A DNA stretch of 64,000 nt. Origin: Ignavibacteriales bacterium. Its GTDB lineage: Bacteria > Bacteroidota > Ignavibacteria > UBA10030. The notes under the pieces are model-generated. The model saw only the letters and a list, made by a program, of their open reading frames with translations, was not told the DNA's origin and searched no databases. Each line of letters starts with the position of its first letter. Within the stretch, counting starts at the first letter, position 1. The DNA lies in the NCBI GenBank assembly GCA_026390575.1, contig JAPLFR010000016.1, positions 660,737-724,736 of the forward strand, written 5' to 3'. The position numbers were made by a program, and so were the translations under genes. Of this stretch, positions 1 to 64,000 are shown piece after piece.

Positions 1-1
1 A

Positions 2-388
2 AGTTTTGTTGGATGGATACATGATTTATCGATTCCTGATGTAATTTATCGCCTGCCGTTCAAGCTGCCATTCGTGGGTATTCAAGACATCAGCGGCATC
101 GCCGTACTGATGGGTGTCACCATGTTTATTCAAACGAAAATGACAACAAAAGATCCACGGCAAAAAGCAATGGTGTGGATGATGCCAATTATGATGACGT
201 TTTTATTTAACGGTTTTCCGGCAGGATTAAATTTGTATTACACGGTGTTCAACATATTGTCTATTGGTCAACAATTATTAATCAATAAACAGCATGATGA
301 CGAGCCGCTTCGAAAAGTTGAACAAAAAAAGAAGCCTCGCGGTGGAATATTTAAATTCACAAAAGATTTACCACGTCTAAAAAAATGA
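2..388 (+). CDS. yidC: YidC/Oxa1 membrane insertase, C-terminal part (5' end outside window)
   Basis: The reading frame is open from base 2 and has no start inside the window, so the gene begins upstream. The visible ~128 residues match the C-terminal Oxa1-like core of YidC, which inserts and folds inner-membrane proteins alone or with SecYEG. Two hydrophobic segments can be seen: one around the PFVGIQDISGIAVLMG stretch and one in MMPIMMTFLFNGFPAGLNLY, a typical YidC signature. A basic tail rich in Lys/Arg follows, as is usual after the last helix. A strong terminator lies just downstream, and mnmE follows. The yidC-mnmE-mnmG-rsmG order is the classic neighbourhood of chromosome origins, where rpmH and rnpA usually sit upstream. 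Confidence 0.93.
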   Translation, partial: SFVGWIHDLSIPDVIYRLPFKLPFVGIQDISGIAVLMGVTMFIQTKMTTKDPRQKAMVWMMPIMMTFLFNGFPAGLNLYYTVFNILSIGQQLLINKQHDDEPLRKVEQKKKPRGGIFKFTKDLPRLKK

Positions 389-415
389 TTTAACGAGAAT
401 ACAAATCGTTATTGA

Positions 416-457
416 AACGTCCCGTCCATATTACTTGACGGGACGTTTTGTTTTTAT
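416..457 (+). terminator. Intrinsic terminator after yidC
   Basis: A perfect 11-bp inverted repeat, AACGTCCCGTC (416-426) with GACGGGACGTT (437-447), has a 10-nt loop and is followed by TTGTTTTTAT. It ends the yidC transcript and separates it from mnmE. A related stem using the same ACGTCC/GGACGT core occurs after the TPR gene near 20470. Confidence 0.85.
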
Positions 458-461
458 AGCA

Positions 462-490
462 TTGTTAAAGGACATGGCTTTTCGTACATT
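462..490 (+). promoter_or_regulatory. Candidate sigma70-type promoter for mnmE
   Basis: TTGTTA (462-467) and TACATT (485-490) are separated by exactly 17 nt, with the start codon at 511. The match to the window's better promoters (TTGNNT-17-TATATT) is partial, but the position directly after the yidC terminator suits a promoter for the mnmE-mnmG-rsmG group. Confidence 0.35.
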
Positions 491-510
491 TATTTACGGA
501 GAGAAAAAAA

Positions 511-1902
511 GTGATAGGACGATTAGAAAAGACTATCGCCGCCATTGCAACACCAATAGGTGAAGGAGCAATTTCGGTTATACGCGTCAGCGGTGAATCT
601 GCAATTTATAAAGTTGCTAGTCGATTTAAGGGAAAACAAAACCTCGTAAAAGCAAAAAATCGTACCGCACACTTTGGACGCATTGTCGACAGTCAAAACG
701 CGACTGTTGATGAGGTTATATGTACAATCTTTCGCGCACCTAAATCGTTCACAGGCGAAGACACAGTCGAGGTGAGCTGCCATGGCGGAATTCATGTAAC
801 ACGCCGAGTGTTGGAATGTATACTGGAAACAGGTATAGACCCTGCAGAACCAGGTGAATTTACTCAACGGGCATTTCTCAATGGCAAATTAGACCTTTCT
901 CAAGCTGAGGCAATTGCCGACATTATTCAGGCTCAATCAGATAAAGCACGACAAACATCATTAGATCAATTAGAAGGCGCCCTTTCAAAACAAATCCATG
1001 TAGTGCGAGAACAATTAGTCCAGTCTCTTGGGCTCTTAGAATTAGAATTAGATTTTTCAGAAGAAGGCATTGCACTTGTTGACAAAAAGAAGGTAGAGAA
1101 TTTATTCAAACTCGGAATACTAGAAATAGATCGACTTATTAAAACATATAAATATGGCAAAGTATGGCGTGAAGGTGTTCGCGTTGCTTTGGTTGGAGTT
1201 CCAAATGCTGGTAAATCAAGTTTGCTGAACACACTACTTAAAGAGGATCGAGCCATTGTAACAAATGTTCCCGGTACAACACGAGATTTCATTGAAGAGA
1301 AAATGACAATCGAGGGTGTGCTGTTTAGAATGATTGACACAGCGGGACTTCGCGAGACAGAAGATCCAGTTGAAAAAGAAGGTGTACATAGAACATGGAA
1401 AGTCATATCAGGATCGGATATAGTAGTCTTAGTCCACGACAGTACAAAAACAATAGCACATGATGAAATGAATTTTCTTGAAATTATTAAAGAAAACAAA
1501 AACCATAAAGAGCTCGTGATCGCAAACAATAAAATAGATCTTCAAGATGAAAAAATACCGCTTCAATATATACCGGAAAAAACCCTTGTGGTGGAGACAT
1601 CGGCTGTGAATAACACTGGCATCGAAAGGCTCAAAGATGCATTATTCAAAAAAGTTCTTAATAAAACACATGCGGAGAGTAAAGAATCTGTAATTATTAC
1701 CAATGAAAGGCATTATTCTGCGTTATTGAGAGCAAAACAAAGTCTGACTTCTGCTTTGGACTCGCTAAAAAATGGGGAAAGTGAAGAATTTATTGCAGTT
1801 GATCTAAGAACAGCGATAGATTCAATCGGAGAAATTATCGGCCTTGTGACTACGGAAGATATACTGAATAATATCTTTTCAAAATTCTGCATTGGTAAAT
1901 AG
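511..1902 (+). CDS. mnmE: tRNA uridine-5-carboxymethylaminomethyl modification GTPase MnmE
   Basis: MnmE (TrmE, 463 aa; family about 450) works with MnmG to build the cmnm5 group on wobble U34 of certain tRNAs. The N-terminal tetrahydrofolate-binding domain is followed by an all-helical domain holding an inserted G domain: Walker A GVPNAGKSS near residue 229, then GTTRD, DTAG and NKID. The protein ends in the conserved FCIGK, whose Cys is functionally important. The start is GTG, preceded by an ACGGAGAG ribosome-binding site. Its partner mnmG follows after 38 bases, and that gap contains a parS-like palindrome. Confidence 0.97.
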   Translation: MIGRLEKTIAAIATPIGEGAISVIRVSGESAIYKVASRFKGKQNLVKAKNRTAHFGRIVDSQNATVDEVICTIFRAPKSFTGEDTVEVSCHGGIHVTRRVLECILETGIDPAEPGEFTQRAFLNGKLDLSQAEAIADIIQAQSDKARQTSLDQLEGALSKQIHVVREQLVQSLGLLELELDFSEEGIALVDKKKVENLFKLGILEIDRLIKTYKYGKVWREGVRVALVGVPNAGKSSLLNTLLKEDRAIVTNVPGTTRDFIEEKMTIEGVLFRMIDTAGLRETEDPVEKEGVHRTWKVISGSDIVVLVHDSTKTIAHDEMNFLEIIKENKNHKELVIANNKIDLQDEKIPLQYIPEKTLVVETSAVNNTGIERLKDALFKKVLNKTHAESKESVIITNERHYSALLRAKQSLTSALDSLKNGESEEFIAVDLRTAIDSIGEIIGLVTTEDILNNIFSKFCIGK

Positions 1903-1908
1903 TACTTA

Positions 1909-1922
1909 GTTTCACGTGAAAC
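1909..1922. other. parS-like centromere site 1 (mnmE-mnmG gap)
   Basis: GTTTCACGTGAAAC is a perfect 14-bp palindrome and equals the central 14 bases of the widely conserved chromosomal parS consensus TGTTTCACGTGAAACA; only the two outermost bases differ. It lies between the mnmE stop (1902) and the mnmG start (1941). parS sites bound by ParB are typically clustered near oriC, often in or beside the mnmG-rsmG-parA-parB region. That this site is used is inferred from sequence and location. Confidence 0.75.
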
Positions 1923-1940
1923 GAAGATGGAGTACAAACG

Positions 1941-3860
1941 TTGCCCGGATTAAATTACACAAATTACGATGTTATTATAGCTGGTGGCGGCCATGCTGGA
2001 ATAGAGGCTAGTTTAGCAGCTGCGCGAATGGGCTGCCAAGTTTTAATGGTAACGATGGAAAAGGTCGCAATTGGCAGGATGTCTTGTAATCCAGCAATTG
2101 GTGGGACAGCGAAAGGACATCTTGTCCGGGAAATTGATGCACTCGGCGGAGAAATGGCAAAGATTGCCGATGCAACCGGAATTCACTTTCGTATGCTCAA
2201 TCTTTCAAAAGGACCTGCGGTTTGGTCGCCACGCTCTCAAAATGATCGTGAACTATACTCCCACGAAGCTCGATATCGTATTGAAGAACAGTCAAATATT
2301 CAAGTATTTGAAGGAACGATAAGAGATATTGATGTTGAAGAACAAAACTCACCGAATAGTTCAGTTATTAATGCTGTTATTCTTAACGATGGAACAAGAG
2401 TTGGATGTAAGGCTTTTATTCTGTGCGCCGGCACATTTCTCAGGGGACTTATGCACACGGGGATACAAAGTATTATAGGGGGAAGATATGCTGAAAGTTC
2501 TGCTGATGGTTTAACAGAAAGCTTAATAAGACGAGGTTTTATTTCCGGAAGACTTAAGACTGGAACACCGCCTCGAATTGATAAGAAAAGCATTGATCTT
2601 TCTAAGGTTGAAGAACAGCCTAGCGATATCAATCCACAGCCATTTTCATTTCAAAATTCAAAAATCAAAAATAACCTTGTTCCAATGTTCTTGACCTATA
2701 CGAACACAGCGACGCACAGTGTTCTTCGTAAAGGATTTGACAGGTCACCACTATTCACCGGAAGAATTAAGGGTGTAGGTCCGCGTTATTGCCCATCGAT
2801 TGAAGATAAGATTAACCGTTTTGCCGACAGAGATCGTCATCATATCTTTCTTGAACCAGAGGGTTATGATACAAATGTAGTATATGTAAACGGGTATTCA
2901 ACAAGCCTCCCTGCGGATATTCAGCTTGAGGGACTACACACTATTCCTGGATTGCATAACGTAAAGATGCTGCGCCCCGGATATGCCGTAGAATATGATT
3001 ATTTCCCACCGCATCAGCTCAATCTTTCGTTAGAAACAAAACTTGTGAGCGGAATGTTTTTTGCGGGACAAATTAACGGAACTTCCGGATATGAAGAAGC
3101 AGCTGCGCAGGGTTTGTTGGCTGGAATTAATGCCACGAAGTATATAAGAAAAGAAGATCCGATCATTCTTAAAAGAGCTGAGTCATATATTGGAGTTTTG
3201 ATTGACGATTTAATAAATAGAGACATTGAAGAACCCTATAGGATGTTTACTTCACGCGCCGAACATCGGCTTGTTCTTCGTCAAGATAACGCAGATCGAC
3301 GATTGATGGAAATTGGGCATGGGTTAGGATTGATTCCTAACGAAGTAATAACGCGACTGCGAAAGAAGGAAACCCTTATCAATGAAGGCCTGCTGTTCTC
3401 CAATCAATTTTCAATGACACCGGAGGATGCAAATCCATTATTAAGAACGGCAAACGCTGGGACTATTCAAGAAAACGAAAAATTGGCAAAACTCCTGAAA
3501 CGAACAAATGTTCGCTTTTTAGACTTTGCGAAATGTGAATCCATTGTTTCTACGGCTTTCTTTTCGCATCTCCTGTCCGTTTGCGATAATCGATTATACA
3601 AAGAGATAGTGGAACAGATAGAGATAGAATTAAAGTACGATGGATATATCAAACGGCAAAAAGAAGAAATAGAAAAATTTAATAGATTCGATTCTCTCCA
3701 AATACCTCAAGGAATAGATTATCACAAAGTGAAATCGCTGTCAACGGAGGGGAGAGAAAAATTGATCAAGGTTCAACCTGTTTCCATAGGACAGGCATCA
3801 AGAATTAGCGGCGTTACACCGGCCGACATCTCTGTGTTGATGGTGTATCTTAGAAAATAG
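1941..3860 (+). CDS. mnmG: tRNA uridine 5-carboxymethylaminomethyl modification enzyme MnmG (GidA)
   Basis: MnmG is the FAD- and NADH-dependent partner of MnmE in wobble-uridine modification. At 639 aa it has the family's usual length. The N-terminal dinucleotide-binding motif GGGHAGIEA is at residues 15-23. Other GidA hallmarks are CNPAIGG, GTFLRG, the [11 protein letters not shown] block, and [13 protein letters not shown] followed by SRAEHRL. The start codon is TTG, with a GATGGAG ribosome-binding site about 8 bases before it; no ATG fits better. It lies between mnmE and rsmG, and parS-like sequences occupy the gaps on both sides. Confidence 0.97.
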
Positions 3861-3872
3861 TTTTATGGTATA

Positions 3873-3888
3873 TTTTTCACGTGGAACA
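3873..3888. other. parS-like centromere site 2 (mnmG-rsmG gap)
   Basis: TTTTTCACGTGGAACA matches the 16-bp parS consensus TGTTTCACGTGAAACA at 14 positions; the differences are at positions 2 and 12. It lies in the 55-base gap between mnmG and rsmG. On its own it would be a weak call, but it is about 2 kb from a near-perfect site in an origin-type gene cluster, so it is probably a second, lower-affinity ParB site. Confidence 0.6.
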
Positions 3889-3915
3889 AATGATTGAAAT
3901 TGGAGTAAAGATATA

Positions 3916-4638
3916 GTGCAACCTGAAAATAAAATTTGGTTTCGTACACTATGTATTGGGAACGGAGTCACTCCAACGGATTTTCAGATAGAGCAATTAG
4001 ATCAATATGTAAAATTACTCCTCGATTGGAATAATAAAATTAACCTGATCTCTAGAAAAGACGAAGAAAATGTTTGGACTTATCATATTCTCCATAGTGT
4101 GTCGCCATTATTTAAGTTAAAAATCGCGGAAGGAAGTAGAATTGTTGATATTGGAACCGGAGGCGGATTGCCCGGCATTCCGTTAAAAATTTTACGGCCG
4201 GACATTTCTTTACTTTGTCTTGATGCAACAAGGAAAAAGGCAAACGCTGTTACGCACATGGTCGACAAATTGAAGCTTAAGAACGTCAATGTCGTGTGGG
4301 GGAGAGCCGAAGAAATTGGAATGCAACCCGAGTATTTGCAAAAATTTGATTTTGCAATTGCAAGAGCGGTTTGTCAATTAAACGAATTAATTGCTTTTTC
4401 CATAAACTTTCTTAATAAAGGAAATCAGTCTCGTTCACTTGAAAATATAATAAAAAGTGATCTCATAGATCCAAATCCACCGGCACTCATTGCATTCAAA
4501 GGTGGTGACTTGACACAGGAGATCGATCTGGCAAAGAGAAGACATCATCACGTGAATATCAGTGTGATTGATCTTACCTTTACTGGATCGGAACAGCTTA
4601 TTGCTTCAGATAAAAAAATATTGGTAGTTCATGCATGA
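3916..4638 (+). CDS. rsmG: 16S rRNA (guanine527-N7)-methyltransferase RsmG
   Basis: RsmG (GidB) transfers a methyl group from S-adenosylmethionine to N7 of G527 in 16S rRNA. The 240-aa protein has the GidB fold: the SAM-binding motif DIGTGGGLPGIPL sits near residues 78-90, preceded by the NLISRK region and followed by DATRKKANAV. The start is GTG with GGAG about 10 bases upstream. It follows mnmG in the conserved mnmE-mnmG-rsmG order. In many bacteria parA-parB come next; here murQ does. Confidence 0.95.
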   Translation: MQPENKIWFRTLCIGNGVTPTDFQIEQLDQYVKLLLDWNNKINLISRKDEENVWTYHILHSVSPLFKLKIAEGSRIVDIGTGGGLPGIPLKILRPDISLLCLDATRKKANAVTHMVDKLKLKNVNVVWGRAEEIGMQPEYLQKFDFAIARAVCQLNELIAFSINFLNKGNQSRSLENIIKSDLIDPNPPALIAFKGGDLTQEIDLAKRRHHHVNISVIDLTFTGSEQLIASDKKILVVHA

Positions 4639-4668
4639 AATTTTCAATTAATAGAAAGACACACAACA

Positions 4669-5628
4669 TTGTCTACAGAGAGAGAACTTTTTAATCAACT
4701 CCAATATTTAATGACAGAACAAAGAAACCTTGCGAGCATGGATATTGATTCTCGTTCTATCGAGGAGATTCTTGTTCTTATCAACAGCGAAGATAAAAAA
4801 GTAGCGCTTGCAGTTGAAACGCAAATACCATACATCACCAAAGCTGTTGAACTTGTCGTTGAAGCATTTCGGAATGAAGGACGCCTTCTCTATGTTGGCG
4901 CAGGAACAAGCGGAAGATTAGGGGTGCTGGATGCTGTTGAATGTCCGCCGACATTTGGAACAAATCCAGAAATGATCCAAGGGATGATTGCCGGCGGCGA
5001 GAAAGCAATGTTCCGCGCTCAAGAAGGTGCAGAGGATCTTGAGGAAAACGGCGCCTGCGATATTGATAATAAAAATATTGGAATAAATGATATCGTCTGT
5101 GGAATTGCGGCAAGTCTCCGCACGCCCTATGTTATCGGTGCAGTGAAACGGGCAAAACAGCTTGGTGCGCACACACTGTTTATAACAACAAATCCTCGAT
5201 CCAATTTTCATCTCCCAGAATTTTCTGATATAGCTTCTGCAGTCGACATTGCTCTCTGTCCGGAAGTCGGACCGGAAATTATTATGGGTTCAACGAGAAT
5301 GAAATCCGGAACGGCTCAGAAACTTGTCCTTAATATGATAACGACGGCGGCAATGATTCGCTTAGGAAAAGTGTATGAGAACATGATGATCGATCTTCAG
5401 ACGACGAATCTAAAATTGCGCGAACGAGCGAAACGCATTGTTATGATAATCACACATGTTTCGTACGATGAAGCGACGGATTTTTTAACAAAGACAAACT
5501 TCCATGTAAAAACAGCTCTCGTTATGATCAAAGCAAATGTCTCACTCGAGGAAGCGCAAATAAGATTGAAAAATTCAGATGGATTTGTTCGCGCCTCGAT
5601 TCAAGGAATAGAGTTTCGTAGTAAATAA
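4669..5628 (+). CDS. murQ: N-acetylmuramic acid 6-phosphate etherase MurQ
   Basis: MurQ cleaves the lactyl ether of MurNAc-6-phosphate to give GlcNAc-6-phosphate and D-lactate during recovery of cell-wall sugars. The 319-aa protein carries the SIS-domain signature VGAGTSGRLGVLDAVECPPT near residues 75-94, which includes a conserved Glu, and later the MGSTRMKSGTAQK block. The chosen start is TTG at 4669 with only a weak ribosome-binding site (AGAAAG); a start at an internal Met near residue 15 is possible. No MurP transporter or AnmK kinase is adjacent, so the source of its substrate is not evident here. Confidence 0.92.
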   Translation: MSTERELFNQLQYLMTEQRNLASMDIDSRSIEEILVLINSEDKKVALAVETQIPYITKAVELVVEAFRNEGRLLYVGAGTSGRLGVLDAVECPPTFGTNPEMIQGMIAGGEKAMFRAQEGAEDLEENGACDIDNKNIGINDIVCGIAASLRTPYVIGAVKRAKQLGAHTLFITTNPRSNFHLPEFSDIASAVDIALCPEVGPEIIMGSTRMKSGTAQKLVLNMITTAAMIRLGKVYENMMIDLQTTNLKLRERAKRIVMIITHVSYDEATDFLTKTNFHVKTALVMIKANVSLEEAQIRLKNSDGFVRASIQGIEFRSK

Positions 5629-5648
5629 TTATAAAGGAGATTAATATT

Positions 5649-6359
5649 ATGTCTAAGATACCTATCATGGATTTTGATCTCTATCCGCCATTTGAAGGAT
5701 TTCCAAAAGAATGTATCAACTTTCTCAAACAACTCAAGCGGAACAACAATCGCGAGTGGTTTGAAAAACATAAAGAAGAGTACGAACGAAATGTGAAAGC
5801 TCCGATGCTTTCATTCATCGCGGCACTGCAACCGCACTTCGCTCGATTTGCGCCAGAGTTCGATCTTAACCCGAAACGATCCATCTTTAGAATCTATCGC
5901 GATATTAGATTCAGCTCGGACAAAACTCCATACAAAACACATGTTGCTGCACATTTTGTATTGAGAGGAATGCCAAAAGGTTTTATCGGTTCAGGTTATT
6001 ATATTCAACTTGAACCAGGAGAATTTTTTGTCGGTGGCGGAATCTATCTTCCAGATGGTAATCAACTTAAAAACATACGGAAAGCAATTGCTACACGTGG
6101 TGAAGAATTTCTTTCGATTATTGAGAATCGTCGTTTTAAAAAACGCTTTGCGCCATTCGATTGGTCAAAACTTCAGCGTGTTCCAAAAGGATATGATGAG
6201 ACCAATCCGATGGCCGATTGGCTGAAATATAAGCAATTCTTTGTCGGTGTTTCGTTGCCAGAAACGAAGTGCCACAGTGAATCATTGCTTGATGAAACTG
6301 CACGTATATGTGAAGAAGCGTCACCGCTTGTACGCTTCCTGAACAAAAGTTTGATGTAA
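5649..6359 (+). CDS. DUF2461 family protein
   Basis: This 236-aa protein belongs to the DUF2461/TIGR02453 family, whose biochemical role is unknown. Family hallmarks visible are the N-terminal FLKQLKRNNNREWFEKHKEEY, the IFRIYRDIRFSSDKTPYKTH region near residues 80-100, and a GGGIYLPDG segment. There is no signal peptide or membrane helix, so it is probably cytoplasmic. An AAAGGAG ribosome-binding site lies 7 bases before the ATG. It follows murQ by 20 bases and is probably co-transcribed with it. Confidence 0.88.
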   Translation: MSKIPIMDFDLYPPFEGFPKECINFLKQLKRNNNREWFEKHKEEYERNVKAPMLSFIAALQPHFARFAPEFDLNPKRSIFRIYRDIRFSSDKTPYKTHVAAHFVLRGMPKGFIGSGYYIQLEPGEFFVGGGIYLPDGNQLKNIRKAIATRGEEFLSIIENRRFKKRFAPFDWSKLQRVPKGYDETNPMADWLKYKQFFVGVSLPETKCHSESLLDETARICEEASPLVRFLNKSLM

Positions 6360-6436
6360 ATCATTTTAAATTTGAAATATATTGATTTTGTCGATCATAC
6401 ATAAAGTGCTTTGAGTTCTGCCTGAGGTATACCATC

Positions 6437-6811
6437 TTGTCTTACAATCCAAGAGAAAAAGCAATAAAGCGGTCAATAGAATTGAGGAAAATGCTTGGTG
6501 CGCCGGCGAACGATACCTGTGAAGTGGAGTTTTTTTTCTATACCGATACAATGGACAACGCACTCGATCTTATGAATGAACTTAAAAAAAAGAATTATTC
6601 TGTTGAATGTGTACCATCAAATAGCGGTGACAAAAAGTTTTTAATTACGGGGAATACACCGCAACTTACTATGCAATCAAAAGAAATGCTCGACTGGTCG
6701 AATCAAATGTATGATCTTGCGGCTGAGTTTAATTGTGAATTTGATGGGTGGGGTGCTCTCGTTGAAAACAATGATACAGTTGATAATAAGAGCAAAAACC
6801 ACCCGTTCTAG
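6437..6811 (+). CDS. RraB-like protein (regulator of ribonuclease E family)
   Basis: This small acidic protein of 124 aa resembles RraB, which binds RNase E and limits its activity in gammaproteobacteria. The resemblance rests on overall size, the alternating helix-strand pattern (FFFYTDTMDNALDLMNELKK, then KNYSVECVP), and the C-terminal EFDGWGALVE, matching the DGWG hallmark of RraB. The start is TTG at 6437 with GAGGT 8 bases upstream. Whether it acts on an RNase E/G-type enzyme in this organism is unknown. It sits between the DUF2461 gene and lon. Confidence 0.7.
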   Translation: MSYNPREKAIKRSIELRKMLGAPANDTCEVEFFFYTDTMDNALDLMNELKKKNYSVECVPSNSGDKKFLITGNTPQLTMQSKEMLDWSNQMYDLAAEFNCEFDGWGALVENNDTVDNKSKNHPF

Positions 6812-6827
6812 CTTCTACCACCATTCC

Positions 6828-6856
6828 TTGACTCTCCTACCATTCCTCGGTATATT
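6828..6856 (+). promoter_or_regulatory. Sigma70-type promoter for lon
   Basis: TTGACT (6828-6833) and TATATT (6851-6856) are separated by exactly 17 nt. The same two hexamers with the same spacing occur before secD on the minus strand. Transcription would begin near 6863, upstream of the terminator-like hairpin at 6874-6915 and 76 bases before the lon ATG. Confidence 0.65.
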
Positions 6857-6873
6857 ACAATCATGAAAATACT

Positions 6874-6915
6874 GGGTGTGTCCGTATGAGACGGATGTGC
6901 CCTCTTTTTGTTTTT
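6874..6915 (+). terminator. Terminator-like hairpin in the lon leader
   Basis: GGGTGTGTCCGT (6874-6885) can pair with ACGGATGTGCCC (6891-6902): a GGG/CCC base, four G-T wobble pairs and a TCCGT/ACGGA top, with a 5-nt loop. TCTTTTTGTTTTTG follows directly. It may end the upstream murQ transcript. Because the lon promoter lies upstream of it, it could also act as an attenuator of lon. Confidence 0.6.
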
Positions 6916-6938
6916 GTAGCTAAAACCAGACCGATTCT

Positions 6939-9344
6939 ATGAGTGATACCGCAAAGCCCAATCTGCATATTGAGACATTAGATCATATTCCAAACATTTT
7001 AACGGTTTTGCCGCTTCGGGACGTCGTATTGTTTCCGTATATGATATTTCCCGTTCTTGTTGGAAGAGAGTCATCGCTTCGTGCCGCGAACGAAGCATTG
7101 GAGAGGGGCAAGAATATTCTCCTTGTTGCTCAAAAAAATTCATCGGTTGATGAACCCACAGAAGAAGACGTCTATCGCGAAGGAACCGTAGCAAAGATAC
7201 TTCAAATGCTCAAATTGCCGAATGGCTTGATGAAAATCCTTGTTGACGGCATTGCGCAGGCAAACATCAAGAAATTTATTCCCAATTCTAATTTCCTTGA
7301 AGCAGAAATTATTGTGAATCGCCTCGATCCGCCGGCAGGGCGTGAAATTGACGCGCTTGTTCGGCATGCATCTGCCCTCTTCGCAGAGTATGTGAGACTC
7401 AATCGTAATATTCCGCCCGAAGTAATTATGGCGTACGACGGCATCAAAGAACCGCAGCGGAAGATGTATTACATTGCATCCAATCTTGTCCAAAGCGTGG
7501 ATGTGAAACAACGAATTTTGCAAACACCAGCGCTTCGTGATCAATTGTATGAGCTCTCAAAAATTCTCAGCACAGAAGTAGACATCCTGAAAATAGAACG
7601 AGACATTGATACCAAGGTGCAGGACAATATTCAAAAGTCGCAACGTAAGTTTTTCATTCAGGAACAGATCAGAATTCTTCAAGACGAGCTTGGTGATGAT
7701 GAAGCTTCGCCAGAAATGGTAAAACTCAAAGAACAACTTCTTGCGGCGAACATGCCGAAGGAGGCCAAAGAGAAGGCATTTGAGGAATTTAACAAACTGA
7801 AGAAAACTTCGCCGATGTCTCCTGAGTTTGGCGTAACACGAAACTATCTTGATTGGCTCATTGCGGTGCCATGGCAGAAGCGGACAAAAGATGATTTATT
7901 GATTGCGTATGTGAAGGAAATCCTCGATGCGGATCATTATGGATTGGACAAGCCGAAGGAGCGAATTCTCGAAAATATCGCTGTGCTGAATTTAGTGAAA
8001 GAAATGCGCGGACAAATTCTTTGCTTTGTCGGTCCACCTGGTGTGGGAAAAACATCCTTGGCAAAATCGATTGCGCGTGCGCTGGGCAGAAAGTTTGTAC
8101 GCATTTCGCTCGGCGGTATTCGCGACGAAGCAGAAATTCGAGGTCACAGACGCACGTACATCGGTTCGATGCCCGGCAAAATTATTCAATCGATGAAACG
8201 CGCTGGTGTTGTCAACCCCGTGTTGTTGATGGATGAAGTAGATAAGATGAGTATGGATTTTCGCGGGGATCCATCTGCAGCACTGTTAGAAGTGCTCGAT
8301 CCGGAACAGAACATTGCGTTTAATGATCATTACATTGAAGTCGATTATGATTTATCGAAAGTCATGTTCATCACAACGGCAAATGTTCGCTTTGCCATTC
8401 CAGCCCCTCTGCAAGATCGTATGGAAATTATTGAATTGCCGGGATACCTTGAGTACGAGAAAAAAGAAATTGCCAAACGTCATATTGTAGGCAAACAACT
8501 GAAAGCGCATGGCTTGAAAGCGGATGAAGTTCATTTCGAAGATGATGCAATCACAAAGATTATTCAAGAATATACACGTGAAGCCGGTGTAAGAAATCTA
8601 GAGCGTGAAATTGCATCTATCTGCCGTAAAGTAGCGAAGGAAATGGTGCTGAAGAAACAAACGAATGGAATACAGGAAAAGATAAAAAAGAAAACAAATA
8701 TTCTTGTGCTCTCAGAAAGTGTGGAAAAATATCTTGGTGTTCCAAAATTCCGCACAAAGCCAGCCGAATCACAGCCGCGTATTGGTTCTGTTACAGGCTT
8801 GGCGTGGACGAGCGTTGGCGGTGAGATTCTTAACGTTGATGCGACAATTATGCGCGGTACGGAGCGCCTGACACTTACCGGACAACTAGGCGATGTTATG
8901 AAAGAATCGGCGCAAGCAGCATTGAGCTACATACGCTCGAATGCGAAAAAGCTCGGTGTGAATCCGGAATTTAACAAGAATCGCGAAATTCATATTCATC
9001 TGCCGGAAGGAGCAATTCCTAAAGATGGTCCGTCGGCCGGTGTGACAATGGCTATGGCGATTATATCTGCGGCAAGCAATCGGCCTGCCTGCAACGATGT
9101 AGCGATGACAGGCGAGATTACATTGCGCGGCAACGTTCTCCCTATCGGCGGATTGAACGAGAAACTTCTTGCGGCACAACGCAGCGGTATCAAGACAGTA
9201 TTAATCCCTAAAGAAAACGTGAAAGACCTGACTGAAATTCCAGACAAAGTGAAAGAGGGATTAGCAATCATTCCGATTGAGACGATTGAAGAAGCGATGA
9301 AGTATGTCTTCTCAAGTAAAAAGTCAAAAATCATCAGGAAATAA
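6939..9344 (+). CDS. lon: ATP-dependent protease La (Lon)
   Basis: Lon is the cytoplasmic AAA+ protease that degrades misfolded and regulatory proteins. At 801 aa it has normal length. The N-terminal substrate-binding domain (PLRDVVLFPYMIFPV) comes first. The ATPase follows, with Walker A GPPGVGKTS near residue 364 and Walker B LLMDEVDK. The serine protease domain comes last, with catalytic Ser699 in PKDGPSAGVT and Lys742 in GGLNEKLL. The ATG has only a poor ribosome-binding site. The leader contains a strong promoter followed by a hairpin and U-tract, which suggests regulated expression. dnaX follows 77 bases later. Confidence 0.98.
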   Translation: MSDTAKPNLHIETLDHIPNILTVLPLRDVVLFPYMIFPVLVGRESSLRAANEALERGKNILLVAQKNSSVDEPTEEDVYREGTVAKILQMLKLPNGLMKILVDGIAQANIKKFIPNSNFLEAEIIVNRLDPPAGREIDALVRHASALFAEYVRLNRNIPPEVIMAYDGIKEPQRKMYYIASNLVQSVDVKQRILQTPALRDQLYELSKILSTEVDILKIERDIDTKVQDNIQKSQRKFFIQEQIRILQDELGDDEASPEMVKLKEQLLAANMPKEAKEKAFEEFNKLKKTSPMSPEFGVTRNYLDWLIAVPWQKRTKDDLLIAYVKEILDADHYGLDKPKERILENIAVLNLVKEMRGQILCFVGPPGVGKTSLAKSIARALGRKFVRISLGGIRDEAEIRGHRRTYIGSMPGKIIQSMKRAGVVNPVLLMDEVDKMSMDFRGDPSAALLEVLDPEQNIAFNDHYIEVDYDLSKVMFITTANVRFAIPAPLQDRMEIIELPGYLEYEKKEIAKRHIVGKQLKAHGLKADEVHFEDDAITKIIQEYTREAGVRNLEREIASICRKVAKEMVLKKQTNGIQEKIKKKTNILVLSESVEKYLGVPKFRTKPAESQPRIGSVTGLAWTSVGGEILNVDATIMRGTERLTLTGQLGDVMKESAQAALSYIRSNAKKLGVNPEFNKNREIHIHLPEGAIPKDGPSAGVTMAMAIISAASNRPACNDVAMTGEITLRGNVLPIGGLNEKLLAAQRSGIKTVLIPKENVKDLTEIPDKVKEGLAIIPIETIEEAMKYVFSSKKSKIIRK

Positions 9345-9421
9345 TGCGGACAAAGATTATTCTGGATTTTATGTACTGAATTCTGTATCCTTGAATGAAT
9401 AATATTCCACTGTGAGATGAA

Positions 9422-11206
9422 ATGAGTTATCAAGTAACAGCGCGTAAATGGCGGCCGATGATCTTCGACGATGTCGTTGGTCAAAGCCATGTGACAAATA
9501 CTCTTCGCAATGCGATTGCATCTCACCGCGTTGCGCATGCATATATTTTCAGCGGTACGCGCGGATGCGGAAAAACAACAACAGCCCGTATTCTTGCACG
9601 TTCACTCAACTGTCTCTCCCCTGTTCACCAAAATCCTGATAATACATGTGAAGTCTGCAAGGAAATCATCGACGGACGTGGTCTTGACGTCATTGAGATT
9701 GATGGTGCTTCCAACCGAGGCGTGGAAGAAATCCGAAACCTGCGTGATTCTGTCCGGTATACGCCAACCCGCGGTACATATAAAATCTATATCATCGATG
9801 AAGTACACATGCTGACGAAAGAAGCGTTCAACGCGCTCCTGAAAACGCTGGAAGAACCTCCACCACACGTTGTTTTTATATTTGCTACGACCGAAGTGCA
9901 CAAAGTGCCGATGACGATTCTTTCCCGGTGTCAGCGGTTCGATTTCCGGCGAATTGCCACCGAAGAAATTGTTACGACACTTACAACAATCGCGCATGCA
10001 GAAAATATAACCATCGAAAATGATGCATTAATGGTAATAGCCAAACGTGCCGATGGATCTCTCCGGGATGCACAGAGTATTTTCGACCAAGTACGGTCGT
10101 TCTGCGGCAGTGAGATTAAAACGGCAGAACTGCTCAAGGCGTTCAATGTGGTCGACCAGGAAATTTATTTTCGTGTGTCCGATTTTCTGAAAAGCCACAA
10201 CACACAAAGTGCTATACAGTTGGTTGATGAAGTTATAAAAAGCGGTTATGATTTACGTGAGTTTGTCGGTGGATTAACGGAACATCTTCGCAATTTGCTC
10301 ATTGTGCGCTCCACTGAATCGACTCAGCTCATCGAAGTATCTGAAAATTATAAGAAGCGGTATGAAAAGGAAGCGAGTCAATTCACAGAGCAAGATATCT
10401 TGCGCTATATTAAGCAAACGAACGAATTAGATCAAGCGCTTCGATGGGCAGCACAGCCGCGGTATCGACTTGAAGCTGGACTCATACAAATGGCGAAGAT
10501 GGAAAATTCTGTGCAGATTGGAGAATTGCTTCAACAAATCGAGTTGCTTAAAAAAAAAATAAGCAGTAGCAGCAGTATCAATGTAGCTCCATCGTCTCCA
10601 GACTCCATGCGATACAGTACGCCACCCTCTTCCGATCTAAGAGTTGTTGGCGAGGTTGGTGCGGGATACTTAAAAAGTAAATCTGCAATAAGTTATTCAT
10701 CACTTATTGGTACGGATCTTACAAAGCTAACCGAAGTATCAAAACCTCTTGAAGTGCAGCATTCCATTCAAAGAGTTGCCGAACCGCCAGCAATTATTCA
10801 ATCAGCTTCTGCCGACGAGATAACAGAGCAATGGTCCACGTTCGTTAGTAATGTTTCAAAATCACATATTGCTGTCGGTACGTCATTAACGGAAACGAGT
10901 ATTCTGGATGTTCATAACGGTATGGTGCGTATTTCTTGTCCGGACGACTATCATGTTTCAACACTGAAACGGAATAGAGATTTTCTGGCGAACGTTCTTC
11001 ATCAAGTGATTGGCAAACAGGTTGCAATAGAACCGGTTCTCCGTTCCGATGCAACTATACCGGTAAAAGCGATCTACACAACACCAACCGTATCTGGAGA
11101 TATAAAGAATCTGGATGCGGGAGCTATGCAAAAGTCCCCGCATATAAACGAACATCCAATGCTCACCTTACTCAAACGCGAGTTGGGAGCAGAACGTATT
11201 GAATAG
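9422..11206 (+). CDS. dnaX: DNA polymerase III subunit gamma/tau
   Basis: DnaX is the clamp-loader ATPase and, as full-length tau, links the clamp loader to the polymerase and helicase. The 594-aa product has Walker A GTRGCGKT at residues 45-52 (same numbering as E. coli), a zinc site with C..CEVCKEI, the DEVHMLTKEAFNALLKTLEE block and sensor residues. Residues 377-379 are Lys-Lys-Lys, encoded in a run of ten A (10550-10559). Both other frames stop at once after it, so slippage would yield a gamma-like protein of about 380 residues lacking the C-terminal tau region. The linker after it is Ser/Pro-rich and low in complexity. Confidence 0.97.
   Translation: MSYQVTARKWRPMIFDDVVGQSHVTNTLRNAIASHRVAHAYIFSGTRGCGKTTTARILARSLNCLSPVHQNPDNTCEVCKEIIDGRGLDVIEIDGASNRGVEEIRNLRDSVRYTPTRGTYKIYIIDEVHMLTKEAFNALLKTLEEPPPHVVFIFATTEVHKVPMTILSRCQRFDFRRIATEEIVTTLTTIAHAENITIENDALMVIAKRADGSLRDAQSIFDQVRSFCGSEIKTAELLKAFNVVDQEIYFRVSDFLKSHNTQSAIQLVDEVIKSGYDLREFVGGLTEHLRNLLIVRSTESTQLIEVSENYKKRYEKEASQFTEQDILRYIKQTNELDQALRWAAQPRYRLEAGLIQMAKMENSVQIGELLQQIELLKKKISSSSSINVAPSSPDSMRYSTPPSSDLRVVGEVGAGYLKSKSAISYSSLIGTDLTKLTEVSKPLEVQHSIQRVAEPPAIIQSASADEITEQWSTFVSNVSKSHIAVGTSLTETSILDVHNGMVRISCPDDYHVSTLKRNRDFLANVLHQVIGKQVAIEPVLRSDATIPVKAIYTTPTVSGDIKNLDAGAMQKSPHINEHPMLTLLKRELGAERIE
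10550..10569 (+). promoter_or_regulatory. Probable slippage/frameshift site in dnaX
   Basis: Ten consecutive A (10550-10559) start on a codon boundary. In the +1 frame TAA occurs immediately (10560-10562); in the -1 frame TAG follows at 10567-10569. Slippage of polymerase or ribosome in either direction would therefore truncate tau to a gamma-like protein ending just after the ATPase and collar domains. Thermus dnaX uses a comparable A-run and E. coli uses A AAA AAG. A GGAG lies 27 bases upstream; no clear downstream stem is visible. Confidence 0.65.
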
Positions 11207-11207
11207 C

Positions 11208-11236
11208 TTGATTCTCTTCATGGAATCTTCTACCTT
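11208..11236 (+). promoter_or_regulatory. Candidate promoter for the PorV-like gene
   Basis: TTGATT (11208-11213) and TACCTT (11231-11236) are spaced by 17 nt. The -35 equals that found before pta and the DUF177 gene; the -10 differs from TATATT at two positions. It overlaps the dnaX end (11206) by position only. Transcription from it would give a leader of about 170 bases before the ATG at 11413. Confidence 0.35.
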
Positions 11237-11358
11237 ATAACAGAACGAAAGGAATACGCATATAGACAATTGTGAGAGAGTTGTGCTGTGCTGTTGTTGT
11301 GCATCGTAACTTATCTCGAACGTTGTCATCGACCAAATCACGCAACGATAGAGAAAGA

Positions 11359-11400
11359 GTTTGGTCATCAAACCCCGGCGCACATTGTCGGGTTTTTTGT
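11359..11400 (+). terminator. Terminator with an overlapping alternative hairpin before the PorV-like gene
   Basis: AACCC (11371-11375) pairs with GGGTT (11390-11394), extended by one G-C pair across a bulge, and runs into TTTTTT-GT, as in an intrinsic terminator. A second hairpin, GTTTG (11359-11363) with CAAAC (11369-11373), uses three of the same bases, so the two cannot form together. The terminator ends 12 bases before the start codon of the next gene. It either ends dnaX transcription or forms an attenuator. Confidence 0.55.
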
Positions 11401-11412
11401 CTTAGGTGGAAT

Positions 11413-12429
11413 ATGAAGAATCTAAAGGTACTTCTACTCGTGATGCTTATTGGACAATGCGCATTGTCTCAGCATATTGCAAAATATGCAGGAGAGTTTC
11501 TTTCCATTGGTGTTGGTGGCCGCGCCTTGGGGCTTGGTGGTGCGTATGCAGCGCTCGCGAATGATGCTTCGGCCGGCTATTGGAATCCGGCAGCACTTGC
11601 ACGCATCGATTATCCCGAGGTGATGCTCATGCACGAGGAAGGGTTCGGCAGTTTGCTGAACTATGATTTCGTTGCCGCGGCAATTCCTTATAGTACAAAT
11701 GCAACACTTGGTGTAAGTGTGATGCGTCTTGGTGTAGATGGCATCCCCGATACACGCAACGCTTGGGAAGATAGAAATAATAATGGTCTTTTTGATAGCG
11801 GCGATTATATCAATCCAGATAAAATTTCGTATTTCAATTCAGCCGATTGGGCAATATTCTTTTCCTATGCACAACGTACTTCTTCAAGTTTAATGTTTGG
11901 TCTCAATCTCAAAGTGCTTCGGCGTAATTTGGCAGAATATTCCGCAACAGGTATCGGCTTTGATATTGGAATGCTCTACTCTCCAGCGAATAATTGGTAC
12001 GTTGCGGTAAATGCACAGGACATTACGACAACACTGGTCGCATGGTCCACCGGTACAAACGAATTAATCTCGCCAACATTAAAAGTAGGAACTGCATATT
12101 TTATAGATCTTTTTGGCGGACGATTTGCACCAACTGCAGACATCGACGTTCGGTTAGAAAATCGTCAATTCGCTTCTATAGCCCATCTCGGCCCTGTTAG
12201 TTTTGATCCACACCTGGGCCTTGAATTCGATTTCAAAAAATCTATTGCACTGCGTGTTGGGTACAATGATGTAAAGCAAATGACGCTTGGCGCTGGAATT
12301 CATCTGCGTAAGCTCGATATCGATTACTCATTTGCTCGATTCGACAAAGAGAATGACCTTGGAGATACACATCGAATTTCGCTGCGCTTGATATTTCAAG
12401 AAGAACGTCTCACAAGAGCGAAAGAGTAA
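11413..12429 (+). CDS. PorV/PorQ-like outer-membrane beta-barrel protein
   Basis: The 338-aa product begins with a signal peptide (MKNLKVLLLVMLIGQCALSQ). It continues with the family hallmark FLSIGVGGRALGLGGAYAAL then DASAGYWNPAALARI, as in PorV/PorQ and the UPF0164/FadL-like barrels of Bacteroidota. Alternating amphipathic strands run to the C-terminus, which ends in a typical barrel strand (HRISLRLIF). PorV shuttles type IX cargo and PorQ is an outer-membrane partner; which role applies here is not clear. The ATG at 11413 has an AGGTGGA ribosome-binding site and starts exactly at the signal peptide. A GTG start 47 codons upstream would cross the terminator and is unlikely. Confidence 0.85.
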   Translation: MKNLKVLLLVMLIGQCALSQHIAKYAGEFLSIGVGGRALGLGGAYAALANDASAGYWNPAALARIDYPEVMLMHEEGFGSLLNYDFVAAAIPYSTNATLGVSVMRLGVDGIPDTRNAWEDRNNNGLFDSGDYINPDKISYFNSADWAIFFSYAQRTSSSLMFGLNLKVLRRNLAEYSATGIGFDIGMLYSPANNWYVAVNAQDITTTLVAWSTGTNELISPTLKVGTAYFIDLFGGRFAPTADIDVRLENRQFASIAHLGPVSFDPHLGLEFDFKKSIALRVGYNDVKQMTLGAGIHLRKLDIDYSFARFDKENDLGDTHRISLRLIFQEERLTRAKE

Positions 12430-12433
12430 TTGC

Positions 12434-12520
12434 ATGGATTCAACACAACGCGCGTGGACCCGCTTGACGCAAGGTGTATTTGGCGGTAATCCTGAGAGAA
12501 AATACTTGCAAGATTTTTAA
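12434..12520 (+). CDS. Possible 28-codon small ORF
   Basis: An ATG at 12434, five bases after the stop of the PorV-like gene, opens a frame of 28 codons ending in TAA. No convincing ribosome-binding site precedes it other than the tail of the previous gene, so it would depend on translational coupling. The peptide has no signal, membrane segment or motif that I recognise. It may be a chance frame or a gene remnant. Confidence 0.18.
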   Translation: MDSTQRAWTRLTQGVFGGNPERKYLQDF

Positions 12521-12653
12521 CGATTAGCAAGGATTGAATAGAAACGACCACGCGACACAGAACCCCATCCATCAAAAAATACCTCTGATGAGTTTTGAAT
12601 GCTTCTTTCGCTCCAGGTATGACGTGTGCGCTTCACTAATGGAAGCGTGTTCG

Positions 12654-13634
12654 TTAGACGGCTCCCGCTACAGAATTAATCGCAACCATCGTCACAATGT
12701 CGCTCACACTGCATCCGCGCGACAAATCGTAGCAAGGCCTCTTTAAACCTTGAATAATCGGGCCAAAAGCTTCAGCCCCGGCTAACCGCTGTGTCAGCTT
12801 GTAGCTGATATTTCCGGCATCTAAATTTGGAAAAATAAAAACATTAGCTGAGCCTGCGACCGGACTACCCGGAGCTTTCTTTGCACTCACAGATGGAACA
12901 ATAGCAGCATCAAACTGCAATTCTCCATCGACGATGAGGGTGGGCTGTTTCATTTTTACGATAGAGGTTGCCTTCTGTACTTTTTCTACGGAAGGATGTG
13001 AAGCACTTCCTTTTGTTGAAAATGAAAGCATCGCAACACGCGGTTCTTCGCCTGTCAACTTGCGATGATTCGCTGCTGTGGAAATTGCGATATCTGCAAG
13101 TTGTTCTGCTGTTGGATCCGGCACGACTCCGCAATCGGCATATGAATAACTTATATGCGGGAAAACCATCAAGAAGAAACTCGATGCAACTGCAATCCCA
13201 ACAGGCATTCCGACTATTTGAATTCCCGCACGAATCACATCGCTTGTGGTCGAAAGCGATCCGGCGACACTCCCATCCGCCATTTCTTCTCGAACCATCA
13301 TCGCACCAAAGAAAAGCGGATGTTTCATAGTCTGCTGTGCTTGTTCAAACTGTATTCCCTTCGCTTTGCGAAGATTGAAAAAAATATGAGTGAAGTCGGT
13401 AAGTTTCTCTGATTTTTCAGGATCAACAATACGTATTTTCTCCAAACCGACACCAAGTTGCTGTGCCTTGGCGCGAATTGCTTCTTCGTTGCCGATGAGA
13501 GAAATATTTGCAATCTGTTCATCTAAAATGATACGTGCCGCTTGAATTGCGCGTTCATCCATTGCATCGGGGAGGACAATATGTTTCTTGAGCTGTTTTG
13601 CTTTTGCTCTAATCTCTTCAATAATTTTTGCCAT
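12654..13634 (-). CDS. pta: Phosphate acetyltransferase (PTA/PTB family)
   Basis: This enzyme interconverts acetyl-CoA and acetyl phosphate and, with acetate kinase, links central carbon flux to acetate and ATP. The 326-aa length fits the short single-domain Pta. Typical segments include ILDEQIANISLIGNEEAI, GSLSTTSDVIRAGIQIVG, the VVPDPTAEQLADIAISTA block and MLSFSTKGSASHPSVEKV. The ATG at 13634 is preferred over a start 27 bases upstream because AGAAGG lies at ideal distance from it. No ackA is adjacent. It is transcribed away from miaB, and a good promoter lies at 13727-13755. Confidence 0.93.
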   Translation of the reverse strand: MAKIIEEIRAKAKQLKKHIVLPDAMDERAIQAARIILDEQIANISLIGNEEAIRAKAQQLGVGLEKIRIVDPEKSEKLTDFTHIFFNLRKAKGIQFEQAQQTMKHPLFFGAMMVREEMADGSVAGSLSTTSDVIRAGIQIVGMPVGIAVASSFFLMVFPHISYSYADCGVVPDPTAEQLADIAISTAANHRKLTGEEPRVAMLSFSTKGSASHPSVEKVQKATSIVKMKQPTLIVDGELQFDAAIVPSVSAKKAPGSPVAGSANVFIFPNLDAGNISYKLTQRLAGAEAFGPIIQGLKRPCYDLSRGCSVSDIVTMVAINSVAGAV

Positions 13635-13726
13635 ATAATGCCTTCTTATTTGTTTCTTCAAGTTATGGATTCTAAGAATATTTCACGATAAGCTGATTTT
13701 CAATTTACGCTTATTCGATCTCTTTC

Positions 13727-13755
13727 AATATACGACAGCATTTGTGTTCAATCAA
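13727..13755 (-). promoter_or_regulatory. Sigma70-type promoter for pta
   Basis: On the minus strand TTGATT (13755-13750) and TATATT (13732-13727) are separated by 17 nt. This would start transcription near 13720, about 86 bases before the pta ATG. Confidence 0.6.
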
Positions 13756-13841
13756 TCCCCAAAAACTCACAAAAAGGAGTACGCAACCTGCCGATTTGGC
13801 AATAGGATAAGAGGTTAAGATTGAAAACATCAACAATCTCT

Positions 13842-13861
13842 TTAAGATTAATTAACCTTAA
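13842..13861. promoter_or_regulatory. 20-bp near-palindrome upstream of miaB
   Basis: TTAAGATTAATTAACCTTAA is an inverted repeat with one mismatched pair. It lies 65 bases before the miaB start and 13 bases upstream of a weak promoter candidate (TTGTTG at 13875, 17 nt, CATTAT at 13898). It could be an operator for a dimeric regulator or an AT-rich upstream element; its role is not known. Confidence 0.35.
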
Positions 13862-13926
13862 TGATGTGGGTGATTTGTTGTGTGTCTGCCATTGTTTCAT
13901 TATCATGATTCACTAAAAAGAAAGAA

Positions 13927-15279
13927 ATGCAAACGAATCGCAGTGTTTATATTGAAACGTACGGCTGCCAAATGAACATGGCGGACACAGAAATTGTCCT
14001 TAGCATTATGCGCGAAGCCGGTTTTACATGTACTGAAACACTCTCGAGCGCTGATATTGTGTTGATAAACACATGTGCCGTACGCGATAACGCCGAACAG
14101 CGAATCATCGGTCGGCTGGGTGATTTCAATCATTATAAAAAAGCAAATCCGAACGTTATAGTAGGTGTTCTAGGATGCATGGCAGAGCGTGTTCGAGATG
14201 AGTTGATGGAGTTAGGAGATTTTGTTGATCTCGTTATTGGACCAGATGAATACCGCAAGCTGCCCGCACTTATCGAGGCGGCGGATAGCGGTGAAAAAGG
14301 CATTGCCGTAAAACTTTCCCGCGTAGAAAAGTACGACGACATTGTTCCATTCCGCACCGATGGATTAAGTGCATGGATTTCCATTATGCGCGGTTGCGAT
14401 AAATTTTGCACGTACTGTGTTGTGCCGTTCACACGCGGCCGCGAGCGAAGCCGTTCGTTGGCATCTATTATTTCAGAAATGGAAGATCTTTCACGCCGTG
14501 GTTTTAAGGAAGCAACATTGCTTGGTCAGAATGTGAACTCGTACAGCGATGGTGCATTCGACTTCGCAGATTTACTCGTCATGGTTGCCGATGTCGATAA
14601 AAAAATGCGTATAAGATTTATGACTTCCCATCCGCAAGATATGTCGGATAAGCTGATTGATGCTATTGCATCACGGGATAACATTTGTCATTATATTCAC
14701 CTGCCGGTGCAATCCGGTTCAAATAGAATTTTAGAATTGATGAACCGAACGTATACAAGAGATCAGTATTTTAACCTCGTCTGTAAAATTAAAAAAATTA
14801 TTCCTGATGTAAGCCTCTCCACCGATATCATTTCAGGCTTTCCGACCGAGACAGAAGACGATCACAAGAAAACGTTAGAATTATTGCATGAAGTAGAATT
14901 TGACGGCGCTTACACATTCAAGTATTCTCCGCGAGAGCATACGAAAGCATGGCACATGGGTGATGATGTACCTGAAGAAACAAAGAACCGCCGGCTCAGT
15001 GAAATTATTGATCTTCAGCGCACTATTTCACTTCGACGAAACAAAACTATGATTGGTGATACTGTAGAAGTTCTTGTCGAAGGATTGAGCAAGAAATCCG
15101 TTCATGAATTTTGCGGCAGAACCGATACAAATAAAATGGTAGTCTTTCCAAAAAATGGTGATGCTATTGGTGATTACATTGGTATTCGTATCGAACGAGC
15201 CAATTCCGCAACATTGTTTGGTACAAAGACCGGACACCAGCTTCCCCAGTTTGTTATACTCACGACACAGGAAGGGTAA
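13927..15279 (+). CDS. miaB: tRNA-2-methylthio-N6-dimethylallyladenosine synthase MiaB
   Basis: MiaB is a radical-SAM enzyme that adds a methylthio group to i6A37 of tRNAs. The 450-aa protein has the N-terminal UPF0004 domain with its cluster cysteines (ETYGCQMN, INTCAVR, LGCMAER). The radical-SAM motif follows in GCDKFCTYCVVPFTRG near residue 158, then a C-terminal TRAM domain from about residue 375. The ATG has a modest AAGAAAG ribosome-binding site. The next gene starts 4 bases after its stop, so it may head the SPOR-sigma54-lptE group. Confidence 0.97.
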   Translation: MQTNRSVYIETYGCQMNMADTEIVLSIMREAGFTCTETLSSADIVLINTCAVRDNAEQRIIGRLGDFNHYKKANPNVIVGVLGCMAERVRDELMELGDFVDLVIGPDEYRKLPALIEAADSGEKGIAVKLSRVEKYDDIVPFRTDGLSAWISIMRGCDKFCTYCVVPFTRGRERSRSLASIISEMEDLSRRGFKEATLLGQNVNSYSDGAFDFADLLVMVADVDKKMRIRFMTSHPQDMSDKLIDAIASRDNICHYIHLPVQSGSNRILELMNRTYTRDQYFNLVCKIKKIIPDVSLSTDIISGFPTETEDDHKKTLELLHEVEFDGAYTFKYSPREHTKAWHMGDDVPEETKNRRLSEIIDLQRTISLRRNKTMIGDTVEVLVEGLSKKSVHEFCGRTDTNKMVVFPKNGDAIGDYIGIRIERANSATLFGTKTGHQLPQFVILTTQEG

Positions 15280-15283
15280 AGCC

Positions 15284-16003
15284 ATGAGAGTACTCATCAA
15301 AACGTTTTTCATTTCGATTAGTATCTTCGTTTTGTGCACACCACAGCTCTGTGCTCAGATGAACAACGGTGAACCGGATATTCGACGTCGTCTCGAAATG
15401 ATCGAGAAAGGTCAAGCGGAAGCAGTGCGAGCCGAGCTTCCGTCACTCATGACGAACTATCAAAACAATCCTGGTGTGATGTACTTACAAGCAGTACTAA
15501 CTACGGATGGTGCAGAAGCGGCAAAACTGTATCAGAATATTGTGGATAATTTTCCAAAAAGTGAATGGGGCGATGATGCGCTCTATAAACTGTATCAATA
15601 TTATTATTCTATCGGATTATACAAAACCGCAAATCAAAAATTGACACAATTGAAAGAAGAATATCCCTTCTCCGCTTATGCAGCAGAAAAAAATTCGGTC
15701 GTAGAGGAAAAGCAGGCAGCGAAAGAAAAGCCAACGGTCATGAAACCCAAAGGAACTGTACCGAAATTTGCAACAAACTTTACTGTGCAGGTAGGAGCAT
15801 TTTCGACGCTTCAAAACGCGGGAGAATTGAAAGCAAAATTTGAAAAAGAAGGATTTCAATCAAACATCTTTACCATGGTCAGCCAGGGCAAAAAACTGCA
15901 TAAAGTTTGGGTGGGTGAGTTCCAATCGTATGATGAAGCGCGGCGATTTACTGCGGAAATTAAAAGTAAATTTAATCTGACATCGATAGTTGTTTCACGT
16001 TAA
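15284..16003 (+). CDS. Secreted SPOR-domain protein
   Basis: The 239-aa product has a signal peptide (FFISISIFVLCTPQLCAQ), a helical TPR/YbgF-like middle (residues ~30-125, including FPKSEWGDDALYKLYQYYYS), a Lys/Pro linker, and a C-terminal SPOR domain (about 163-239, starting FTVQVGAFSTLQNA). SPOR domains bind denuded glycan strands of peptidoglycan, often at the division septum, so the protein is probably periplasmic and linked to the cell wall. The ATG at 15284 starts exactly at the signal peptide. Its TAA overlaps the ATG of the sigma54 regulator by one base (TAATG), implying coupled translation. Confidence 0.82.
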   Translation: MRVLIKTFFISISIFVLCTPQLCAQMNNGEPDIRRRLEMIEKGQAEAVRAELPSLMTNYQNNPGVMYLQAVLTTDGAEAAKLYQNIVDNFPKSEWGDDALYKLYQYYYSIGLYKTANQKLTQLKEEYPFSAYAAEKNSVVEEKQAAKEKPTVMKPKGTVPKFATNFTVQVGAFSTLQNAGELKAKFEKEGFQSNIFTMVSQGKKLHKVWVGEFQSYDEARRFTAEIKSKFNLTSIVVSR

Positions 16004-17121
16004 TGGATCGAGAACTATTTCAGCAAACATACGGCATCGTTGGGAAATCGCCGGAGATACAGGAAATTGTTGACGTCGTTCAGCAGGTAGCACCGACAGA
16101 CATTACTGTGCTTATCTCTGGAGAAAGCGGCACGGGCAAGGAAGTCATTGCCAAGGCGATTCACGGTGCAAGCAAGCGTTCTCAGCAAGCTCTTGTGTCG
16201 GTAAACTGCGGTGCAATTCCGGAAGGATTGATTGAAAGCGAGCTCTTCGGACACGAAAAAGGCGCGTTTACCAGTGCCGCAGATATGCGCCGCGGTTATT
16301 TTGAGATCGCAGATGGCGGAACTATTCTCCTTGACGAAATCGGCGAGATGCCGCTCGCTACGCAAGTGAAACTATTGCGTGTGCTGGAAAGCGGTGAATA
16401 TATGAGAGTCGGTTCGTCTTCGGCGCGCAGGACAGATGTACGTGTTCTCGCGGCGACGAACAAACTGCTGGAGTATGAAGTTCAGCAAAAACATTTTCGT
16501 CCTGATCTCTATTTTCGACTGCGATCGGTAAATATTCATTTGCCGCCGCTGCGCAGCAGGAAGGAAGATATTCCCGCGCTTGTTGAGCAGTTTGTGAAAG
16601 AGACATCCGACAAGAACAAGATTCAGTTCGCCGGATTTACTGATGACGCAACTGAATTGTTGATGAGTTATAGCTGGCCGGGAAATATTCGTGAATTACG
16701 AAACGCCATCGAAAGTATGCTTGTTCTGGAAAGCGGGAAACGACTTGACGGGTACGATGTGAGAAAATATCTTCACGAGCAATCGTCAGTGGTCACGGAA
16801 CGGAATCTGCCGGTTGTATCAAATAAAACTGTTGAGCAAGCAGAACGCGAGCTCATTTATCGTGCGTTGGTTGATCTTAAATCCAATATTATTGAGATGA
16901 AAGAACTGCTGACTGAACGGGTGTCCGTTGTAGATGAACTGCAAGGCAACCATGTACAACCACACAACGGCAACGGTGTTCTCACGATGGACGAAATGGA
17001 GCGACGAATGATTTCTGGTTCGCTTGAACGCAATAAAGGGAATCGGCGTCTTGCAGCAAAAGAGTTGAATATTAGCGAGCGAACATTGTACCGAAAAATA
17101 AAAGACTTTGGACTTCAATGA
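16003..17121 (+). CDS. Sigma54-interacting AAA+ transcriptional activator without receiver domain
   Basis: This 372-aa protein starts directly with the sigma54-activator ATPase. Walker A GESGTGKE begins at residue 40, Walker B is GGTILLDEIGEMP, and an R-finger region follows. A Fis-type helix-turn-helix ends the protein (NRRLAAKELNISERTLYRKI). No receiver, PAS or GAF domain precedes the ATPase, so signal input is unknown, as for PspF-like activators. The loop that contacts sigma54, normally GAFTGA, reads GAFTSA (residues 87-92). The gene is co-translated with the SPOR gene before it and lptE after it. From memory, many Bacteroidota pair this activator with lptE near miaB; its targets are not known to me. 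Confidence 0.92.
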   Translation: MDRELFQQTYGIVGKSPEIQEIVDVVQQVAPTDITVLISGESGTGKEVIAKAIHGASKRSQQALVSVNCGAIPEGLIESELFGHEKGAFTSAADMRRGYFEIADGGTILLDEIGEMPLATQVKLLRVLESGEYMRVGSSSARRTDVRVLAATNKLLEYEVQQKHFRPDLYFRLRSVNIHLPPLRSRKEDIPALVEQFVKETSDKNKIQFAGFTDDATELLMSYSWPGNIRELRNAIESMLVLESGKRLDGYDVRKYLHEQSSVVTERNLPVVSNKTVEQAERELIYRALVDLKSNIIEMKELLTERVSVVDELQGNHVQPHNGNGVLTMDEMERRMISGSLERNKGNRRLAAKELNISERTLYRKIKDFGLQ

Positions 17122-17633
17122 AAAAAAAGAGAGCACATTTTCTTCTTTCATTGCTCATTATTCTTCTTTCATTGCTCCTTGCTGGATGTACTTATTCTTT
17201 TAAGGGTGGATCGGTGCCGCCGCATCTGAAAACAATCGCGATTCCTATTGTGGAAGATGCCAGCCCCTATGGTGATCCAACACTCCGGGATACGTTCACG
17301 AAACAATTAGTAGCTCTATTTACAAACGATAATACACTTCAATTAACAGACCGCAATACTGCAGATTCTATGCTCGAAGGCGTGATAACAAACGTGAAAG
17401 ACGAACCCGCGGTACTCCAAGGCAGCGAACAGGTCGCACAGCGACGTATTACGGTAACCGTACGAATGACCTTTCAGGATTTAAAACTTAGGAAAAAAGT
17501 GTGGGAAAAAGATTTTAGCAACTGGGGAGATTATCCTTCGGGCGGTGGTTTGACGCAGCGCAACGAGGGAGTAACAGAAGCGGTCAGAAAATTAACAGAA
17601 GATATTCTTAACGACACAGTCGCAGGATGGTAA
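17118..17633 (+). CDS. lptE: LptE-like LPS-assembly lipoprotein
   Basis: LptE plugs the LptD barrel and helps place lipopolysaccharide in the outer leaflet of the outer membrane. The 171-aa product has a lipoprotein signal ending in the lipobox LLAGC (Cys24), followed by the family start TYSFKGGSVPPHLKTIAIPI. Later elements are FTNDNTLQLTDRNTADSMLEG and an RITVTVRMTFQDL strand, matching the LptE family of Bacteroidota. Its ATG overlaps the stop of the sigma54 activator (ATGA). LptD is not in this window. Confidence 0.85.
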   Translation: MKKKRAHFLLSLLIILLSLLLAGCTYSFKGGSVPPHLKTIAIPIVEDASPYGDPTLRDTFTKQLVALFTNDNTLQLTDRNTADSMLEGVITNVKDEPAVLQGSEQVAQRRITVTVRMTFQDLKLRKKVWEKDFSNWGDYPSGGGLTQRNEGVTEAVRKLTEDILNDTVAGW

Positions 17634-17634
17634 T

Positions 17635-19161
17635 ATGACACTCGCAGTATTTTTCTTTAGGCAAGAAATTATCGAGAATCCAGCATTCTCGGATTTTGTA
17701 ATGTATCTGTATTTTATTTCATTACTTATTCTCTTCGCGTTCGGTGCACATGGATTTGTGATGGTATATCATTACATGAAACAGCGCGGAATTGCAAATA
17801 TTCAACCGCTTCTGAAGGAAACACCAGTTGTGACGATACAACTCCCACTATTCAACGAATTGTATGTTACCAATCGGCTGATTGATGCGGTATGCGCTCT
17901 TGAATATCCTAAGGACAAATTGGAAGTGCAGGTGCTGGATGACTCGACGGACGAGACAATTGAATTAGTGGCGAAAGCTGTAACTCACTATCGTGCTCTG
18001 GGATATGACATTAAACATATCCGCCGTACAAACCGTTCCGGTTATAAAGCTGGCGCACTGAAGCATGGGCTTGAAACCGCACGAGGTGAATTCATTGCAA
18101 TCTTCGATGCGGACTTTGTCCCCAACACAGATTTTTTAATAAAAACAATTCCTCATTTTTTTACTGATCCAAAAATTGGCGTGGTGCAAACGCGATGGGA
18201 GCATATCAATCGAGAATACTCGATGCTCACACGCGCACAGGCATTTGCCCTCGATGGGCACTTTGTTGTAGAACAAGATGTGCGTAATAAAGCAGGATTC
18301 TTCATCCAGTTTAATGGTACAGGAGGTGTCTGGCGTAAGGCAACCATTCTTGATGCTGGTAATTGGCAATCGGATACACTAACGGAAGATCTGGATCTAA
18401 GCTATCGAGCACAACTTCGGGGCTGGAAATTCAAATATCTCACTGACGTTACATCACCGGCAGAATTACCCGCCGAGGTCAGCGCTTTGAAATCTCAACA
18501 ATTTCGCTGGACGAAGGGTGCTATTGAGACTGCTCGCAAAATGATTCCAGTGGTATGGAAGTCAAATATACCACTGCGCATCAAGATTCACTCAACATTT
18601 CACTTGACAAGCAACATTGTCTATCCGTTTATAGTTCTGGCTGGAATATTGAACGGCCCACTCATTTTTATCAAACAACAAGGCGGACATGAAGCGTACT
18701 TTGCAATGATGTCTGTTTTTGTGATCGCATTCATCGGCTCATTCCTGTTTTATCTCATATCACAAAAAGCTGTTTATCCGGATTGGCGTCGGCGCATCAT
18801 GCTCTTTCCCCTCTTTATGGCGGGCAGTATGGGGTTTGCGGTAAACAATTCGCGTGCCGTGTTTGAAGGGCTCTTTAAGCGTAAGAGCGAATTTGTACGG
18901 ACGCCAAAATATGCTATCGAAGGCAAAAAAGACACCTGGAAAAAGAATATGTACATCAGCAAAAAGAAATTCGACTGGGTGGTAGCAATTGAAATTATTC
19001 TTGCTGTCTATTGCTTCTTCGGTGTGATTTCATCATTATACTATTTAGAGATAGCCGCAGTGCCGTTCCAGATGCTCTATTTTATGGGATTCGCATGTGT
19101 TTCGTGGCTCTCTGTCAGACACGCACTTGAGGCAAGAAAACTTCGTCAACAAACACAATGA
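17635..19161 (+). CDS. Family 2 glycosyltransferase (cellulose synthase-like), membrane-bound
   Basis: The 508-aa protein is a processive-type GT2 enzyme with an N-terminal transmembrane helix (about residues 20-42) and several C-terminal helices (from about 320). The cytoplasmic catalytic core between them carries DDSTDET, DADFVPNTD, TEDLDLSYRA and the QQFRW motif, the D,D,D,QxxRW signature shared by cellulose synthase, poly-GlcNAc synthase and glucomannan synthases. The sugar and acceptor cannot be read from sequence. It begins one base after the lptE stop, and its TGA overlaps the ATG of the TPR gene, so it is part of the co-translated group. Confidence 0.88.
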   Translation: MTLAVFFFRQEIIENPAFSDFVMYLYFISLLILFAFGAHGFVMVYHYMKQRGIANIQPLLKETPVVTIQLPLFNELYVTNRLIDAVCALEYPKDKLEVQVLDDSTDETIELVAKAVTHYRALGYDIKHIRRTNRSGYKAGALKHGLETARGEFIAIFDADFVPNTDFLIKTIPHFFTDPKIGVVQTRWEHINREYSMLTRAQAFALDGHFVVEQDVRNKAGFFIQFNGTGGVWRKATILDAGNWQSDTLTEDLDLSYRAQLRGWKFKYLTDVTSPAELPAEVSALKSQQFRWTKGAIETARKMIPVVWKSNIPLRIKIHSTFHLTSNIVYPFIVLAGILNGPLIFIKQQGGHEAYFAMMSVFVIAFIGSFLFYLISQKAVYPDWRRRIMLFPLFMAGSMGFAVNNSRAVFEGLFKRKSEFVRTPKYAIEGKKDTWKKNMYISKKKFDWVVAIEIILAVYCFFGVISSLYYLEIAAVPFQMLYFMGFACVSWLSVRHALEARKLRQQTQ

Positions 19162-20438
19162 TCGACACAGCTCAACAGCATATTACTGTGCTGGAAAAGA
19201 AGGTCGGAACAGACGCCAAGTCGCCGCTCTTTGCTCAATTAGCTCACTATTATCTTGAGGCAAGGCGCGCACAAGACGCGCTGCGTGTATGCGATGCAGG
19301 GCTCGCAAATTTTCCGTTCTATACCACCGGACATCTCATCAAAGGTAAAGCGCTTGTCGCATTACATATGCAAGCGGAGGCGCGCCGCGAATTTGAATTC
19401 GTTCTTGATTTTCTGCCAAACAACGAAACATTAATAAATTTACTTGCGCAGATGCCGCCGGTAGCCGAAGAAACAATTGCGCCCCCGCCGCAAAAGGTAC
19501 CACTTAAAACAGTTACACCGGAACCAGCGACACCCTCGTCGGCCAAATATGATTATCCAGTGTCCACTTCGCCAGAAGCGCCATTTAATCCGTTGCCAGA
19601 TTTTAATTTTGGCGGAATTGAACAAGTGGTACCGGAACAACGACCTGAACCTACACCAACCGCTTCACAGGGACAAAATTTCTTTGATGAATTAACGCAA
19701 GCACCGCCTGCAACTCCACCAGAAAACACATTTGGTTTTGGATTTAATGAACCGTCAGTTGAAACGCCGGATACATTTAAAACATCGCCGTTTTCCGAAT
19801 TCAATTTTCCACAGCCAGAACCGTTCAATGCTCCGACAACACCAACGCCATCAACAGAACCGTCAAGTGGATTTGAATTTACGCCACCGATCTCCGATAT
19901 CAATTTTTCTTTGACTTCAGTGCAATCGGAAGAAGAATCTTTTGAAAACTATGCTTCGCGGCGGACGAAAGAACTTACTGGTGAGAACACAGTTTCACTG
20001 GAAGACTACCTAGGCAATAAATCTCCTGCAAATCCGCAAGAATTTTCACCACCAAGCACTAATTCAAATCCGCAGGAATTCACACTGCCGAGTACTGGTT
20101 TCATGCCGCAAGAATTCACTCTGCCGAGTAATGATTCCATACCCACTGGCGTGCAGAATAAGATTGAAGAGCTTACAAATAAACTGCAGAGTGCTGGCAA
20201 GATTACACCTGTTATCAACTTTGCGCAGAAAGAGACACCTGCCGCATCCGAGCAGGATACACCGGCGGGCATGGGCTTCGTAACACCAACACTTGCAGAA
20301 ATTTATGCAAAGCAGGGCTGGTTCGACGATGCTATCAAAGCATACAGAACACTTGCGCGCAGTAAGCCAGCGGAAAAAGAACGGTACGAAAAACGGATCG
20401 CCGAGTTGGAAGAATTAAAGAAAAAAAGCGGAGGATAA
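19158..20438 (+). CDS. TPR protein with long Pro-rich, repeat-bearing linker
   Basis: This 426-aa protein has no signal peptide. Its N-terminus (about residues 1-90) holds TPR-like helices (ITVLEKKVGTDAKSPLFAQL onward). Residues about 100-345 form a low-complexity linker rich in Pro, Thr, Phe and Asn, with three tandem copies of a (N/M)PQEF(S/T)xPS unit near 291-325. The C-terminus (about 370-426) returns to one TPR unit (TLAEIYAKQGWFDDAIKAYR). The family is not one I can name. It is co-translated with the glycosyltransferase, suggesting a scaffold for that enzyme or for envelope assembly. A strong terminator follows. Confidence 0.75.
   Translation: MIDTAQQHITVLEKKVGTDAKSPLFAQLAHYYLEARRAQDALRVCDAGLANFPFYTTGHLIKGKALVALHMQAEARREFEFVLDFLPNNETLINLLAQMPPVAEETIAPPPQKVPLKTVTPEPATPSSAKYDYPVSTSPEAPFNPLPDFNFGGIEQVVPEQRPEPTPTASQGQNFFDELTQAPPATPPENTFGFGFNEPSVETPDTFKTSPFSEFNFPQPEPFNAPTTPTPSTEPSSGFEFTPPISDINFSLTSVQSEEESFENYASRRTKELTGENTVSLEDYLGNKSPANPQEFSPPSTNSNPQEFTLPSTGFMPQEFTLPSNDSIPTGVQNKIEELTNKLQSAGKITPVINFAQKETPAASEQDTPAGMGFVTPTLAEIYAKQGWFDDAIKAYRTLARSKPAEKERYEKRIAELEELKKKSGG
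20029..20140 (+). repeat. Tandem in-frame repeat encoding (N/M)PQEF units
   Basis: Three imperfect copies of a 12-to-13-codon unit, each containing CCGCA(A/G)GAATT, lie within the TPR gene linker. The encoded units are NPQEFSPPSTNS, NPQEFTLPSTGF and MPQEFTLPSNDS. The spacing and in-frame nature indicate expansion of a flexible linker, not a CRISPR or mobile repeat. Confidence 0.7.
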
Positions 20439-20469
20439 CAGATTCTACAACATTCTTGAGTTTAAATAA

Positions 20470-20511
20470 AAAACGTCCCGTTGAAAGATCCGACTGGACG
20501 TTTTGTTTTTA
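20470..20511 (+). terminator. Intrinsic terminator after the TPR gene
   Basis: AAAACGTCC (20470-20478) pairs with GGACGTTTT (20496-20504) around a 17-nt loop, followed by GTTTTT. It ends the miaB/SPOR/sigma54/lptE/GT2/TPR transcript. Confidence 0.75.
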
Positions 20512-20560
20512 TCAAGCTCTACTATGGTGAGAGATTTTCTAAAATTCTTTTACAAAATGC

Positions 20561-20593
20561 AAAAACCCCAATTTAATTTAAATCGGGGTTTTT
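20561..20593 (-). terminator. Terminator for rpsT (bidirectional type)
   Basis: AAAAACCCC (20561-20569) pairs with GGGGTTTTT (20585-20593). Read on the minus strand it lies 22 bases beyond the rpsT stop and ends in a T-run, as expected for the rpsT terminator. Its symmetry would also let it stop plus-strand transcripts. Confidence 0.8.
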
Positions 20594-20614
20594 ATTTCGA
20601 TGCGTAAAATGTGT

Positions 20615-20869
20615 TTACTTAATTTTGTTAACAAACTTTGTAAGTCTTGACTTCTGGTTGGAAGCATTATTCTTATGAATTGTGCCTTTCGCGCCAAGCT
20701 GGTCAAGATACTTGACAGCGTTTTTCAACGCGACACTTGCTTCCTCCTTAGTTTTGGAAGAACGCACTTTCTTTACGAGCGTTTTCACTTTCGAGAGGCG
20801 ATTTTTATTGCCTTCTGCGCGGCTTGCATATTGACGAACTCGTTTAATGGCTGATTTATGTCGTGGCAT
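20615..20869 (-). CDS. rpsT: 30S ribosomal protein bS20
   Basis: bS20 binds 16S rRNA and stabilises the lower part of the 30S body. The 84-aa, very basic protein starts MPRHKSAIKRVRQYASRAEGN, the typical S20 N-terminus, and keeps the conserved helix up to SNQKSRLTKFVNKI. An AAAGGAG ribosome-binding site lies upstream of the ATG. It is a single-gene unit with its own promoter (20935-20963) and terminator (20561-20593). The leader contains a 12-bp palindrome, CCTGAATTCAGG (20888-20899). Confidence 0.97.
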   Translation of the reverse strand: MPRHKSAIKRVRQYASRAEGNKNRLSKVKTLVKKVRSSKTKEEASVALKNAVKYLDQLGAKGTIHKNNASNQKSRLTKFVNKIK

Positions 20870-20934
20870 TCCTTCATTCTCCTTTGTCCTGAATTCAGGG
20901 CATGTTGCTATTGCTTCAGTTTCTTTCTTGAGTA

Positions 20935-20963
20935 AATATAATTAAGAATTGCCAGATTTACAA
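20935..20963 (-). promoter_or_regulatory. Sigma70-type promoter for rpsT
   Basis: On the minus strand TTGTAA (20963-20958) and TATATT (20940-20935) are separated by 17 nt. The -35 overlaps the stop end of the neighbouring NUDIX gene. Transcription would begin near 20928, about 60 bases before the rpsT ATG. Confidence 0.55.
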
Positions 20964-21545
20964 AGTCTTTTTCCATCCATTTTGCTTGGCAAGGTCAAGC
21001 AAAAACGATCGTAACATAATTGCTGTCGCTCCCCAAATTTCATGGTTGCCGTAAGAATAATAATACACCGGTCTTTTTATTCCGTTGAATATAGGAAATT
21101 CTACTTGTTCATTCCGATTGTTGAGGAAGAAAGACAAAGGTACATCAAAAACTTCAGAGACCTCCGAAGGATTTATCGAGAACGTAATCATAGTTGGATA
21201 AAACGCTATGACAGGGGTGATGCAGAATCCACTTGGTGTAATGAAATCATTGTATAAGCCAAGTACTTCAATATTGTTTTTTGAGAGGCCAATTTCTTCT
21301 TCCGCTTCCCGTAAAGCCGTCGCAATAATTGTAATGTCCTCTTCGTCTTTTGTTCCGCCGGGAAAAGAGATTTGTCCCTTATGATGTTTTACACGGTCAG
21401 TGCGCTTTGTTAAAACAACATGAAGCTGACCGTCTTTTTCAAAAAGCAAGATGAGGACAGCCGCAGGAGTACATTCAGAATTTTCCTGTATGATGCGATG
21501 AAAGGATTGAAAAAAATACTTGATCGACTCAACAGAGAATTGCAT
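20958..21545 (-). CDS. NUDIX hydrolase, CoA pyrophosphatase-like
   Basis: The 195-aa protein has the NUDIX box (GGTKDEEDITIIATALREAE then EEIGL) preceded by the LTKRTDRVKHHKGQISFPGG segment. This segment corresponds to the UPF0035 signature of CoA-cleaving NUDIX enzymes (NudL/CoAse), which split coenzyme A into phosphopantetheine and 3',5'-ADP. The substrate is assigned by family only. It lies 15 bases beyond the phosphatase-superfamily gene on the same strand and may be the last gene of that unit. Confidence 0.82.
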   Translation of the reverse strand: MQFSVESIKYFFQSFHRIIQENSECTPAAVLILLFEKDGQLHVVLTKRTDRVKHHKGQISFPGGTKDEEDITIIATALREAEEEIGLSKNNIEVLGLYNDFITPSGFCITPVIAFYPTMITFSINPSEVSEVFDVPLSFFLNNRNEQVEFPIFNGIKRPVYYYSYGNHEIWGATAIMLRSFLLDLAKQNGWKKTL

Positions 21546-21560
21546 GGGAGAGGAAAAATT

Positions 21561-22469
21561 TCATTTCTTGTTTTGAATTTCGACTTTATCGGAATCGACA
21601 TCCCGCAGTAAGCTCGTTCCTATCGAAAATGGTGTTGGAAAAGAAAGAAGTTCACCGACCGTTGGTGCAATATCGCATTGAGTTCGCCTCTGCTTGATAA
21701 TCTGATTTGCTTGGAACCTGTGCCCGACAGCAAGACAAAGAATATGTCGGCATCCTTCACAGCTATCACCATGGCTTTTAAAACCGCCATGTGCATCATC
21801 GTGCCTGCCATGATCATTTGTTACAAAAAGCGTCGTCGTATTCCGATAGAGAGAATCTGACTGAAGAGTCTGCCAAAGATTCCAAATAAGCGAATCAGCA
21901 ATATGTATTGCAGTAAGATATTTAGTCCAACGACCTGAATGTCCGGCGCTATCGGTACTGGGCAGATTGATCATCATAATCTGCGGTCGGTTGAATGAAA
22001 GAATTTTTTTTACATCGCTTAACACAGAAATATCAGTAGAACTAATGAATGATGAGGCTCTATATTCTGTGCCATAATCAGGATGAGTACTGTAAGTAAG
22101 TATAGCTAATTTTTGTTTTCCAGCAACAACTGCGGCTGCTTTCATGGGTGCCTTAGTATATTTGCGGAAATATTCAAACACCGTTGGATGTTCAGGCCTG
22201 CCGTTTCCTTTATTGTCAATTGTTTGCCAAACTCCTGTTGCAATTGTTGCATGCCCAGGATCGGTTTTTGTCAAACCATCGTTATAAAAGTTTGTCCAAA
22301 TGGTGCCAAGCATACGAAGTTGGTTCCAGATATGCGGTATGTACAGAGAATCTGAACCGAAGGTTTCAGAATAACGAGCGCCATCCATCACCACAATGAT
22401 CACATTCTGGCTGCACAGCGAAAGAGAAAAAAAACATAGTAACAAGAAAAGGGAACGTAGAATTTTCAT
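21561..22469 (-). CDS. Secreted alkaline phosphatase superfamily protein (phosphodiesterase/sulfatase fold)
   Basis: The 302-aa product has an N-terminal signal peptide (KILRSLFLLLCFFSLSLCSQ) and the metal-site pattern of the alkaline phosphatase superfamily. This comprises VVMDGAR with the first Asp, the nucleophile region GLTKTDPGHATIATG, then PSTDSAGHSG and TNDHGRHDDAHGG. The exact substrate (phosphodiester, phosphate or sulfate ester) cannot be told. The ATG at 22469 is chosen over a TTG 9 bases upstream because the signal peptide starts there. It lies between the PLP enzyme and the NUDIX gene. Confidence 0.8.
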   Translation of the reverse strand: MKILRSLFLLLCFFSLSLCSQNVIIVVMDGARYSETFGSDSLYIPHIWNQLRMLGTIWTNFYNDGLTKTDPGHATIATGVWQTIDNKGNGRPEHPTVFEYFRKYTKAPMKAAAVVAGKQKLAILTYSTHPDYGTEYRASSFISSTDISVLSDVKKILSFNRPQIMMINLPSTDSAGHSGRWTKYLTAIHIADSLIWNLWQTLQSDSLYRNTTTLFVTNDHGRHDDAHGGFKSHGDSCEGCRHILCLAVGHRFQANQIIKQRRTQCDIAPTVGELLSFPTPFSIGTSLLRDVDSDKVEIQNKK

Positions 22470-22484
22470 TATAATCAATTTCCT

Positions 22485-23705
22485 TTAAATCATATTCAGT
22501 GCTTGTTCAAAGTCTTCAATGAGATCTTCGATACCTTCCACGCCAACAGAAATACGGATCATTCCCGCTGTTACACCATGCCGCTTTAGCTCCTCGTCGG
22601 ACATAAAGACATGCGAAGAATAAACAGGGATGCTTACGAGGGTCTCCACACCTCCCAGCGACATTGCGTTGACAGCAACTTTAAGATGATCACAAACCTT
22701 TGCTGCCGCATCGATCGGCGAATACCGTTTTGACGGCTTCACTTCAATTGTGACCATTCCACCAAAGCCGGTCATCTGCTTCTTTGCAATTTGAAATTGC
22801 GGGTGCGATAAAAGTCCGGGATAGATCACTCGATTCACCCTTTTGTTTTTCTCCAGCGCATGTGCAAGAGCAAGAGCATTTTCATTTTGTCTGTGCACAC
22901 GAAGTTCAAACGTCTTCAGACTTCTACCGAGTAAATACGCTGCAAATGGATCAGCGCAACCGCCGTGGTATTTTCCAAGCGCGCGTACCCGCTTCACAAA
23001 CTCTTCCTTGCCAACAACAACACCAGCGAGAATGTCGGTATGACCGCCAAGGTATTTTGTGGCGCTTTCCGTGATGACATCAACGCCGAATTTGAATGGA
23101 TCCTGATTGAGAATTGTAGCAAACGTATTGTCAATCATTGTCAGAATAGGGTGATGTAATCTTTTTTCTGCATGTTTGGTTTGACGTACAGCTTCTGCAA
23201 TATCCACGATGGCAAGCGTTGGATTGGTTGGAGTTTCAATATAAACGATCGTCGTTCGGTTGTCGGCAATACGAGCAATCTCTTCGAGATGATGAGGATC
23301 GACAAAGCGCACGCTGATATTTTGTTTCGGCAATTCGTCACGCATCCATCGGTACGTGCCGCCGTATAAAGCCGGCGTGCTGATGATATTATCGCCCGCT
23401 TTTGTCACCGCAAGAATTGCAGTAGTGATTGCCGCCATACCAGATGCAAAGATTGCTGCTGCTTCACCATTTTCCATCAACGCAAGTTTTTCTTCTACGT
23501 CGTGAACCGTCGGATTGTGGTAGCGCGAATACACATAGACAGACGGATCTCCTTTTGCATACCTGATTGCGTCTTCGGATGTTTCAAATCGATATGTGGA
23601 GGTTTGATAGATCGGAGTTGCAACGGGTCCCTTAAATGCAAATAGTTGTTTTCCATGAATTGCCCGTGTGGCGATGGAAAGTTGCTGGGAGATTTTCTTT
23701 TTCAT
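22485..23705 (-). CDS. Cystathionine gamma-synthase/gamma-lyase family PLP enzyme
   Basis: This 406-aa enzyme belongs to the Cys/Met metabolism PLP family. Visible signatures are ATPIYQTSTYRFE, YSRYHNPTVHDVEEKLALME, FASGMAAI, the PLP lysine in SATKYLGGHTDI, and the C-terminal SLGGVETLVSIP then IRISVGVEG. The loop that reads CLYG in methionine gamma-lyases is ALYGGT here, which argues against that activity. Choosing between cystathionine synthase, lyase or an O-acylhomoserine sulfhydrylase needs more than sequence reading. The ATG at 23705 is preferred because GGAG precedes it and the extra 19 upstream residues are not family-like. Confidence 0.85.
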   Translation of the reverse strand: MKKKISQQLSIATRAIHGKQLFAFKGPVATPIYQTSTYRFETSEDAIRYAKGDPSVYVYSRYHNPTVHDVEEKLALMENGEAAAIFASGMAAITTAILAVTKAGDNIISTPALYGGTYRWMRDELPKQNISVRFVDPHHLEEIARIADNRTTIVYIETPTNPTLAIVDIAEAVRQTKHAEKRLHHPILTMIDNTFATILNQDPFKFGVDVITESATKYLGGHTDILAGVVVGKEEFVKRVRALGKYHGGCADPFAAYLLGRSLKTFELRVHRQNENALALAHALEKNKRVNRVIYPGLLSHPQFQIAKKQMTGFGGMVTIEVKPSKRYSPIDAAAKVCDHLKVAVNAMSLGGVETLVSIPVYSSHVFMSDEELKRHGVTAGMIRISVGVEGIEDLIEDFEQALNMI

Positions 23706-23715
23706 AATAGTTTTT

Positions 23716-24339
23716 TCACTCCAGTATTCGTGCAATAATTCTCGCTGGCGAACTATCAGCATGAATCTTCAGCGGCAATGCGATCACCTCAAGTTTATTG
23801 GTCGTTAAAAGTTTGTCGAGGTTGGTCAGATTCTCTGCAATAAGTACGTTGTTTTCTAATAACAGTTTGTGAATATCAAAGGGATGCCGATCCGGCGACG
23901 GTGAATCAATGCAAACCATCTTCACCTGTCGTTGGATGAACAATTGAGCGAGTTCTCGACTGATTGTTGGATAATTATTAAAGTATTCTTTGCACCCGAA
24001 CATACTGCTCATTCCTGTGTACAGCAAAACAATGCTTTGTGGTTGAACGAGTAATTCGTACTCTGTTGTGAGCGGAATATTGGTCCTGCCGGCAGCATTC
24101 AGAAGACATCCTACGCCAATGCATTGTTCCAACGGAATTTCATTTAAAAACTCTTCACTCTGTGTTAAATGCATTGGACCGTCAATGTGTGTTCCTGTGT
24201 GCATGGTGGTGGACAAATGGAAATTGTTGAATCCATCCAACGTAATGGTGTTCACTTTCAGAAGATGTGGCGGTTCATCACCAGGGTACACTGGCATCAA
24301 GTCGGTAAGGGGAAGCGATAGATCGATAAGTGTCTGCAT
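23716..24339 (-). CDS. Cyclase family protein (kynurenine formamidase-like metal hydrolase)
   Basis: The 207-aa product matches the cyclase family (PF04199), which includes bacterial arylformamidase KynB. The start IDLSLPLTDLMPVYPGDEPP and the metal motif HTGTHIDGPMH (H-x-G-T-H-x-D) are diagnostic. Later residues CIDSPSPDRHPFDIHKLLL are also typical. No tryptophan-degradation genes are nearby, so its substrate is open. The ATG at 24339 is preferred over an upstream TTG. Its stop lies 10 bases before the start of the PLP enzyme, which suggests co-expression. Confidence 0.83.
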   Translation of the reverse strand: MQTLIDLSLPLTDLMPVYPGDEPPHLLKVNTITLDGFNNFHLSTTMHTGTHIDGPMHLTQSEEFLNEIPLEQCIGVGCLLNAAGRTNIPLTTEYELLVQPQSIVLLYTGMSSMFGCKEYFNNYPTISRELAQLFIQRQVKMVCIDSPSPDRHPFDIHKLLLENNVLIAENLTNLDKLLTTNKLEVIALPLKIHADSSPARIIARILE

Positions 24340-24394
24340 AATTACATCTTTTTGTATTGATGTCAGCAATAAGTGAACTTTTCATTCACCAATC

Positions 24395-25486
24395 TTATAA
24401 TTTATAAAATGGACATTTCTTGGGTCTTGTTCTATTGCTGTTTTCCTGCCAGAGCATTTCGCACATAGTATATTTGGCAGCATCTGTTACGTGCCGTATC
24501 ACCAGGTCTGTTAAACATTCTATGAATTTCGGATGATCATTTAATGCATGCATAAGTTCAAATTGCTGAACACCTCGTGACAGTGCGTGCTTGCGTACAT
24601 CAATATTGATTTCATGCAATGTCTCAATATGATCCGTTACAAATGCTATCGGAATGATGAGAAAGTGCTTACGATTTTCACCTGCGAGCCGCTCTACCGT
24701 TTCGATAAGAGATGGTTTGAGCCATTGTATTGGTCCGACCTTACTCTGGAAACAGAGTGTATGCGGAGAATTCCATTTTCCCAGATCAACTACCCGGCGC
24801 ACAGTTTCTTCAATGTGTAACTGATACGGATCGCCTTTTTGAATATAACGAACAGGAACGCCATGAGCGCTGAAAACGAGATCAATATCTGCCGGCGAGA
24901 TATTGAAGAATTTCTTCAGCGATTTGTTAATATTTTCGACAAACGCTTCCAATAAAGATGGATGATTTGGATAGCAGCACACAAACTGTGTCGGAAGATT
25001 CAATCCTTGTTTCTTTACCTGTCGATTCCATTCGTTGACGCTGGAACCCGTTGTCGCTTGCGAGAATTGCGGATAAAGCGGGAGAAGAATGAGCTGATCA
25101 AATCCAGCAGCTTTTATTTCACTTACAATTTCGTCTGTCATCGGATGCCAGTACCGCATAGCGATAAATACCTGCGCCTGAATACCTTGCTGAATGAGAC
25201 TTTCATTGAGTGCCTTTGCCTGAAGGCGCGTGAGGTCGAGAATGGGAGACTTTCCTCCAATCAGTTTATAATTGTTTTGCACAATTGATGAACGCTTGCG
25301 GGATATCAATTTTGCTAACGGCCGGCGCGCTAAAAATGCTAACGGAAAATCGATGATATCAGGATCCATAAAAAGATTAAAAAGAAACGGTTCAATCGCT
25401 TCCAATGAATCCGGTCCTCCAAGTTGAAAGAGAACAACAGCAATTTTTTTACGAGTAAACGACATTGAGCTTTTAGCGCTTAACAT
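24395..25486 (-). CDS. hemH: Ferrochelatase HemH
   Basis: HemH inserts ferrous iron into the porphyrin macrocycle, at the end of heme synthesis. The 363-aa protein has KIAVVLFQLGGPDSLEAI at its start, GGKSPILDLTRLQ, FIAMRYWHP, the catalytic VFSAHGVPVRYIQKGDPY with the conserved His, and late FVTDHIETLHEI with a conserved Glu. The first ATG (25486) is given; an ATG 21 bases downstream fits the family N-terminus equally well and neither has a clear ribosome-binding site. It follows hemE by 29 bases at the end of the hem cluster. Confidence 0.94.
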   Translation of the reverse strand: MLSAKSSMSFTRKKIAVVLFQLGGPDSLEAIEPFLFNLFMDPDIIDFPLAFLARRPLAKLISRKRSSIVQNNYKLIGGKSPILDLTRLQAKALNESLIQQGIQAQVFIAMRYWHPMTDEIVSEIKAAGFDQLILLPLYPQFSQATTGSSVNEWNRQVKKQGLNLPTQFVCCYPNHPSLLEAFVENINKSLKKFFNISPADIDLVFSAHGVPVRYIQKGDPYQLHIEETVRRVVDLGKWNSPHTLCFQSKVGPIQWLKPSLIETVERLAGENRKHFLIIPIAFVTDHIETLHEINIDVRKHALSRGVQQFELMHALNDHPKFIECLTDLVIRHVTDAAKYTMCEMLWQENSNRTRPKKCPFYKL

Positions 25487-25515
25487 TGTTTGATGGGTAT
25501 CGGCTTTTTAGTTCG

Positions 25516-26559
25516 TTATCGATGATACTTCACACTTTCTTCTTTCACAGCTTGCACGAATGCTTTTGCATGCTCGACCGGAATATCCGGTAAGATACCG
25601 TGGCCCAGATTGAATATATGTCCAGATCCGTTGCCGAACTTCTCCAATATTTTCTTCACACCTTCGCGAATGCGTTCCGGCGGTGCGTACAACATCGTCG
25701 GATCGAGATTGCCTTGCAGTGCAGCGTAACTGCCAACCATCATTCTTGCCTTTGCGATATCGATGGACCAATCAAGTCCAACAACATCACAACCGGTATC
25801 AGCGATAGCTTCAATGGAATGTCCGCAGTCTTTGCAGAAGACAATTGTTGGAGCGCCATTGCGCTTGAGAAGTCTCAAAACTTGTTCGATATATTGGAGA
25901 GAGAATTCTTTAAATTCATCTGGCGGCAATATGCCGCCCCACGTATCGAATATTTGCACAGCTTGTGCGCCAGCTTCAATCTTCGCACTGAGATAGGCGG
26001 CAACAGTCCGTGCGAGTTTATCGAGCAAGGCATGCGCATCTTTCGGGTAGGAATAAACGAGCTCTTTCATAGCACGGAAATTCTTCGATCCTTTTCCTTC
26101 TACCATATAGGTTGCAAGTGTCCATGGCGATCCTGCGAACCCGATGAGCGGAACGCGCCCATGTAAATCTTTTCGTGTGAGCCGGAGTGCCTCCATCACA
26201 TATTTTAGCTCACGAGTCGGGTCCGGGACGGCAAGTTTGTTAATATCAGAACGGGTACGAATGGGATTTTCAAAGCGCGGCCCGCCTTTGCCTTCCTCAA
26301 CAAATAATTTCATGCCCATAGCTTCCGGCACAATAAGAATGTCTGAGAAGATAATGCAGGCATCAACTCCGAGTATGTCCACCGGTTGAATAGAAACTTC
26401 TGCTGCAAGCTCAGGTGTCTTGCAGAGCGTGAGAAAATCCACCTTTGCACGGACAGCTCGGTATTCCGGTAAGTAACGTCCTGCCTGGCGCATGATCCAC
26501 ACAGGCGTCCGTTCCACAGGTTCTCGCCGGCATGCACGAAGAAACAAATCATTTGTCAT
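25516..26559 (-). CDS. hemE: Uroporphyrinogen decarboxylase HemE
   Basis: HemE removes four carboxyl groups from uroporphyrinogen III to give coproporphyrinogen III. The 347-aa protein shows the N-terminal signature PVWIMRQAGRYLPEYR, the IIFSDILIVPEAMG block with a catalytic Asp, GFAGSPWTLATYMVEG, FDTWGGILPP, and the C-terminal FNLGHGILPDIPVEH. The length is standard. It is in the middle of the hem cluster, 74 bases after hemD and before hemH. Confidence 0.97.
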   Translation of the reverse strand: MTNDLFLRACRREPVERTPVWIMRQAGRYLPEYRAVRAKVDFLTLCKTPELAAEVSIQPVDILGVDACIIFSDILIVPEAMGMKLFVEEGKGGPRFENPIRTRSDINKLAVPDPTRELKYVMEALRLTRKDLHGRVPLIGFAGSPWTLATYMVEGKGSKNFRAMKELVYSYPKDAHALLDKLARTVAAYLSAKIEAGAQAVQIFDTWGGILPPDEFKEFSLQYIEQVLRLLKRNGAPTIVFCKDCGHSIEAIADTGCDVVGLDWSIDIAKARMMVGSYAALQGNLDPTMLYAPPERIREGVKKILEKFGNGSGHIFNLGHGILPDIPVEHAKAFVQAVKEESVKYHR

Positions 26560-26633
26560 TCTTTGATAGCCTTTTTATATGAGTGTAACAGCAAATGAAA
26601 AGTCTAGAATTCAGAATACTTTTCCTTAAATCA

Positions 26634-27401
26634 TTAACCGCCAAGGTACTCCACAATTCCTTGAACCAAACTCTCCGCTGTCTGCTGTCTGGCAACGAGA
26701 GTAACTTCTAATCCCGCTTCTTTGGCCGCTTCTGCAGTTGTCGGTCCGATAACAGCAATGAAAACGCGCTGCACTATTTCCGCGCTAATCATTTCCAAAA
26801 AATTACGAACGCTTGATGGGCTGAAAAATGTTATGATATCGATCTTTCCATCTGTTAAAAGAGCGCGAGTATGTTCGAGATTCTCCGGTTCTGGAATTAC
26901 TGTTTTATAAGTTACTATTTCATCAACAACAGCGCCAAGTGATCGTATTTCTTGCGGGAGAACATCACGGGCAATATTGCTTTTCGGGAAGAGAAAGTGT
27001 TTTCCTGAAATATTCTGACCATAGAATGAATGTGCCAGATTTTCCGCAGAATGTTTCTGTGGAATCGGCTGCACAGAGAACCCAGTTGCCTCCAAGGTCG
27101 ACTTGGTCTTTTCTCCGACCGCATACAGATTTCGCGTAGCTAATGTATTTAATGCCTGCGGACGGATAAGACGAATCCGCTGGACGAATTTCTCTACAGC
27201 ATTTTTGCTGGTAAAGCAGACGCTGTCATATTCAGCAAGTTTCCAAATTTTCGCATCGCATTCACACCAAGAATCCGGATCGACAATCTCTATTGTAGGA
27301 AGACAGACTACTGACGCACCTCTGGATTCGAGCATGCCACGAATCTCCGAGCTTGCTTTTCTTGAACGTGTTACGAGTATTGTTTTACCAGAAAGTATCA
27401 A
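26634..27401 (-). CDS. hemD: Uroporphyrinogen-III synthase HemD
   Basis: HemD closes hydroxymethylbilane into uroporphyrinogen III with inversion of ring D. The family is poorly conserved, but this 255-aa protein shows ILVTRSRKASSEIRGMLESR at the start, DSVCFTSKNAVEKFVQRI, YAVGEKTKSTLEATG, and the late DIITFFSPSSVRNFLE and AVIGPTTAEAAKEAG blocks. The start codon is TTG, 11 bases beyond the hemC stop, with no better ATG. Position between hemC and hemE supports the call. Confidence 0.92.
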   Translation of the reverse strand: MILSGKTILVTRSRKASSEIRGMLESRGASVVCLPTIEIVDPDSWCECDAKIWKLAEYDSVCFTSKNAVEKFVQRIRLIRPQALNTLATRNLYAVGEKTKSTLEATGFSVQPIPQKHSAENLAHSFYGQNISGKHFLFPKSNIARDVLPQEIRSLGAVVDEIVTYKTVIPEPENLEHTRALLTDGKIDIITFFSPSSVRNFLEMISAEIVQRVFIAVIGPTTAEAAKEAGLEVTLVARQQTAESLVQGIVEYLGG

Positions 27402-27412
27402 GATAGTATGAT

Positions 27413-28351
27413 TCAGAATGGTTGTCTGATTTCCTCTAAAATTTCTTTTCCGCCTTGCTGGAACAATTCTTTTGCTAAATCAATTCCTATTTGTTCGGCA
27501 TCAACAATTGTTCCGATTTTTTTCCCTCGTACAATTCGTTTCCCGTCTAAACTTCCAATCACGGCATTGAGCCGCAATTCATTTCCATTTATTTGTCCAT
27601 AAGCACCGATAGGAATTTGGCATCCGCCTTCGAGATAATGAAGAAAAGCACGCTCTGCCGTTACAGCTGCAGCTGTTGTCTGATCGTGAAGCGGGCGAAG
27701 CATTTCTTGAACGCGCTGATCACCGATCCTGATTTCAATTGCCAGTGCACCTTGGCCAACAGCTGGAAGCATGAGTTCAAGCGGTAAAATATCCGTAATT
27801 CGAGACGCCCAGCCAAGGCGAGTAACACCTGCTTGTGCGAGAATCATTCCGTCCCATTCGGACGAATCTAATTTTTTCATCCGTGTATTCAGATTGCCTC
27901 GAATTTCAACGATTTGTAGGTCGGGACGTGTGTTAAGCAATTGACATTTTCGGCGCAGACTTCCCGTTGCGATGATGGCGTTTAGAGGAATGCCGACGAA
28001 TGTTTGATGTGATTTCTTCGGATTGGTGATGAACACATCGTGCACATCTTCTCTCTCGAGCACAGCAGCGATGAGAAGTCCCTCGGGAATAAGGGTTGGT
28101 ACATCCTTAAAGCTGTGCACGGCAATATCCACGCGGTTTTCCAATAAAGCAATTTCAAGCTCTTTGGTGAAAAGACCCTTATCACCAATTTTTGCAAGCG
28201 GTGCATCAAGGATTTTATCGCCGGTGGTTTTTATCTTTTGTACATCGATAGCAAGGCCGGGGAAACGTGCTTCGAGCAGTGCTTTCACGTGATATGTTTG
28301 CCAAAGCGCAAGTTCACTGCTGCGCGTGCCGATGCGAATAGTATTAAGCAT
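27413..28351 (-). CDS. hemC: Porphobilinogen deaminase (hydroxymethylbilane synthase) HemC
   Basis: HemC joins four porphobilinogen units on a dipyrromethane cofactor. The 312-aa protein begins IRIGTRSSELALWQTYHVKA and has the LFTKELEIALL region, AVHSFKDVPT, TGSLRRKCQLL, and the cofactor-binding cysteine in LEGGCQIPIGAYG. The ATG at 28351 is preferred over an upstream frame start, because it begins at the family N-terminus. It overlaps the hemA stop by 8 bases, which implies translational coupling. Confidence 0.96.
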   Translation of the reverse strand: MLNTIRIGTRSSELALWQTYHVKALLEARFPGLAIDVQKIKTTGDKILDAPLAKIGDKGLFTKELEIALLENRVDIAVHSFKDVPTLIPEGLLIAAVLEREDVHDVFITNPKKSHQTFVGIPLNAIIATGSLRRKCQLLNTRPDLQIVEIRGNLNTRMKKLDSSEWDGMILAQAGVTRLGWASRITDILPLELMLPAVGQGALAIEIRIGDQRVQEMLRPLHDQTTAAAVTAERAFLHYLEGGCQIPIGAYGQINGNELRLNAVIGSLDGKRIVRGKKIGTIVDAEQIGIDLAKELFQQGGKEILEEIRQPF

Positions 28352-29627
28352 CAGAATCTTCCTTGGGCAGATTGGTAAGTCCAAATAATTTTTGAATGGC
28401 ACTCATCTTTTGCAAACGTTCCACGAGCGATGTTTCTTGCCCGCCTCTTAAATTTACAATTGGCGCGTGTACAATTTTATTAATAATGCGTTTTGTCACC
28501 AACTCCACAAGTTCGCGGTCTTTCGGGTCGAACCGGTTTATGTTTTTGGCAAGCTCTTCCTGCCGGATGTTTTCCATGAACTGTGTGAGTGCGGTAATCG
28601 TAGGATTGACTTCGAGTGACGAATACCAGCGTGTCAGCTCAGTAAGGACCTCTGTGATAATGGCTTCGACTTTTGGAATTTCTGCTCGTCGTTTTTGCAG
28701 ATTTTCTTCAACCATTAAATTGAGCGTGTCGAGATCGTAAAGAAAAACATTTTCAATATTTTTTACTTCCGGGTCGATGTTACGCGGAACGCCGATATCA
28801 ATTACGAATAAGGTCTTATTACTATGATGCTCCAAGGCGCGCTGAATATCAGGTGCAGCGAGAATGAACTTATTCACCTCGACAGACGAAATCACAATAT
28901 CTACATCGGGAAGTGTATCGACCCAGTTGCCGAAGGGAATAACCACGCCCTGAACTTTTGCTGCGAGCTGTTCGGCGCGCTCCTGTGTGCGATTTGTGAT
29001 GAAAAGCCTGCCGATTTCTTTACCGCGTAAATGGGTTGCTGTTAACACTGCTGTTTCACCGGCGCCAATAACAAGCGCAGACTTCTTGTGCAAATCATCG
29101 AAAATCTTTTCCGCTAATTCTACTGCGGCATAGCTGACGGAGACGGCGCCATCTCCAATTTCTGTTTCCGTCCGTGCGCGTTTACCAGCACGAAAGGCAA
29201 GTTGGAATAGACGGTTCATAAAAAAGCCTGCTGTGCCAAGTTCTGTGGCGAGGAGAAATCCTTCTTTCACCTGGGCGAGAATCTGCACATCACCCAACAC
29301 CATTGAGTCAATGCCGGCAGCAACACGAAAGAGATGCCGCGCTGCATCACCTGCCGTGAGCGTGAAGAGGTCAGATAATTGAACTTTGCCATCTGCCGCT
29401 TTTTGCACGATTAATATTCTTTTAATATCCTCTGCTGGAAGTGTGTTGTTTTCGGTTAACACGTACAGTTCAGTCCTGTTGCATGTAGAGAACATGACGC
29501 ATTCTTCTATGCCGGTAGGTTTCAAAAGAGGCAGGGTTTGACGTATTTCCTCGGAAGAAAACCAGAGCCGTTCACGAACATCCAGTGGAGCCGTGTGGTG
29601 TGATATGCCAGCGCAAAGAAGATTCAT
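28344..29627 (-). CDS. hemA: Glutamyl-tRNA reductase HemA
   Basis: HemA reduces glutamyl-tRNA to glutamate-1-semialdehyde, the first committed step of the C5 route to heme. The 427-aa protein shows LLCAGISHHTAPLDVRERL, the catalytic cysteine in MFSTCNRTELYV, the VLGDVQILAQVKEG block, the NADPH-binding VIGAGETAVLTATHL, and the C-terminal dimerisation helices. Its stop overlaps hemC and its ATG follows the hemX-like gene by one base, so it is translated as part of one operon. Its partner HemL is not in this window. Confidence 0.97.
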   Translation of the reverse strand: MNLLCAGISHHTAPLDVRERLWFSSEEIRQTLPLLKPTGIEECVMFSTCNRTELYVLTENNTLPAEDIKRILIVQKAADGKVQLSDLFTLTAGDAARHLFRVAAGIDSMVLGDVQILAQVKEGFLLATELGTAGFFMNRLFQLAFRAGKRARTETEIGDGAVSVSYAAVELAEKIFDDLHKKSALVIGAGETAVLTATHLRGKEIGRLFITNRTQERAEQLAAKVQGVVIPFGNWVDTLPDVDIVISSVEVNKFILAAPDIQRALEHHSNKTLFVIDIGVPRNIDPEVKNIENVFLYDLDTLNLMVEENLQKRRAEIPKVEAIITEVLTELTRWYSSLEVNPTITALTQFMENIRQEELAKNINRFDPKDRELVELVTKRIINKIVHAPIVNLRGGQETSLVERLQKMSAIQKLFGLTNLPKEDSDA

Positions 29628-29628
29628 A

Positions 29629-30474
29629 TCAGTAAAACTTATGGAATCCGCTAAAGAAAATATTGATAATGGTCATTGAAAAGATTGAGATCAGAAAACC
29701 GATGATGGAAAGAATCATTACCTTGCGGCCTTTCCATCCGTATCGTGTTTTCGCAATGACGAGGAATCCGTACATAGCCCAGACAAGTATGGTGCCTATG
29801 AGTTTAGGATCGAAGTAGTTTGGATTGGTGATTGCGCGGTTCAGCCAGATGAATCCGAAAAGAATAGCAATGCTGAGAAGTAAAAATGCAAGCTTCACAG
29901 CGGTGAAGGTCATTCGTTCCAAAGTCTCAAGCGTTGGAAGTTTTTTATAGACGACGCCAAACCGTGTCGCTTTCATTTCGTGGTAAAGCATCAGATACAT
30001 CAAACCATAAGCACCGGCAATAGTGATAGCGGAGTACCCGAGGAGCGCAGAACTCACATGGACGCCAAAGAGAGGGCTGCGGAGAATTTCCGGAACTTCC
30101 GGTGTATCTTTGATAAAGAGAGATGAAGCAAGCTGGAAAAAAAAAGCGATGTTGAGAATGAAATAGCCTGTTTCTTTGTGCCGCGAACGAAGTTCTATGA
30201 CAAAGTATGTAATGGTAATCGAGCAAGCCAGCACGGTGAATATCTCAAATATTGTGGTGACAGGCGGGTGTCGAAATAGTATTATTCTGTTTGCAAGAGA
30301 AAGAAGGTGAAGCACTATAGTGCCAATTAATATTGGTGTTTTAGCATGCTTCGCCCAGAGTTGATCGGCAAAGAATGCTTTACCATATGTCCACACCACG
30401 GCGAAATAAAAAAAGGGCAAAGAGTAATTAAATATATTGCTCACGGCGGTAATCCATAGTCTATGTTCATTCAA
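29629..30474 (-). CDS. HemX/CcsA-like multi-pass membrane protein
   Basis: The 281-aa protein has about eight hydrophobic helices and belongs to the cytochrome c assembly (CcsA/ResC/HemX) family. Conserved histidines appear in LFRHPPVT and GVHVSSALLGYSA. The tryptophan-rich WWD loop of true heme exporters is degenerate: the corresponding segment reads IWLNRAITNPNYFDPK, as in HemX-type proteins that affect glutamyl-tRNA reductase levels. Its position directly before hemA favours the HemX role over cytochrome c maturation. The start is TTG with no good ribosome-binding site, so the exact start is uncertain. Confidence 0.8.
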   Translation of the reverse strand: MNEHRLWITAVSNIFNYSLPFFYFAVVWTYGKAFFADQLWAKHAKTPILIGTIVLHLLSLANRIILFRHPPVTTIFEIFTVLACSITITYFVIELRSRHKETGYFILNIAFFFQLASSLFIKDTPEVPEILRSPLFGVHVSSALLGYSAITIAGAYGLMYLMLYHEMKATRFGVVYKKLPTLETLERMTFTAVKLAFLLLSIAILFGFIWLNRAITNPNYFDPKLIGTILVWAMYGFLVIAKTRYGWKGRKVMILSIIGFLISIFSMTIINIFFSGFHKFY

Positions 30475-30568
30475 AATGTAGAGAAATGTTGCGGGAGAAA
30501 CAAGACGATGCGGCGTCTGAATGCAATCTCGAAGGGTGGGCGCATGTGTGATGGGGATCTTGTATAAA

Positions 30569-30606
30569 TAAAAAAAAGCGACTTCTTCTCCAGAATCACC
30601 TTCGCT
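30569..30606 (-). terminator. Terminator after the deoxynucleoside kinase gene
   Basis: On the minus strand AGCGA (30606-30602) pairs with TCGCT (30581-30577) and runs straight into eight T (30577-30570). The stem is short, with a long partly paired interior, but the T-run and the position 25 bases after the kinase stop support it. It separates the sec/dNK unit from the hem cluster. Confidence 0.5.
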
Positions 30607-30631
30607 CGTAACTTATTATTCACCTGCACCT

Positions 30632-31270
30632 TCATTCAAACAACTGCATCTGGGGCAGGTGGTCTTTTACGCTTGTGAGAATATAGTCAAGGTCTTTTTT
30701 GTTGTTGACGAAGTCGAGGTCATCGCTTTCAATAATGAGGAGCGGACCAAGTTTATAGCGGGCAATCCAATCTTCGTACAATATATTGAGCGTCTCAAGA
30801 TACGAGCGCTGAATACCTTGTTCGAAATCGCGGCCGCGTTTTGAAATTTGTTTTACCAGCGTATCGACATTCGCCCGGAGATAAATCATCAAATCGGGCG
30901 GTTTGAGGTACTCCATCATTACATGAAAGAGCGATACATAGTTGGTGTAATCGCGTTCTGTCATTTTACCGATGTCGTATAAATTGTGTGCGAAGATCTC
31001 TGCATCTTCATAGATCGAGCGATCCTGAATTACCGACTCGCTCGATTCGACAATCTCTTTATGACACTTGAATCGGTTAGCAAGAAAATAGATTTGAAGA
31101 TGGAACGACCAACGAGACATATCGCCATAAAAATCAGCGAGGTAAGGATTGTCATCGACAGATTCAAAGTAGGGTTTCCATTGAAAGCGTTCACCCAGCA
31201 ATCGTGCCAGCGAAGATTTACCAGCGCCGATGTTTCCTGCGACCGCGACGAAAAGTGGTTGAGATGGCAT
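30632..31270 (-). CDS. Deoxynucleoside kinase (dAdo/dCyd/dGuo kinase type)
   Basis: This 212-aa enzyme phosphorylates deoxynucleosides in the salvage pathway. It has the P-loop GNIGAGKSS at residues 12-20, the YFESVDDNPYLADFY segment with the catalytic Glu, the substrate-binding QDRSIYEDAEIFA (DRS motif), and a LID-type arginine-rich region (KQISKRGRDFE). Base specificity cannot be read with certainty. A 13-bp perfect hairpin lies 36 bases before its ATG. It follows the STAS gene on the same strand. Confidence 0.9.
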   Translation of the reverse strand: MPSQPLFVAVAGNIGAGKSSLARLLGERFQWKPYFESVDDNPYLADFYGDMSRWSFHLQIYFLANRFKCHKEIVESSESVIQDRSIYEDAEIFAHNLYDIGKMTERDYTNYVSLFHVMMEYLKPPDLMIYLRANVDTLVKQISKRGRDFEQGIQRSYLETLNILYEDWIARYKLGPLLIIESDDLDFVNNKKDLDYILTSVKDHLPQMQLFE

Positions 31271-31306
31271 TCAGTTCAGTGTTATGGAGTGTATGTGAGA
31301 AGCGAG

Positions 31307-31337
31307 GTTATGCGAGTGTTCATCACACTCGCATAAC
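31307..31337 (-). other. Perfect 13-bp hairpin between STAS and kinase genes
   Basis: GTTATGCGAGTGT (31307-31319) pairs exactly with ACACTCGCATAAC (31325-31337), leaving a 5-nt loop. There is no T-run on either side, so it is not a standard intrinsic terminator. It could slow transcription, act as an mRNA processing or stability element, or be an operator. No second copy was noticed in the window. Confidence 0.6.
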
Positions 31338-31342
31338 AGCAA

Positions 31343-31681
31343 TTACTTGAAGGACGCGACTGCATTGTTCACGTTCTTGTGAAGATCAAACACTTTGAGC
31401 AGTTTTGTCATTTCCAACAGGTTCTCGACCTTCTTGGAAGCTCGTGCAAGTTTTAATTCACCGCCGGAGTGGCGCATTGTTGTCAACCCGCCGATAAGCA
31501 TGCCAAGTCCCGAACTGTTAATAAAACTCACTGCCTTAAGATCAACGACAACATGATTCTTTTCTTCAGTGATGAGTTCGTGTAAAAAATCATTGAGGGC
31601 GGATGCATCCGGACCGCCCATCACATTGCCTTCTAATTCAACAACGGTAACGCCCTTGATCTCTTTTGTCTTAAATTTCAT
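31343..31681 (-). CDS. STAS-domain protein (anti-sigma factor antagonist type)
   Basis: The 112-aa protein is a single STAS domain like SpoIIAA/RsbV. It shows the central VVDLKAVSFINSSGLGMLIG with the serine that partner kinases phosphorylate in this family, and the MRHSGGELKLARASKKV helix. Such proteins release a sigma factor or another target from an anti-sigma kinase. No kinase, phosphatase or sigma gene is adjacent, so its partner is unknown. It follows secF by 27 bases and is probably part of the sec transcript. Confidence 0.9.
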   Translation of the reverse strand: MKFKTKEIKGVTVVELEGNVMGGPDASALNDFLHELITEEKNHVVVDLKAVSFINSSGLGMLIGGLTTMRHSGGELKLARASKKVENLLEMTKLLKVFDLHKNVNNAVASFK

Positions 31682-31708
31682 AGATGCCCTTTCAATTGAA
31701 AGGAAGAA

Positions 31709-32644
31709 TTATACTGTAACCGTTTTCGCTGCTTTTCTGCGATTTCTGAAGCGCGTATAATCGAGCACAAACGCACTTGCTACATAGATCGACGAATAGG
31801 TACCCGTAACGATACCAAAAGCCATTGTGAACGCAAATCCGCGGTTCACTTCGCCGCCAAAAATCAAGAGAACGATCAACACTATGAAAATTGTACCAGA
31901 CGTTATAATAGTCCGGCTCAGCGTATCATTCAAACTTTTATTCATCACATCCATCAACGGCATACTTCGATAAATCTTTTCATTCTCGCGGATACGGTCG
32001 AAAATGATAACGGTATCATTAACCGACACACCGATGAGTGTTAGAAATGCAGCAATGACTTCCTGGGAAATATCAAGATTGAGGCCCGGGACCAGGCCAT
32101 TGAGAATAGAGAGAAATCCCAATGTGGTAAAGACGTCATGCACCAACGCGACAACTGCGCCAAATCCATACGCGAACTTAAATCGGATAGCAACATACGC
32201 CAGAATAGCAATAAATGACCAGAACACCGCTAACATTGCATCAGTGCGGAGTTCTTTTCCAACTTTTGGGCCGACTTTATCTTCTTTGATAACGTTGAAC
32301 TTTTTATCGGCGAATGATGTCTGTATCGCGCTTCTAATTTTATCTGCAATACCTGTACCTGTGGCTTGTTCTGGTGTGTTAATAAGAATATAATTATCCG
32401 CGCCGTAGGTTTTAATTTCACAGTTCCCCAAGCCAACTTTTGTCAAGGCTGTTCGAATATCGCTTATTTCTATTTTTTGTTGAAATGCCAGCACGATTTC
32501 TGTGCCGCCCTGAAAATCAATACCATAAGTGATACCTTTAAACACAACTGAAATCATGCCGATAAGTACCATGATACTTGAAACGACATACCACATCTTC
32601 CGTTTACCGAGGAAGTCAATGTTTGTTTTCTTAAACAGTCGCAT
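31709..32644 (-). CDS. secF: Protein translocase subunit SecF
   Basis: SecF forms with SecD the proton-driven complex that helps pull proteins across the inner membrane. The 311-aa protein has a first helix (WYVVSSIMVLIGMISVVF), then GITYGIDFQGGTEIVL, a periplasmic domain, and five helices with the signature IGVSVNDTVIIFDRIREN followed by SRTIITSGT. An AAAAGGAGA ribosome-binding site precedes the ATG. It lies downstream of secD in the usual order. Confidence 0.96.
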   Translation of the reverse strand: MRLFKKTNIDFLGKRKMWYVVSSIMVLIGMISVVFKGITYGIDFQGGTEIVLAFQQKIEISDIRTALTKVGLGNCEIKTYGADNYILINTPEQATGTGIADKIRSAIQTSFADKKFNVIKEDKVGPKVGKELRTDAMLAVFWSFIAILAYVAIRFKFAYGFGAVVALVHDVFTTLGFLSILNGLVPGLNLDISQEVIAAFLTLIGVSVNDTVIIFDRIRENEKIYRSMPLMDVMNKSLNDTLSRTIITSGTIFIVLIVLLIFGGEVNRGFAFTMAFGIVTGTYSSIYVASAFVLDYTRFRNRRKAAKTVTV

Positions 32645-32731
32645 TGAAACTCATTCTCCTTTTCATAATCCATCTCCGTGCAAAACACCCGCGTTGAGTG
32701 TTCCGCGTACTCTTGTAAATCATTCGACGGC

Positions 32732-34621
32732 TCAACCGAAGTTCGGGTTTATGCCTTTTTCTGTCATAATGTTAAAAATAACGTGCGTGATTACGATGGC
32801 ACTAAACATACTTGCACCGATACCGATCATTAGTGTCAACGCAAAACCCTGCACCGGCCCGGTTCCAAACTGATAGAGCACTAATCCAGTTAAAAATGTC
32901 GTGATATTTGAATCAAAAATTGCGGCGAACGCTTTGGAATATCCTGCATCAATTGCAGCGCGCACTGTCTTACCGCCTGCCATTTCTTCACGAATGCGTT
33001 CGTTGATGAGCACATTCGCATCAACAGCCATACCGATCGTTAAGACCATACCGGCGATACCCGGAAGTGTCAGTGTTGCTTGAAATCCTGCCATGACACC
33101 GAGGATAAAAATGATATTGAATAACAATGCGAAGTCTGCAATGGCACCGGACGTATGATAATAGAAGATCATAAACAACACGGTAAAGAGAAGAGCAATG
33201 ATCATTGAGTTCATTCCGGCCCGGATTGAGTCTTCGCCGAGTGACGCTCCGACAGATCGTTGTTCAATGATGCTCACAGGGGCAGGTAATGCGCCTGCCT
33301 TGAGTACGATTTCCAAGAGACGTGCTTCATTCGGAGAATCCATTCCGGTAATGCGTGAATGGCCGCCGCTGATTTTTGTCTGCACAACCGGCGCTGAAAA
33401 TATTCCTTTGTCAAGGATAATGGCAACTCGCTTGCCGATATTAGCCCCGGTGATGCGTGCCCATTCTCGCGAACCCTCACTGTTCATTTCCATGTTCACT
33501 ACAGGGCGGCCGTCTTCGGGATCCACACTCGCTTGAGCGTTCACAACAACGTCACCTTTAAGCTCAGATGTTTTCTTTACTGCGTACAGAAGATAAAATT
33601 TTTGCCCATTCTGGAATGTTTGGGCTTTTGCAGCCCAGAGAAATTCAAAATCTTGCGGAATGATTTGTTGAACTTCCGGCCGATTAAGCAATCGAACAAC
33701 GCGATCTTTATCTTTTTCGGCTATATATCCTTCACCGGAACCGCGCTGGTCAGGTTTTACATACATAAAGAACGGGTGTTCGCGCGCAAACTGCGCTTCC
33801 TTCGTTGTATCCGTTTCAGCAACCGCCGCCGCACCGCCGGTCAATTCGGTTAGTGCGTCTTTACGCTTTGCCGGTTCCTTCTTTTTTTCTGTAGTTGCCG
33901 CTGACGAGGCCATTGTATCGGTTTCCAATTTTCCGGTAAGGAATTTGTCAATGGATTCCATTACCCTATATGAAACCTGAGGATCCTTCAGCATTCTAAA
34001 TTCCAACAGCGCTGTACCATGAAGCAACGAACGCACTTCATTTTCATCCTTCACGCCCGGCAGTGCGACAATGATACGGCGTCCGCCCTGCTTTTGAATG
34101 TTTGGTTCGGAAACGCCATACTGGTCAACACGATTTCTTACGATTTCGCTGGCGCGATCAACCGCTTTTCCGGATTCACTCTCCAACATGCTTATCACTT
34201 TAGCGTCATCATCCCGGATGCTGCCATAGTACCTGCTCATTCTTATACCGCGATCCTGGAATTTTTTAGCGAAGATAGGAATAATTGAAAGGTCGTTAGA
34301 TACTGTTTCATCGTACACTTCTTTAACAATCGCCCTGAAGTTGTCATCCTTATTCTTTGCCATATCATCCAGCAACTGGACGATATTCACCTCCAGTACA
34401 ACGCGCATTCCGCCTTGTAAATCCAAACCCAGCTTCATACGTTTCAGCTTTGCATCCAGCATATCATCGTGATGTTTTTCTGCATACGCGATGCTGTCCT
34501 GTCCTGAAAGCTTGCTGAGTTGTTTGCGATAGTTATAATCCTGTATGGTCGGCCACAGAAAATAGACAGCAAGGACGACAAAACAGACGGTGATAATAAT
34601 TCTGGTTAGCTGATTTCTCAC
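32732..34621 (-). CDS. secD: Protein translocase subunit SecD
   Basis: SecD carries the large periplasmic domain of the SecDF complex. The protein of about 629 aa has an N-terminal helix (IIITVCFVVLAVYFLWP), then LGLDLQGGMRVVLEV, the RNRVDQYGVSEPNIQKQGG block, and six helices including GMAVDANVLINERIREE and DSNITTFLTGLVL. The start is taken as GTG at 34621 because GGAGA lies 6 bases before it; a GTG five codons upstream lacks such a site. A charged Lys/Glu-rich insertion occupies roughly residues 235-270. The leader carries a strong promoter and a terminator-like hairpin. Confidence 0.96.
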   Translation of the reverse strand: MRNQLTRIIITVCFVVLAVYFLWPTIQDYNYRKQLSKLSGQDSIAYAEKHHDDMLDAKLKRMKLGLDLQGGMRVVLEVNIVQLLDDMAKNKDDNFRAIVKEVYDETVSNDLSIIPIFAKKFQDRGIRMSRYYGSIRDDDAKVISMLESESGKAVDRASEIVRNRVDQYGVSEPNIQKQGGRRIIVALPGVKDENEVRSLLHGTALLEFRMLKDPQVSYRVMESIDKFLTGKLETDTMASSAATTEKKKEPAKRKDALTELTGGAAAVAETDTTKEAQFAREHPFFMYVKPDQRGSGEGYIAEKDKDRVVRLLNRPEVQQIIPQDFEFLWAAKAQTFQNGQKFYLLYAVKKTSELKGDVVVNAQASVDPEDGRPVVNMEMNSEGSREWARITGANIGKRVAIILDKGIFSAPVVQTKISGGHSRITGMDSPNEARLLEIVLKAGALPAPVSIIEQRSVGASLGEDSIRAGMNSMIIALLFTVLFMIFYYHTSGAIADFALLFNIIFILGVMAGFQATLTLPGIAGMVLTIGMAVDANVLINERIREEMAGGKTVRAAIDAGYSKAFAAIFDSNITTFLTGLVLYQFGTGPVQGFALTLMIGIGASMFSAIVITHVIFNIMTEKGINPNFG

Positions 34622-34649
34622 AAATTGTCTCCACACTTATAACATTGGT

Positions 34650-34695
34650 GATAAACGAAGAAACAAAGCGCGACAATATAACTCTTCGCGCTTTG
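34650..34695 (-). terminator. Terminator-like hairpin in the secD leader
   Basis: Read on the minus strand, a perfect 10-bp stem CAAAGCGCGA / TCGCGCTTTG (34695-34686 with 34673-34664) has a 12-nt loop and is followed by TTTCTTCGTTT. It sits between the secD promoter (34733-34761) and the secD start, so it lies inside the leader and cannot simply end an upstream gene on this strand. Confidence 0.6.
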
Positions 34696-34732
34696 CTTGA
34701 AAATTACAATCGTGAATAAATTTTCGTTTGAA

Positions 34733-34761
34733 AATATAACCGGATATGCCAACAAAGTCAA
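34733..34761 (-). promoter_or_regulatory. Sigma70-type promoter for secD-secF
   Basis: On the minus strand TTGACT (34761-34756) and TATATT (34738-34733) are separated by 17 nt. Both hexamers equal those of the lon promoter. Transcription would start near 34727, giving a leader of about 105 bases that contains the hairpin at 34664-34695. Confidence 0.65.
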
Positions 34762-34772
34762 CAAGAAAGTCA

Positions 34773-34801
34773 TTGCATATCAAGCGATTGTCGGCTATAT
34801 T
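34773..34801 (+). promoter_or_regulatory. Sigma70-type promoter for the PpiD/SurA-like gene
   Basis: TTGCAT (34773-34778) and TATATT (34796-34801) are spaced by 17 nt. It is divergent from the secD promoter, whose -35 lies 12 bases away. Transcription would start near 34808, about 52 bases before the ATG. Confidence 0.55.
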
Positions 34802-34859
34802 TATCAGTTAAAAAAAATGCAATCTCAAGTTTCGATCAGGAAAGAGGAGTTGTTCTGAT

Positions 34860-36971
34860 ATGGCAGTCTTGAATGATATACGTGAAAAGTCTCCAAAATT
34901 TATTATTGCCGGCGCGGCAGTAATTTTTATCGTCCTCATCATTTTCGACTGGGGCTTCGATATCTCCGGACGCAAAGGGCGCGGCGGCGGTACGAGTGAA
35001 GTGCTTGGCAAAGTGAACGGCAAAGAAGTGAGCTATAAACAATTCAGCGAATTGGTGCGGCGAACAGCCGAAAACCAAAAGAAACAGCAAGGCAGCGACA
35101 TCGACGATGAAACCGAACGTCAGATTCGTTCGCAAGTATGGAACCAACTTGTTGATGAAATGCTGATTGAACAGGAAATTGACCGCCTTGGTATTACGGT
35201 GACGGACCAAGAGATTCTCGATATTGTCAACGGACAGAATCCGCCGGAGTTTCTTGTTCAACAATTTAAAGATTCCACCGGTACATTTCGGCGTGACGCA
35301 TACCAGCAGGCAATGAGGGATCCGCAGAATAAATCTGCATGGATTCAAGTGGAAGAAATGCTTCGTCAAGAGCAGAAACGCCGGAAGCTGCAAAGTCTTC
35401 TGCTGGCAAACGTTAATGCAAGCGAAGGCGAGTTAATGCAGCGCTTTATTGACCGCAATGTGACGATGGATGCGGTTTACGTTTTGTTTGATATCAATCG
35501 GCTCGTACCGGAATCCGCCGTCACAGTGTCAGACGATGATCTGAAGAAGCAGTACGATTTACATGCCGCCGACTTCCAAGCGAAAGCCGCACGGAAAGTT
35601 AAATATGTTTTCTTCAGTCAGACTGCATCTTCAGAAGATTCTGCGGCTGTAGAAACGGAAATAAAGCATTTGCTGGAACAAGCAAAATCCGGCGCTATGG
35701 ATTTTGCCGAACTTGTAAAAACATATTCTGAAGGTCCTTCCACAGAAGCATTTTTTAAACACGGCGAGTTGAGCCAGAAAAAAGAGAGCGCAATTTTTTC
35801 TGCAAAGAAAGGCGATATCGTCGGTCCGATCAATGACAATGATGGTATTCACATTATCAAAATTCTTGACCAGCGGCAAGGGACAACAGAGTTTGTCAAA
35901 TCCAGTCACATACTACTGAATATTGTTACTGGTCCGGATAGCATGAAGACGATTCAGAAAGCACGAGCGCTTCTGGTGCAAGCGCGTTCAGGCGCAGATT
36001 TTGCAAAGCTTGCTCGTGAGAATAGTCAGGATTACGGCTCTGCAATGCAAGGCGGCGAGCTCGGATGGGGGTCAAAAGATCGCTGGGTGAAGCCTTTTGC
36101 CGACGCGGCATTTAAGGCGCGTGTGGGCGATATCGTTGGCCCGGTACGTACGCAATTTGGCTGGCATATTATTAAAGTAACCGGCAAAGACAAACGCGAA
36201 GTACAACTGCTTGATCTTGTTATGAAAGTGAAGGCAAGCACGCAAACAATGGAAACCGCATTCCAGCAGGCTCAGGACTTTGGTGTTTTAGCGAAGGAAG
36301 AAGGATTTGAGAAAGCTGCTGAGAATAGTAAGTATAGAGTACAGGAAACGCAGGAATTTACAAAAACAGGATCGATTCCCGGTATTGGTCCAAACGATGC
36401 GTTGTCGAATTTTGCATTCAATAATAAAGTCGGAACAATTGCCGAACCAATTTATGTACGAAACGGCGTGATTGTAAGTAAAGTATCAAATATCAGGGAA
36501 GAGGGTATCCGGCCACTTGATGAAGTGAAAGGCGTTGTTCATGCGTTAGCCCTCAAAGAAAAGAAATTAGCAAAGATTCGCCCTGATGTGGATGCGTTTT
36601 ACAAAACGCTTTCTTCTTCAAGCGACTTAATGGTCGCTGCGCAATCCAACCCGAATTTGACAGCACGTCTCACCGGTCCGTTTAAACCAATCGATGGTCC
36701 AGCCAGCATTGGACGTGATCTGAAATTTATTGGAACCGCACTTGCTATGAAGTCCGGTGAATTATCGAAGCCCTTTGAAGGCAATCTCGGTTATTACATC
36801 ATAAAATTATTGTCGAAAACAGAAGTTGATAGCTCAACTTTTAGTTTGGATCGTGAATCGCTTCGAACACAACTCTTGCAGGAGAAGCGACAGCGTGTGT
36901 TAACAGACTGGCAAACAACGCTGCGCGAAAAGGCAGACATTGTTGATCACCGGGATAAATTCTTCCGATAA
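34860..36971 (+). CDS. PpiD/SurA-like periplasmic peptidyl-prolyl isomerase
   Basis: The 703-aa protein is anchored by one N-terminal helix (FIIAGAAVIFIVLIIFDWGF) and has a SurA-type chaperone region (residues ~50-200). Two parvulin rotamase repeats follow: a first weaker one near 240-340, and a clear one near 345-445 with HILLNIVTG, MQGGELGWGSKDRWVKPF and VRTQFGWHIIKV. It probably guides folding of secreted and outer-membrane proteins at the inner-membrane face. GAGGAG lies 9 bases before the ATG. It is divergent from secD, which fits a shared secretion theme. Confidence 0.9.
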   Translation: MAVLNDIREKSPKFIIAGAAVIFIVLIIFDWGFDISGRKGRGGGTSEVLGKVNGKEVSYKQFSELVRRTAENQKKQQGSDIDDETERQIRSQVWNQLVDEMLIEQEIDRLGITVTDQEILDIVNGQNPPEFLVQQFKDSTGTFRRDAYQQAMRDPQNKSAWIQVEEMLRQEQKRRKLQSLLLANVNASEGELMQRFIDRNVTMDAVYVLFDINRLVPESAVTVSDDDLKKQYDLHAADFQAKAARKVKYVFFSQTASSEDSAAVETEIKHLLEQAKSGAMDFAELVKTYSEGPSTEAFFKHGELSQKKESAIFSAKKGDIVGPINDNDGIHIIKILDQRQGTTEFVKSSHILLNIVTGPDSMKTIQKARALLVQARSGADFAKLARENSQDYGSAMQGGELGWGSKDRWVKPFADAAFKARVGDIVGPVRTQFGWHIIKVTGKDKREVQLLDLVMKVKASTQTMETAFQQAQDFGVLAKEEGFEKAAENSKYRVQETQEFTKTGSIPGIGPNDALSNFAFNNKVGTIAEPIYVRNGVIVSKVSNIREEGIRPLDEVKGVVHALALKEKKLAKIRPDVDAFYKTLSSSSDLMVAAQSNPNLTARLTGPFKPIDGPASIGRDLKFIGTALAMKSGELSKPFEGNLGYYIIKLLSKTEVDSSTFSLDRESLRTQLLQEKRQRVLTDWQTTLREKADIVDHRDKFFR

Positions 36972-36991
36972 AATTCACGCTCGTTTATCTG

Positions 36992-37024
36992 AGGCGTCCC
37001 GATTTATCGAGACGCCTTTTTTTT
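36992..37024 (+). terminator. Intrinsic terminator between the PpiD-like gene and aroK
   Basis: AGGCGTC (36992-36998) pairs with GACGCCT (37011-37017), with a further CGAT/ATCG inner stem, followed by seven T (37018-37024). It ends 10 bases before the aroK ATG, leaving no room for an aroK promoter downstream of it. Confidence 0.85.
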
Positions 37025-37034
37025 AACGCAGAAT

Positions 37035-37604
37035 ATGAAAGATTCACAGCACGGACATAAGAAGTCGCTTATCTTCTTGACTGGATTTATGGGAAGCGGG
37101 AAGAGCACGATTGGTCCTATTCTCGCCAACACACTTGGTTTTGCGTATCTTGATGTTGATCAGTATATCGAACAAAAAACAAATAAGCGCGTGGCGGAAA
37201 TATTTAGTTCAAAAGGCGAGCAGGCTTTCCGCACCTTGGAACGGGATGCGTTACGAGAGCTGACCGAACGTAAGCATTGTGTCATTTCCCTTGGCGGCGG
37301 TACAATTGCCAACGAAGAAAACTGCCAGCTTGTATTACTGAAGGGAATTCTTGTTTATCTCAAACTTTCACCGGAAGAAATTATACAGCGTGTACAGTAT
37401 CGGAGCGATCGTCCGATGTTGAAGGATGTACATGGCAATCAACTCTCACCGCCGGAACTGAGGAATCGAATACGTGATCTCATGACCCGACGTGAACAAT
37501 TTTATGCACGGGCCGATGTTGTGATTACAGCCGACAATATGCGCGTGGGGGCGACGGTGGATGAGATTATGAAAAACATTCACTTTATGATTGATAAGGA
37601 ATAA
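37035..37604 (+). CDS. aroK: Shikimate kinase
   Basis: AroK phosphorylates shikimate at O3 in the pathway to chorismate. The 189-aa protein has the P-loop GFMGSGKSTIG at residues 17-27, the DVDQYIEQ motif with the magnesium-binding Asp, FRTLERDALREL with a substrate-binding Arg, and ISLGGGTI. The LID arginine region is RSDRPML. No good ribosome-binding site or promoter lies between the terminator and the ATG, so expression probably depends on read-through from upstream or a promoter inside the previous gene. aroB follows after four bases. Confidence 0.96.
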   Translation: MKDSQHGHKKSLIFLTGFMGSGKSTIGPILANTLGFAYLDVDQYIEQKTNKRVAEIFSSKGEQAFRTLERDALRELTERKHCVISLGGGTIANEENCQLVLLKGILVYLKLSPEEIIQRVQYRSDRPMLKDVHGNQLSPPELRNRIRDLMTRREQFYARADVVITADNMRVGATVDEIMKNIHFMIDKE

Positions 37605-37608
37605 ATCT

Positions 37609-38703
37609 ATGATTCAACGGCAGATTGATGTTGCGCTTGGCGAACGCTCGTATCCTATTTATGCTGGCACGGACATGGTCTCATCGTTTGCATCAATGTG
37701 CCGTCAGCATGGAATTTCGGATTCTCTTGTTATCATCACCGACCGGAATGCAGCGTCGTACCATCTCCAGCCGCTTCTGCGAAATCTTCAGCACTATAAA
37801 TTTCAGCCAACGACTATTATTGTACCATCGGGGGAAAATCAGAAGAATCTTCATCGTGCAAACACCATTTTCACCGAACTGTTGAAAAAAAGAATTCCAC
37901 GCACCTCAGCTGTTATTGCTTTAGGCGGTGGTGTGATTGGTGATCTGGCCGGATTTGTCGCAGCAACGTACAAGCGCGGTATTAAATTGGTGCAAGTGCC
38001 GACAACATTACTTGCTCAAGTTGACAGCTCCATCGGCGGAAAGGTCGGCGTCAATCATCCGCTGGGGAAAAATATGATTGGTGCGTTTCACCAGCCAGTG
38101 TTTGTGTGGATGGATGCTCATTACCTCAAAACATTGCCACCGCGAGAAATTATCTGCGGTCTTGGCGAAGTGCTCAAATACGGCATTATCCGCGATGCAG
38201 CGTTGTTTGGATTTCTTGAATTGAATTTGGAAAAAACTCTCCGTCTCGATACCGAAACGGTAATATATGTACAGATGCAGTGTGCAGCAATCAAGGCAGA
38301 AATTGTAACGCAGGACGAGAAAGAATCTGGTATCCGTATCATTCTTAATTACGGGCATACAATTGGTCATGGACTGGAATTTGCTGGTCACTACAAACAG
38401 ATGAAGCACGGTGAAGCAGTTTTACTCGGCATGCTAGCTGAAAGCTTTATCGCCAAAGAGATGAAATTGTTAGATGCAGATTCCTATAAGCGTATCGTTG
38501 CACTCATACGTCGCATTCCGATGAAAACGAAATTCTCTATGTTAAAAATTGCCGATATTCTAAATGCTATAGGACGCGATAAGAAACACATTGGCTCTCA
38601 ACAGCGTTTCGTCTTGCCAATAAAAATTGGAGAAGTGAACGTCATTGATACTGTGACCCCGACACTGATTCAAAAAGCTGTGAAAGAAATACTTAAAAAA
38701 TGA
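37609..38703 (+). CDS. aroB: 3-dehydroquinate synthase
   Basis: AroB is the NAD- and zinc-dependent enzyme making 3-dehydroquinate, the second step of the shikimate pathway. The 364-aa protein shows VPSGENQKNL, ALGGGVIGDLAGFVAATYKRG, QVPTTLLAQVDSSIGGKVGVN, and the metal-site motifs CGLGEVLKYG and NYGHTIGHGLEF with HGEAVLLGM. The ATG at 37609 is preferred over one six codons upstream since AAGGA lies at proper spacing. It pairs with aroK as in many genomes. Confidence 0.97.
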   Translation: MIQRQIDVALGERSYPIYAGTDMVSSFASMCRQHGISDSLVIITDRNAASYHLQPLLRNLQHYKFQPTTIIVPSGENQKNLHRANTIFTELLKKRIPRTSAVIALGGGVIGDLAGFVAATYKRGIKLVQVPTTLLAQVDSSIGGKVGVNHPLGKNMIGAFHQPVFVWMDAHYLKTLPPREIICGLGEVLKYGIIRDAALFGFLELNLEKTLRLDTETVIYVQMQCAAIKAEIVTQDEKESGIRIILNYGHTIGHGLEFAGHYKQMKHGEAVLLGMLAESFIAKEMKLLDADSYKRIVALIRRIPMKTKFSMLKIADILNAIGRDKKHIGSQQRFVLPIKIGEVNVIDTVTPTLIQKAVKEILKK

Positions 38704-38860
38704 GTACGGTATCTTTTCCGTATATCTTGTTATTTTAAACTGCAGGAGAGCATTTGTTTGATAAAAGGCGAAGGGAAAGTAAAATTTCCTTTTTAGATGT
38801 CTAAACACTTTCCGGACTGAAGCGAATAGCAAAAGTCGGACATCTTTTATGTTTTTCTCA

Positions 38861-41173
38861 CTACCAGTTTATCTTGCTTTTCTTTCGAGTGTCTTCGCCT
38901 TCTTTGCCCTGATTCCAATCTGCGCTCGTGTGTTTATCGCACAATCCAAGGGGATATTTAGCATTGAAAATTTCTGTCGTCTTGTTCGGACACCACTCGC
39001 GCGCTTTCTTCTTCGTGTCCGCACAAATTGTGTCGGTTATAATTCCTTCCGGTTGAACAAAAATTTCCTGCGTTAATCCAATATCGGGATCTTCATACGT
39101 CTTTTGCATAAATAATCCGAAGATTGGTGCTGCTGCCCTGCCGCCCTGACCATCTGAACTTATGAAGCGTATGCGCGCATCATCGAAGCCCACCCATACT
39201 CCGGCAACCAGTTGCGGAGTAAAACCGACAAACCAAGCATCGGCATAGTTGTCTGTCGTTCCGGTTTTACCAGCGCATGCGCCAGTGAAATACGATCGCA
39301 CTCGTGTTCCTGTTCCACTATTTACTACGCCCTTAAGCAGGTCGGTTATCAGATACGCAGTCTCTTTGCTCAGGACTTCCTTTTTATCGGGAGAATTATC
39401 TTCAATAACATTACCGTCACTGTCTTCAATGCGGATGACGGCGATAGGCGAGACAAGCACGCCTTCGTTGTCATACACGCCGTATGCCGACGTCAATTCC
39501 AATGGTGAGACTTCTGCAGTGCCAAGTGCGAGAGATTCGTACGCCGGTACGGGTGATGTGATGCCCATACGATGTGCATACGCCGAAACTTGTGCGGCGG
39601 GAGCGATCTCCAAAATGACACGAACAGTTACAAGATTGATAGAATGTTTTAATGCTTCACGCAGCGTATACTTGCCACCGATGTCTTTCTCAAAATTTTC
39701 CGGCGCCCAGCGAGTTCCATCAGGCATTGGTATGGTGACAGGTTGATTCAACACTTCATAACATGCCGGATATCCGTTATCAAGCGCAACGGTATAGACG
39801 AATGGTTTAAACGCAGATCCTGGCTGACGGTGAATTTGTGTAACATGGTTCAGTCCGTACTTGAATGCACGGTAATTGCGTCCACCGACCATCGCTTTAA
39901 TTTTTCCGTTGTGCGGATCAAGAACAACAAAACCGACCTCGATCGTCTGCGCTGCTTTCAATACTGAGTCGATAAACGTACGGCTGGTGCGAAGTGCGTT
40001 GATAATGCTGTCCCGCATACTGGCATTGCGTGATTTTTTATACGATTCATCTTCGCGGATTGCCTTGTTGATGACGTCATTCATGATTTCTGGATGTTCT
40101 TTCCAATTCCACGTCGCATCAAACGATTGTTGAAAATCCTTCAAATGTTCTTCGATGGCCGAGATCGCGTACCGCTGCATCCGGCTGTCGAGAGAAGTAT
40201 AAATACGCAGGCCGTCACGGTAAATGTCGTAACCATGGGCTTCGGCTTTTTTCAGAAGCTGCTGTCGAATCCATTCTACAAAGTGCGGTGCAATGCCAGA
40301 GCGAAATTCTGATCCGATCGATTTCAAATCCAAAGAATCAGCACGGACTTGCTGTGCTGTCTCTTCCGTGAACAATCCTTCTTTTACCATCTGCCCAATG
40401 ACAACATTGCGGCGTGCGAATGCACGGTCGGCGTGTAGAAATGGATCATAGTAACTTGGCCCTTTAAGCATACCGATAAGCAACGTATACTCTGGTAGCG
40501 TAAGTTCTGCAGCGGGCTTCCCGAAATACATTTGTGCGGCGGATTCGATGCCGTATGCTCCTCTGCCAAATCCAGAGATATTCAAATAAAATTCCAAGAT
40601 TTCATTTTTTGTATAACGCCGCTCGATTTGCACTGACGTCAAAAATTCCCGGATTTTTCGCGTAATTTTATCAAACATCGTTTCGTGTCTGATCTGAAGG
40701 CCGTAGAGATTCCGTGCAAGCTGCTGCGTGATAGTGCTGGCACCTGCTTGCCGAAATGTAACGACATTAATCACCATTTGGCGAATGAAACGCGGCAAGT
40801 TGACGCCCCAATGGTTGTAGAAATCTTTATCCTCGGTGGCGATAAGTCCTTTAATTAATCCCGGGGGAATTGTGTTGAGTGCAACGCGTGTCCGATTTTT
40901 GTATGCAAACTGGTCCAGTACTTCGCCGTCGGCGGAATAAATTTTTGTTGCCAGTTCAGGTTTTGGATTTTCTAACTGTTCGAGAGTCGGCAATCCGTTT
41001 ACAATATACACGGAGTACCATGTGATCAACGCGGCAATTACAAAAATGCCACCGAAAATAACGAAGTATTTCTGGTTAAAATACCGCTTGTTGAGCTTCA
41101 TATTTCCATGCCGGTACTCAGGATCGTTGAAGTACCGCTCCATTTTTTCGGAACTAAATTTTTTATCGGCCAT
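38861..41173 (-). CDS. Class A penicillin-binding protein (PBP1A-like)
   Basis: This bifunctional wall enzyme polymerises glycan and cross-links peptides. The 770-aa protein has a cytoplasmic N-terminus and one membrane helix (about residues 33-53). The glycosyltransferase domain carries ATEDKDFYNHWGV (catalytic Glu) and STITQQLARNLYG. The transpeptidase domain has the SxxK motif in GSAFKPFVYT, the SxN motif in SINLVTVRV and KTGT. The C-terminus has a short basic tail. It lies downstream of the LpxH-like gene, probably in one transcript, grouping wall and lipid A functions. Confidence 0.95.
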   Translation of the reverse strand: MADKKFSSEKMERYFNDPEYRHGNMKLNKRYFNQKYFVIFGGIFVIAALITWYSVYIVNGLPTLEQLENPKPELATKIYSADGEVLDQFAYKNRTRVALNTIPPGLIKGLIATEDKDFYNHWGVNLPRFIRQMVINVVTFRQAGASTITQQLARNLYGLQIRHETMFDKITRKIREFLTSVQIERRYTKNEILEFYLNISGFGRGAYGIESAAQMYFGKPAAELTLPEYTLLIGMLKGPSYYDPFLHADRAFARRNVVIGQMVKEGLFTEETAQQVRADSLDLKSIGSEFRSGIAPHFVEWIRQQLLKKAEAHGYDIYRDGLRIYTSLDSRMQRYAISAIEEHLKDFQQSFDATWNWKEHPEIMNDVINKAIREDESYKKSRNASMRDSIINALRTSRTFIDSVLKAAQTIEVGFVVLDPHNGKIKAMVGGRNYRAFKYGLNHVTQIHRQPGSAFKPFVYTVALDNGYPACYEVLNQPVTIPMPDGTRWAPENFEKDIGGKYTLREALKHSINLVTVRVILEIAPAAQVSAYAHRMGITSPVPAYESLALGTAEVSPLELTSAYGVYDNEGVLVSPIAVIRIEDSDGNVIEDNSPDKKEVLSKETAYLITDLLKGVVNSGTGTRVRSYFTGACAGKTGTTDNYADAWFVGFTPQLVAGVWVGFDDARIRFISSDGQGGRAAAPIFGLFMQKTYEDPDIGLTQEIFVQPEGIITDTICADTKKKAREWCPNKTTEIFNAKYPLGLCDKHTSADWNQGKEGEDTRKKSKINW

Positions 41174-41201
41174 ATTGTTGAATTTGTTTCAAATACATAA
41201 A

Positions 41202-41966
41202 TCAATCTACCCACTTCTTCAGCTTTAATTTCTTGCCATCGAAGACTGCGTACGTGTTCTCAAAAATCCAGTCGCCAAGATTGACGTACACACCGCTCTC
41301 AATTGTTTGGCACGATGGAACATGGTTGTGTCCCATGATCACATAGTCGAATCCTTCTTTTATCTTGCGGGCGGCAAAATCTTCCATTCCAGTGCTCTCG
41401 TACGTCCTGTTGCTTGTGTACTGGCGGCTTGTCTTCGATGACCACCGTGCAAGCCATCCTGCAATATCCGGATGAAGGAGCGAAAAGAGAAAGATATTCG
41501 TTTTGCTGCGTAATATTTTTTTGAGAATCTTGTAACCGAGGTCGTCCTTCAGCAAACCGTCGCCATGATGAATGAGAAACCGCTTACCGAAAATTTCTGC
41601 CTCAACAGGATTAAAATGTATTTCCATACCGAGTTCATCACGGAAGTAATTTTTCACCCAAAAATCATGATTGCCCGCGATAAAGTACAAAAGAATGCTC
41701 TGTTCCGTTAACTCCGCAAATTTTGCAAAGAGTCGGAAATATTTTTTGGGAACGACAGTCTTATACTCAAACCAGTAATCAAATAAATCACCCACTATAT
41801 AAATTTGCGATGCATCTTGCTGAATAAAGTTTAAAAAACGAATAAGCCGCAATTCTTTCTGACGATCTTCTTCGTTTGAACCGAGACCGAGATGAGCGTC
41901 TGAGAAGAAATAAATTTTTTGTCGCATAGGTGACTTTTGCGGCTGCCGAGGTTTCGTTGTCTTCAT
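41202..41966 (-). CDS. UDP-2,3-diacylglucosamine diphosphatase-like metallophosphoesterase
   Basis: The 254-aa protein has the calcineurin-like metal motifs FFSDAHLG, GDLFDYW, AGNHDFW and MGHNHVPS in the order and context found in LpxH-type enzymes. These cleave UDP-2,3-diacylglucosamine to lipid X in lipid A synthesis. The match to Bacteroidota LpxH-like proteins is by motif context. The ATG at 41966 is given; a second Met 13 codons later, right before the catalytic domain, is possible. A promoter candidate is at 41986-42014. Confidence 0.82.
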   Translation of the reverse strand: MKTTKPRQPQKSPMRQKIYFFSDAHLGLGSNEEDRQKELRLIRFLNFIQQDASQIYIVGDLFDYWFEYKTVVPKKYFRLFAKFAELTEQSILLYFIAGNHDFWVKNYFRDELGMEIHFNPVEAEIFGKRFLIHHGDGLLKDDLGYKILKKILRSKTNIFLFSLLHPDIAGWLARWSSKTSRQYTSNRTYESTGMEDFAARKIKEGFDYVIMGHNHVPSCQTIESGVYVNLGDWIFENTYAVFDGKKLKLKKWVD

Positions 41967-41985
41967 CGTGTTTGCCTATTGCAAT

Positions 41986-42014
41986 TAGATACCGAAAAAT
42001 TGAAGGAAAATCAA
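41986..42014 (-). promoter_or_regulatory. Candidate promoter for the LpxH-like/PBP1A unit
   Basis: On the minus strand TTGATT (42014-42009) and TATCTA (41991-41986) are spaced by 17 nt. The -35 matches those of pta and the DUF177 gene; the -10 is weaker. It faces away from the fni promoter 22 bases beyond. Confidence 0.4.
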
Positions 42015-42036
42015 GAAACGCTTTCTGTTCGCTACC

Positions 42037-42065
42037 TTGCATCTCGAAACTGATTTCTTTATTAT
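42037..42065 (+). promoter_or_regulatory. Sigma70-type promoter for fni
   Basis: TTGCAT (42037-42042) and TATTAT (42060-42065) are spaced by 17 nt. Transcription would start near 42072, giving a very short leader before the ATG at 42085. Confidence 0.5.
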
Positions 42066-42084
42066 TCTAAAGAGATTATGATGT

Positions 42085-43173
42085 ATGAAAATGACACGGA
42101 CATCCTCACGCAAACAGCAGCACGTCAACATTAGCCTGACCAAGGATGTAGCATTTCGCACCAAATCTTCTGGATTTGATCGTTGGGATTTTCTGCATAA
42201 CGCTTTGCCCGAACTCAATCTTTCAGATGTAGATCCATCGACAAATTTCTTGGGGAGAAAAATCGCACTGCCATTTATCATCTCTAGCATGACCGGCGGC
42301 TATGCTCAGGCGGAACGGATCAATCAGCAGCTTGCTGAAGTTTGCGCACAAAAGAAAATTGCGTTGGGTGTTGGCAGCCAACGACAGGCATCAGAGAATG
42401 TGCGGTATCATCGTTCCTTTTCAGTAGTGCGTGAAACTGCACCAGACATTCCGATCTTTGGGAATATTGGCGCAGCGGAAGTTGCAAAACTGCGGGATGC
42501 ATCGCCGATTATGCGGCTGATCGATCTCATTCACGCCGATGGGTTTGCAGTGCACCTCAATCCATTGCAGGAGCTGCTTCAGCCGGAAGGCAATACAAAT
42601 TTTTGCGGTGTGCTTGACGGTATAGAACTACTGGTGAGGTCGCTTCCGGTTCCTCTCATTGTTAAAGAAATCGGCGCAGGTATTTCAGCTGATGTTGCAC
42701 AACGATTGATTGATGTCGGGGTAAAAATTATTGATATTGCAGGAGCTGGTGGTACGAGCTGGGCGGGAGTTGAAATTTTAAGAAGAAGAAATGAAAAGAA
42801 AAAAAACTTTTTGGGAAAAGGAACAAGGAAGAAAAAAGGAAAAAATTCAAATGCGGAAAATTTTTGGGATTGGGGAATTCCAACAATAGATGCCTTGAAA
42901 ACCGTCTGTCGTCTGAAGAGTGACTCGCCATCGTTGAAGGTTATTGCTTCCGGTGGAATTTCAAACGGTATCGATTGCGCGAAATCAATTGCATGTGGGG
43001 CTGATTTTGCCGCATCTGCTATGTCTATACTCAAAGCCCTTGCAAACGGCGGAACAGAATCAGTTATTGGGCTCATTGATCAATGGGAATGGGAGTTGAA
43101 AGGCACGATGTTTCTCACCGGCTCGCGTACTATCGCTGACCTGCAAAAGCAAATATTGTTTTCAAGAGTTTAA
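42085..43173 (+). CDS. fni: Isopentenyl-diphosphate delta-isomerase, type 2 (FMN-dependent)
   Basis: This FMN enzyme interconverts isopentenyl and dimethylallyl diphosphate. The 362-aa protein shows FRTKSSGFDRWDFLHNALPE, PFIISSMTGG, GVGSQRQ, FGNIGAAEV, HLNPLQE, VKEIGAGIS, and the FMN/phosphate-binding IDIAGAGGTSWAGVE then ASGGISNGID. Between the latter two lies an unusually basic loop of about 28 residues (RRRNEKKKNF to NSNAENF, near 233-260), encoded by a purine-rich tract. It precedes a polyprenyl synthase gene by 14 bases, consistent with isoprenoid chain building. Confidence 0.95.
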   Translation: MKMTRTSSRKQQHVNISLTKDVAFRTKSSGFDRWDFLHNALPELNLSDVDPSTNFLGRKIALPFIISSMTGGYAQAERINQQLAEVCAQKKIALGVGSQRQASENVRYHRSFSVVRETAPDIPIFGNIGAAEVAKLRDASPIMRLIDLIHADGFAVHLNPLQELLQPEGNTNFCGVLDGIELLVRSLPVPLIVKEIGAGISADVAQRLIDVGVKIIDIAGAGGTSWAGVEILRRRNEKKKNFLGKGTRKKKGKNSNAENFWDWGIPTIDALKTVCRLKSDSPSLKVIASGGISNGIDCAKSIACGADFAASAMSILKALANGGTESVIGLIDQWEWELKGTMFLTGSRTIADLQKQILFSRV

Positions 43174-43187
43174 GTTGAGAATGAATT

Positions 43188-44165
43188 ATGAATCCTGAAC
43201 AACGATACGAACGTCATAAATCATCTGTGGAGCGATATCTTCGAAGTTTTGTCACCGAACACAAACCGCAGACGCTGTACTCTCCTGCAAAATATGTTCT
43301 CGTGGCAGGCGGCAAACGCATTCGCCCAGTGATTACTCTCCTTGCATGCGAAGCTGTTGGTGGTGAAGCGAACAATGCGCTGCACGCGGGAGCTGGAATT
43401 GAAATTCTCCATAATTTTACACTCGTCCATGATGATATAATGGACCATGCGGAAACACGCCGCGGACGACTTACTGTTCATAAAAAATGGGATGAAAATG
43501 TTGCGCTTCTTTCCGGCGACGCATTGCTTGCGTTTGCCTACCGTGCCTTACTCAGAACAAAATCAACACGCATTCAGGAAATCAGCAAAATTTTTACGGA
43601 AGGTGTCGTTACAATTTGCGAAGGACAGGCATTGGATAAAGAATTTGAAACACGTCATCGTGTGCATGTGAACGAATACCTGATGATGATCGAAAAGAAA
43701 ACCGGCAAATTAGTTTCGATAGCGGCGCAGGTGGGTGCGCTTATTGGGAATGCAACGGTTTTGGATCTGGAAGCATTACGACGGTACGGCGAATATGTAG
43801 GACGTGCGTTTCAGATTCAAGATGATTTACTGGACATCGTTGCCGACGAAAAAGAATTTGGCAAAACTATTGGCGGTGATTTAGTAGAAGGCAAGAAAAC
43901 ATTTCTGCTCCTTGAGGCGTTACGCCGTGCAAAAGGAGAGCAAAAGAAAATGCTTCAGCGCATTTTTACAAAAGGTGGTGTGCCCCGAAAACAGGTAAAA
44001 GCGTTTCGTCTCATCTATGAAGAAACAGGTGCAATTGATTCTGCCAAGAAACGAATTGAAAACGATATCACTGAAGCAAAAAATCAACTTTCGACATTGC
44101 CTGCTTCCGCAGCTCGAGAAACGCTTCGGTGGATGACAGATAAATTGTTGAATAGGAAATTCTAA
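43188..44165 (+). CDS. Polyprenyl diphosphate synthase (trans-isoprenyl family)
   Basis: This enzyme elongates allylic diphosphates with isopentenyl diphosphate, making precursors for quinone side chains or other isoprenoids. The 325-aa protein has GGKRIRPVITLLA, the first aspartate-rich motif LVHDDIMDHAETRRG, the GDALLAFA segment and the second motif QIQDDLLDIVADEKEFGKT. Product chain length (C15, C20 or longer) is not certain. It is tightly clustered with fni upstream and ptsH downstream. Confidence 0.93.
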   Translation: MNPEQRYERHKSSVERYLRSFVTEHKPQTLYSPAKYVLVAGGKRIRPVITLLACEAVGGEANNALHAGAGIEILHNFTLVHDDIMDHAETRRGRLTVHKKWDENVALLSGDALLAFAYRALLRTKSTRIQEISKIFTEGVVTICEGQALDKEFETRHRVHVNEYLMMIEKKTGKLVSIAAQVGALIGNATVLDLEALRRYGEYVGRAFQIQDDLLDIVADEKEFGKTIGGDLVEGKKTFLLLEALRRAKGEQKKMLQRIFTKGGVPRKQVKAFRLIYEETGAIDSAKKRIENDITEAKNQLSTLPASAARETLRWMTDKLLNRKF

Positions 44166-44180
44166 CGAGATGTGCAAGGA

Positions 44181-44450
44181 ATGATTGAACAAGAAATAAC
44201 GATTCGGAATCGAGCGGGGCTGCATACACGCCCGGCTGCTGCAATTGTGAAACTGGCGGCGAAATTTAAATCAGAATTTTTCATCGAAAAAGATAGTTTC
44301 CAAATTAATGGAAAGAGTATTATCGGTGTCATGACGCTGGCTGCAGAACAAGGGTCCAAACTTCTCGTGCGCTTTGATGGACCTGATGAAAAAGAAGCGT
44401 GCCAAGCTATGTCCGAGCTCTTCGAGAGCGGCTTTGGCGAGCCGATGTAG
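44181..44450 (+). CDS. ptsH: Phosphocarrier protein HPr
   Basis: HPr receives phosphate from EI on a histidine. With ATG 44181 as start, the protein is 89 aa and the canonical residues fall at canonical numbers: His15 in RAGLHTRPAA and Ser46 in NGKSIIGVMTLAA. This numbering supports the ATG over a GTG three codons upstream. Ser46 is the target of HPr kinase in organisms that have it, so regulation by HprK is plausible. ptsI follows after 32 bases; no EII transporter components are in the window. Confidence 0.95.
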   Translation: MIEQEITIRNRAGLHTRPAAAIVKLAAKFKSEFFIEKDSFQINGKSIIGVMTLAAEQGSKLLVRFDGPDEKEACQAMSELFESGFGEPM

Positions 44451-44482
44451 ACGTGAACTGTTCACCAGTAAACAGGTAGAAG

Positions 44483-46237
44483 ATGGATCAGACTATCAAA
44501 CAAGAAATGAAACTGAAGGGAATTCCGGCATCTCCCGGAATCGCCATCGGACCTGTTTTCCTGTTTCGAAAACATGAACCAATAATTCTCATTCGTTCAA
44601 TTGCTGCCGGTGAAGTTGAGCAAGAAATCGAACGCCTTCAGAATGCCGTCGCACGCTCCAAGAAGGAACTTACCAAGGTATTCGAATTTGCCGAACAAAA
44701 ACTAGGAACTGAAAAATCGAAAATTTTCGAAGCACAGCTTCTCATCCTTGAAGATGTTGTACTCTTTGAAGCAGTGTACGAACGATTAAAACGAGAACGT
44801 AAAAATGCTGAATATCTCCTCAAAGATGAGATGGAGAAGTATCACCAATTGATGATGGCATCCAAGGATGAATATGCCCGCGAGCGCGCTGACGATCTGC
44901 TCGATGTTGAAAACCGTATTCTCAGAAATCTCGAAGAACAAAAACTTATTTCGAAAATCGAGGGTTCGCATGTCATTATTTCGCACAATCTCGCAGCGGC
45001 AGACACACTCATCTTTAGCCGTAACGATGTGCTGGCGTATGTAACAGAACTAGGCGGTGCAACGTCCCATATGGCATTGCTCGCGCGTGCATTAAAAATT
45101 CCAGCCATTGTTGGCATGCATCAATTGTCATCGTTGGCGCAAACAGATGATCAAATCGTTGTCGATGGATACAGCGGTACAGTTGTACTGCATCCGAGCG
45201 TGGAGACTTTAAAATTTTACAAAAAAAAGAAAACGCAATACCACACCTTTGAAGAAACACTTGCCCCTCTGCGCGATCTTCCGGCAGAAACGCTTGATGG
45301 GCATCATATCAAACTTGCAGCAAACGTGGAGTTAGAAGAGGAATTAGAATTCATTAAGCTTCGGGGAGCTGATGGTATTGGACTTTACCGCACGGAAAGT
45401 TTGCTAATTGGCAAAGAAGTTTTTCCGAGTGAAGAAGAGCAATACGAAATTTATCACCGCATTGCTGAGTCGGTTTTTCCTAAACACGCTATTATCCGAA
45501 CCTTTGATATTGGCGGCGATAAATTTATGACGCCGGTGATGAAAGAAAGCAATCCATCTCTTGGCTGGCGGGGAATACGTGTTATGCTGGATAAACCGCA
45601 GATTTTCCTAGATCAACTGCGTGCCATTCTGCGTGCAAGCACTTTGAAGAATCTTGCCATCATGTTACCGATGGTTACGAGCATTAAAGAAGTAAAACTT
45701 AGCAAACAGCTTATAGTACAAGCAAAGGATGATTTACGTGCACATAAAATTCCATTCGATGAAAATCTTCGGCTAGGAGTTATGATCGAAGTGCCCGCTG
45801 CAGCCGTCATTGCAGATCATCTTGCGCGGGAAGTGAGCTTCTTGAGTATCGGTACAAACGATCTTATTCAGTATTTACTTGCCGTTGATCGCGGCAATGA
45901 TATTGTATCGGATCTATTTCAGGAATTTCATCCGGCAGTCATCCGGTTTCTGAGGCGCATCATTGAGCGCGGTAAGCAGGAACACGCTTGGGTTGGTATG
46001 TGCGGACAAATGGCAGGTGACCCGCTGGCAACCATTTTACTCGTTGGGCTTGGATTAGATGAGTTCAGTGTTGTTCCAACTATTTTGCCGGAAATTAAGA
46101 AAATTATTCGCTCTATACATTATACGGAAGCGCAACATGTTGCCGAGCGAGTGTTGACGATGCAATCCGAAGATGAAATTAAAGCATTCCTCAAGCATTT
46201 GATGAAACATAAATTTCCAGACATCCCGATTGGATAA
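44483..46237 (+). CDS. ptsI: PTS enzyme I (phosphoenolpyruvate-protein phosphotransferase)
   Basis: EI takes phosphate from phosphoenolpyruvate and passes it to HPr. The 584-aa protein starts with KGIPASPGIAIGPVFLF and a helical HPr-binding region. The phosphorylated His196 lies in GGATSHMALLARAL, followed by the PEP-binding barrel with GADGIGLYRTESLL, IIRTFDIGGDK and the late SIGTNDLIQYLLAVDRGN and GMCGQMAGDP. All active-site elements appear intact. It is paired with ptsH; since no sugar transporter lies nearby, a regulatory chain is likely. Confidence 0.97.
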   Translation: MDQTIKQEMKLKGIPASPGIAIGPVFLFRKHEPIILIRSIAAGEVEQEIERLQNAVARSKKELTKVFEFAEQKLGTEKSKIFEAQLLILEDVVLFEAVYERLKRERKNAEYLLKDEMEKYHQLMMASKDEYARERADDLLDVENRILRNLEEQKLISKIEGSHVIISHNLAAADTLIFSRNDVLAYVTELGGATSHMALLARALKIPAIVGMHQLSSLAQTDDQIVVDGYSGTVVLHPSVETLKFYKKKKTQYHTFEETLAPLRDLPAETLDGHHIKLAANVELEEELEFIKLRGADGIGLYRTESLLIGKEVFPSEEEQYEIYHRIAESVFPKHAIIRTFDIGGDKFMTPVMKESNPSLGWRGIRVMLDKPQIFLDQLRAILRASTLKNLAIMLPMVTSIKEVKLSKQLIVQAKDDLRAHKIPFDENLRLGVMIEVPAAAVIADHLAREVSFLSIGTNDLIQYLLAVDRGNDIVSDLFQEFHPAVIRFLRRIIERGKQEHAWVGMCGQMAGDPLATILLVGLGLDEFSVVPTILPEIKKIIRSIHYTEAQHVAERVLTMQSEDEIKAFLKHLMKHKFPDIPIG

Positions 46238-46366
46238 AACCAGGTTACTGCTTCGAATTCAAAAACAGAATTCATGAATCAAAAAAATGACATAAGAAAA
46301 TCATATAGCATAAATAAAAATCGATAGTGCAGAACCAGCCGCTCAATTGCTCTAAGGAAAAAACTC

Positions 46367-47419
46367 ATGACACTCGATGATATCAAACGTATAGACCCCA
46401 AAGGTATGTACACTTGGATTGCAAATTTTCCCAAACAGATTGAAGAAGCCGTTCGAATTGGAAAAGAAACAAAAATAAAACTGAATGTGATAGGTGTGCA
46501 AAACATCGTTCTCACCGGATTGGGAGGTTCGGCTATAGGAGGCGACCTGCTTCGCTCTTATCTTTCCGAGGAACTGGACGTTCCGTTCACCGTGAATCGA
46601 TATTATACTCTTCCGGAATTTGTTGGAAAAAATACACTTGTTATCGTATCCAGTTATTCCGGCAATACCGAGGAAACAATATCTGCATACAAAGATGCAG
46701 TGAAACGAAAGGCGCGCGTCCTTTGCATCAGCACTGGTGGAGAGACGGCAAAAATGGCGAAAAAACTTAAACAGTCATGGATACAAATTCCGCCAGGACT
46801 TTCCCCGCGCGCGGCGCTGGGCTATTCCTTTTTTCCGTTGCTCGTCATGCTTGGCAGGTTGGGCTTCATTAAACCAAAAGACAAAGATATCCAAGAGACA
46901 ATTCAACTTTTAAAGAAAAAATCTGCGCTCTTTAGTAATCCAGAATCGCCGGAGAATGCACCGCTGAAGCTGGCGGAGCGCATGAAAGGCAAGTTGCCGG
47001 TGATATATTCTCCCGTCGAGCATTTTGATACCGTGAACATCCGTTGGCGAGGGCAAATTGCAGAAAACGCCAAACAACTTTCTTTCGGTCACGTACTTCC
47101 GGAAATGAACCACAACGAATTGGTAGGCTGGAAAGTGCTTACCGAATTAATGAAGCACATGCATGTTGTTTTCTTAAACGATTCAGGCACTCACAAACGT
47201 GTCGCGATCCGTGAAAAAATTACTAATCAAATCGTATCACAGTATGCCGGAGAAGTTACAGAAGTTGCAAGCGATGGCAAAGGACTCTTGGCGAGGCTGT
47301 TTTCATTGATCTACTTTGGCGATTGGGTTACGCTGTATCTTGCAATCTTAAATAATGTAGATCCGGAACCTGTTGCCGTCATTGATTATCTGAAAAGCGA
47401 GTTGAGTAAGGTGAGATAG
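46367..47419 (+). CDS. Bifunctional phosphoglucose/phosphomannose isomerase (SIS family)
   Basis: The 350-aa protein belongs to the PGI/PMI family, which isomerises both glucose-6-phosphate and mannose-6-phosphate to fructose-6-phosphate. Two SIS domains are seen, with LTGLGGSAIGGDLLRSYL, IVSSYSGNTEETISAY, CISTGGETAKMAKK, and the catalytic EMNHNELVGW with conserved Glu/His. A late DWVTLYLAILNNVDPEPV is also typical. It could supply mannose-type sugars for surface polysaccharide. It lies 129 bases after ptsI. Confidence 0.93.
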   Translation: MTLDDIKRIDPKGMYTWIANFPKQIEEAVRIGKETKIKLNVIGVQNIVLTGLGGSAIGGDLLRSYLSEELDVPFTVNRYYTLPEFVGKNTLVIVSSYSGNTEETISAYKDAVKRKARVLCISTGGETAKMAKKLKQSWIQIPPGLSPRAALGYSFFPLLVMLGRLGFIKPKDKDIQETIQLLKKKSALFSNPESPENAPLKLAERMKGKLPVIYSPVEHFDTVNIRWRGQIAENAKQLSFGHVLPEMNHNELVGWKVLTELMKHMHVVFLNDSGTHKRVAIREKITNQIVSQYAGEVTEVASDGKGLLARLFSLIYFGDWVTLYLAILNNVDPEPVAVIDYLKSELSKVR

Positions 47420-47561
47420 CAATAAGCAACTTGTAGTTGCTGGAATAAAGCGGATATCCTGCATCTATTCTGAAGTGGTGACGGAATGAAAAAAGCCACG
47501 AAACAATTCTTCATGTTGATATTTTGAGAGTCCGTGTCACTCTCGGGTGGTTATAAAAACC

Positions 47562-47590
47562 TTGCATTTCACAACACCGGAAGATATATT
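47562..47590 (+). promoter_or_regulatory. Sigma70-type promoter for the Crp/Fnr gene
   Basis: TTGCAT (47562-47567) and TATATT (47585-47590) are separated by 17 nt in the 248-base gap between the PGI/PMI gene and the regulator gene. Transcription would begin near 47597 with a 71-base leader. The rest of the gap holds only a short 7-bp hairpin (47425-47441) after the upstream stop. Confidence 0.6.
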
Positions 47591-47667
47591 ATAAAAGTCG
47601 TAGTACGTACGAACAAAAATTCCTAATTAAATAGGTATCTGAACGTTAACACCCTGCGCGGATCACA

Positions 47668-48354
47668 ATGCCCCAAGAAGAAATTAATTTTCTCCGTAAT
47701 GTGCCTATCTTCGCCGACCTCGAAGAAAAGGATTTACAGAAGATTGTAAAACTTGGCACGCGACAAAAATATAAGAAGGGTAATATCGTTTTGCTTGAAC
47801 AGGAGAGCGGTGCGGCGCTCTTCGTTATCGTCTCTGGAAAAGTAAAAGTAGTACGGATGGATGAGGATGGAAGAGAAGTCATTCTTTCAATGTTTAGACC
47901 AGGCGAGTTTTTCGGCGAAATGTCTCTGTTGGACGGACAAGCGCGCTCGGCGAGCGTTGTAGCGACAATGAAATCAGAATTGTTTATGATTCACCGCCGG
48001 GATTTTTTAGAATCGCTGCACGAATTTCCTCTGGTAGCGATTTCCCTGCTGGCTGAACTTGCAATGCGGCTTCGCAAAGCCGATATGCAAATAAAGAGTC
48101 TATCGCTTAAAGATGCCGCTGGACGTGTTGCTAATGTGCTGTTGATTCTTGCTGATGATGTTGGAGTATTTCGAAAAGGAAAAGTTGAAATCGATGACTT
48201 GCCGCTTCAGCAGGACATTGCTAATATGGCGGGTACGTCTCGCGAGACAGTCTCGCGTATGATTCATTCTTTCATCGATAGCGAAGAAGTACAAATTATT
48301 GGGAATAAACTTATTATCAACGATTATGAAGCGTTCCGTAAAAAATATTTATAA
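47668..48354 (+). CDS. Crp/Fnr family transcriptional regulator
   Basis: The 228-aa protein has an N-terminal cyclic-nucleotide-binding fold (FADLEEKDLQKIVKLG to about residue 120) with the phosphate-binding-type cassette FRPGEFFGEMSLLDGQARSA. This resembles the cAMP pocket (GE..RSA). A dimer helix follows, then a C-terminal winged HTH with QQDIANMAGTSRETVSRMI. No FNR-type cysteine cluster is seen, so it is CRP-like, not an iron-sulfur oxygen sensor. The ribosome-binding site is weak. Confidence 0.93.
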   Translation: MPQEEINFLRNVPIFADLEEKDLQKIVKLGTRQKYKKGNIVLLEQESGAALFVIVSGKVKVVRMDEDGREVILSMFRPGEFFGEMSLLDGQARSASVVATMKSELFMIHRRDFLESLHEFPLVAISLLAELAMRLRKADMQIKSLSLKDAAGRVANVLLILADDVGVFRKGKVEIDDLPLQQDIANMAGTSRETVSRMIHSFIDSEEVQIIGNKLIINDYEAFRKKYL

Positions 48355-48355
48355 A

Positions 48356-48395
48356 ATATCCTCTTTGCTTTGCGATGAATCAAAGCGCAGGATAT
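48356..48395 (+). terminator. Possible terminator after the Crp/Fnr gene
   Basis: ATATCCT (48356-48362) pairs with AGGATAT (48389-48395), and an inner GCTTTG/CAAAGC stem (48367-48372 with 48381-48386) extends the hairpin. The sequence after it is only mildly T-rich (CTCCTTCT), so termination would be weak. Confidence 0.4.
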
Positions 48396-48425
48396 CTCCT
48401 TCTATGAGTGTACGAATAAAGGTGT

Positions 48426-49307
48426 ATGCAGGTATTTATGGCTGAGATGGGGAATGAGCTAACCAAACAAATAAATCATTCAAACAATCCTCGAGCAGAT
48501 CTCCATCTGCATACAACGTACTCCGATGGAGCACTCTCTCCAGAGACACTTGTTCAGCGCGTACATGCAACAGGGCTTTCCGTTGTTTCAATTACCGATC
48601 ATGATAATGTTGGTGCTCTTGATGAAGCGATCGAAGCTGGGAAGAGCCGTGGTGTAGAAATTATTCCCGGTGTGGAGTTGAGCGTTGCACTGAATGAAAA
48701 AGACATTCATTTGCTTGCGTACTTCTTTGACTATAACAACCAGAAACTTCAGGATTATCTTGCCTTCTTTCGTTACGAACGATTGAAACGTGCTGAACGC
48801 ATTGTTCAGAAATTGAACGACATCAACATTTCTCTAAAAATGGATGCAGTGCTCGATCAAGCAGGAATCGGTTCTGTGGGCAGACCCCATATTGCCAGCG
48901 CTTTATTAGAAGAAGGATTGATTGAAACGTACCACGAAGCATTCATGAAATACCTCGGTGTTGGCGCTCCAGCGTACGAAAAAAAGTATCAATTATCTCC
49001 ACTTGAAGCAACTCAGCTTATTGCTCAGGCTGGCGGACTTACGTTCCTCGCGCATCCCGGTAAATATACTACAGATTTTGAGCTCTCAACCCTCATTCAA
49101 GCCGGATTGGATGGGATTGAAGTCGTCCATCCATCGCATAACGAAGCGCGTCAGGAATTTTATCGTGGTGTAGTCCATCAATATTTCCTCTTGGAATGCG
49201 GCGGTTCTGATTACCATGGCGGCAGGAAGAACGATGACCAAGTGCTTGGAGTGTATACGGTACCACTGCAAATTGTTGAGGATATGCGCACGCGTCTTTT
49301 TTCATAA
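48426..49307 (+). CDS. PHP-domain phosphoesterase
   Basis: The 293-aa protein is a PHP-family metal hydrolase with the motifs RADLHLHTTYSDGALSPETL, SITDHDNVGALDEA, IPGVELS, FLAHPGKY and CGGSDYHGGRK, which supply the trinuclear metal site. The closest characterised types are nucleoside 3',5'-bisphosphate phosphatases such as RNase AM, which also trims RNA 5' ends; this is by family only. The first ATG (48426) has AAAGGTG upstream; an ATG four codons later is an alternative. ribH follows after 6 bases. Confidence 0.87.
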   Translation: MQVFMAEMGNELTKQINHSNNPRADLHLHTTYSDGALSPETLVQRVHATGLSVVSITDHDNVGALDEAIEAGKSRGVEIIPGVELSVALNEKDIHLLAYFFDYNNQKLQDYLAFFRYERLKRAERIVQKLNDINISLKMDAVLDQAGIGSVGRPHIASALLEEGLIETYHEAFMKYLGVGAPAYEKKYQLSPLEATQLIAQAGGLTFLAHPGKYTTDFELSTLIQAGLDGIEVVHPSHNEARQEFYRGVVHQYFLLECGGSDYHGGRKNDDQVLGVYTVPLQIVEDMRTRLFS

Positions 49308-49313
49308 AGTATC

Positions 49314-49805
49314 ATGAATCCAAAAAAATACACACAAAAAATGTTTCAAGGATCAGCAGCAACATTGCACTTTGCCATTGTTGTCAGCCGATTCAATCAC
49401 CACATCACTGCGAAATTGTTGGAAGGTGCGGAAGACTGTCTGCGTGACCATGGCGTACCTGAAAAAAATCGGAAAGTTATTTTTTGTCCTGGTGCATTTG
49501 AGTTGCCTCAAGTCGCCAATCGGTTAGCGTTTCAAAGAAAATGGGATGCGATTATTTGTCTTGGCGCGGTTATTCGTGGAGACACTCCGCACTTTGAATA
49601 TATCTCTGCCGAAACAGCGCGCGGCATTCAAGAGGTAGCATTGCGTTATTCACTTCCGGTAGTGTTCGGTGTGCTGACAACCGACAATGAACAGCAAGCA
49701 CGAGATCGTGTTGGCGGTATGCAGGGAAATAAAGGATGGGATGCAGCTTTGACGGCTCTCGAAATGGCTGCTCTCTTTAAAACGCTGAAACGTAAGTCTC
49801 GATAG
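49314..49805 (+). CDS. ribH: 6,7-dimethyl-8-ribityllumazine synthase
   Basis: RibH condenses 5-amino-6-ribitylaminouracil with dihydroxybutanone phosphate in riboflavin synthesis. The 163-aa protein shows FAIVVSRFNHHITAKLLEGA, FCPGAFELPQVANRLA, CLGAVIRGDTPHFEYISAE with the catalytic His, and FGVLTTDNEQQARDRVGG. The length and motifs are standard. No other rib gene is adjacent and no FMN riboswitch is seen. The PorZ-like gene starts 6 bases after its stop. Confidence 0.97.
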   Translation: MNPKKYTQKMFQGSAATLHFAIVVSRFNHHITAKLLEGAEDCLRDHGVPEKNRKVIFCPGAFELPQVANRLAFQRKWDAIICLGAVIRGDTPHFEYISAETARGIQEVALRYSLPVVFGVLTTDNEQQARDRVGGMQGNKGWDAALTALEMAALFKTLKRKSR

Positions 49806-49811
49806 GTATCT

Positions 49812-52088
49812 ATGTATCGCATCCCAAAGTTTTTCCTCGCTTTTCTATTTCTTATCATGTATGCACAAGGTCAACAGCATGTTGGGCAGTGGAAATCATT
49901 TACAGATATGAAATCCGTTCGCAGCGCAGTTCTGGTTGGAAACAGCATTTGGGCAGCAACAGGCGGAGGCGTATTTGTTTATGATACGACAAGCGGGTTG
50001 TTCACTAAATTTACTAATATTGACGGTTTAAATACAAACGATGTTCTCGCTATTGCTTTTGACGGCACGAATAACATTTGGGTCGGTGGGGCAGGTGGAT
50101 GGGTAAATGTCTATGATATGAACACACATCAGTGGCAAACAATTGCGGACATAGCGAATAGAACAGAATCCACACACAGGGATATTAAATCATTCAGTTT
50201 CAAAGGGGACACAGTGTTCATTGTTACTGAATTTGGTGTTTCGGTCTTTAGGCGTTCACGGTGGGAATTTGGAGATACATATCAGAATTTGGGATTTATA
50301 TCGCCGCAAGTATCTTGCATGTCACTTCAGCAACGTCGAATGTGGATCGGAACCGACAAGGGACTTACAGTCTCTTTATTAGGATCGGGTGCGTGGACCA
50401 CGTACAATTCGTTTCCGGGAATTGTATCAAGCGCAGTAACGGCGCTCGCGCTATTCAACGATACATTGATTGTTGGAACTGCGAATGGAGCTATATATTT
50501 TGCTCAAAATTATATCGTGCCGAAAGCTATTCCCTTATTGAACAATAGATCTGTCTGTGATTTGCGAGTTGATAATGGCAAATTGTATGTGCTTTCCGCT
50601 TCCGGTTCAAATTTCACAGTTGAAACGCTTGCATCTATACTTGATATGCCGCAGACGGTAATCTCAAATTCCGATGTTCAAGGAGTCTGTATCATTCCAG
50701 CTTCTTCCCTCTGGATTGCAACTGTATCAAAAGGATTGGCACATCTCATCGGTTCCATCTGGAATTATTCATATCCTAACGGGCCGAACTCCAATTTTTT
50801 CAGTAGTCTCGCTGTTGATGCGGATGGCGTTCTTTGGAGTGCTTCCGGCGAAATTGCTAATGCTGGTTTCTATCGGTACAATCCTTCCTTATCCGAAGAT
50901 AAACAATGGAAAAATTTTACGAGAGATCGCTTTCCGATTATGGGACGTCCTGGTTGGGATGAGGATGATTACTATAATGTCTCACTTGGTGCGAATGGCT
51001 CAGTTTGGGTGAGTTCATGGGGCGATGGAGTCGTTGAAGTTGTTGGCGATTCTGTTGTGCGGAAGTACAACTATAACTCCACACCAAAGCTTCCCAGCGC
51101 GGTTACGAAAGATCCTAATTTTGTTGTCAGTAGCGGTGTTGCAATAGATAACGAGGGAAAAACATGGATTGTTAATCGAAATCAAGCAAATGGCAGAAGC
51201 CTTCTTCGGCTTGACAGCGACACAACAGGAACATTTTTTGATAATCAATTCAATTCCAGTTGGGGATGGTTTCATGGTATTGTGATTGATCGAAATAATA
51301 CGAAATGGATGGGAAGTACAGTACCCTGGCATATGGACAATGGAAACGGATTGTATTTCTTTAATGAAAATAAAACCATATCAGGCACGGAGCAATATGA
51401 TGGTTGGGGAAATATCTCAGATATGTCGGATAGTAAAGTTCTTTCGATTTCTCTCGATCTTGAAGGAGAAATCTGGGTTGGACTTGGACTTGGTGTAGTC
51501 ATAATTCACGACCCGCTCAATCCGTTGATACCGGCGAATCGAAGTACATCGTATCCATTACGCGAGCAAGTTATTCAATCAATTGCAGTAGATGCAGTGA
51601 ACAACAAATGGGTTGGAACAAAAGAAGGTATATTAGTTGTTAACGCAGATGGTACACAACTATTGCAAAGTTATACTGTGGCTTCAACAAATAAATCCCT
51701 GCTCTCTAATGACGTACGAACAATTGCCATTGATCAGAAACGCGGTATTGCATATTTCGGGACAGAGCAGGGGCTGTCGAGTCTTTCCATCGATGCTGTT
51801 CAGACGAACCGATCATACTCCGAACTTGAGGTCGGTCCCAATCCATTTATCCTGCCCAATGATCAGCGATTGACCATCCGCAACCTTGTTGCTAACAGCA
51901 CTATCAAAATATTGACTGTAAGCGGTTCTGTTGTGTGGCAATTTGAAGCGCAGGGCGGCGGAAGGGCGTTTTGGGATGGACGGGATAAAAATGGTGTTTT
52001 CGTTCCGTCAGGGATCTACTTTATCGTAGCATTTGCAGAGAATGGTTCACAAACTGTGACCGGCAAAGTTGCTGTCATTAGGAAATAA
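49812..52088 (+). CDS. PorZ-like double beta-propeller protein with type IX C-terminal domain
   Basis: The 758-aa protein has a signal peptide (FFLAFLFLIMYAQGQQ). Repeated propeller blades of the two-component-regulator type run to about residue 660: SIWAATGGGVFVYDT, NIWVGGAGGWVNVYD, RMWIGTDKGLTVSLL, and later IWVGLGLGVVIIHDPL and KWVGTKEGILVVN. A C-terminal beta-sandwich starts at EVGPNPFILP and ends in YFIVAFAENGSQTVTGKVAV, as in type IX sorting domains. Length and layout match PorZ, which helps attach LPS to type IX cargo at the cell surface. It may instead be a generic type IX cargo protein. It overlaps the convergent methyltransferase gene by 11 bases. Confidence 0.8.
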   Translation: MYRIPKFFLAFLFLIMYAQGQQHVGQWKSFTDMKSVRSAVLVGNSIWAATGGGVFVYDTTSGLFTKFTNIDGLNTNDVLAIAFDGTNNIWVGGAGGWVNVYDMNTHQWQTIADIANRTESTHRDIKSFSFKGDTVFIVTEFGVSVFRRSRWEFGDTYQNLGFISPQVSCMSLQQRRMWIGTDKGLTVSLLGSGAWTTYNSFPGIVSSAVTALALFNDTLIVGTANGAIYFAQNYIVPKAIPLLNNRSVCDLRVDNGKLYVLSASGSNFTVETLASILDMPQTVISNSDVQGVCIIPASSLWIATVSKGLAHLIGSIWNYSYPNGPNSNFFSSLAVDADGVLWSASGEIANAGFYRYNPSLSEDKQWKNFTRDRFPIMGRPGWDEDDYYNVSLGANGSVWVSSWGDGVVEVVGDSVVRKYNYNSTPKLPSAVTKDPNFVVSSGVAIDNEGKTWIVNRNQANGRSLLRLDSDTTGTFFDNQFNSSWGWFHGIVIDRNNTKWMGSTVPWHMDNGNGLYFFNENKTISGTEQYDGWGNISDMSDSKVLSISLDLEGEIWVGLGLGVVIIHDPLNPLIPANRSTSYPLREQVIQSIAVDAVNNKWVGTKEGILVVNADGTQLLQSYTVASTNKSLLSNDVRTIAIDQKRGIAYFGTEQGLSSLSIDAVQTNRSYSELEVGPNPFILPNDQRLTIRNLVANSTIKILTVSGSVVWQFEAQGGGRAFWDGRDKNGVFVPSGIYFIVAFAENGSQTVTGKVAVIRK

Positions 52089-52848
52089 CTAGTTTCTTGC
52101 AGATAAATAATATCTCCTCTTTCATCAACCCGAATTTATCTATCATTTTATCGGAAAACTGCTGAATAAATGTTTCGGGCGTAACAAAGAATCCAGCTTC
52201 TCTGAGTCGTTCGATGTAGTCGCGTCCATAGACTCTTACGTGGTCCTCTTGGCCAAATAGATTCCGACGATCTTCCGGTGTAGTTAGCCGAGGATCCTCC
52301 AACGTGGTTTTCCGAGTCATATCAATAGGTGATTGAAGAATTGCCCATCCATCCGGCTTTAGAACTCTAAATAATTCCTTCATAGCTTGTCGATCATCGG
52401 CAATATGTTCCAATACATGGTAGCAGAGAATGCAATCAAAATGGCTGTCAGGTAAAGGGATTGCCATAATATCCATATGTGTCATCATCCACGGATCATC
52501 AAGACCCGTACTTATATAATCGAGATTAGTATAATGCCTGAATTTTTGCTGCATATAATAAGTAGGAGCAACATCTAAAACACGGAAGCGTCGATTGAAA
52601 AAATCAGTTTTGTGTTTGAGATATAGACAAAGCAGCCGGTGTCGTTCCAGAGATCCACATCGTGGGCACTGTGCATTGGGTCGTAGTGTGACACCGCCAG
52701 AAAGAAATCGGCGAACTCGCGTTTCGCAACAAGGGCAGTGATGTTTACCACCTCGATATACGAGCCCCCGGAGGAAGTAGAACATTTGCCGAAATTTGAC
52801 TTCTAGATTTTTTGGAAGAATGCGCTTTATTATTCGTTTGAGATGCAT
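52078..52848 (-). CDS. SAM-dependent methyltransferase with N-terminal zinc-ribbon
   Basis: The 256-aa protein has a CPCC...CPRC pair near residues 37-65 (HHCPCCETRV then NAQCPRCGSLERHRLL), a likely zinc-ribbon. A class I methyltransferase domain follows with RVLDVAP, HFDCILCYHVLEHIADD and FRVLKPDGWAIL. The VLEHI signature resembles methyltransferases of surface-polysaccharide clusters, but the substrate is unknown. The ATG at 52848 is preferred over a TTG 13 codons upstream. It is a single minus-strand gene between plus-strand units. Confidence 0.82.
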   Translation of the reverse strand: MHLKRIIKRILPKNLEVKFRQMFYFLRGLVYRGGKHHCPCCETRVRRFLSGGVTLRPNAQCPRCGSLERHRLLCLYLKHKTDFFNRRFRVLDVAPTYYMQQKFRHYTNLDYISTGLDDPWMMTHMDIMAIPLPDSHFDCILCYHVLEHIADDRQAMKELFRVLKPDGWAILQSPIDMTRKTTLEDPRLTTPEDRRNLFGQEDHVRVYGRDYIERLREAGFFVTPETFIQQFSDKMIDKFGLMKEEILFICKKLVIS

Positions 52849-52937
52849 TTTCTTAAAAAAGCTACGTAATCTAATTGTACATTCCAAATGTAATCGCGAA
52901 TGTATAGTTGAGATTCAATCATCGGTCGACTTTTTTC

Positions 52938-52966
52938 TTGATTCTCTGCACAGAAAGAGGTATATT
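52938..52966 (+). promoter_or_regulatory. Sigma70-type promoter for the DUF177-rpmF-fatty-acid unit
   Basis: TTGATT (52938-52943) and TATATT (52961-52966) are spaced by 17 nt. Transcription would start near 52973, about 70 bases before the DUF177 ATG. It is the only good promoter seen for the chain from DUF177 to fabD. Confidence 0.65.
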
Positions 52967-53041
52967 TTCAAACGTTTTTTGCAAAGTATGTTCATTTTTT
53001 TGCCAATTTCAATAGCTTCCGGTTGAGCCGGGGTTCACGTT

Positions 53042-53560
53042 ATGGGTTCGATGGCTGAATTTCGGATTAATATCTCAAATCTCTCGGAAGGGATTCACGA
53101 GTATCGCTTTGAAGCGGAGCCGTCGAAGATTGGTCTGGATGAAAGGTTTATCAGCACTGTTAAAATTGAAACCAGAATAGATAAAAACGTACGCCAAATC
53201 TTCCTTCAAGCAGAAATTCGGGCAGAAGGAAGTTTTTTCTGTGACCGATGTCTCGAAAATTTTCATCAAGAGATGAATACGGCGTATTCGATGGTGTATG
53301 TTCAAGGTGCCCGTTCCACCGTCGATCTGAATAAAGAGGAAGAGATCCAGATCCTCGCAGCTGACATGAATTACATTGATCTGGATGATGATGTGCGGCA
53401 GTACATTTTGCTCACCATCCCGCAAAAGCTTTTATGCAAGGAAGACTGTCAGGGATTTTGTCCCACGTGCGGGGTGAATAAAAATATTGCGAGTTGCACC
53501 TGTGGCGCTCAGGAGGTAGACTCGCGTTGGGATGTGCTAAAGAAGCTGTCCCATAACTGA
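53042..53560 (+). CDS. DUF177 (YceD-type) protein
   Basis: The 172-aa protein is of the DUF177/YceD family, whose genes lie directly before rpmF in most bacteria and are linked to 23S rRNA and ribosome assembly. Visible are the N-terminal strand region, GSFFCDRCLENF with a first Cys pair, the acidic EEEIQILAADMNYIDLDDDV segment, and a C-terminal CKEDCQGFCPTCGVN plus CTCG, giving a likely zinc site. The ATG at 53042 is used; a second ATG three codons on is possible. rpmF follows after 24 bases. Confidence 0.9.
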   Translation: MGSMAEFRINISNLSEGIHEYRFEAEPSKIGLDERFISTVKIETRIDKNVRQIFLQAEIRAEGSFFCDRCLENFHQEMNTAYSMVYVQGARSTVDLNKEEEIQILAADMNYIDLDDDVRQYILLTIPQKLLCKEDCQGFCPTCGVNKNIASCTCGAQEVDSRWDVLKKLSHN

Positions 53561-53584
53561 GTATATAATTTAAGGAAGTATCAT

Positions 53585-53767
53585 ATGCCTAATCCTAAAC
53601 GACGACATTCCAAAGCTCGCGGACGTAAGCGCCGAACACATTACAAGGCAACGGCACCGTCAACACAAGAATGCCCCAATTGCCACGAACAAAAACTGCA
53701 ACACCGGGCATGTCCCCACTGCGGATTCTATAATGGCCGCTCTATAGTCACCCCGAAGGAAGCCTAA
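53585..53767 (+). CDS. rpmF: 50S ribosomal protein bL32
   Basis: bL32 is a small protein of the large ribosomal subunit. The 60-aa product starts MPNPKRRHSKARGRKRRTHY, typical of bL32, and retains both zinc-binding CxxC pairs (CPNC and CPHC), so it is the zinc-containing form. An AAGGAAG ribosome-binding site lies 6 bases before the ATG. It sits in the conserved DUF177-rpmF-plsX order. Confidence 0.97.
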   Translation: MPNPKRRHSKARGRKRRTHYKATAPSTQECPNCHEQKLQHRACPHCGFYNGRSIVTPKEA

Positions 53768-53817
53768 TTAGCAGGATACGCCTCGATACCGGAAGATAGG
53801 TATCAGAAGCGAATTTC

Positions 53818-54840
53818 ATGGAATCTCCCAAGAAATTACGTATTGCGCTTGATGCCATGGGAGGAGACTATGCACCCGGGCGTGAAGTTGCTGCTGCAGT
53901 AGAGGCACTCAGAGTATCTCGCGAACAGTTTGAAATTGTTCTCGTGGGAGATGAACAAGCTATTCGCCAACAGCTTGCATTGCACAAAGCAGAACATCTT
54001 CCGTGTACAGTAGTACACGCTTCGCAAGTCATCACGATGGCAGATTCCCCAACCGCTGCTCTCAAACAAAAGAAAGATTCTTCACTCGCTGTTGGAATGC
54101 GTCTTCATAAAGAAGGAAATGTTGATGCGTGTGTCAGTGCTGGAAATACTGGTGCTGTACTTTCGGCTGCAACACTCATTTTAGGACGCATTAAAAATGT
54201 CAGCCGTCCAACGATTGGTACGTTTATTCCAGCAGAGCATGGTACTTGTTTGCTCTTGGATGCAGGCGCCAACGTCGATTGCCGCGCGCAACATTTATAT
54301 GAATTTGCATTAATGGGAAGTATTTATGTTCAACTTTTAAGGAAGAAGGAGCGTCCTTCAATAGCCCTGCTCAATGTAGGCGAAGAAAAATCAAAAGGGA
54401 CGGAAGCAGCGCAGGAAGCGCATAAACTTCTTTCGGCAAGCAGTTACAATTTTATCGGAAACGTAGAAGGCGGTGATATTCTCAAATCAAAAGCCGATGT
54501 AATTGTGTGCGATGGTTTTGTGGGGAATATTGTTCTGAAATTTGCGGAAAGTGTACCTTCGTTTCTCAAAAGCCGATTAAAAAAATTCTCCACTCGCAGT
54601 GTACTCAACAAACTCTCTGTAGGCATGGCGTTGTGGCCGCTGAAAGCGTCTCTTCAAGATATGGATCCAAATGAAGAAGGCGGCGTACCGGTGTTGGGAG
54701 TGAATGGGGTGGCTATTATTGGTCATGGGAGTTCAACGGTAAAGGGTATTAAAAATATGATTCTCCGTGCTGTAGAAGTTGCACAGAGCCAGGTAAATCG
54801 ACAAATCGAAGCAGCGTTAACAGAGAAAAGGTTTTCATAA
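53818..54840 (+). CDS. plsX: Phosphate acyltransferase PlsX
   Basis: PlsX converts acyl-ACP to acyl phosphate, the donor for PlsY in phospholipid synthesis. The 340-aa protein begins RIALDAMGGDYAPGREV and has VHASQVITMADSPTAALK, SAGNTGAVLSAATLILG, LLDAGANVDC, LLNVGEEKSKGT and VCDGFVGNIVLKFAE, all standard for PlsX. It follows rpmF and precedes fabH by 7 bases, the usual lipid cluster. Confidence 0.97.
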   Translation: MESPKKLRIALDAMGGDYAPGREVAAAVEALRVSREQFEIVLVGDEQAIRQQLALHKAEHLPCTVVHASQVITMADSPTAALKQKKDSSLAVGMRLHKEGNVDACVSAGNTGAVLSAATLILGRIKNVSRPTIGTFIPAEHGTCLLLDAGANVDCRAQHLYEFALMGSIYVQLLRKKERPSIALLNVGEEKSKGTEAAQEAHKLLSASSYNFIGNVEGGDILKSKADVIVCDGFVGNIVLKFAESVPSFLKSRLKKFSTRSVLNKLSVGMALWPLKASLQDMDPNEEGGVPVLGVNGVAIIGHGSSTVKGIKNMILRAVEVAQSQVNRQIEAALTEKRFS

Positions 54841-54847
54841 GGCAGCG

Positions 54848-55858
54848 ATGGAATTACGACGAGCGACAATTACTGCAGTAGGTCACTATGTTCCGGAAAA
54901 GATTCTCACGAATGCTGATCTTGAAAAAATGGTTGACACAAACGATGAATGGATTCGCACACGAACAGGTATCCGTGAACGGCACATTCTTGAACACGGG
55001 GCAACCTCAGATTTAGCTGTGAAAGCGGTTCAGCAAGTGCTGGCTCGTCGCGGTATCACTGCCGAAGAAATTGATTTGATAATCGTTGCGACCATAACAC
55101 CGGATATGATGCTGCCTGCAACAGCTTATGTGGTGCAAGAAAAAATCGGCGCCCGCAAAGCATGGGGTTTTGATTTGAATGCAGCATGTTCTGGATTTCT
55201 GTATGCTCTCAGTGTCGGCGCCCGCTTCATAGAAACGGGTGTGCATTCCAAGGTCATCATTGTCGGCGCAGACAAAATGAGTTCCATCACCGATTACACA
55301 GATCGCAACACGTGCATTTTGTTTGGCGATGCTGCCGGAGCTGTGCTGCTTGAACCGACGGATGAGAAAGAGTATGGCATTATCGATCAATGTTTGTATA
55401 GTGACGGTTCCGGCGGAGATTTTCTAAACTTGAAAGGCGGAGGAAGTCTGAACCCGCCGACTCACGAAACGATTGATAAAAAGATGCACTATGTATTTCA
55501 AGACGGAAAGGCTGTATTCAAAAGCGCTGTTGTTTGTATGGCAGATGTCTCGGAAGAAATAATGAAACGAAATCATTTGATAAGCAATGATATCGCGTGG
55601 CTTGTACCCCATCAAGCGAATCTGCGCATCGTTGACGCGACAGCGCAGCGGATGGGGATTGACAACAGCAAGGTGATGATCAATATCGAGAAGTATGGTA
55701 ATACCACAGCGGCAACAATCCCGCTTTGCTTATCGGAGTGGTGGCAAGCCGGTAAGTTACAGCGCGGACAGAACATTGTTCTTGCTGCATTCGGCGCAGG
55801 TTACACGTGGGGCTCTATACTAGTGAAATGGTCGCTTGTGAATCCAGAGAAATCATAA
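54848..55858 (+). CDS. fabH: Beta-ketoacyl-ACP synthase III FabH
   Basis: FabH starts fatty acid synthesis by joining an acyl-CoA primer with malonyl-ACP. The 336-aa protein has the catalytic Cys114 in NAACSGFLYAL, His in WLVPHQANLRI and Asn in EKYGNTTAATIP, completing the Cys-His-Asn triad. The N-terminal TNDEWIRTRTGIRERHI is also diagnostic. Whether it uses acetyl-CoA or branched primers is not readable. It lies between plsX and fabD with gaps of 7 and 3 bases. Confidence 0.97.
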   Translation: MELRRATITAVGHYVPEKILTNADLEKMVDTNDEWIRTRTGIRERHILEHGATSDLAVKAVQQVLARRGITAEEIDLIIVATITPDMMLPATAYVVQEKIGARKAWGFDLNAACSGFLYALSVGARFIETGVHSKVIIVGADKMSSITDYTDRNTCILFGDAAGAVLLEPTDEKEYGIIDQCLYSDGSGGDFLNLKGGGSLNPPTHETIDKKMHYVFQDGKAVFKSAVVCMADVSEEIMKRNHLISNDIAWLVPHQANLRIVDATAQRMGIDNSKVMINIEKYGNTTAATIPLCLSEWWQAGKLQRGQNIVLAAFGAGYTWGSILVKWSLVNPEKS

Positions 55859-55861
55859 TCG

Positions 55862-56776
55862 ATGGTGAAAACAGCGTTTATTTTTCCAGGACAGGGTTCG
55901 CAATATGTCGGTATGGGCAAAGATCTTTATGAAGGCAACCCCGCGGCGAAAGCACTTTTTCATAAAGCAGATAAAATTCTTGGGTTTTCCATCAGCAAGA
56001 TATGTTTTGAGGGTCCGGAAGAAGAACTGAAACAGACACAAAATACACAGCCGGCAATTTTTTTGCACAGCATTGTTCTTTTCCAACTTATTAATAAAAA
56101 ACAGTTTGACATGACTGCAGGACATTCGCTAGGTGAATATTCTGCATTGGTTGCGGCTGGTGCGTTGACATTTGAAGACGGTTTGAAACTTGTTCGGCTG
56201 CGCGGCGAATTGATGCAAGAAGCCGGTCTCGAGCATCCTGGTACGATGGCTGCCCTTATTGGTCTTGATGCAATGATCGTCAACGAGTTGTGTGTTGAAG
56301 CTTCGGCAGTTGGAATTGTGCAAACGGCAAATTTCAACTCACCTGGACAAGTGATCGTTTCCGGTTCGTTGGCCGGTGTACAAAAAGCAATGGAGCTTGC
56401 AAAAGTACGCGGTGCAAAAATTGTGAAAGAACTTCCAGTCAGCGGCGCGTTTCATTCTCCACTCATGGAATCTGCACAGGCTGGATTAAAAACAGCATTG
56501 GACAAAATAGAAATTCGAGATGCTGTAGTTCCGGTTTATGCAAACGTCACCGCTCGGCCGATGCGTTTTGCGGATGAGATTCGTACTCTGTTGATTCGGC
56601 AACTTATCAGTCCGGTACAATGGGAAGAAAGTGTGACACATATGATCACCGATGGCGCGGCAGCGTTTGTCGAAATAGGTCCCGGCAAAGTGCTTCAAGG
56701 ATTGGTGAAACGGATTAATGGAAATGTAAAAACTGTCGGATTTGAAAAATTGAGCGACATTGTTGATAGAAAGTAA
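55862..56776 (+). CDS. fabD: Malonyl-CoA:ACP transacylase FabD
   Basis: FabD loads malonyl units onto acyl carrier protein. The 304-aa protein begins TAFIFPGQGSQYVGMGKDLY, has the nucleophile Ser in AGHSLGEYSALVAAGAL, the arginine in KLVRLRGELMQEAG, and the catalytic His in PVSGAFHSPLM. The length is standard. It starts 3 bases after the fabH stop. Confidence 0.97.
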   Translation: MVKTAFIFPGQGSQYVGMGKDLYEGNPAAKALFHKADKILGFSISKICFEGPEEELKQTQNTQPAIFLHSIVLFQLINKKQFDMTAGHSLGEYSALVAAGALTFEDGLKLVRLRGELMQEAGLEHPGTMAALIGLDAMIVNELCVEASAVGIVQTANFNSPGQVIVSGSLAGVQKAMELAKVRGAKIVKELPVSGAFHSPLMESAQAGLKTALDKIEIRDAVVPVYANVTARPMRFADEIRTLLIRQLISPVQWEESVTHMITDGAAAFVEIGPGKVLQGLVKRINGNVKTVGFEKLSDIVDRK

Positions 56777-56842
56777 TAATCGGTTGAGAGAGTTGAGCGC
56801 TCCATAGCTGTAATATTGTAATATTAATTTAAAAGGAAATGT

Positions 56843-57589
56843 ATGGGTGTTCTTGATAATAAAGTAGCACTGGTGACTGGCGGTGCTCGTGGCATAGGCC
56901 GGGAAATTGCTCTCAAGCTTGCCTCCGAAGGTGCACATGTGGCATTTACTGATATCCGTTTAGAGGGAGCGGCAGATGAAGTGATGAACTTAATCCGTGC
57001 CAAGGGTGTTCATTCAACAGCGATTCAATCCGATGTCCGTAATCTTGCCGAAGCGCAAAGTACAGTAGATGCGGTGGTGAAGGAATATCAACACATCGAT
57101 ATCCTTGTGAACAATGCTGGCATCACGCGGGACAACTTGATCATGCGCATGTCAGAAGATGAATGGGATTCTGTCATTGCTATTAATTTGAAAGGCACAT
57201 TCAATTTTTGTAAAGCCGCATCAAGGCAAATGCTTAGTCAAAGACAGGGAAAAATTGTCAACATCGCATCAATTGTTGGTGTCATGGGCAACGCAGGTCA
57301 AGTGAATTACTCTGCTTCGAAAGCAGGCGTTATCGGTATTACGAAAACACTTGCAAAAGAGTTTGCATCTCGCAATATTCAAGTAAACGCGGTTGCGCCG
57401 GGATTTATCGATACTGAAATGACGCAGAAACTCACTCCTCAACAACGCGAGACTTTAATGAATGTGATCCCGATGAAACGAATTGCCAAGCCGGAAGAAA
57501 TTGCGAACGTTGTTGCCTTCCTCGCTTCCCCGGCTGCAAGCTACATTACCGGCCAAGTGTTAAACGTGGACGGTGGACTTGTTATGTAA
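56843..57589 (+). CDS. fabG: 3-oxoacyl-ACP reductase FabG
   Basis: FabG reduces 3-oxoacyl-ACP with NADPH. The 248-aa short-chain dehydrogenase shows the cofactor motif TGGARGIGREIA, NNAGITRDNL, the catalytic Ser-Tyr-Lys in NIASIVGVMGN and QVNYSASKAGVIG, and the late NAVAPGFIDTEMT. AAAGGA lies 7 bases before the ATG. A 66-base gap after fabD contains AT-rich sequence but no promoter that I trust. Confidence 0.97.
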   Translation: MGVLDNKVALVTGGARGIGREIALKLASEGAHVAFTDIRLEGAADEVMNLIRAKGVHSTAIQSDVRNLAEAQSTVDAVVKEYQHIDILVNNAGITRDNLIMRMSEDEWDSVIAINLKGTFNFCKAASRQMLSQRQGKIVNIASIVGVMGNAGQVNYSASKAGVIGITKTLAKEFASRNIQVNAVAPGFIDTEMTQKLTPQQRETLMNVIPMKRIAKPEEIANVVAFLASPAASYITGQVLNVDGGLVM

Positions 57590-57640
57590 GTGAATAATTA
57601 ATTCAAATAATATTCTTTCAATAAACCAAGGAGTAATACG

Positions 57641-57877
57641 ATGGCAGATACTGCTGAAAAAGTAAAAGAAATTATTGTGTCCAAGCTAGGCGTTGATGCC
57701 GCTCAAGTGACACCAGAAGCGTCGTTCACAAATGATCTCGGCGCAGATTCACTCGACACAGTTGAGTTGGTTATGGAATTTGAAAAAGCATTCAACATCC
57801 AGATTCCAGATGAGGACGCAGAAAAAATTACCAACGTGAGCGATGTGCTTAATTATTTAAAAACAAAGGGTATCTAA
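57641..57877 (+). CDS. acpP: Acyl carrier protein
   Basis: AcpP carries growing acyl chains on a phosphopantetheine arm. The 78-aa acidic protein has the attachment Ser37 in [13 protein letters not shown], exactly as in type II fatty acid synthases. AAGGAG lies 9 bases before the ATG, a strong site fitting high expression. It stands between fabG and fabF. Confidence 0.98.
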
Positions 57878-57908
57878 TTCACTCTTGGTAATACGTTGGA
57901 AAGGGAAC

Positions 57909-57937
57909 AGCTGGATTTAACCGGCTTTGCTCTCTTC
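57909..57937 (+). terminator. Possible weak terminator between acpP and fabF
   Basis: AGCTGG (57909-57914) pairs with CCGGCT (57921-57926), with one G-T pair and a 6-nt loop, followed by TTGCTCTCTTC. This may lower transcript flow into fabF, giving more acpP than fabF mRNA, a common arrangement. The tail is only partly T-rich. Confidence 0.35.
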
Positions 57938-58014
57938 AAAAGAACAGTGTCGGTGAGCGAAGTGTGCAGATATGTACGGCGCTGAGCATCATTTTATTTG
58001 ACAAGGAAGAACCA

Positions 58015-59280
58015 ATGGCGTTTGATGTAAACAAACGACGAGTAGTTGTAACGGGAATGGGAGTTATTACACCTCTCGGCAATACTGTGCAGGAGTATTG
58101 GCAAGCTTTGATGGACGGAAAAAGCGGCGCAGGTCCAATTACGCTCTTTGATGCCAGCGCATACGAAACGAAATTTGCATGCGAAGTAAAGGGATTCGAT
58201 CCTCTCACGTATATGGATCGAAAACTTGCGCAGCGTGCCGATTTATTTGCGCTGTACGGAATTGCCGCCTGTCAGGAAGCGATGAAAGATTCAGGACTGA
58301 ATCTCGAGAAAGAAGATCGTGAACGCATCGGTGTGATTTACGGTTCCGGTATTGGCGGCATGTGGACATACCATAAGCAGTTTATGAATTTTGTGGAAGG
58401 AAAAGGTCCGCGCCTCATCAGTCCATTTTTTATTCCTATGTTGATTCCCGATATTGCAGCCGGACGCATTTCGATGATATACGGGCTTAAAGGTGTTAAC
58501 TACGCAACGGTTTCCGCATGCGCAACATCATCTCATTCTATAGGTAATGCATTTATACATATTCAGCGCGGTGACGCCGATGTTATGGTAACAGGCGGAG
58601 GCGAGGCGAGCATTTGTCCTATGGGTGTCGGCGGATTCAATTCATTAAAAGCTCTTTCCACGCGCAATGACGCTCCTCAAAAAGCCAGCCGTCCGTTCGA
58701 TAAGAACCGGGATGGTTTTGTGATGGGCGAAGGCGGCGGTATTCTCATATTAGAAGAACTTGGACATGCTCTACAACGCGGTGCTAAAATTTATGCAGAA
58801 ATTGGCGGCATTGGCTATTCTGGAGATGCACATCATATCACTGAGCCGGCTCCCGGCGGAGAAGGCGCAGTACGCGCTATGCGCCTTGCAATCCGCGATG
58901 CGGGATTGACTCCAGATGATATCGACCATGTGAATTCTCACGGTACATCGACACCACCGGGTGATAAATCTGAAACAGCCGCAATTAAGACAGTCTTTGG
59001 GGAACGTGCAAAGAAAATTGCCGTCAATTCCACAAAATCTATGACAGGCCACCTTCTTGGTGCGGCAGGTGCGATTGAATCGGTAGCAACCATCTTGGCG
59101 ATTCAGAATAACAAAGTGCACCCGACAATTAACTACGAAACCCCCGATCCTGATTGCGATTTGAATTATATACCAAACAAAGCGCAGGATTGGAATGTCA
59201 ACGTAGCAATCAGCAACACATTTGGATTTGGCGGACATAACGCCTCCCTTCTGTTTAGAAGGTATCAAGAAGAACACTAA
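58015..59280 (+). CDS. fabF: 3-oxoacyl-ACP synthase II FabF
   Basis: FabF elongates acyl-ACP with malonyl-ACP. The 421-aa protein shows RRVVVTGMGVITPLGN, the catalytic Cys169 in VSACATSSHSIGNA, His residues in VNSHGTSTPPGDKSE and KSMTGHLLGAAGAIE, and the terminal SNTFGFGGHNASLLF. The ATG at 58015 has GGAAG upstream and gives the family N-terminus; an earlier frame start at 57964 would add 17 atypical residues. rnc follows. Confidence 0.97.
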   Translation: MAFDVNKRRVVVTGMGVITPLGNTVQEYWQALMDGKSGAGPITLFDASAYETKFACEVKGFDPLTYMDRKLAQRADLFALYGIAACQEAMKDSGLNLEKEDRERIGVIYGSGIGGMWTYHKQFMNFVEGKGPRLISPFFIPMLIPDIAAGRISMIYGLKGVNYATVSACATSSHSIGNAFIHIQRGDADVMVTGGGEASICPMGVGGFNSLKALSTRNDAPQKASRPFDKNRDGFVMGEGGGILILEELGHALQRGAKIYAEIGGIGYSGDAHHITEPAPGGEGAVRAMRLAIRDAGLTPDDIDHVNSHGTSTPPGDKSETAAIKTVFGERAKKIAVNSTKSMTGHLLGAAGAIESVATILAIQNNKVHPTINYETPDPDCDLNYIPNKAQDWNVNVAISNTFGFGGHNASLLFRRYQEEH

Positions 59281-59316
59281 TCCTCACCATATGTTTTCGG
59301 TGGGGCTGAAGGAGTT

Positions 59317-60162
59317 GTGTTGAAGAACGTACTCCGTCGGCTTTGCTGCCGACTTCGCCTACAATGGTTTTCTCGTTTCTCACGGGACGAGCAGTTCAAA
59401 CTGCTTGTAGAGAAACTCAGCTTAACGAAATTTGATTTTGTTCGGTTCACAGAAGCCATTCAGTACTATCCACGCAATTGGAAACTGTTTTTGCAAGCGT
59501 TGCTTCACCGTTCCTATCTTCAGTTTCTCGAGGAGCAATGGAATTCCAACGAACGCCTGGAATTTTTTGGTGATGCGATTTTGAATTTCGTTGTTGCCGA
59601 ACATCTCTTCGTAACGTATCCGGATATGGAAGAAGGAGAACTGACCAAATTACGTTCTCGATTGGTCAACAGAAAAATTCTAGCGCAACGCGCAAAAGAA
59701 TTGCACCTATCAGATTATCTGCTCTTGAGTTCAAGCGCAGCGCAGTCAATTGATAACGGCTCAGAGTCGATCATTGCGGATGCCGTTGAATCTGTCATCG
59801 GCGCGCTCTATTTAGATGGAGGATTGGCAGCGGCGCGAAAATTTATTTATACAACCCTCTTGAAAAACACAGAAGTGTTCAATTCTGCCATGGCAGATGA
59901 TAACTATAAAAGCACACTGCTGGAATATGCGCAAGCGCGCTCGCTGGGTATTCCACGTTATTCTATTATCCATGAAGAAGGACCAGAACACGACAGGCGT
60001 TTTACGATAGAAGTTTCCATTGGAGCGCAGTCCTATGGCAGCGGTTTTGGAAGAAGCAAGAAAGAAGCTGAACAAGCTGCGGCTGCGCAGGCGCTTGAAC
60101 ATATCCAACTCAATCCTATAACTTCCAAAGTAGAGAATGAAAACAATGCAACAGAAAAATGA
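59317..60162 (+). CDS. rnc: Ribonuclease III
   Basis: RNase III cleaves double-stranded RNA in rRNA processing and mRNA control. The 281-aa protein has an extra basic N-terminus of about 45 residues, the catalytic signature NERLEFFGDAILNFVVAEHL, the second acidic site SIIADAVESVIGALYLDGG, and a C-terminal dsRNA-binding domain (YKSTLLEYAQARSLGIPRYS to GRSKKEAEQAAAAQALEHI). The start may be GTG 59317 or TTG 59320; the AAGGAG spacing favours the latter slightly. A CCTCACC/GGTGGGG hairpin precedes it at 59282-59305. Its end overlaps gcvP by 26 bases. Confidence 0.95.
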   Translation: MLKNVLRRLCCRLRLQWFSRFSRDEQFKLLVEKLSLTKFDFVRFTEAIQYYPRNWKLFLQALLHRSYLQFLEEQWNSNERLEFFGDAILNFVVAEHLFVTYPDMEEGELTKLRSRLVNRKILAQRAKELHLSDYLLLSSSAAQSIDNGSESIIADAVESVIGALYLDGGLAAARKFIYTTLLKNTEVFNSAMADDNYKSTLLEYAQARSLGIPRYSIIHEEGPEHDRRFTIEVSIGAQSYGSGFGRSKKEAEQAAAAQALEHIQLNPITSKVENENNATEK

Positions 60163-63025
60163 ATTTCTCGCTCGACATCTTGGCCCGCGTGAGCATGAAA
60201 TTCCCGAGATGCTTCATGCCATCGGCGTTCGTTCGATGGATGAATTACTTGATCAGACAATTCCTGAAACAATACGCAGTAAGCAACAACTACAGATGGA
60301 TCCCGCTGAGACGGAGTACGAAATACTGAATGAACTTCGTGAAATCGCAAAGAATAATGTCGTTCTGAAGTCGTATCTCGGTCAGGGGTATTACAATTGC
60401 ATCACGCCAAGCGTTATCCAACGAAATGTTTTCGAGAATCCGGGTTGGTACACACAGTACACGCCATATCAGCCGGAGATTTCACAGGGCCGTCTCGAGG
60501 CGCTTCTCAATTTTCAAACGATGGTTGCAGATTTTACAGAAATGCCGGTGGCGAACGCTTCGCTGTTAGATGAAGGTACCGCGGCCGCGGAAGCAATGAC
60601 GATGGCGTATGGCATCGTCAACAAATCTCCGAAAATATCGGCAAATAAATTTTTTGTTTCTGCACGATGTTACCGCCAAACGATTGATGTCATTCTGACA
60701 CGCGCCACCCCGCACAGTATCGAAGTCGTCATCGGTAATCCTGATACAGTGGAGTTTGATAAGTCATTCTTTGGAGCGCTGATTCAATATCCCTGTGAAG
60801 ACGGCGCAGTAATTGACCGGCGTGGATTCATCAAGAAAGTGCATGAGGCGGGCGCACTTGCTATTATTGCAACGGATTTGATGGCCATGGCACTGCTGAC
60901 TCCTCCGGGTGAAGTCGGCGCAGATATTGTTATCGGCAACTCTCAGCGATTTGGAATTCCTCTTGGTTACGGTGGCCCGCATGCTGCATTCTTTGCGACT
61001 AAAAATGAATACGTCCGCAGTATGCCAGGCCGGCTTATTGGCGTTTCGATTGATGCGCAAAGCAATAAAGCATACCGCCTGACACTGCAAACTCGAGAAC
61101 AACATATTCGCCGCGAGAAAGCGACATCAAACATATGCACAGCGCAAGCACTCTTAGCGATCATGTCCGGGATGTATGCAGTCTATCATGGACCTGAAGG
61201 CATCAAAACTATCGCGACCCGTATTCATCGCTTAACAAAACTGCTGGATACCGAACTTATAAAGCGCAGCTTCGTACAACTCAACGAAATTTATTTTGAC
61301 ACGCTGAAAATTGAAGTTGCCAGCAAGAAACAAGCGGCACAAATTCTTCAACTTGCCGTTGAAGCGGGTTATAATCTCCGATTCATCGAAGATAAATATA
61401 TCGGTGTTTCGGTTGATGAAACGACGACATTTGAAGATATCGAAGCACTGGTTACTATTTTTGCAAAAGCGAAAGGCGCCGCAGTTCAAAAAGGATCGCT
61501 GAACGCCCATTTTGAATCGACAGCAGTGTTATATCCATTTCCATTTCAGAGAATGAGCCCGTATCTCCGGCATCCCGTCTTCAACTCCTATCATTCTGAA
61601 ACAGCTATGATGCGTTATCTTAAAAGTTTGGAGAACAAAGATCTCTCACTCACAGCATCAATGATTCCGCTCGGTTCCTGTACAATGAAATTGAACGCTG
61701 CAACAGAATTGCTTCCCCTGACGTGGCCGGAGTTTGCGAACATTCATCCGTTTGCACCAGCTGATCAATCAATAGGATATTTAAAAATATTCCAGGAATT
61801 GGAAAGTGCACTTTGCAAGACGACCGGTTTTTCAGCGGCATCGCTTCAACCGAATTCTGGTGCACAGGGTGAGCTCACAGGCTTGCTTGTCATTCGCGCC
61901 TTTCATCAGGACCACGGACAAGCACAGCGTAACGTGACACTCATTCCATCATCCGCACATGGCACTAATCCTGCCAGCGCAGTGATGGCAGGAATGAACG
62001 TTGTCGTTGTGAATTGTGATGCGAATGGTAATATTGATGTGGACGACGTACGAGTAAAGGCAATACAGTATAAAGACACACTTGCCGCTTTTATGGTAAC
62101 GTATCCATCCACACACGGCGTGTTTGAAGAACGCATTCATGAGATGTGCGACATTATTCATGACAATGGCGGTCTGGTCTATATGGATGGTGCGAACTTG
62201 AACGCGCAAGTTGGACTTACCTCTCCTGCAGAAATCGGTGCCGACGTATGCCATATCAATCTGCACAAGACTTTTGCAATTCCGCACGGCGGCGGCGGTC
62301 CCGGCATGGGACCTATTTGTGTAACGCAGAACCTTATGCCGTACTTACCCGGACATTCGATTGTTAAACTCGGCGGTGAGAAAGCCATACACGCTGTTGC
62401 CTCAGCTCCGTGGGGCAGTGCAAATATTTTAATTATTTCTTACGCGTATATCAAAATGCTCGGTGCGGAAGGGCTGAAAGAAGTCACAAAAACCGCTATC
62501 CTGAACGCCAACTATCTGAAATCAAAATTGGAAAACCATTTTCCAGTTCTCTATCAAGGAAAAAATGGAAGAGTAGGGCACGAATTTATTTTGAATATGA
62601 GCTCTTTCAAAGAACATGTCGGTATTGACGTAGATGATATTGCGAAGCGTCTTATGGATTACGGTTTCCATGCACCGACGGTCTCGTTTCCTGTTCATGA
62701 TACGATGATGATTGAACCAACTGAAAGCGAACCGAAAGCAGAACTGGATCGTTTTGTCGATGCAATGATTGCTATTAGAAAAGAAATGCAGGATATCGAA
62801 GAAGGAAAGCTTGATACAATTGATAATCCTTTAAAGAATGCACCGCATACTTCTTTGGCAGTAACAAGCGATTCGTGGAATCACAAATATTCACGTGAGC
62901 AGGCGGCGTTCCCGGTCCAATCGCTTAAGAAAAATAAATTCTGGCCGTCTGTTGGCCGTATCAATAACACCTATGGCGATCGGAATATTTTCTGCACTTG
63001 TCCGCCCATGGAAGAATATAAATAA
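60137..63025 (+). CDS. gcvP: Glycine dehydrogenase (decarboxylating), single-chain P protein
   Basis: GcvP is the PLP-dependent P protein of the glycine cleavage system. At 962 aa it is the fused form, not the two-subunit form. It starts FLARHLGPREHEIPEMLHAI, has NASLLDEGTAAAEAM in the N-terminal half, SMIPLGSCTMKLNAA and NSGAQGE in the second half, and the PLP lysine K711 in NLHKTFAIPHGGGGPG. ATG 60137 lies inside rnc; an ATG three codons later is also possible. gcvT and gcvH are not in the window. Confidence 0.97.
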   Translation: MKTMQQKNEFLARHLGPREHEIPEMLHAIGVRSMDELLDQTIPETIRSKQQLQMDPAETEYEILNELREIAKNNVVLKSYLGQGYYNCITPSVIQRNVFENPGWYTQYTPYQPEISQGRLEALLNFQTMVADFTEMPVANASLLDEGTAAAEAMTMAYGIVNKSPKISANKFFVSARCYRQTIDVILTRATPHSIEVVIGNPDTVEFDKSFFGALIQYPCEDGAVIDRRGFIKKVHEAGALAIIATDLMAMALLTPPGEVGADIVIGNSQRFGIPLGYGGPHAAFFATKNEYVRSMPGRLIGVSIDAQSNKAYRLTLQTREQHIRREKATSNICTAQALLAIMSGMYAVYHGPEGIKTIATRIHRLTKLLDTELIKRSFVQLNEIYFDTLKIEVASKKQAAQILQLAVEAGYNLRFIEDKYIGVSVDETTTFEDIEALVTIFAKAKGAAVQKGSLNAHFESTAVLYPFPFQRMSPYLRHPVFNSYHSETAMMRYLKSLENKDLSLTASMIPLGSCTMKLNAATELLPLTWPEFANIHPFAPADQSIGYLKIFQELESALCKTTGFSAASLQPNSGAQGELTGLLVIRAFHQDHGQAQRNVTLIPSSAHGTNPASAVMAGMNVVVVNCDANGNIDVDDVRVKAIQYKDTLAAFMVTYPSTHGVFEERIHEMCDIIHDNGGLVYMDGANLNAQVGLTSPAEIGADVCHINLHKTFAIPHGGGGPGMGPICVTQNLMPYLPGHSIVKLGGEKAIHAVASAPWGSANILIISYAYIKMLGAEGLKEVTKTAILNANYLKSKLENHFPVLYQGKNGRVGHEFILNMSSFKEHVGIDVDDIAKRLMDYGFHAPTVSFPVHDTMMIEPTESEPKAELDRFVDAMIAIRKEMQDIEEGKLDTIDNPLKNAPHTSLAVTSDSWNHKYSREQAAFPVQSLKKNKFWPSVGRINNTYGDRNIFCTCPPMEEYK

Positions 63026-63083
63026 ATCATGTATTGCGGGTAGAGACCTACTCCGAAAAACCTATCTGACGCTACGATGCTGA

Positions 63084-63099
63084 ACAATCATGATTGTTG
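63084..63099. promoter_or_regulatory. Perfect 16-bp palindrome upstream of the Omp85 gene
   Basis: AACAATCATGATTGTT is a perfect inverted repeat 37 bases before the predicted GTG start. It could be an operator for a dimeric regulator or a small hairpin at the end of gcvP mRNA. No T-run follows, so it is not a terminator. No second copy was noticed in the window. Confidence 0.4.
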
Positions 63100-63135
63100 C
63101 TTTGCCCTGATGGGTTCTGCATTATTTGGAGTTTT

Positions 63136-64000
63136 GTGATAAGACATCTCATGCTTCTTGTATTCATTTCATTTCTCAACTTACCGCTTCAGGCGCAGAC
63201 TTCACCTGACTCTGCGATTATTATTCGGGGTATTCAAATTCGAGGCAATAGTACGACAAAAGAGCACGTCATCCTGCGTGAGATGTCGTTAAAAATCGGC
63301 GATACGCTCACACAACAAGCGAAAAATCTCGATCGCAATAATATCTACAATCTTCGCCTCTTCAATAAAGTGGATATAGAAGATTCGGTGTACGAACATC
63401 ATGCAACGCTCATCGTGACAGTGTCGGAACGGTGGTACTTTATTCCATTTCCAGTTTTTGGCATGAAATATCGAGATGTGACGAAACTGTATTACGGTGC
63501 CGGAATGATGCACAATAATTTTCGCGGGCGAAACGAAAAGGTCTTTGCACTAATATATTTTGGGTACGACCAATTGTTTATGATCAACTATCAGAATCCT
63601 AAAGCAACAGACAATGACGATATCTATTTCGGAACAGCGCTGACACTTCAAAAAATACATAACTTGAGCAGCACTTCTGAAGAGTATATGAATTCTAACC
63701 TTTTTCTGCGCGGAACACTCGGCAAGCGATTTGGCATATACCAGACGCTCTCAAGTACCTTTGGTTATGAACTTTGGCAGGTCAGTGATCCTCGATTAAA
63801 TAGCACGGTCTCTTCGTCAGGACGTGATGCGTTCCTTACACTGTCGCTTTCCTACAGGTTTGATACGAGGGACAACTACGAATACACGACGAACGGCACG
63901 CTTATTTCTTTTGCTGTCGCAAAGAATGGATTTGGAGAATCAGAAGTAAACATTATAACGGCATATTACGACGTGCGAAAATTTTTTGGATTCAACGGGG
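63136..64000 (+). CDS. Omp85/BamA-like outer-membrane protein, N-terminal part (3' end outside window)
   Basis: An open frame from GTG 63136 runs without stop to the window end (288 codons). It starts with a signal peptide (HLMLLVFISFLNLPLQAQ), then one POTRA-like domain (IIIRGIQIRGNSTTKEHVIL, then LFNKVDIED, HHATLIVTVSERW). The beginning of a beta-barrel follows, with the typical YRFDTRDN segment near residue 240. A single POTRA suggests a short Omp85/TamA- or surface-antigen-type member, not full BamA with five. GGAG lies 4 bases before the GTG; an ATG five codons later lacks a ribosome-binding site. Confidence 0.8.
   Translation, partial: MIRHLMLLVFISFLNLPLQAQTSPDSAIIIRGIQIRGNSTTKEHVILREMSLKIGDTLTQQAKNLDRNNIYNLRLFNKVDIEDSVYEHHATLIVTVSERWYFIPFPVFGMKYRDVTKLYYGAGMMHNNFRGRNEKVFALIYFGYDQLFMINYQNPKATDNDDIYFGTALTLQKIHNLSSTSEEYMNSNLFLRGTLGKRFGIYQTLSSTFGYELWQVSDPRLNSTVSSSGRDAFLTLSLSYRFDTRDNYEYTTNGTLISFAVAKNGFGESEVNIITAYYDVRKFFGFNG

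Follow-up and report, generated by a model that had tools for sequence, protein, structure and literature searches.

The dnaX locus

The window (the whole stretch of 64,000 nucleotides that was analysed) carries a dnaX gene between a Lon protease gene upstream (6939-9344; PF05362, PF02190) and an open reading frame downstream (11272-12429). The identity of DnaX was established from matches of the 594-aa product to PF13177, PF22608, PF12169 and TIGR02397. A scan of 9300-11420 for promoter-like and terminator-like sites gave 2 of each, where shuffles average 4.5 and 1.6, respectively; one of the terminator-like sites lies past the dnaX end, at 11374-11392.

A run of ten adenines (A10) begins right after codon 376, within the local sequence TTG CTT / AAA AAA AAA ATA AGC AGT AGC, and its position on a codon boundary, first noticed in a sequence-only reading of this DNA, was confirmed. 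The zero frame, which encodes tau, remains open for 214 codons beyond the run. Both shifted frames are closed by nearby stops, as had been read from the letters: one A fewer gives KKK-stop, and one A more gives KKKNKQ-stop, with the TAG six residues on. Feature coordinates are collected in Table 1.

Table 1. Coordinates, in window positions, of dnaX, its A10 run and the surrounding features
Feature	Position	Strand	Remarks
dnaX, tau subunit of DNA polymerase III, zero frame	9422..11206	+	594-aa ORF; TIGR02397, Pfam
Clamp-loader domain III, PF12169, residues 243-372	10148..10537	+	Four residues between its end and A10
Candidate A10 slippage run, spanning codons 377-379 plus the initial A of codon 380 (ATA)	10550..10559	+	
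TAA stop met directly when the run reads A9 (or A12)	10560..10562	+	Predicted product 379 (or 380) aa
TAG stop when the run reads A11 or after a ribosomal -1 shift	10567..10569	+	Predicted product ~382 aa
Tau-specific linker and C-terminal region, absent from the predicted short product	10560..11206	+	
Weak DnaX_C match, PF20964	10802..11047	+	E 0.0032, 17.9 bits; cut-off of 26.2 not reached

Because domain III ends at residue 372, a slipped transcript would encode the clamp-loader core and none of the tau tail. The earlier prediction of a gamma-like product of about 380 residues, ending where the tau region starts, corresponds to 379-382 aa. Gamma/tau core structures, which we take to be those of E. 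coli, have chains of similar length (368, 373 and 376 aa for 1xxi, 1jr3 and 3glh), the match covering residues 1-282.

Long A-runs in the window and genome

By base composition alone the A10 is unremarkable. The window has 3 positions with a word of nine adenines; dinucleotide shuffles have 7.3 on average, and 85 of 100 shuffles reach 3 or more. The only other A9 of the window is at 30137-30145. The run was judged to be more than chance because it is conserved in relatives.

Across the genome (3.82 Mb), 74 A9 word positions were counted, which collapse to 66 runs; five of these have ten or more adenines. Scaling of the window shuffles would lead to roughly 436 A9 words, so long A-runs appear to be avoided in this genome. 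In PMC1088944, avoidance of homopolymers is described as evident from a length of nine in many genomes.

Of the four runs of at least ten adenines besides that in dnaX, one is found toward the 3' end of a ROK-type kinase gene and one in a TPR-like gene, both in open frames and both genes named by eye. A third is outside any open frame longer than 100 codons, and the fourth, an A13, reaches into the upstream end of an open frame on the antisense strand, at a point before the first ATG of that frame. The ROK-type gene (A10 at L196:1059-1068) served as the single control gene; orthologues were found in 4 of the 5 other genus genomes, with no match in G002. At the aligned site they have A7 (G001 and G003), A5 (G004) and A4 (G005), such that the A10 of this one gene is not conserved. 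Elsewhere in the ROK-type loci, an A8 is present in G004 and G001, and an A9 about 28 bases downstream in G003. The second candidate control, the TPR-like gene (L197), gave no match in the five other genus genomes at a cut-off of E 1e-60. Two ROK-type paralogues (L266 and L269) have one in-frame TAA within the match.

Conservation in the genus and order

The sequence-only reading had proposed that absence of the run from close relatives would count against slippage. The run proved to be retained: an A10 with an immediate TAA was present in all 6 genus genomes examined (in G005, read on one of two contigs, L057). Among 55 order dnaX sites, 36 had A9, 7 had A10, 2 had A8 and 10 were without a run. 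The 55 sites derive from 61 order genomes; three genomes (G007, G018 and G021) had no DnaX-grade match, two loci (L055 and L060) end before the site, and the G005 gene, which lies on two contigs and was read by eye, was excluded. The break between the two contigs of the G005 gene, C144 and C74 (L012 and L057), falls precisely on the A-run, and the overlapping ends contain mismatches, perhaps owing to run-length heterogeneity or read errors. In a further gene (L059 of G057) the A10 is present and the match is broken between residues 59 and 96, perhaps an assembly error.

Expected counts were obtained from a synonymous null in which each protein is fixed and codons are redrawn from the usage of its own gene. 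A run of at least nine adenines occurs at or near the site in 43 of the 55 order genes, against 10.4 expected, a null that keeps the lysines and is in that sense conservative, yet the lysines kept may have been created by the run itself. Order relatives share ancestry, and the 43 genes therefore amount to fewer than 43 independent cases. The remaining 29,759 codons of the 55 genes hold just 2 such runs, each an A9 at codon 496, within the part encoding the tau C-terminus, in the close relatives L035 and L036.

The run persists in four genes that prefer AAG (L007, L008, L023 and L040; AAA share 0.16-0.26). In three f6 genes it is displaced downstream, by 7 codons in L046 and L047 and by 9 in L049, and the residues around it are different. 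In-frame runs of at least nine adenines in the order use phases 0, 1 and 2 in 29, 0 and 13 cases.

Stops in the shifted frames

A stop in the -1 frame within 3 codons was found in 37 of the 45 order genes with A8 or longer, as compared to 15.8 under the synonymous null and 6.7 at other linker positions. The corresponding count in the +1 frame was 12 of 45 (8.4 synonymous, 7.5 at other linker positions), and 5 of these 12 belong to the window's genus. The same test was applied to class and phylum genes (27 usable runs of 75 loci) and to a set of named loci (19 of 78), split genes being excluded from both. Stops in the -1 frame followed 23/27 and 16/19 of these runs, and stops in the +1 frame 8/27 (6.6-7.1 expected) and 7/19 (4.0 expected).

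In order sequences, AAA AAA AAA followed by CTT and then AA, AG or GA results in a -1 stop one codon on. The immediate +1 TAA of the window's genus arises from ATA and the A after it (6/6), and it is in this genus only that +1 stops crowd the run. Overall, any enrichment of +1 stops is weak at best, and outside the genus the consistently close stop is that of the -1 frame only.

Spread outside the order and the split layout

Outside the order, 125 dnaX genes were classified, the best-scoring plus a hand-picked spread from 275 matching genomes (290 less 15), and hence not a random sample. Of these, 69 carry A9-A11 in the linker, 4 carry A7 and 52 have no run. In 18 of the 69 the layout is inverted (split): the zero frame ends 0-5 codons past the run, and tau is carried by the -1 frame, which has no stop for 188-237 codons. 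Among all 258 classified dnaX loci there are 23 split genes, every one of which goes in the -1 direction. Duplicates (L061, L141-L149 and L151) were dropped from the classification, and L122 was too short.

For the 107 non-split genes outside the order, runs of at least nine adenines were found in 51 against 18.2 expected, A8 in 0 against 9.3 and A7 in 2 against 5.9, counted over a search stretch that differs slightly from that of the layout classification. The conserved part of the non-split genes outside the order, 35,845 codons in all, contained no run of nine or more. In-frame runs of this length outside the order occupy phases 0, 1 and 2 in 10, 20 and 21 cases, and their positions shift. 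On a quick FastTree tree of 257 N-terminal parts, run presence (A8 or longer) changes at least 36 times, layout 13 times and phase 34 times.

Named loci in Bacteroidota, Chlorobiota or Ignavibacteriota carry an A9-A11 run in 23 of 30 cases, including Pedobacter, Rufibacter, Mucilaginibacter and two Ignavibacteria MAGs. Named loci of other groups, three of the 48 being without a given phylum, carry a run in 4 of 48 cases (three A8, one A9). These named loci may repeat genomes of the outside-order set, L061 being the one that was checked.

Proposed mechanism

We propose that the A10 is probably a programmed transcriptional slippage site that gives a gamma-like clamp loader beside tau. RNA polymerase would stutter on the run and produce dnaX mRNAs with A9, A10, A11 and other run lengths. 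Transcripts with A10 (and A13) would yield tau, 594 aa in length. Other run lengths would lead to a stop directly or within a few codons, and thus to a gamma-like protein of ~379-382 aa that retains domains I-III of the clamp loader and lacks both the linker and the C-terminal region of tau. The occurrence of slippage, its efficiency and the entry of the short protein into the clamp loader are what we infer from the sequence.

The foremost alternative, which we regard as unlikely, is ribosomal -1 frameshifting on A_AAA_AAA or A_AAA_AAG as in E. coli dnaX, the long run being merely very slippery. The enrichment of -1 stops, with +1 stops hardly enriched, and the -1 shift required by all 23 split genes are as ribosomal -1 frameshifting would give, and speak against the transcriptional reading. 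An in-phase A_AAA_AAA is contained in any A9 and is present in the window's run, and several order genes have TTA AAA AAA AAG, giving the E. coli-like A_AAA_AAG. Split dnaX genes with A8 and A7 are reported for two Chlorobium species in the dnaX material of PMC3711429, and E. coli-like signals for one Chlorobium dnaX in that of PMC5009743. One-directional clusters are taken as ribosomal frameshifting in PMC3711429, the dnaX section of which assigns A10 genes to transcription. According to the passages of PMC6260861 on A-runs, A7-A11 in lacZ give insertions at least twice as frequently as deletions (a result cited there), and Thermus dnaX in E. coli slips in both directions with multiple insertions predominant. 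Given this insertion bias of RNA polymerase, -1 stops are predicted by transcriptional slippage too.

A shorter in-phase run would suffice for a ribosomal shift, yet A7-A8 lie below expectation and A9-A11 dominate. Nor was there an overall signal of ribosomal stimulators, in the form of an upstream Shine-Dalgarno-like stretch or a downstream stem beyond control. For Shine-Dalgarno-like stretches the mean rank in the order was 0.52 (null 0.5), with 1 of 45 genes at -6 kcal/mol or better, and mean ranks were 0.48 in the other in-frame genes and 0.41 in split genes; such a stretch at -6 kcal/mol or better is present in 9 of 72 in-frame genes outside the order, which favors a ribosomal shift there. 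For downstream stems the mean z in the order was -0.15 as compared to 0.13 in the control window, with 3/45 genes below -2 (control 2/45); the values were -0.42 against -0.33 in the other in-frame genes and -0.48 against -0.11 in split genes. Split genes seem to lean slightly toward stimulators in both measures. In the window's dnaX itself, Shine-Dalgarno pairing stood at -2.5 kcal/mol, with a rank of 0.27 within that gene's positions, and the stem z was +0.95, such that neither a stimulatory Shine-Dalgarno nor a stem-loop was recognized, and an Rfam scan of 9000-12000 returned no match at E up to 1. The earlier remark that no clear stimulatory stem is present holds, and extends to the Shine-Dalgarno signal.

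Transcriptional slippage is favored over ribosomal slippage because A7-A8 are nearly absent and because all three phases are used outside the order, and what the sequence-only reading had called the simpler reading is supported to that extent. A long homopolymer, a free phase and no ribosomal stimulators are the three needs of transcriptional slippage, and the data are consistent with all of them, phase 1 being unused in the order. The length floor is not absolute, as the two order genes with A8 illustrate, and the run is missing from 10/55 genes in the order and from 52/125 of those sampled outside it.

It is very improbable that the run merely reflects a protein-level LKKK motif at the end of domain III, written with AAA by habit, with any slippage incidental. 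The LKKK motif recurs widely in the order, and the window's dnaX uses AAA for lysine more often than AAG (21 against 10). With the protein fixed, however, the excess of observed over expected runs persists, elsewhere in the phylum the run shifts its place, phase and encoded residues, and -1 stops cluster past it; the motif alone was rejected on the fixed-protein count. An explanation by slippage during replication, phase variation in the DNA or an error of sequencing, in place of programmed decoding, is hardly credible. A-runs are mutable and the G005 assembly breaks at the run, but the A10 is kept throughout the genus genomes examined, and of the 45 order genes with a run, 44 have a zero frame that continues without a stop for 60 codons or more beyond it (43 codons in the other). 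Phase variation was rejected, and so was annotation error.

Wider reading

For Bacteroidota and sister lineages, we lean modestly toward the view that gamma is most often made by a transcriptional slippage switch in the dnaX linker, and that this switch has been repeatedly lost, regained, moved and flipped between layouts. A mechanism that yields both frames would readily tolerate flips between tau by standard reading and tau by slippage, and the observed interchange of layouts fits such a process. The need for gamma beside tau has long been debated, as set out in PMC5009743. If the wider view is true, a switch kept or regained across many families with interchanging layouts would mean that there is selection for possessing both forms. 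Many natural cases would then also be available in which recoding to AAG, with the protein unchanged, tests the need for gamma directly.

Comparison with known systems

A literature search, mostly of open papers without their supplements, returned nothing on dnaX under the stem Ignavibacteri, and within the same scope the layout of zero-frame tau with A9-A10 across an order, its phylum spread and its movement were not found in print.

In E. coli, gamma is made beside tau from one gene by a -1 ribosomal frameshift at A_AAA_AAG with a Shine-Dalgarno and a stem-loop (described in the dnaX parts of PMC5009743 and PMC3711429). The window's dnaX likewise has a slippery heptamer in phase, but its run is longer and the stimulators were not found.

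The Chlorobi, of the FCB group, are near kin. In the GeneTack survey of 2013 (PMC3711429), the dnaX section lists 17 split dnaX genes, 12 of them with A7-A10, including Chloroherpeton and Chlorobium, and proposes transcriptional realignment. These genes share with the window an A-run at the gamma/tau junction. They differ in that their zero frame is closed by a stop and their tau depends on slippage, whereas in the window tau is the zero-frame product and the split layout does not apply.

The known model is Thermus thermophilus dnaX, for which the relevant parts of PMC1088944 and PMC5009743 describe an A-run, zero-frame tau and close stops in both shifted frames. The window's gene has each of these features, with a run of at least nine adenines past the clamp-loader core that is conserved beyond codon-usage chance. 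Transcriptional slippage in Thermus occurs on an A9 and gives gamma and tau at ~1:1, whereas the window's gene has an A10. The Thermus run lies seven-eighths of the way through the gene, and that of the window right after domain III, at residue 377 of 594. The two belong to different lineages, and slippage in the window's gene is a prediction from sequence. Slippage in dnaX is therefore of a known kind, given Thermus and the split dnaX genes of Chlorobi, and it is the breadth described here that may be new.
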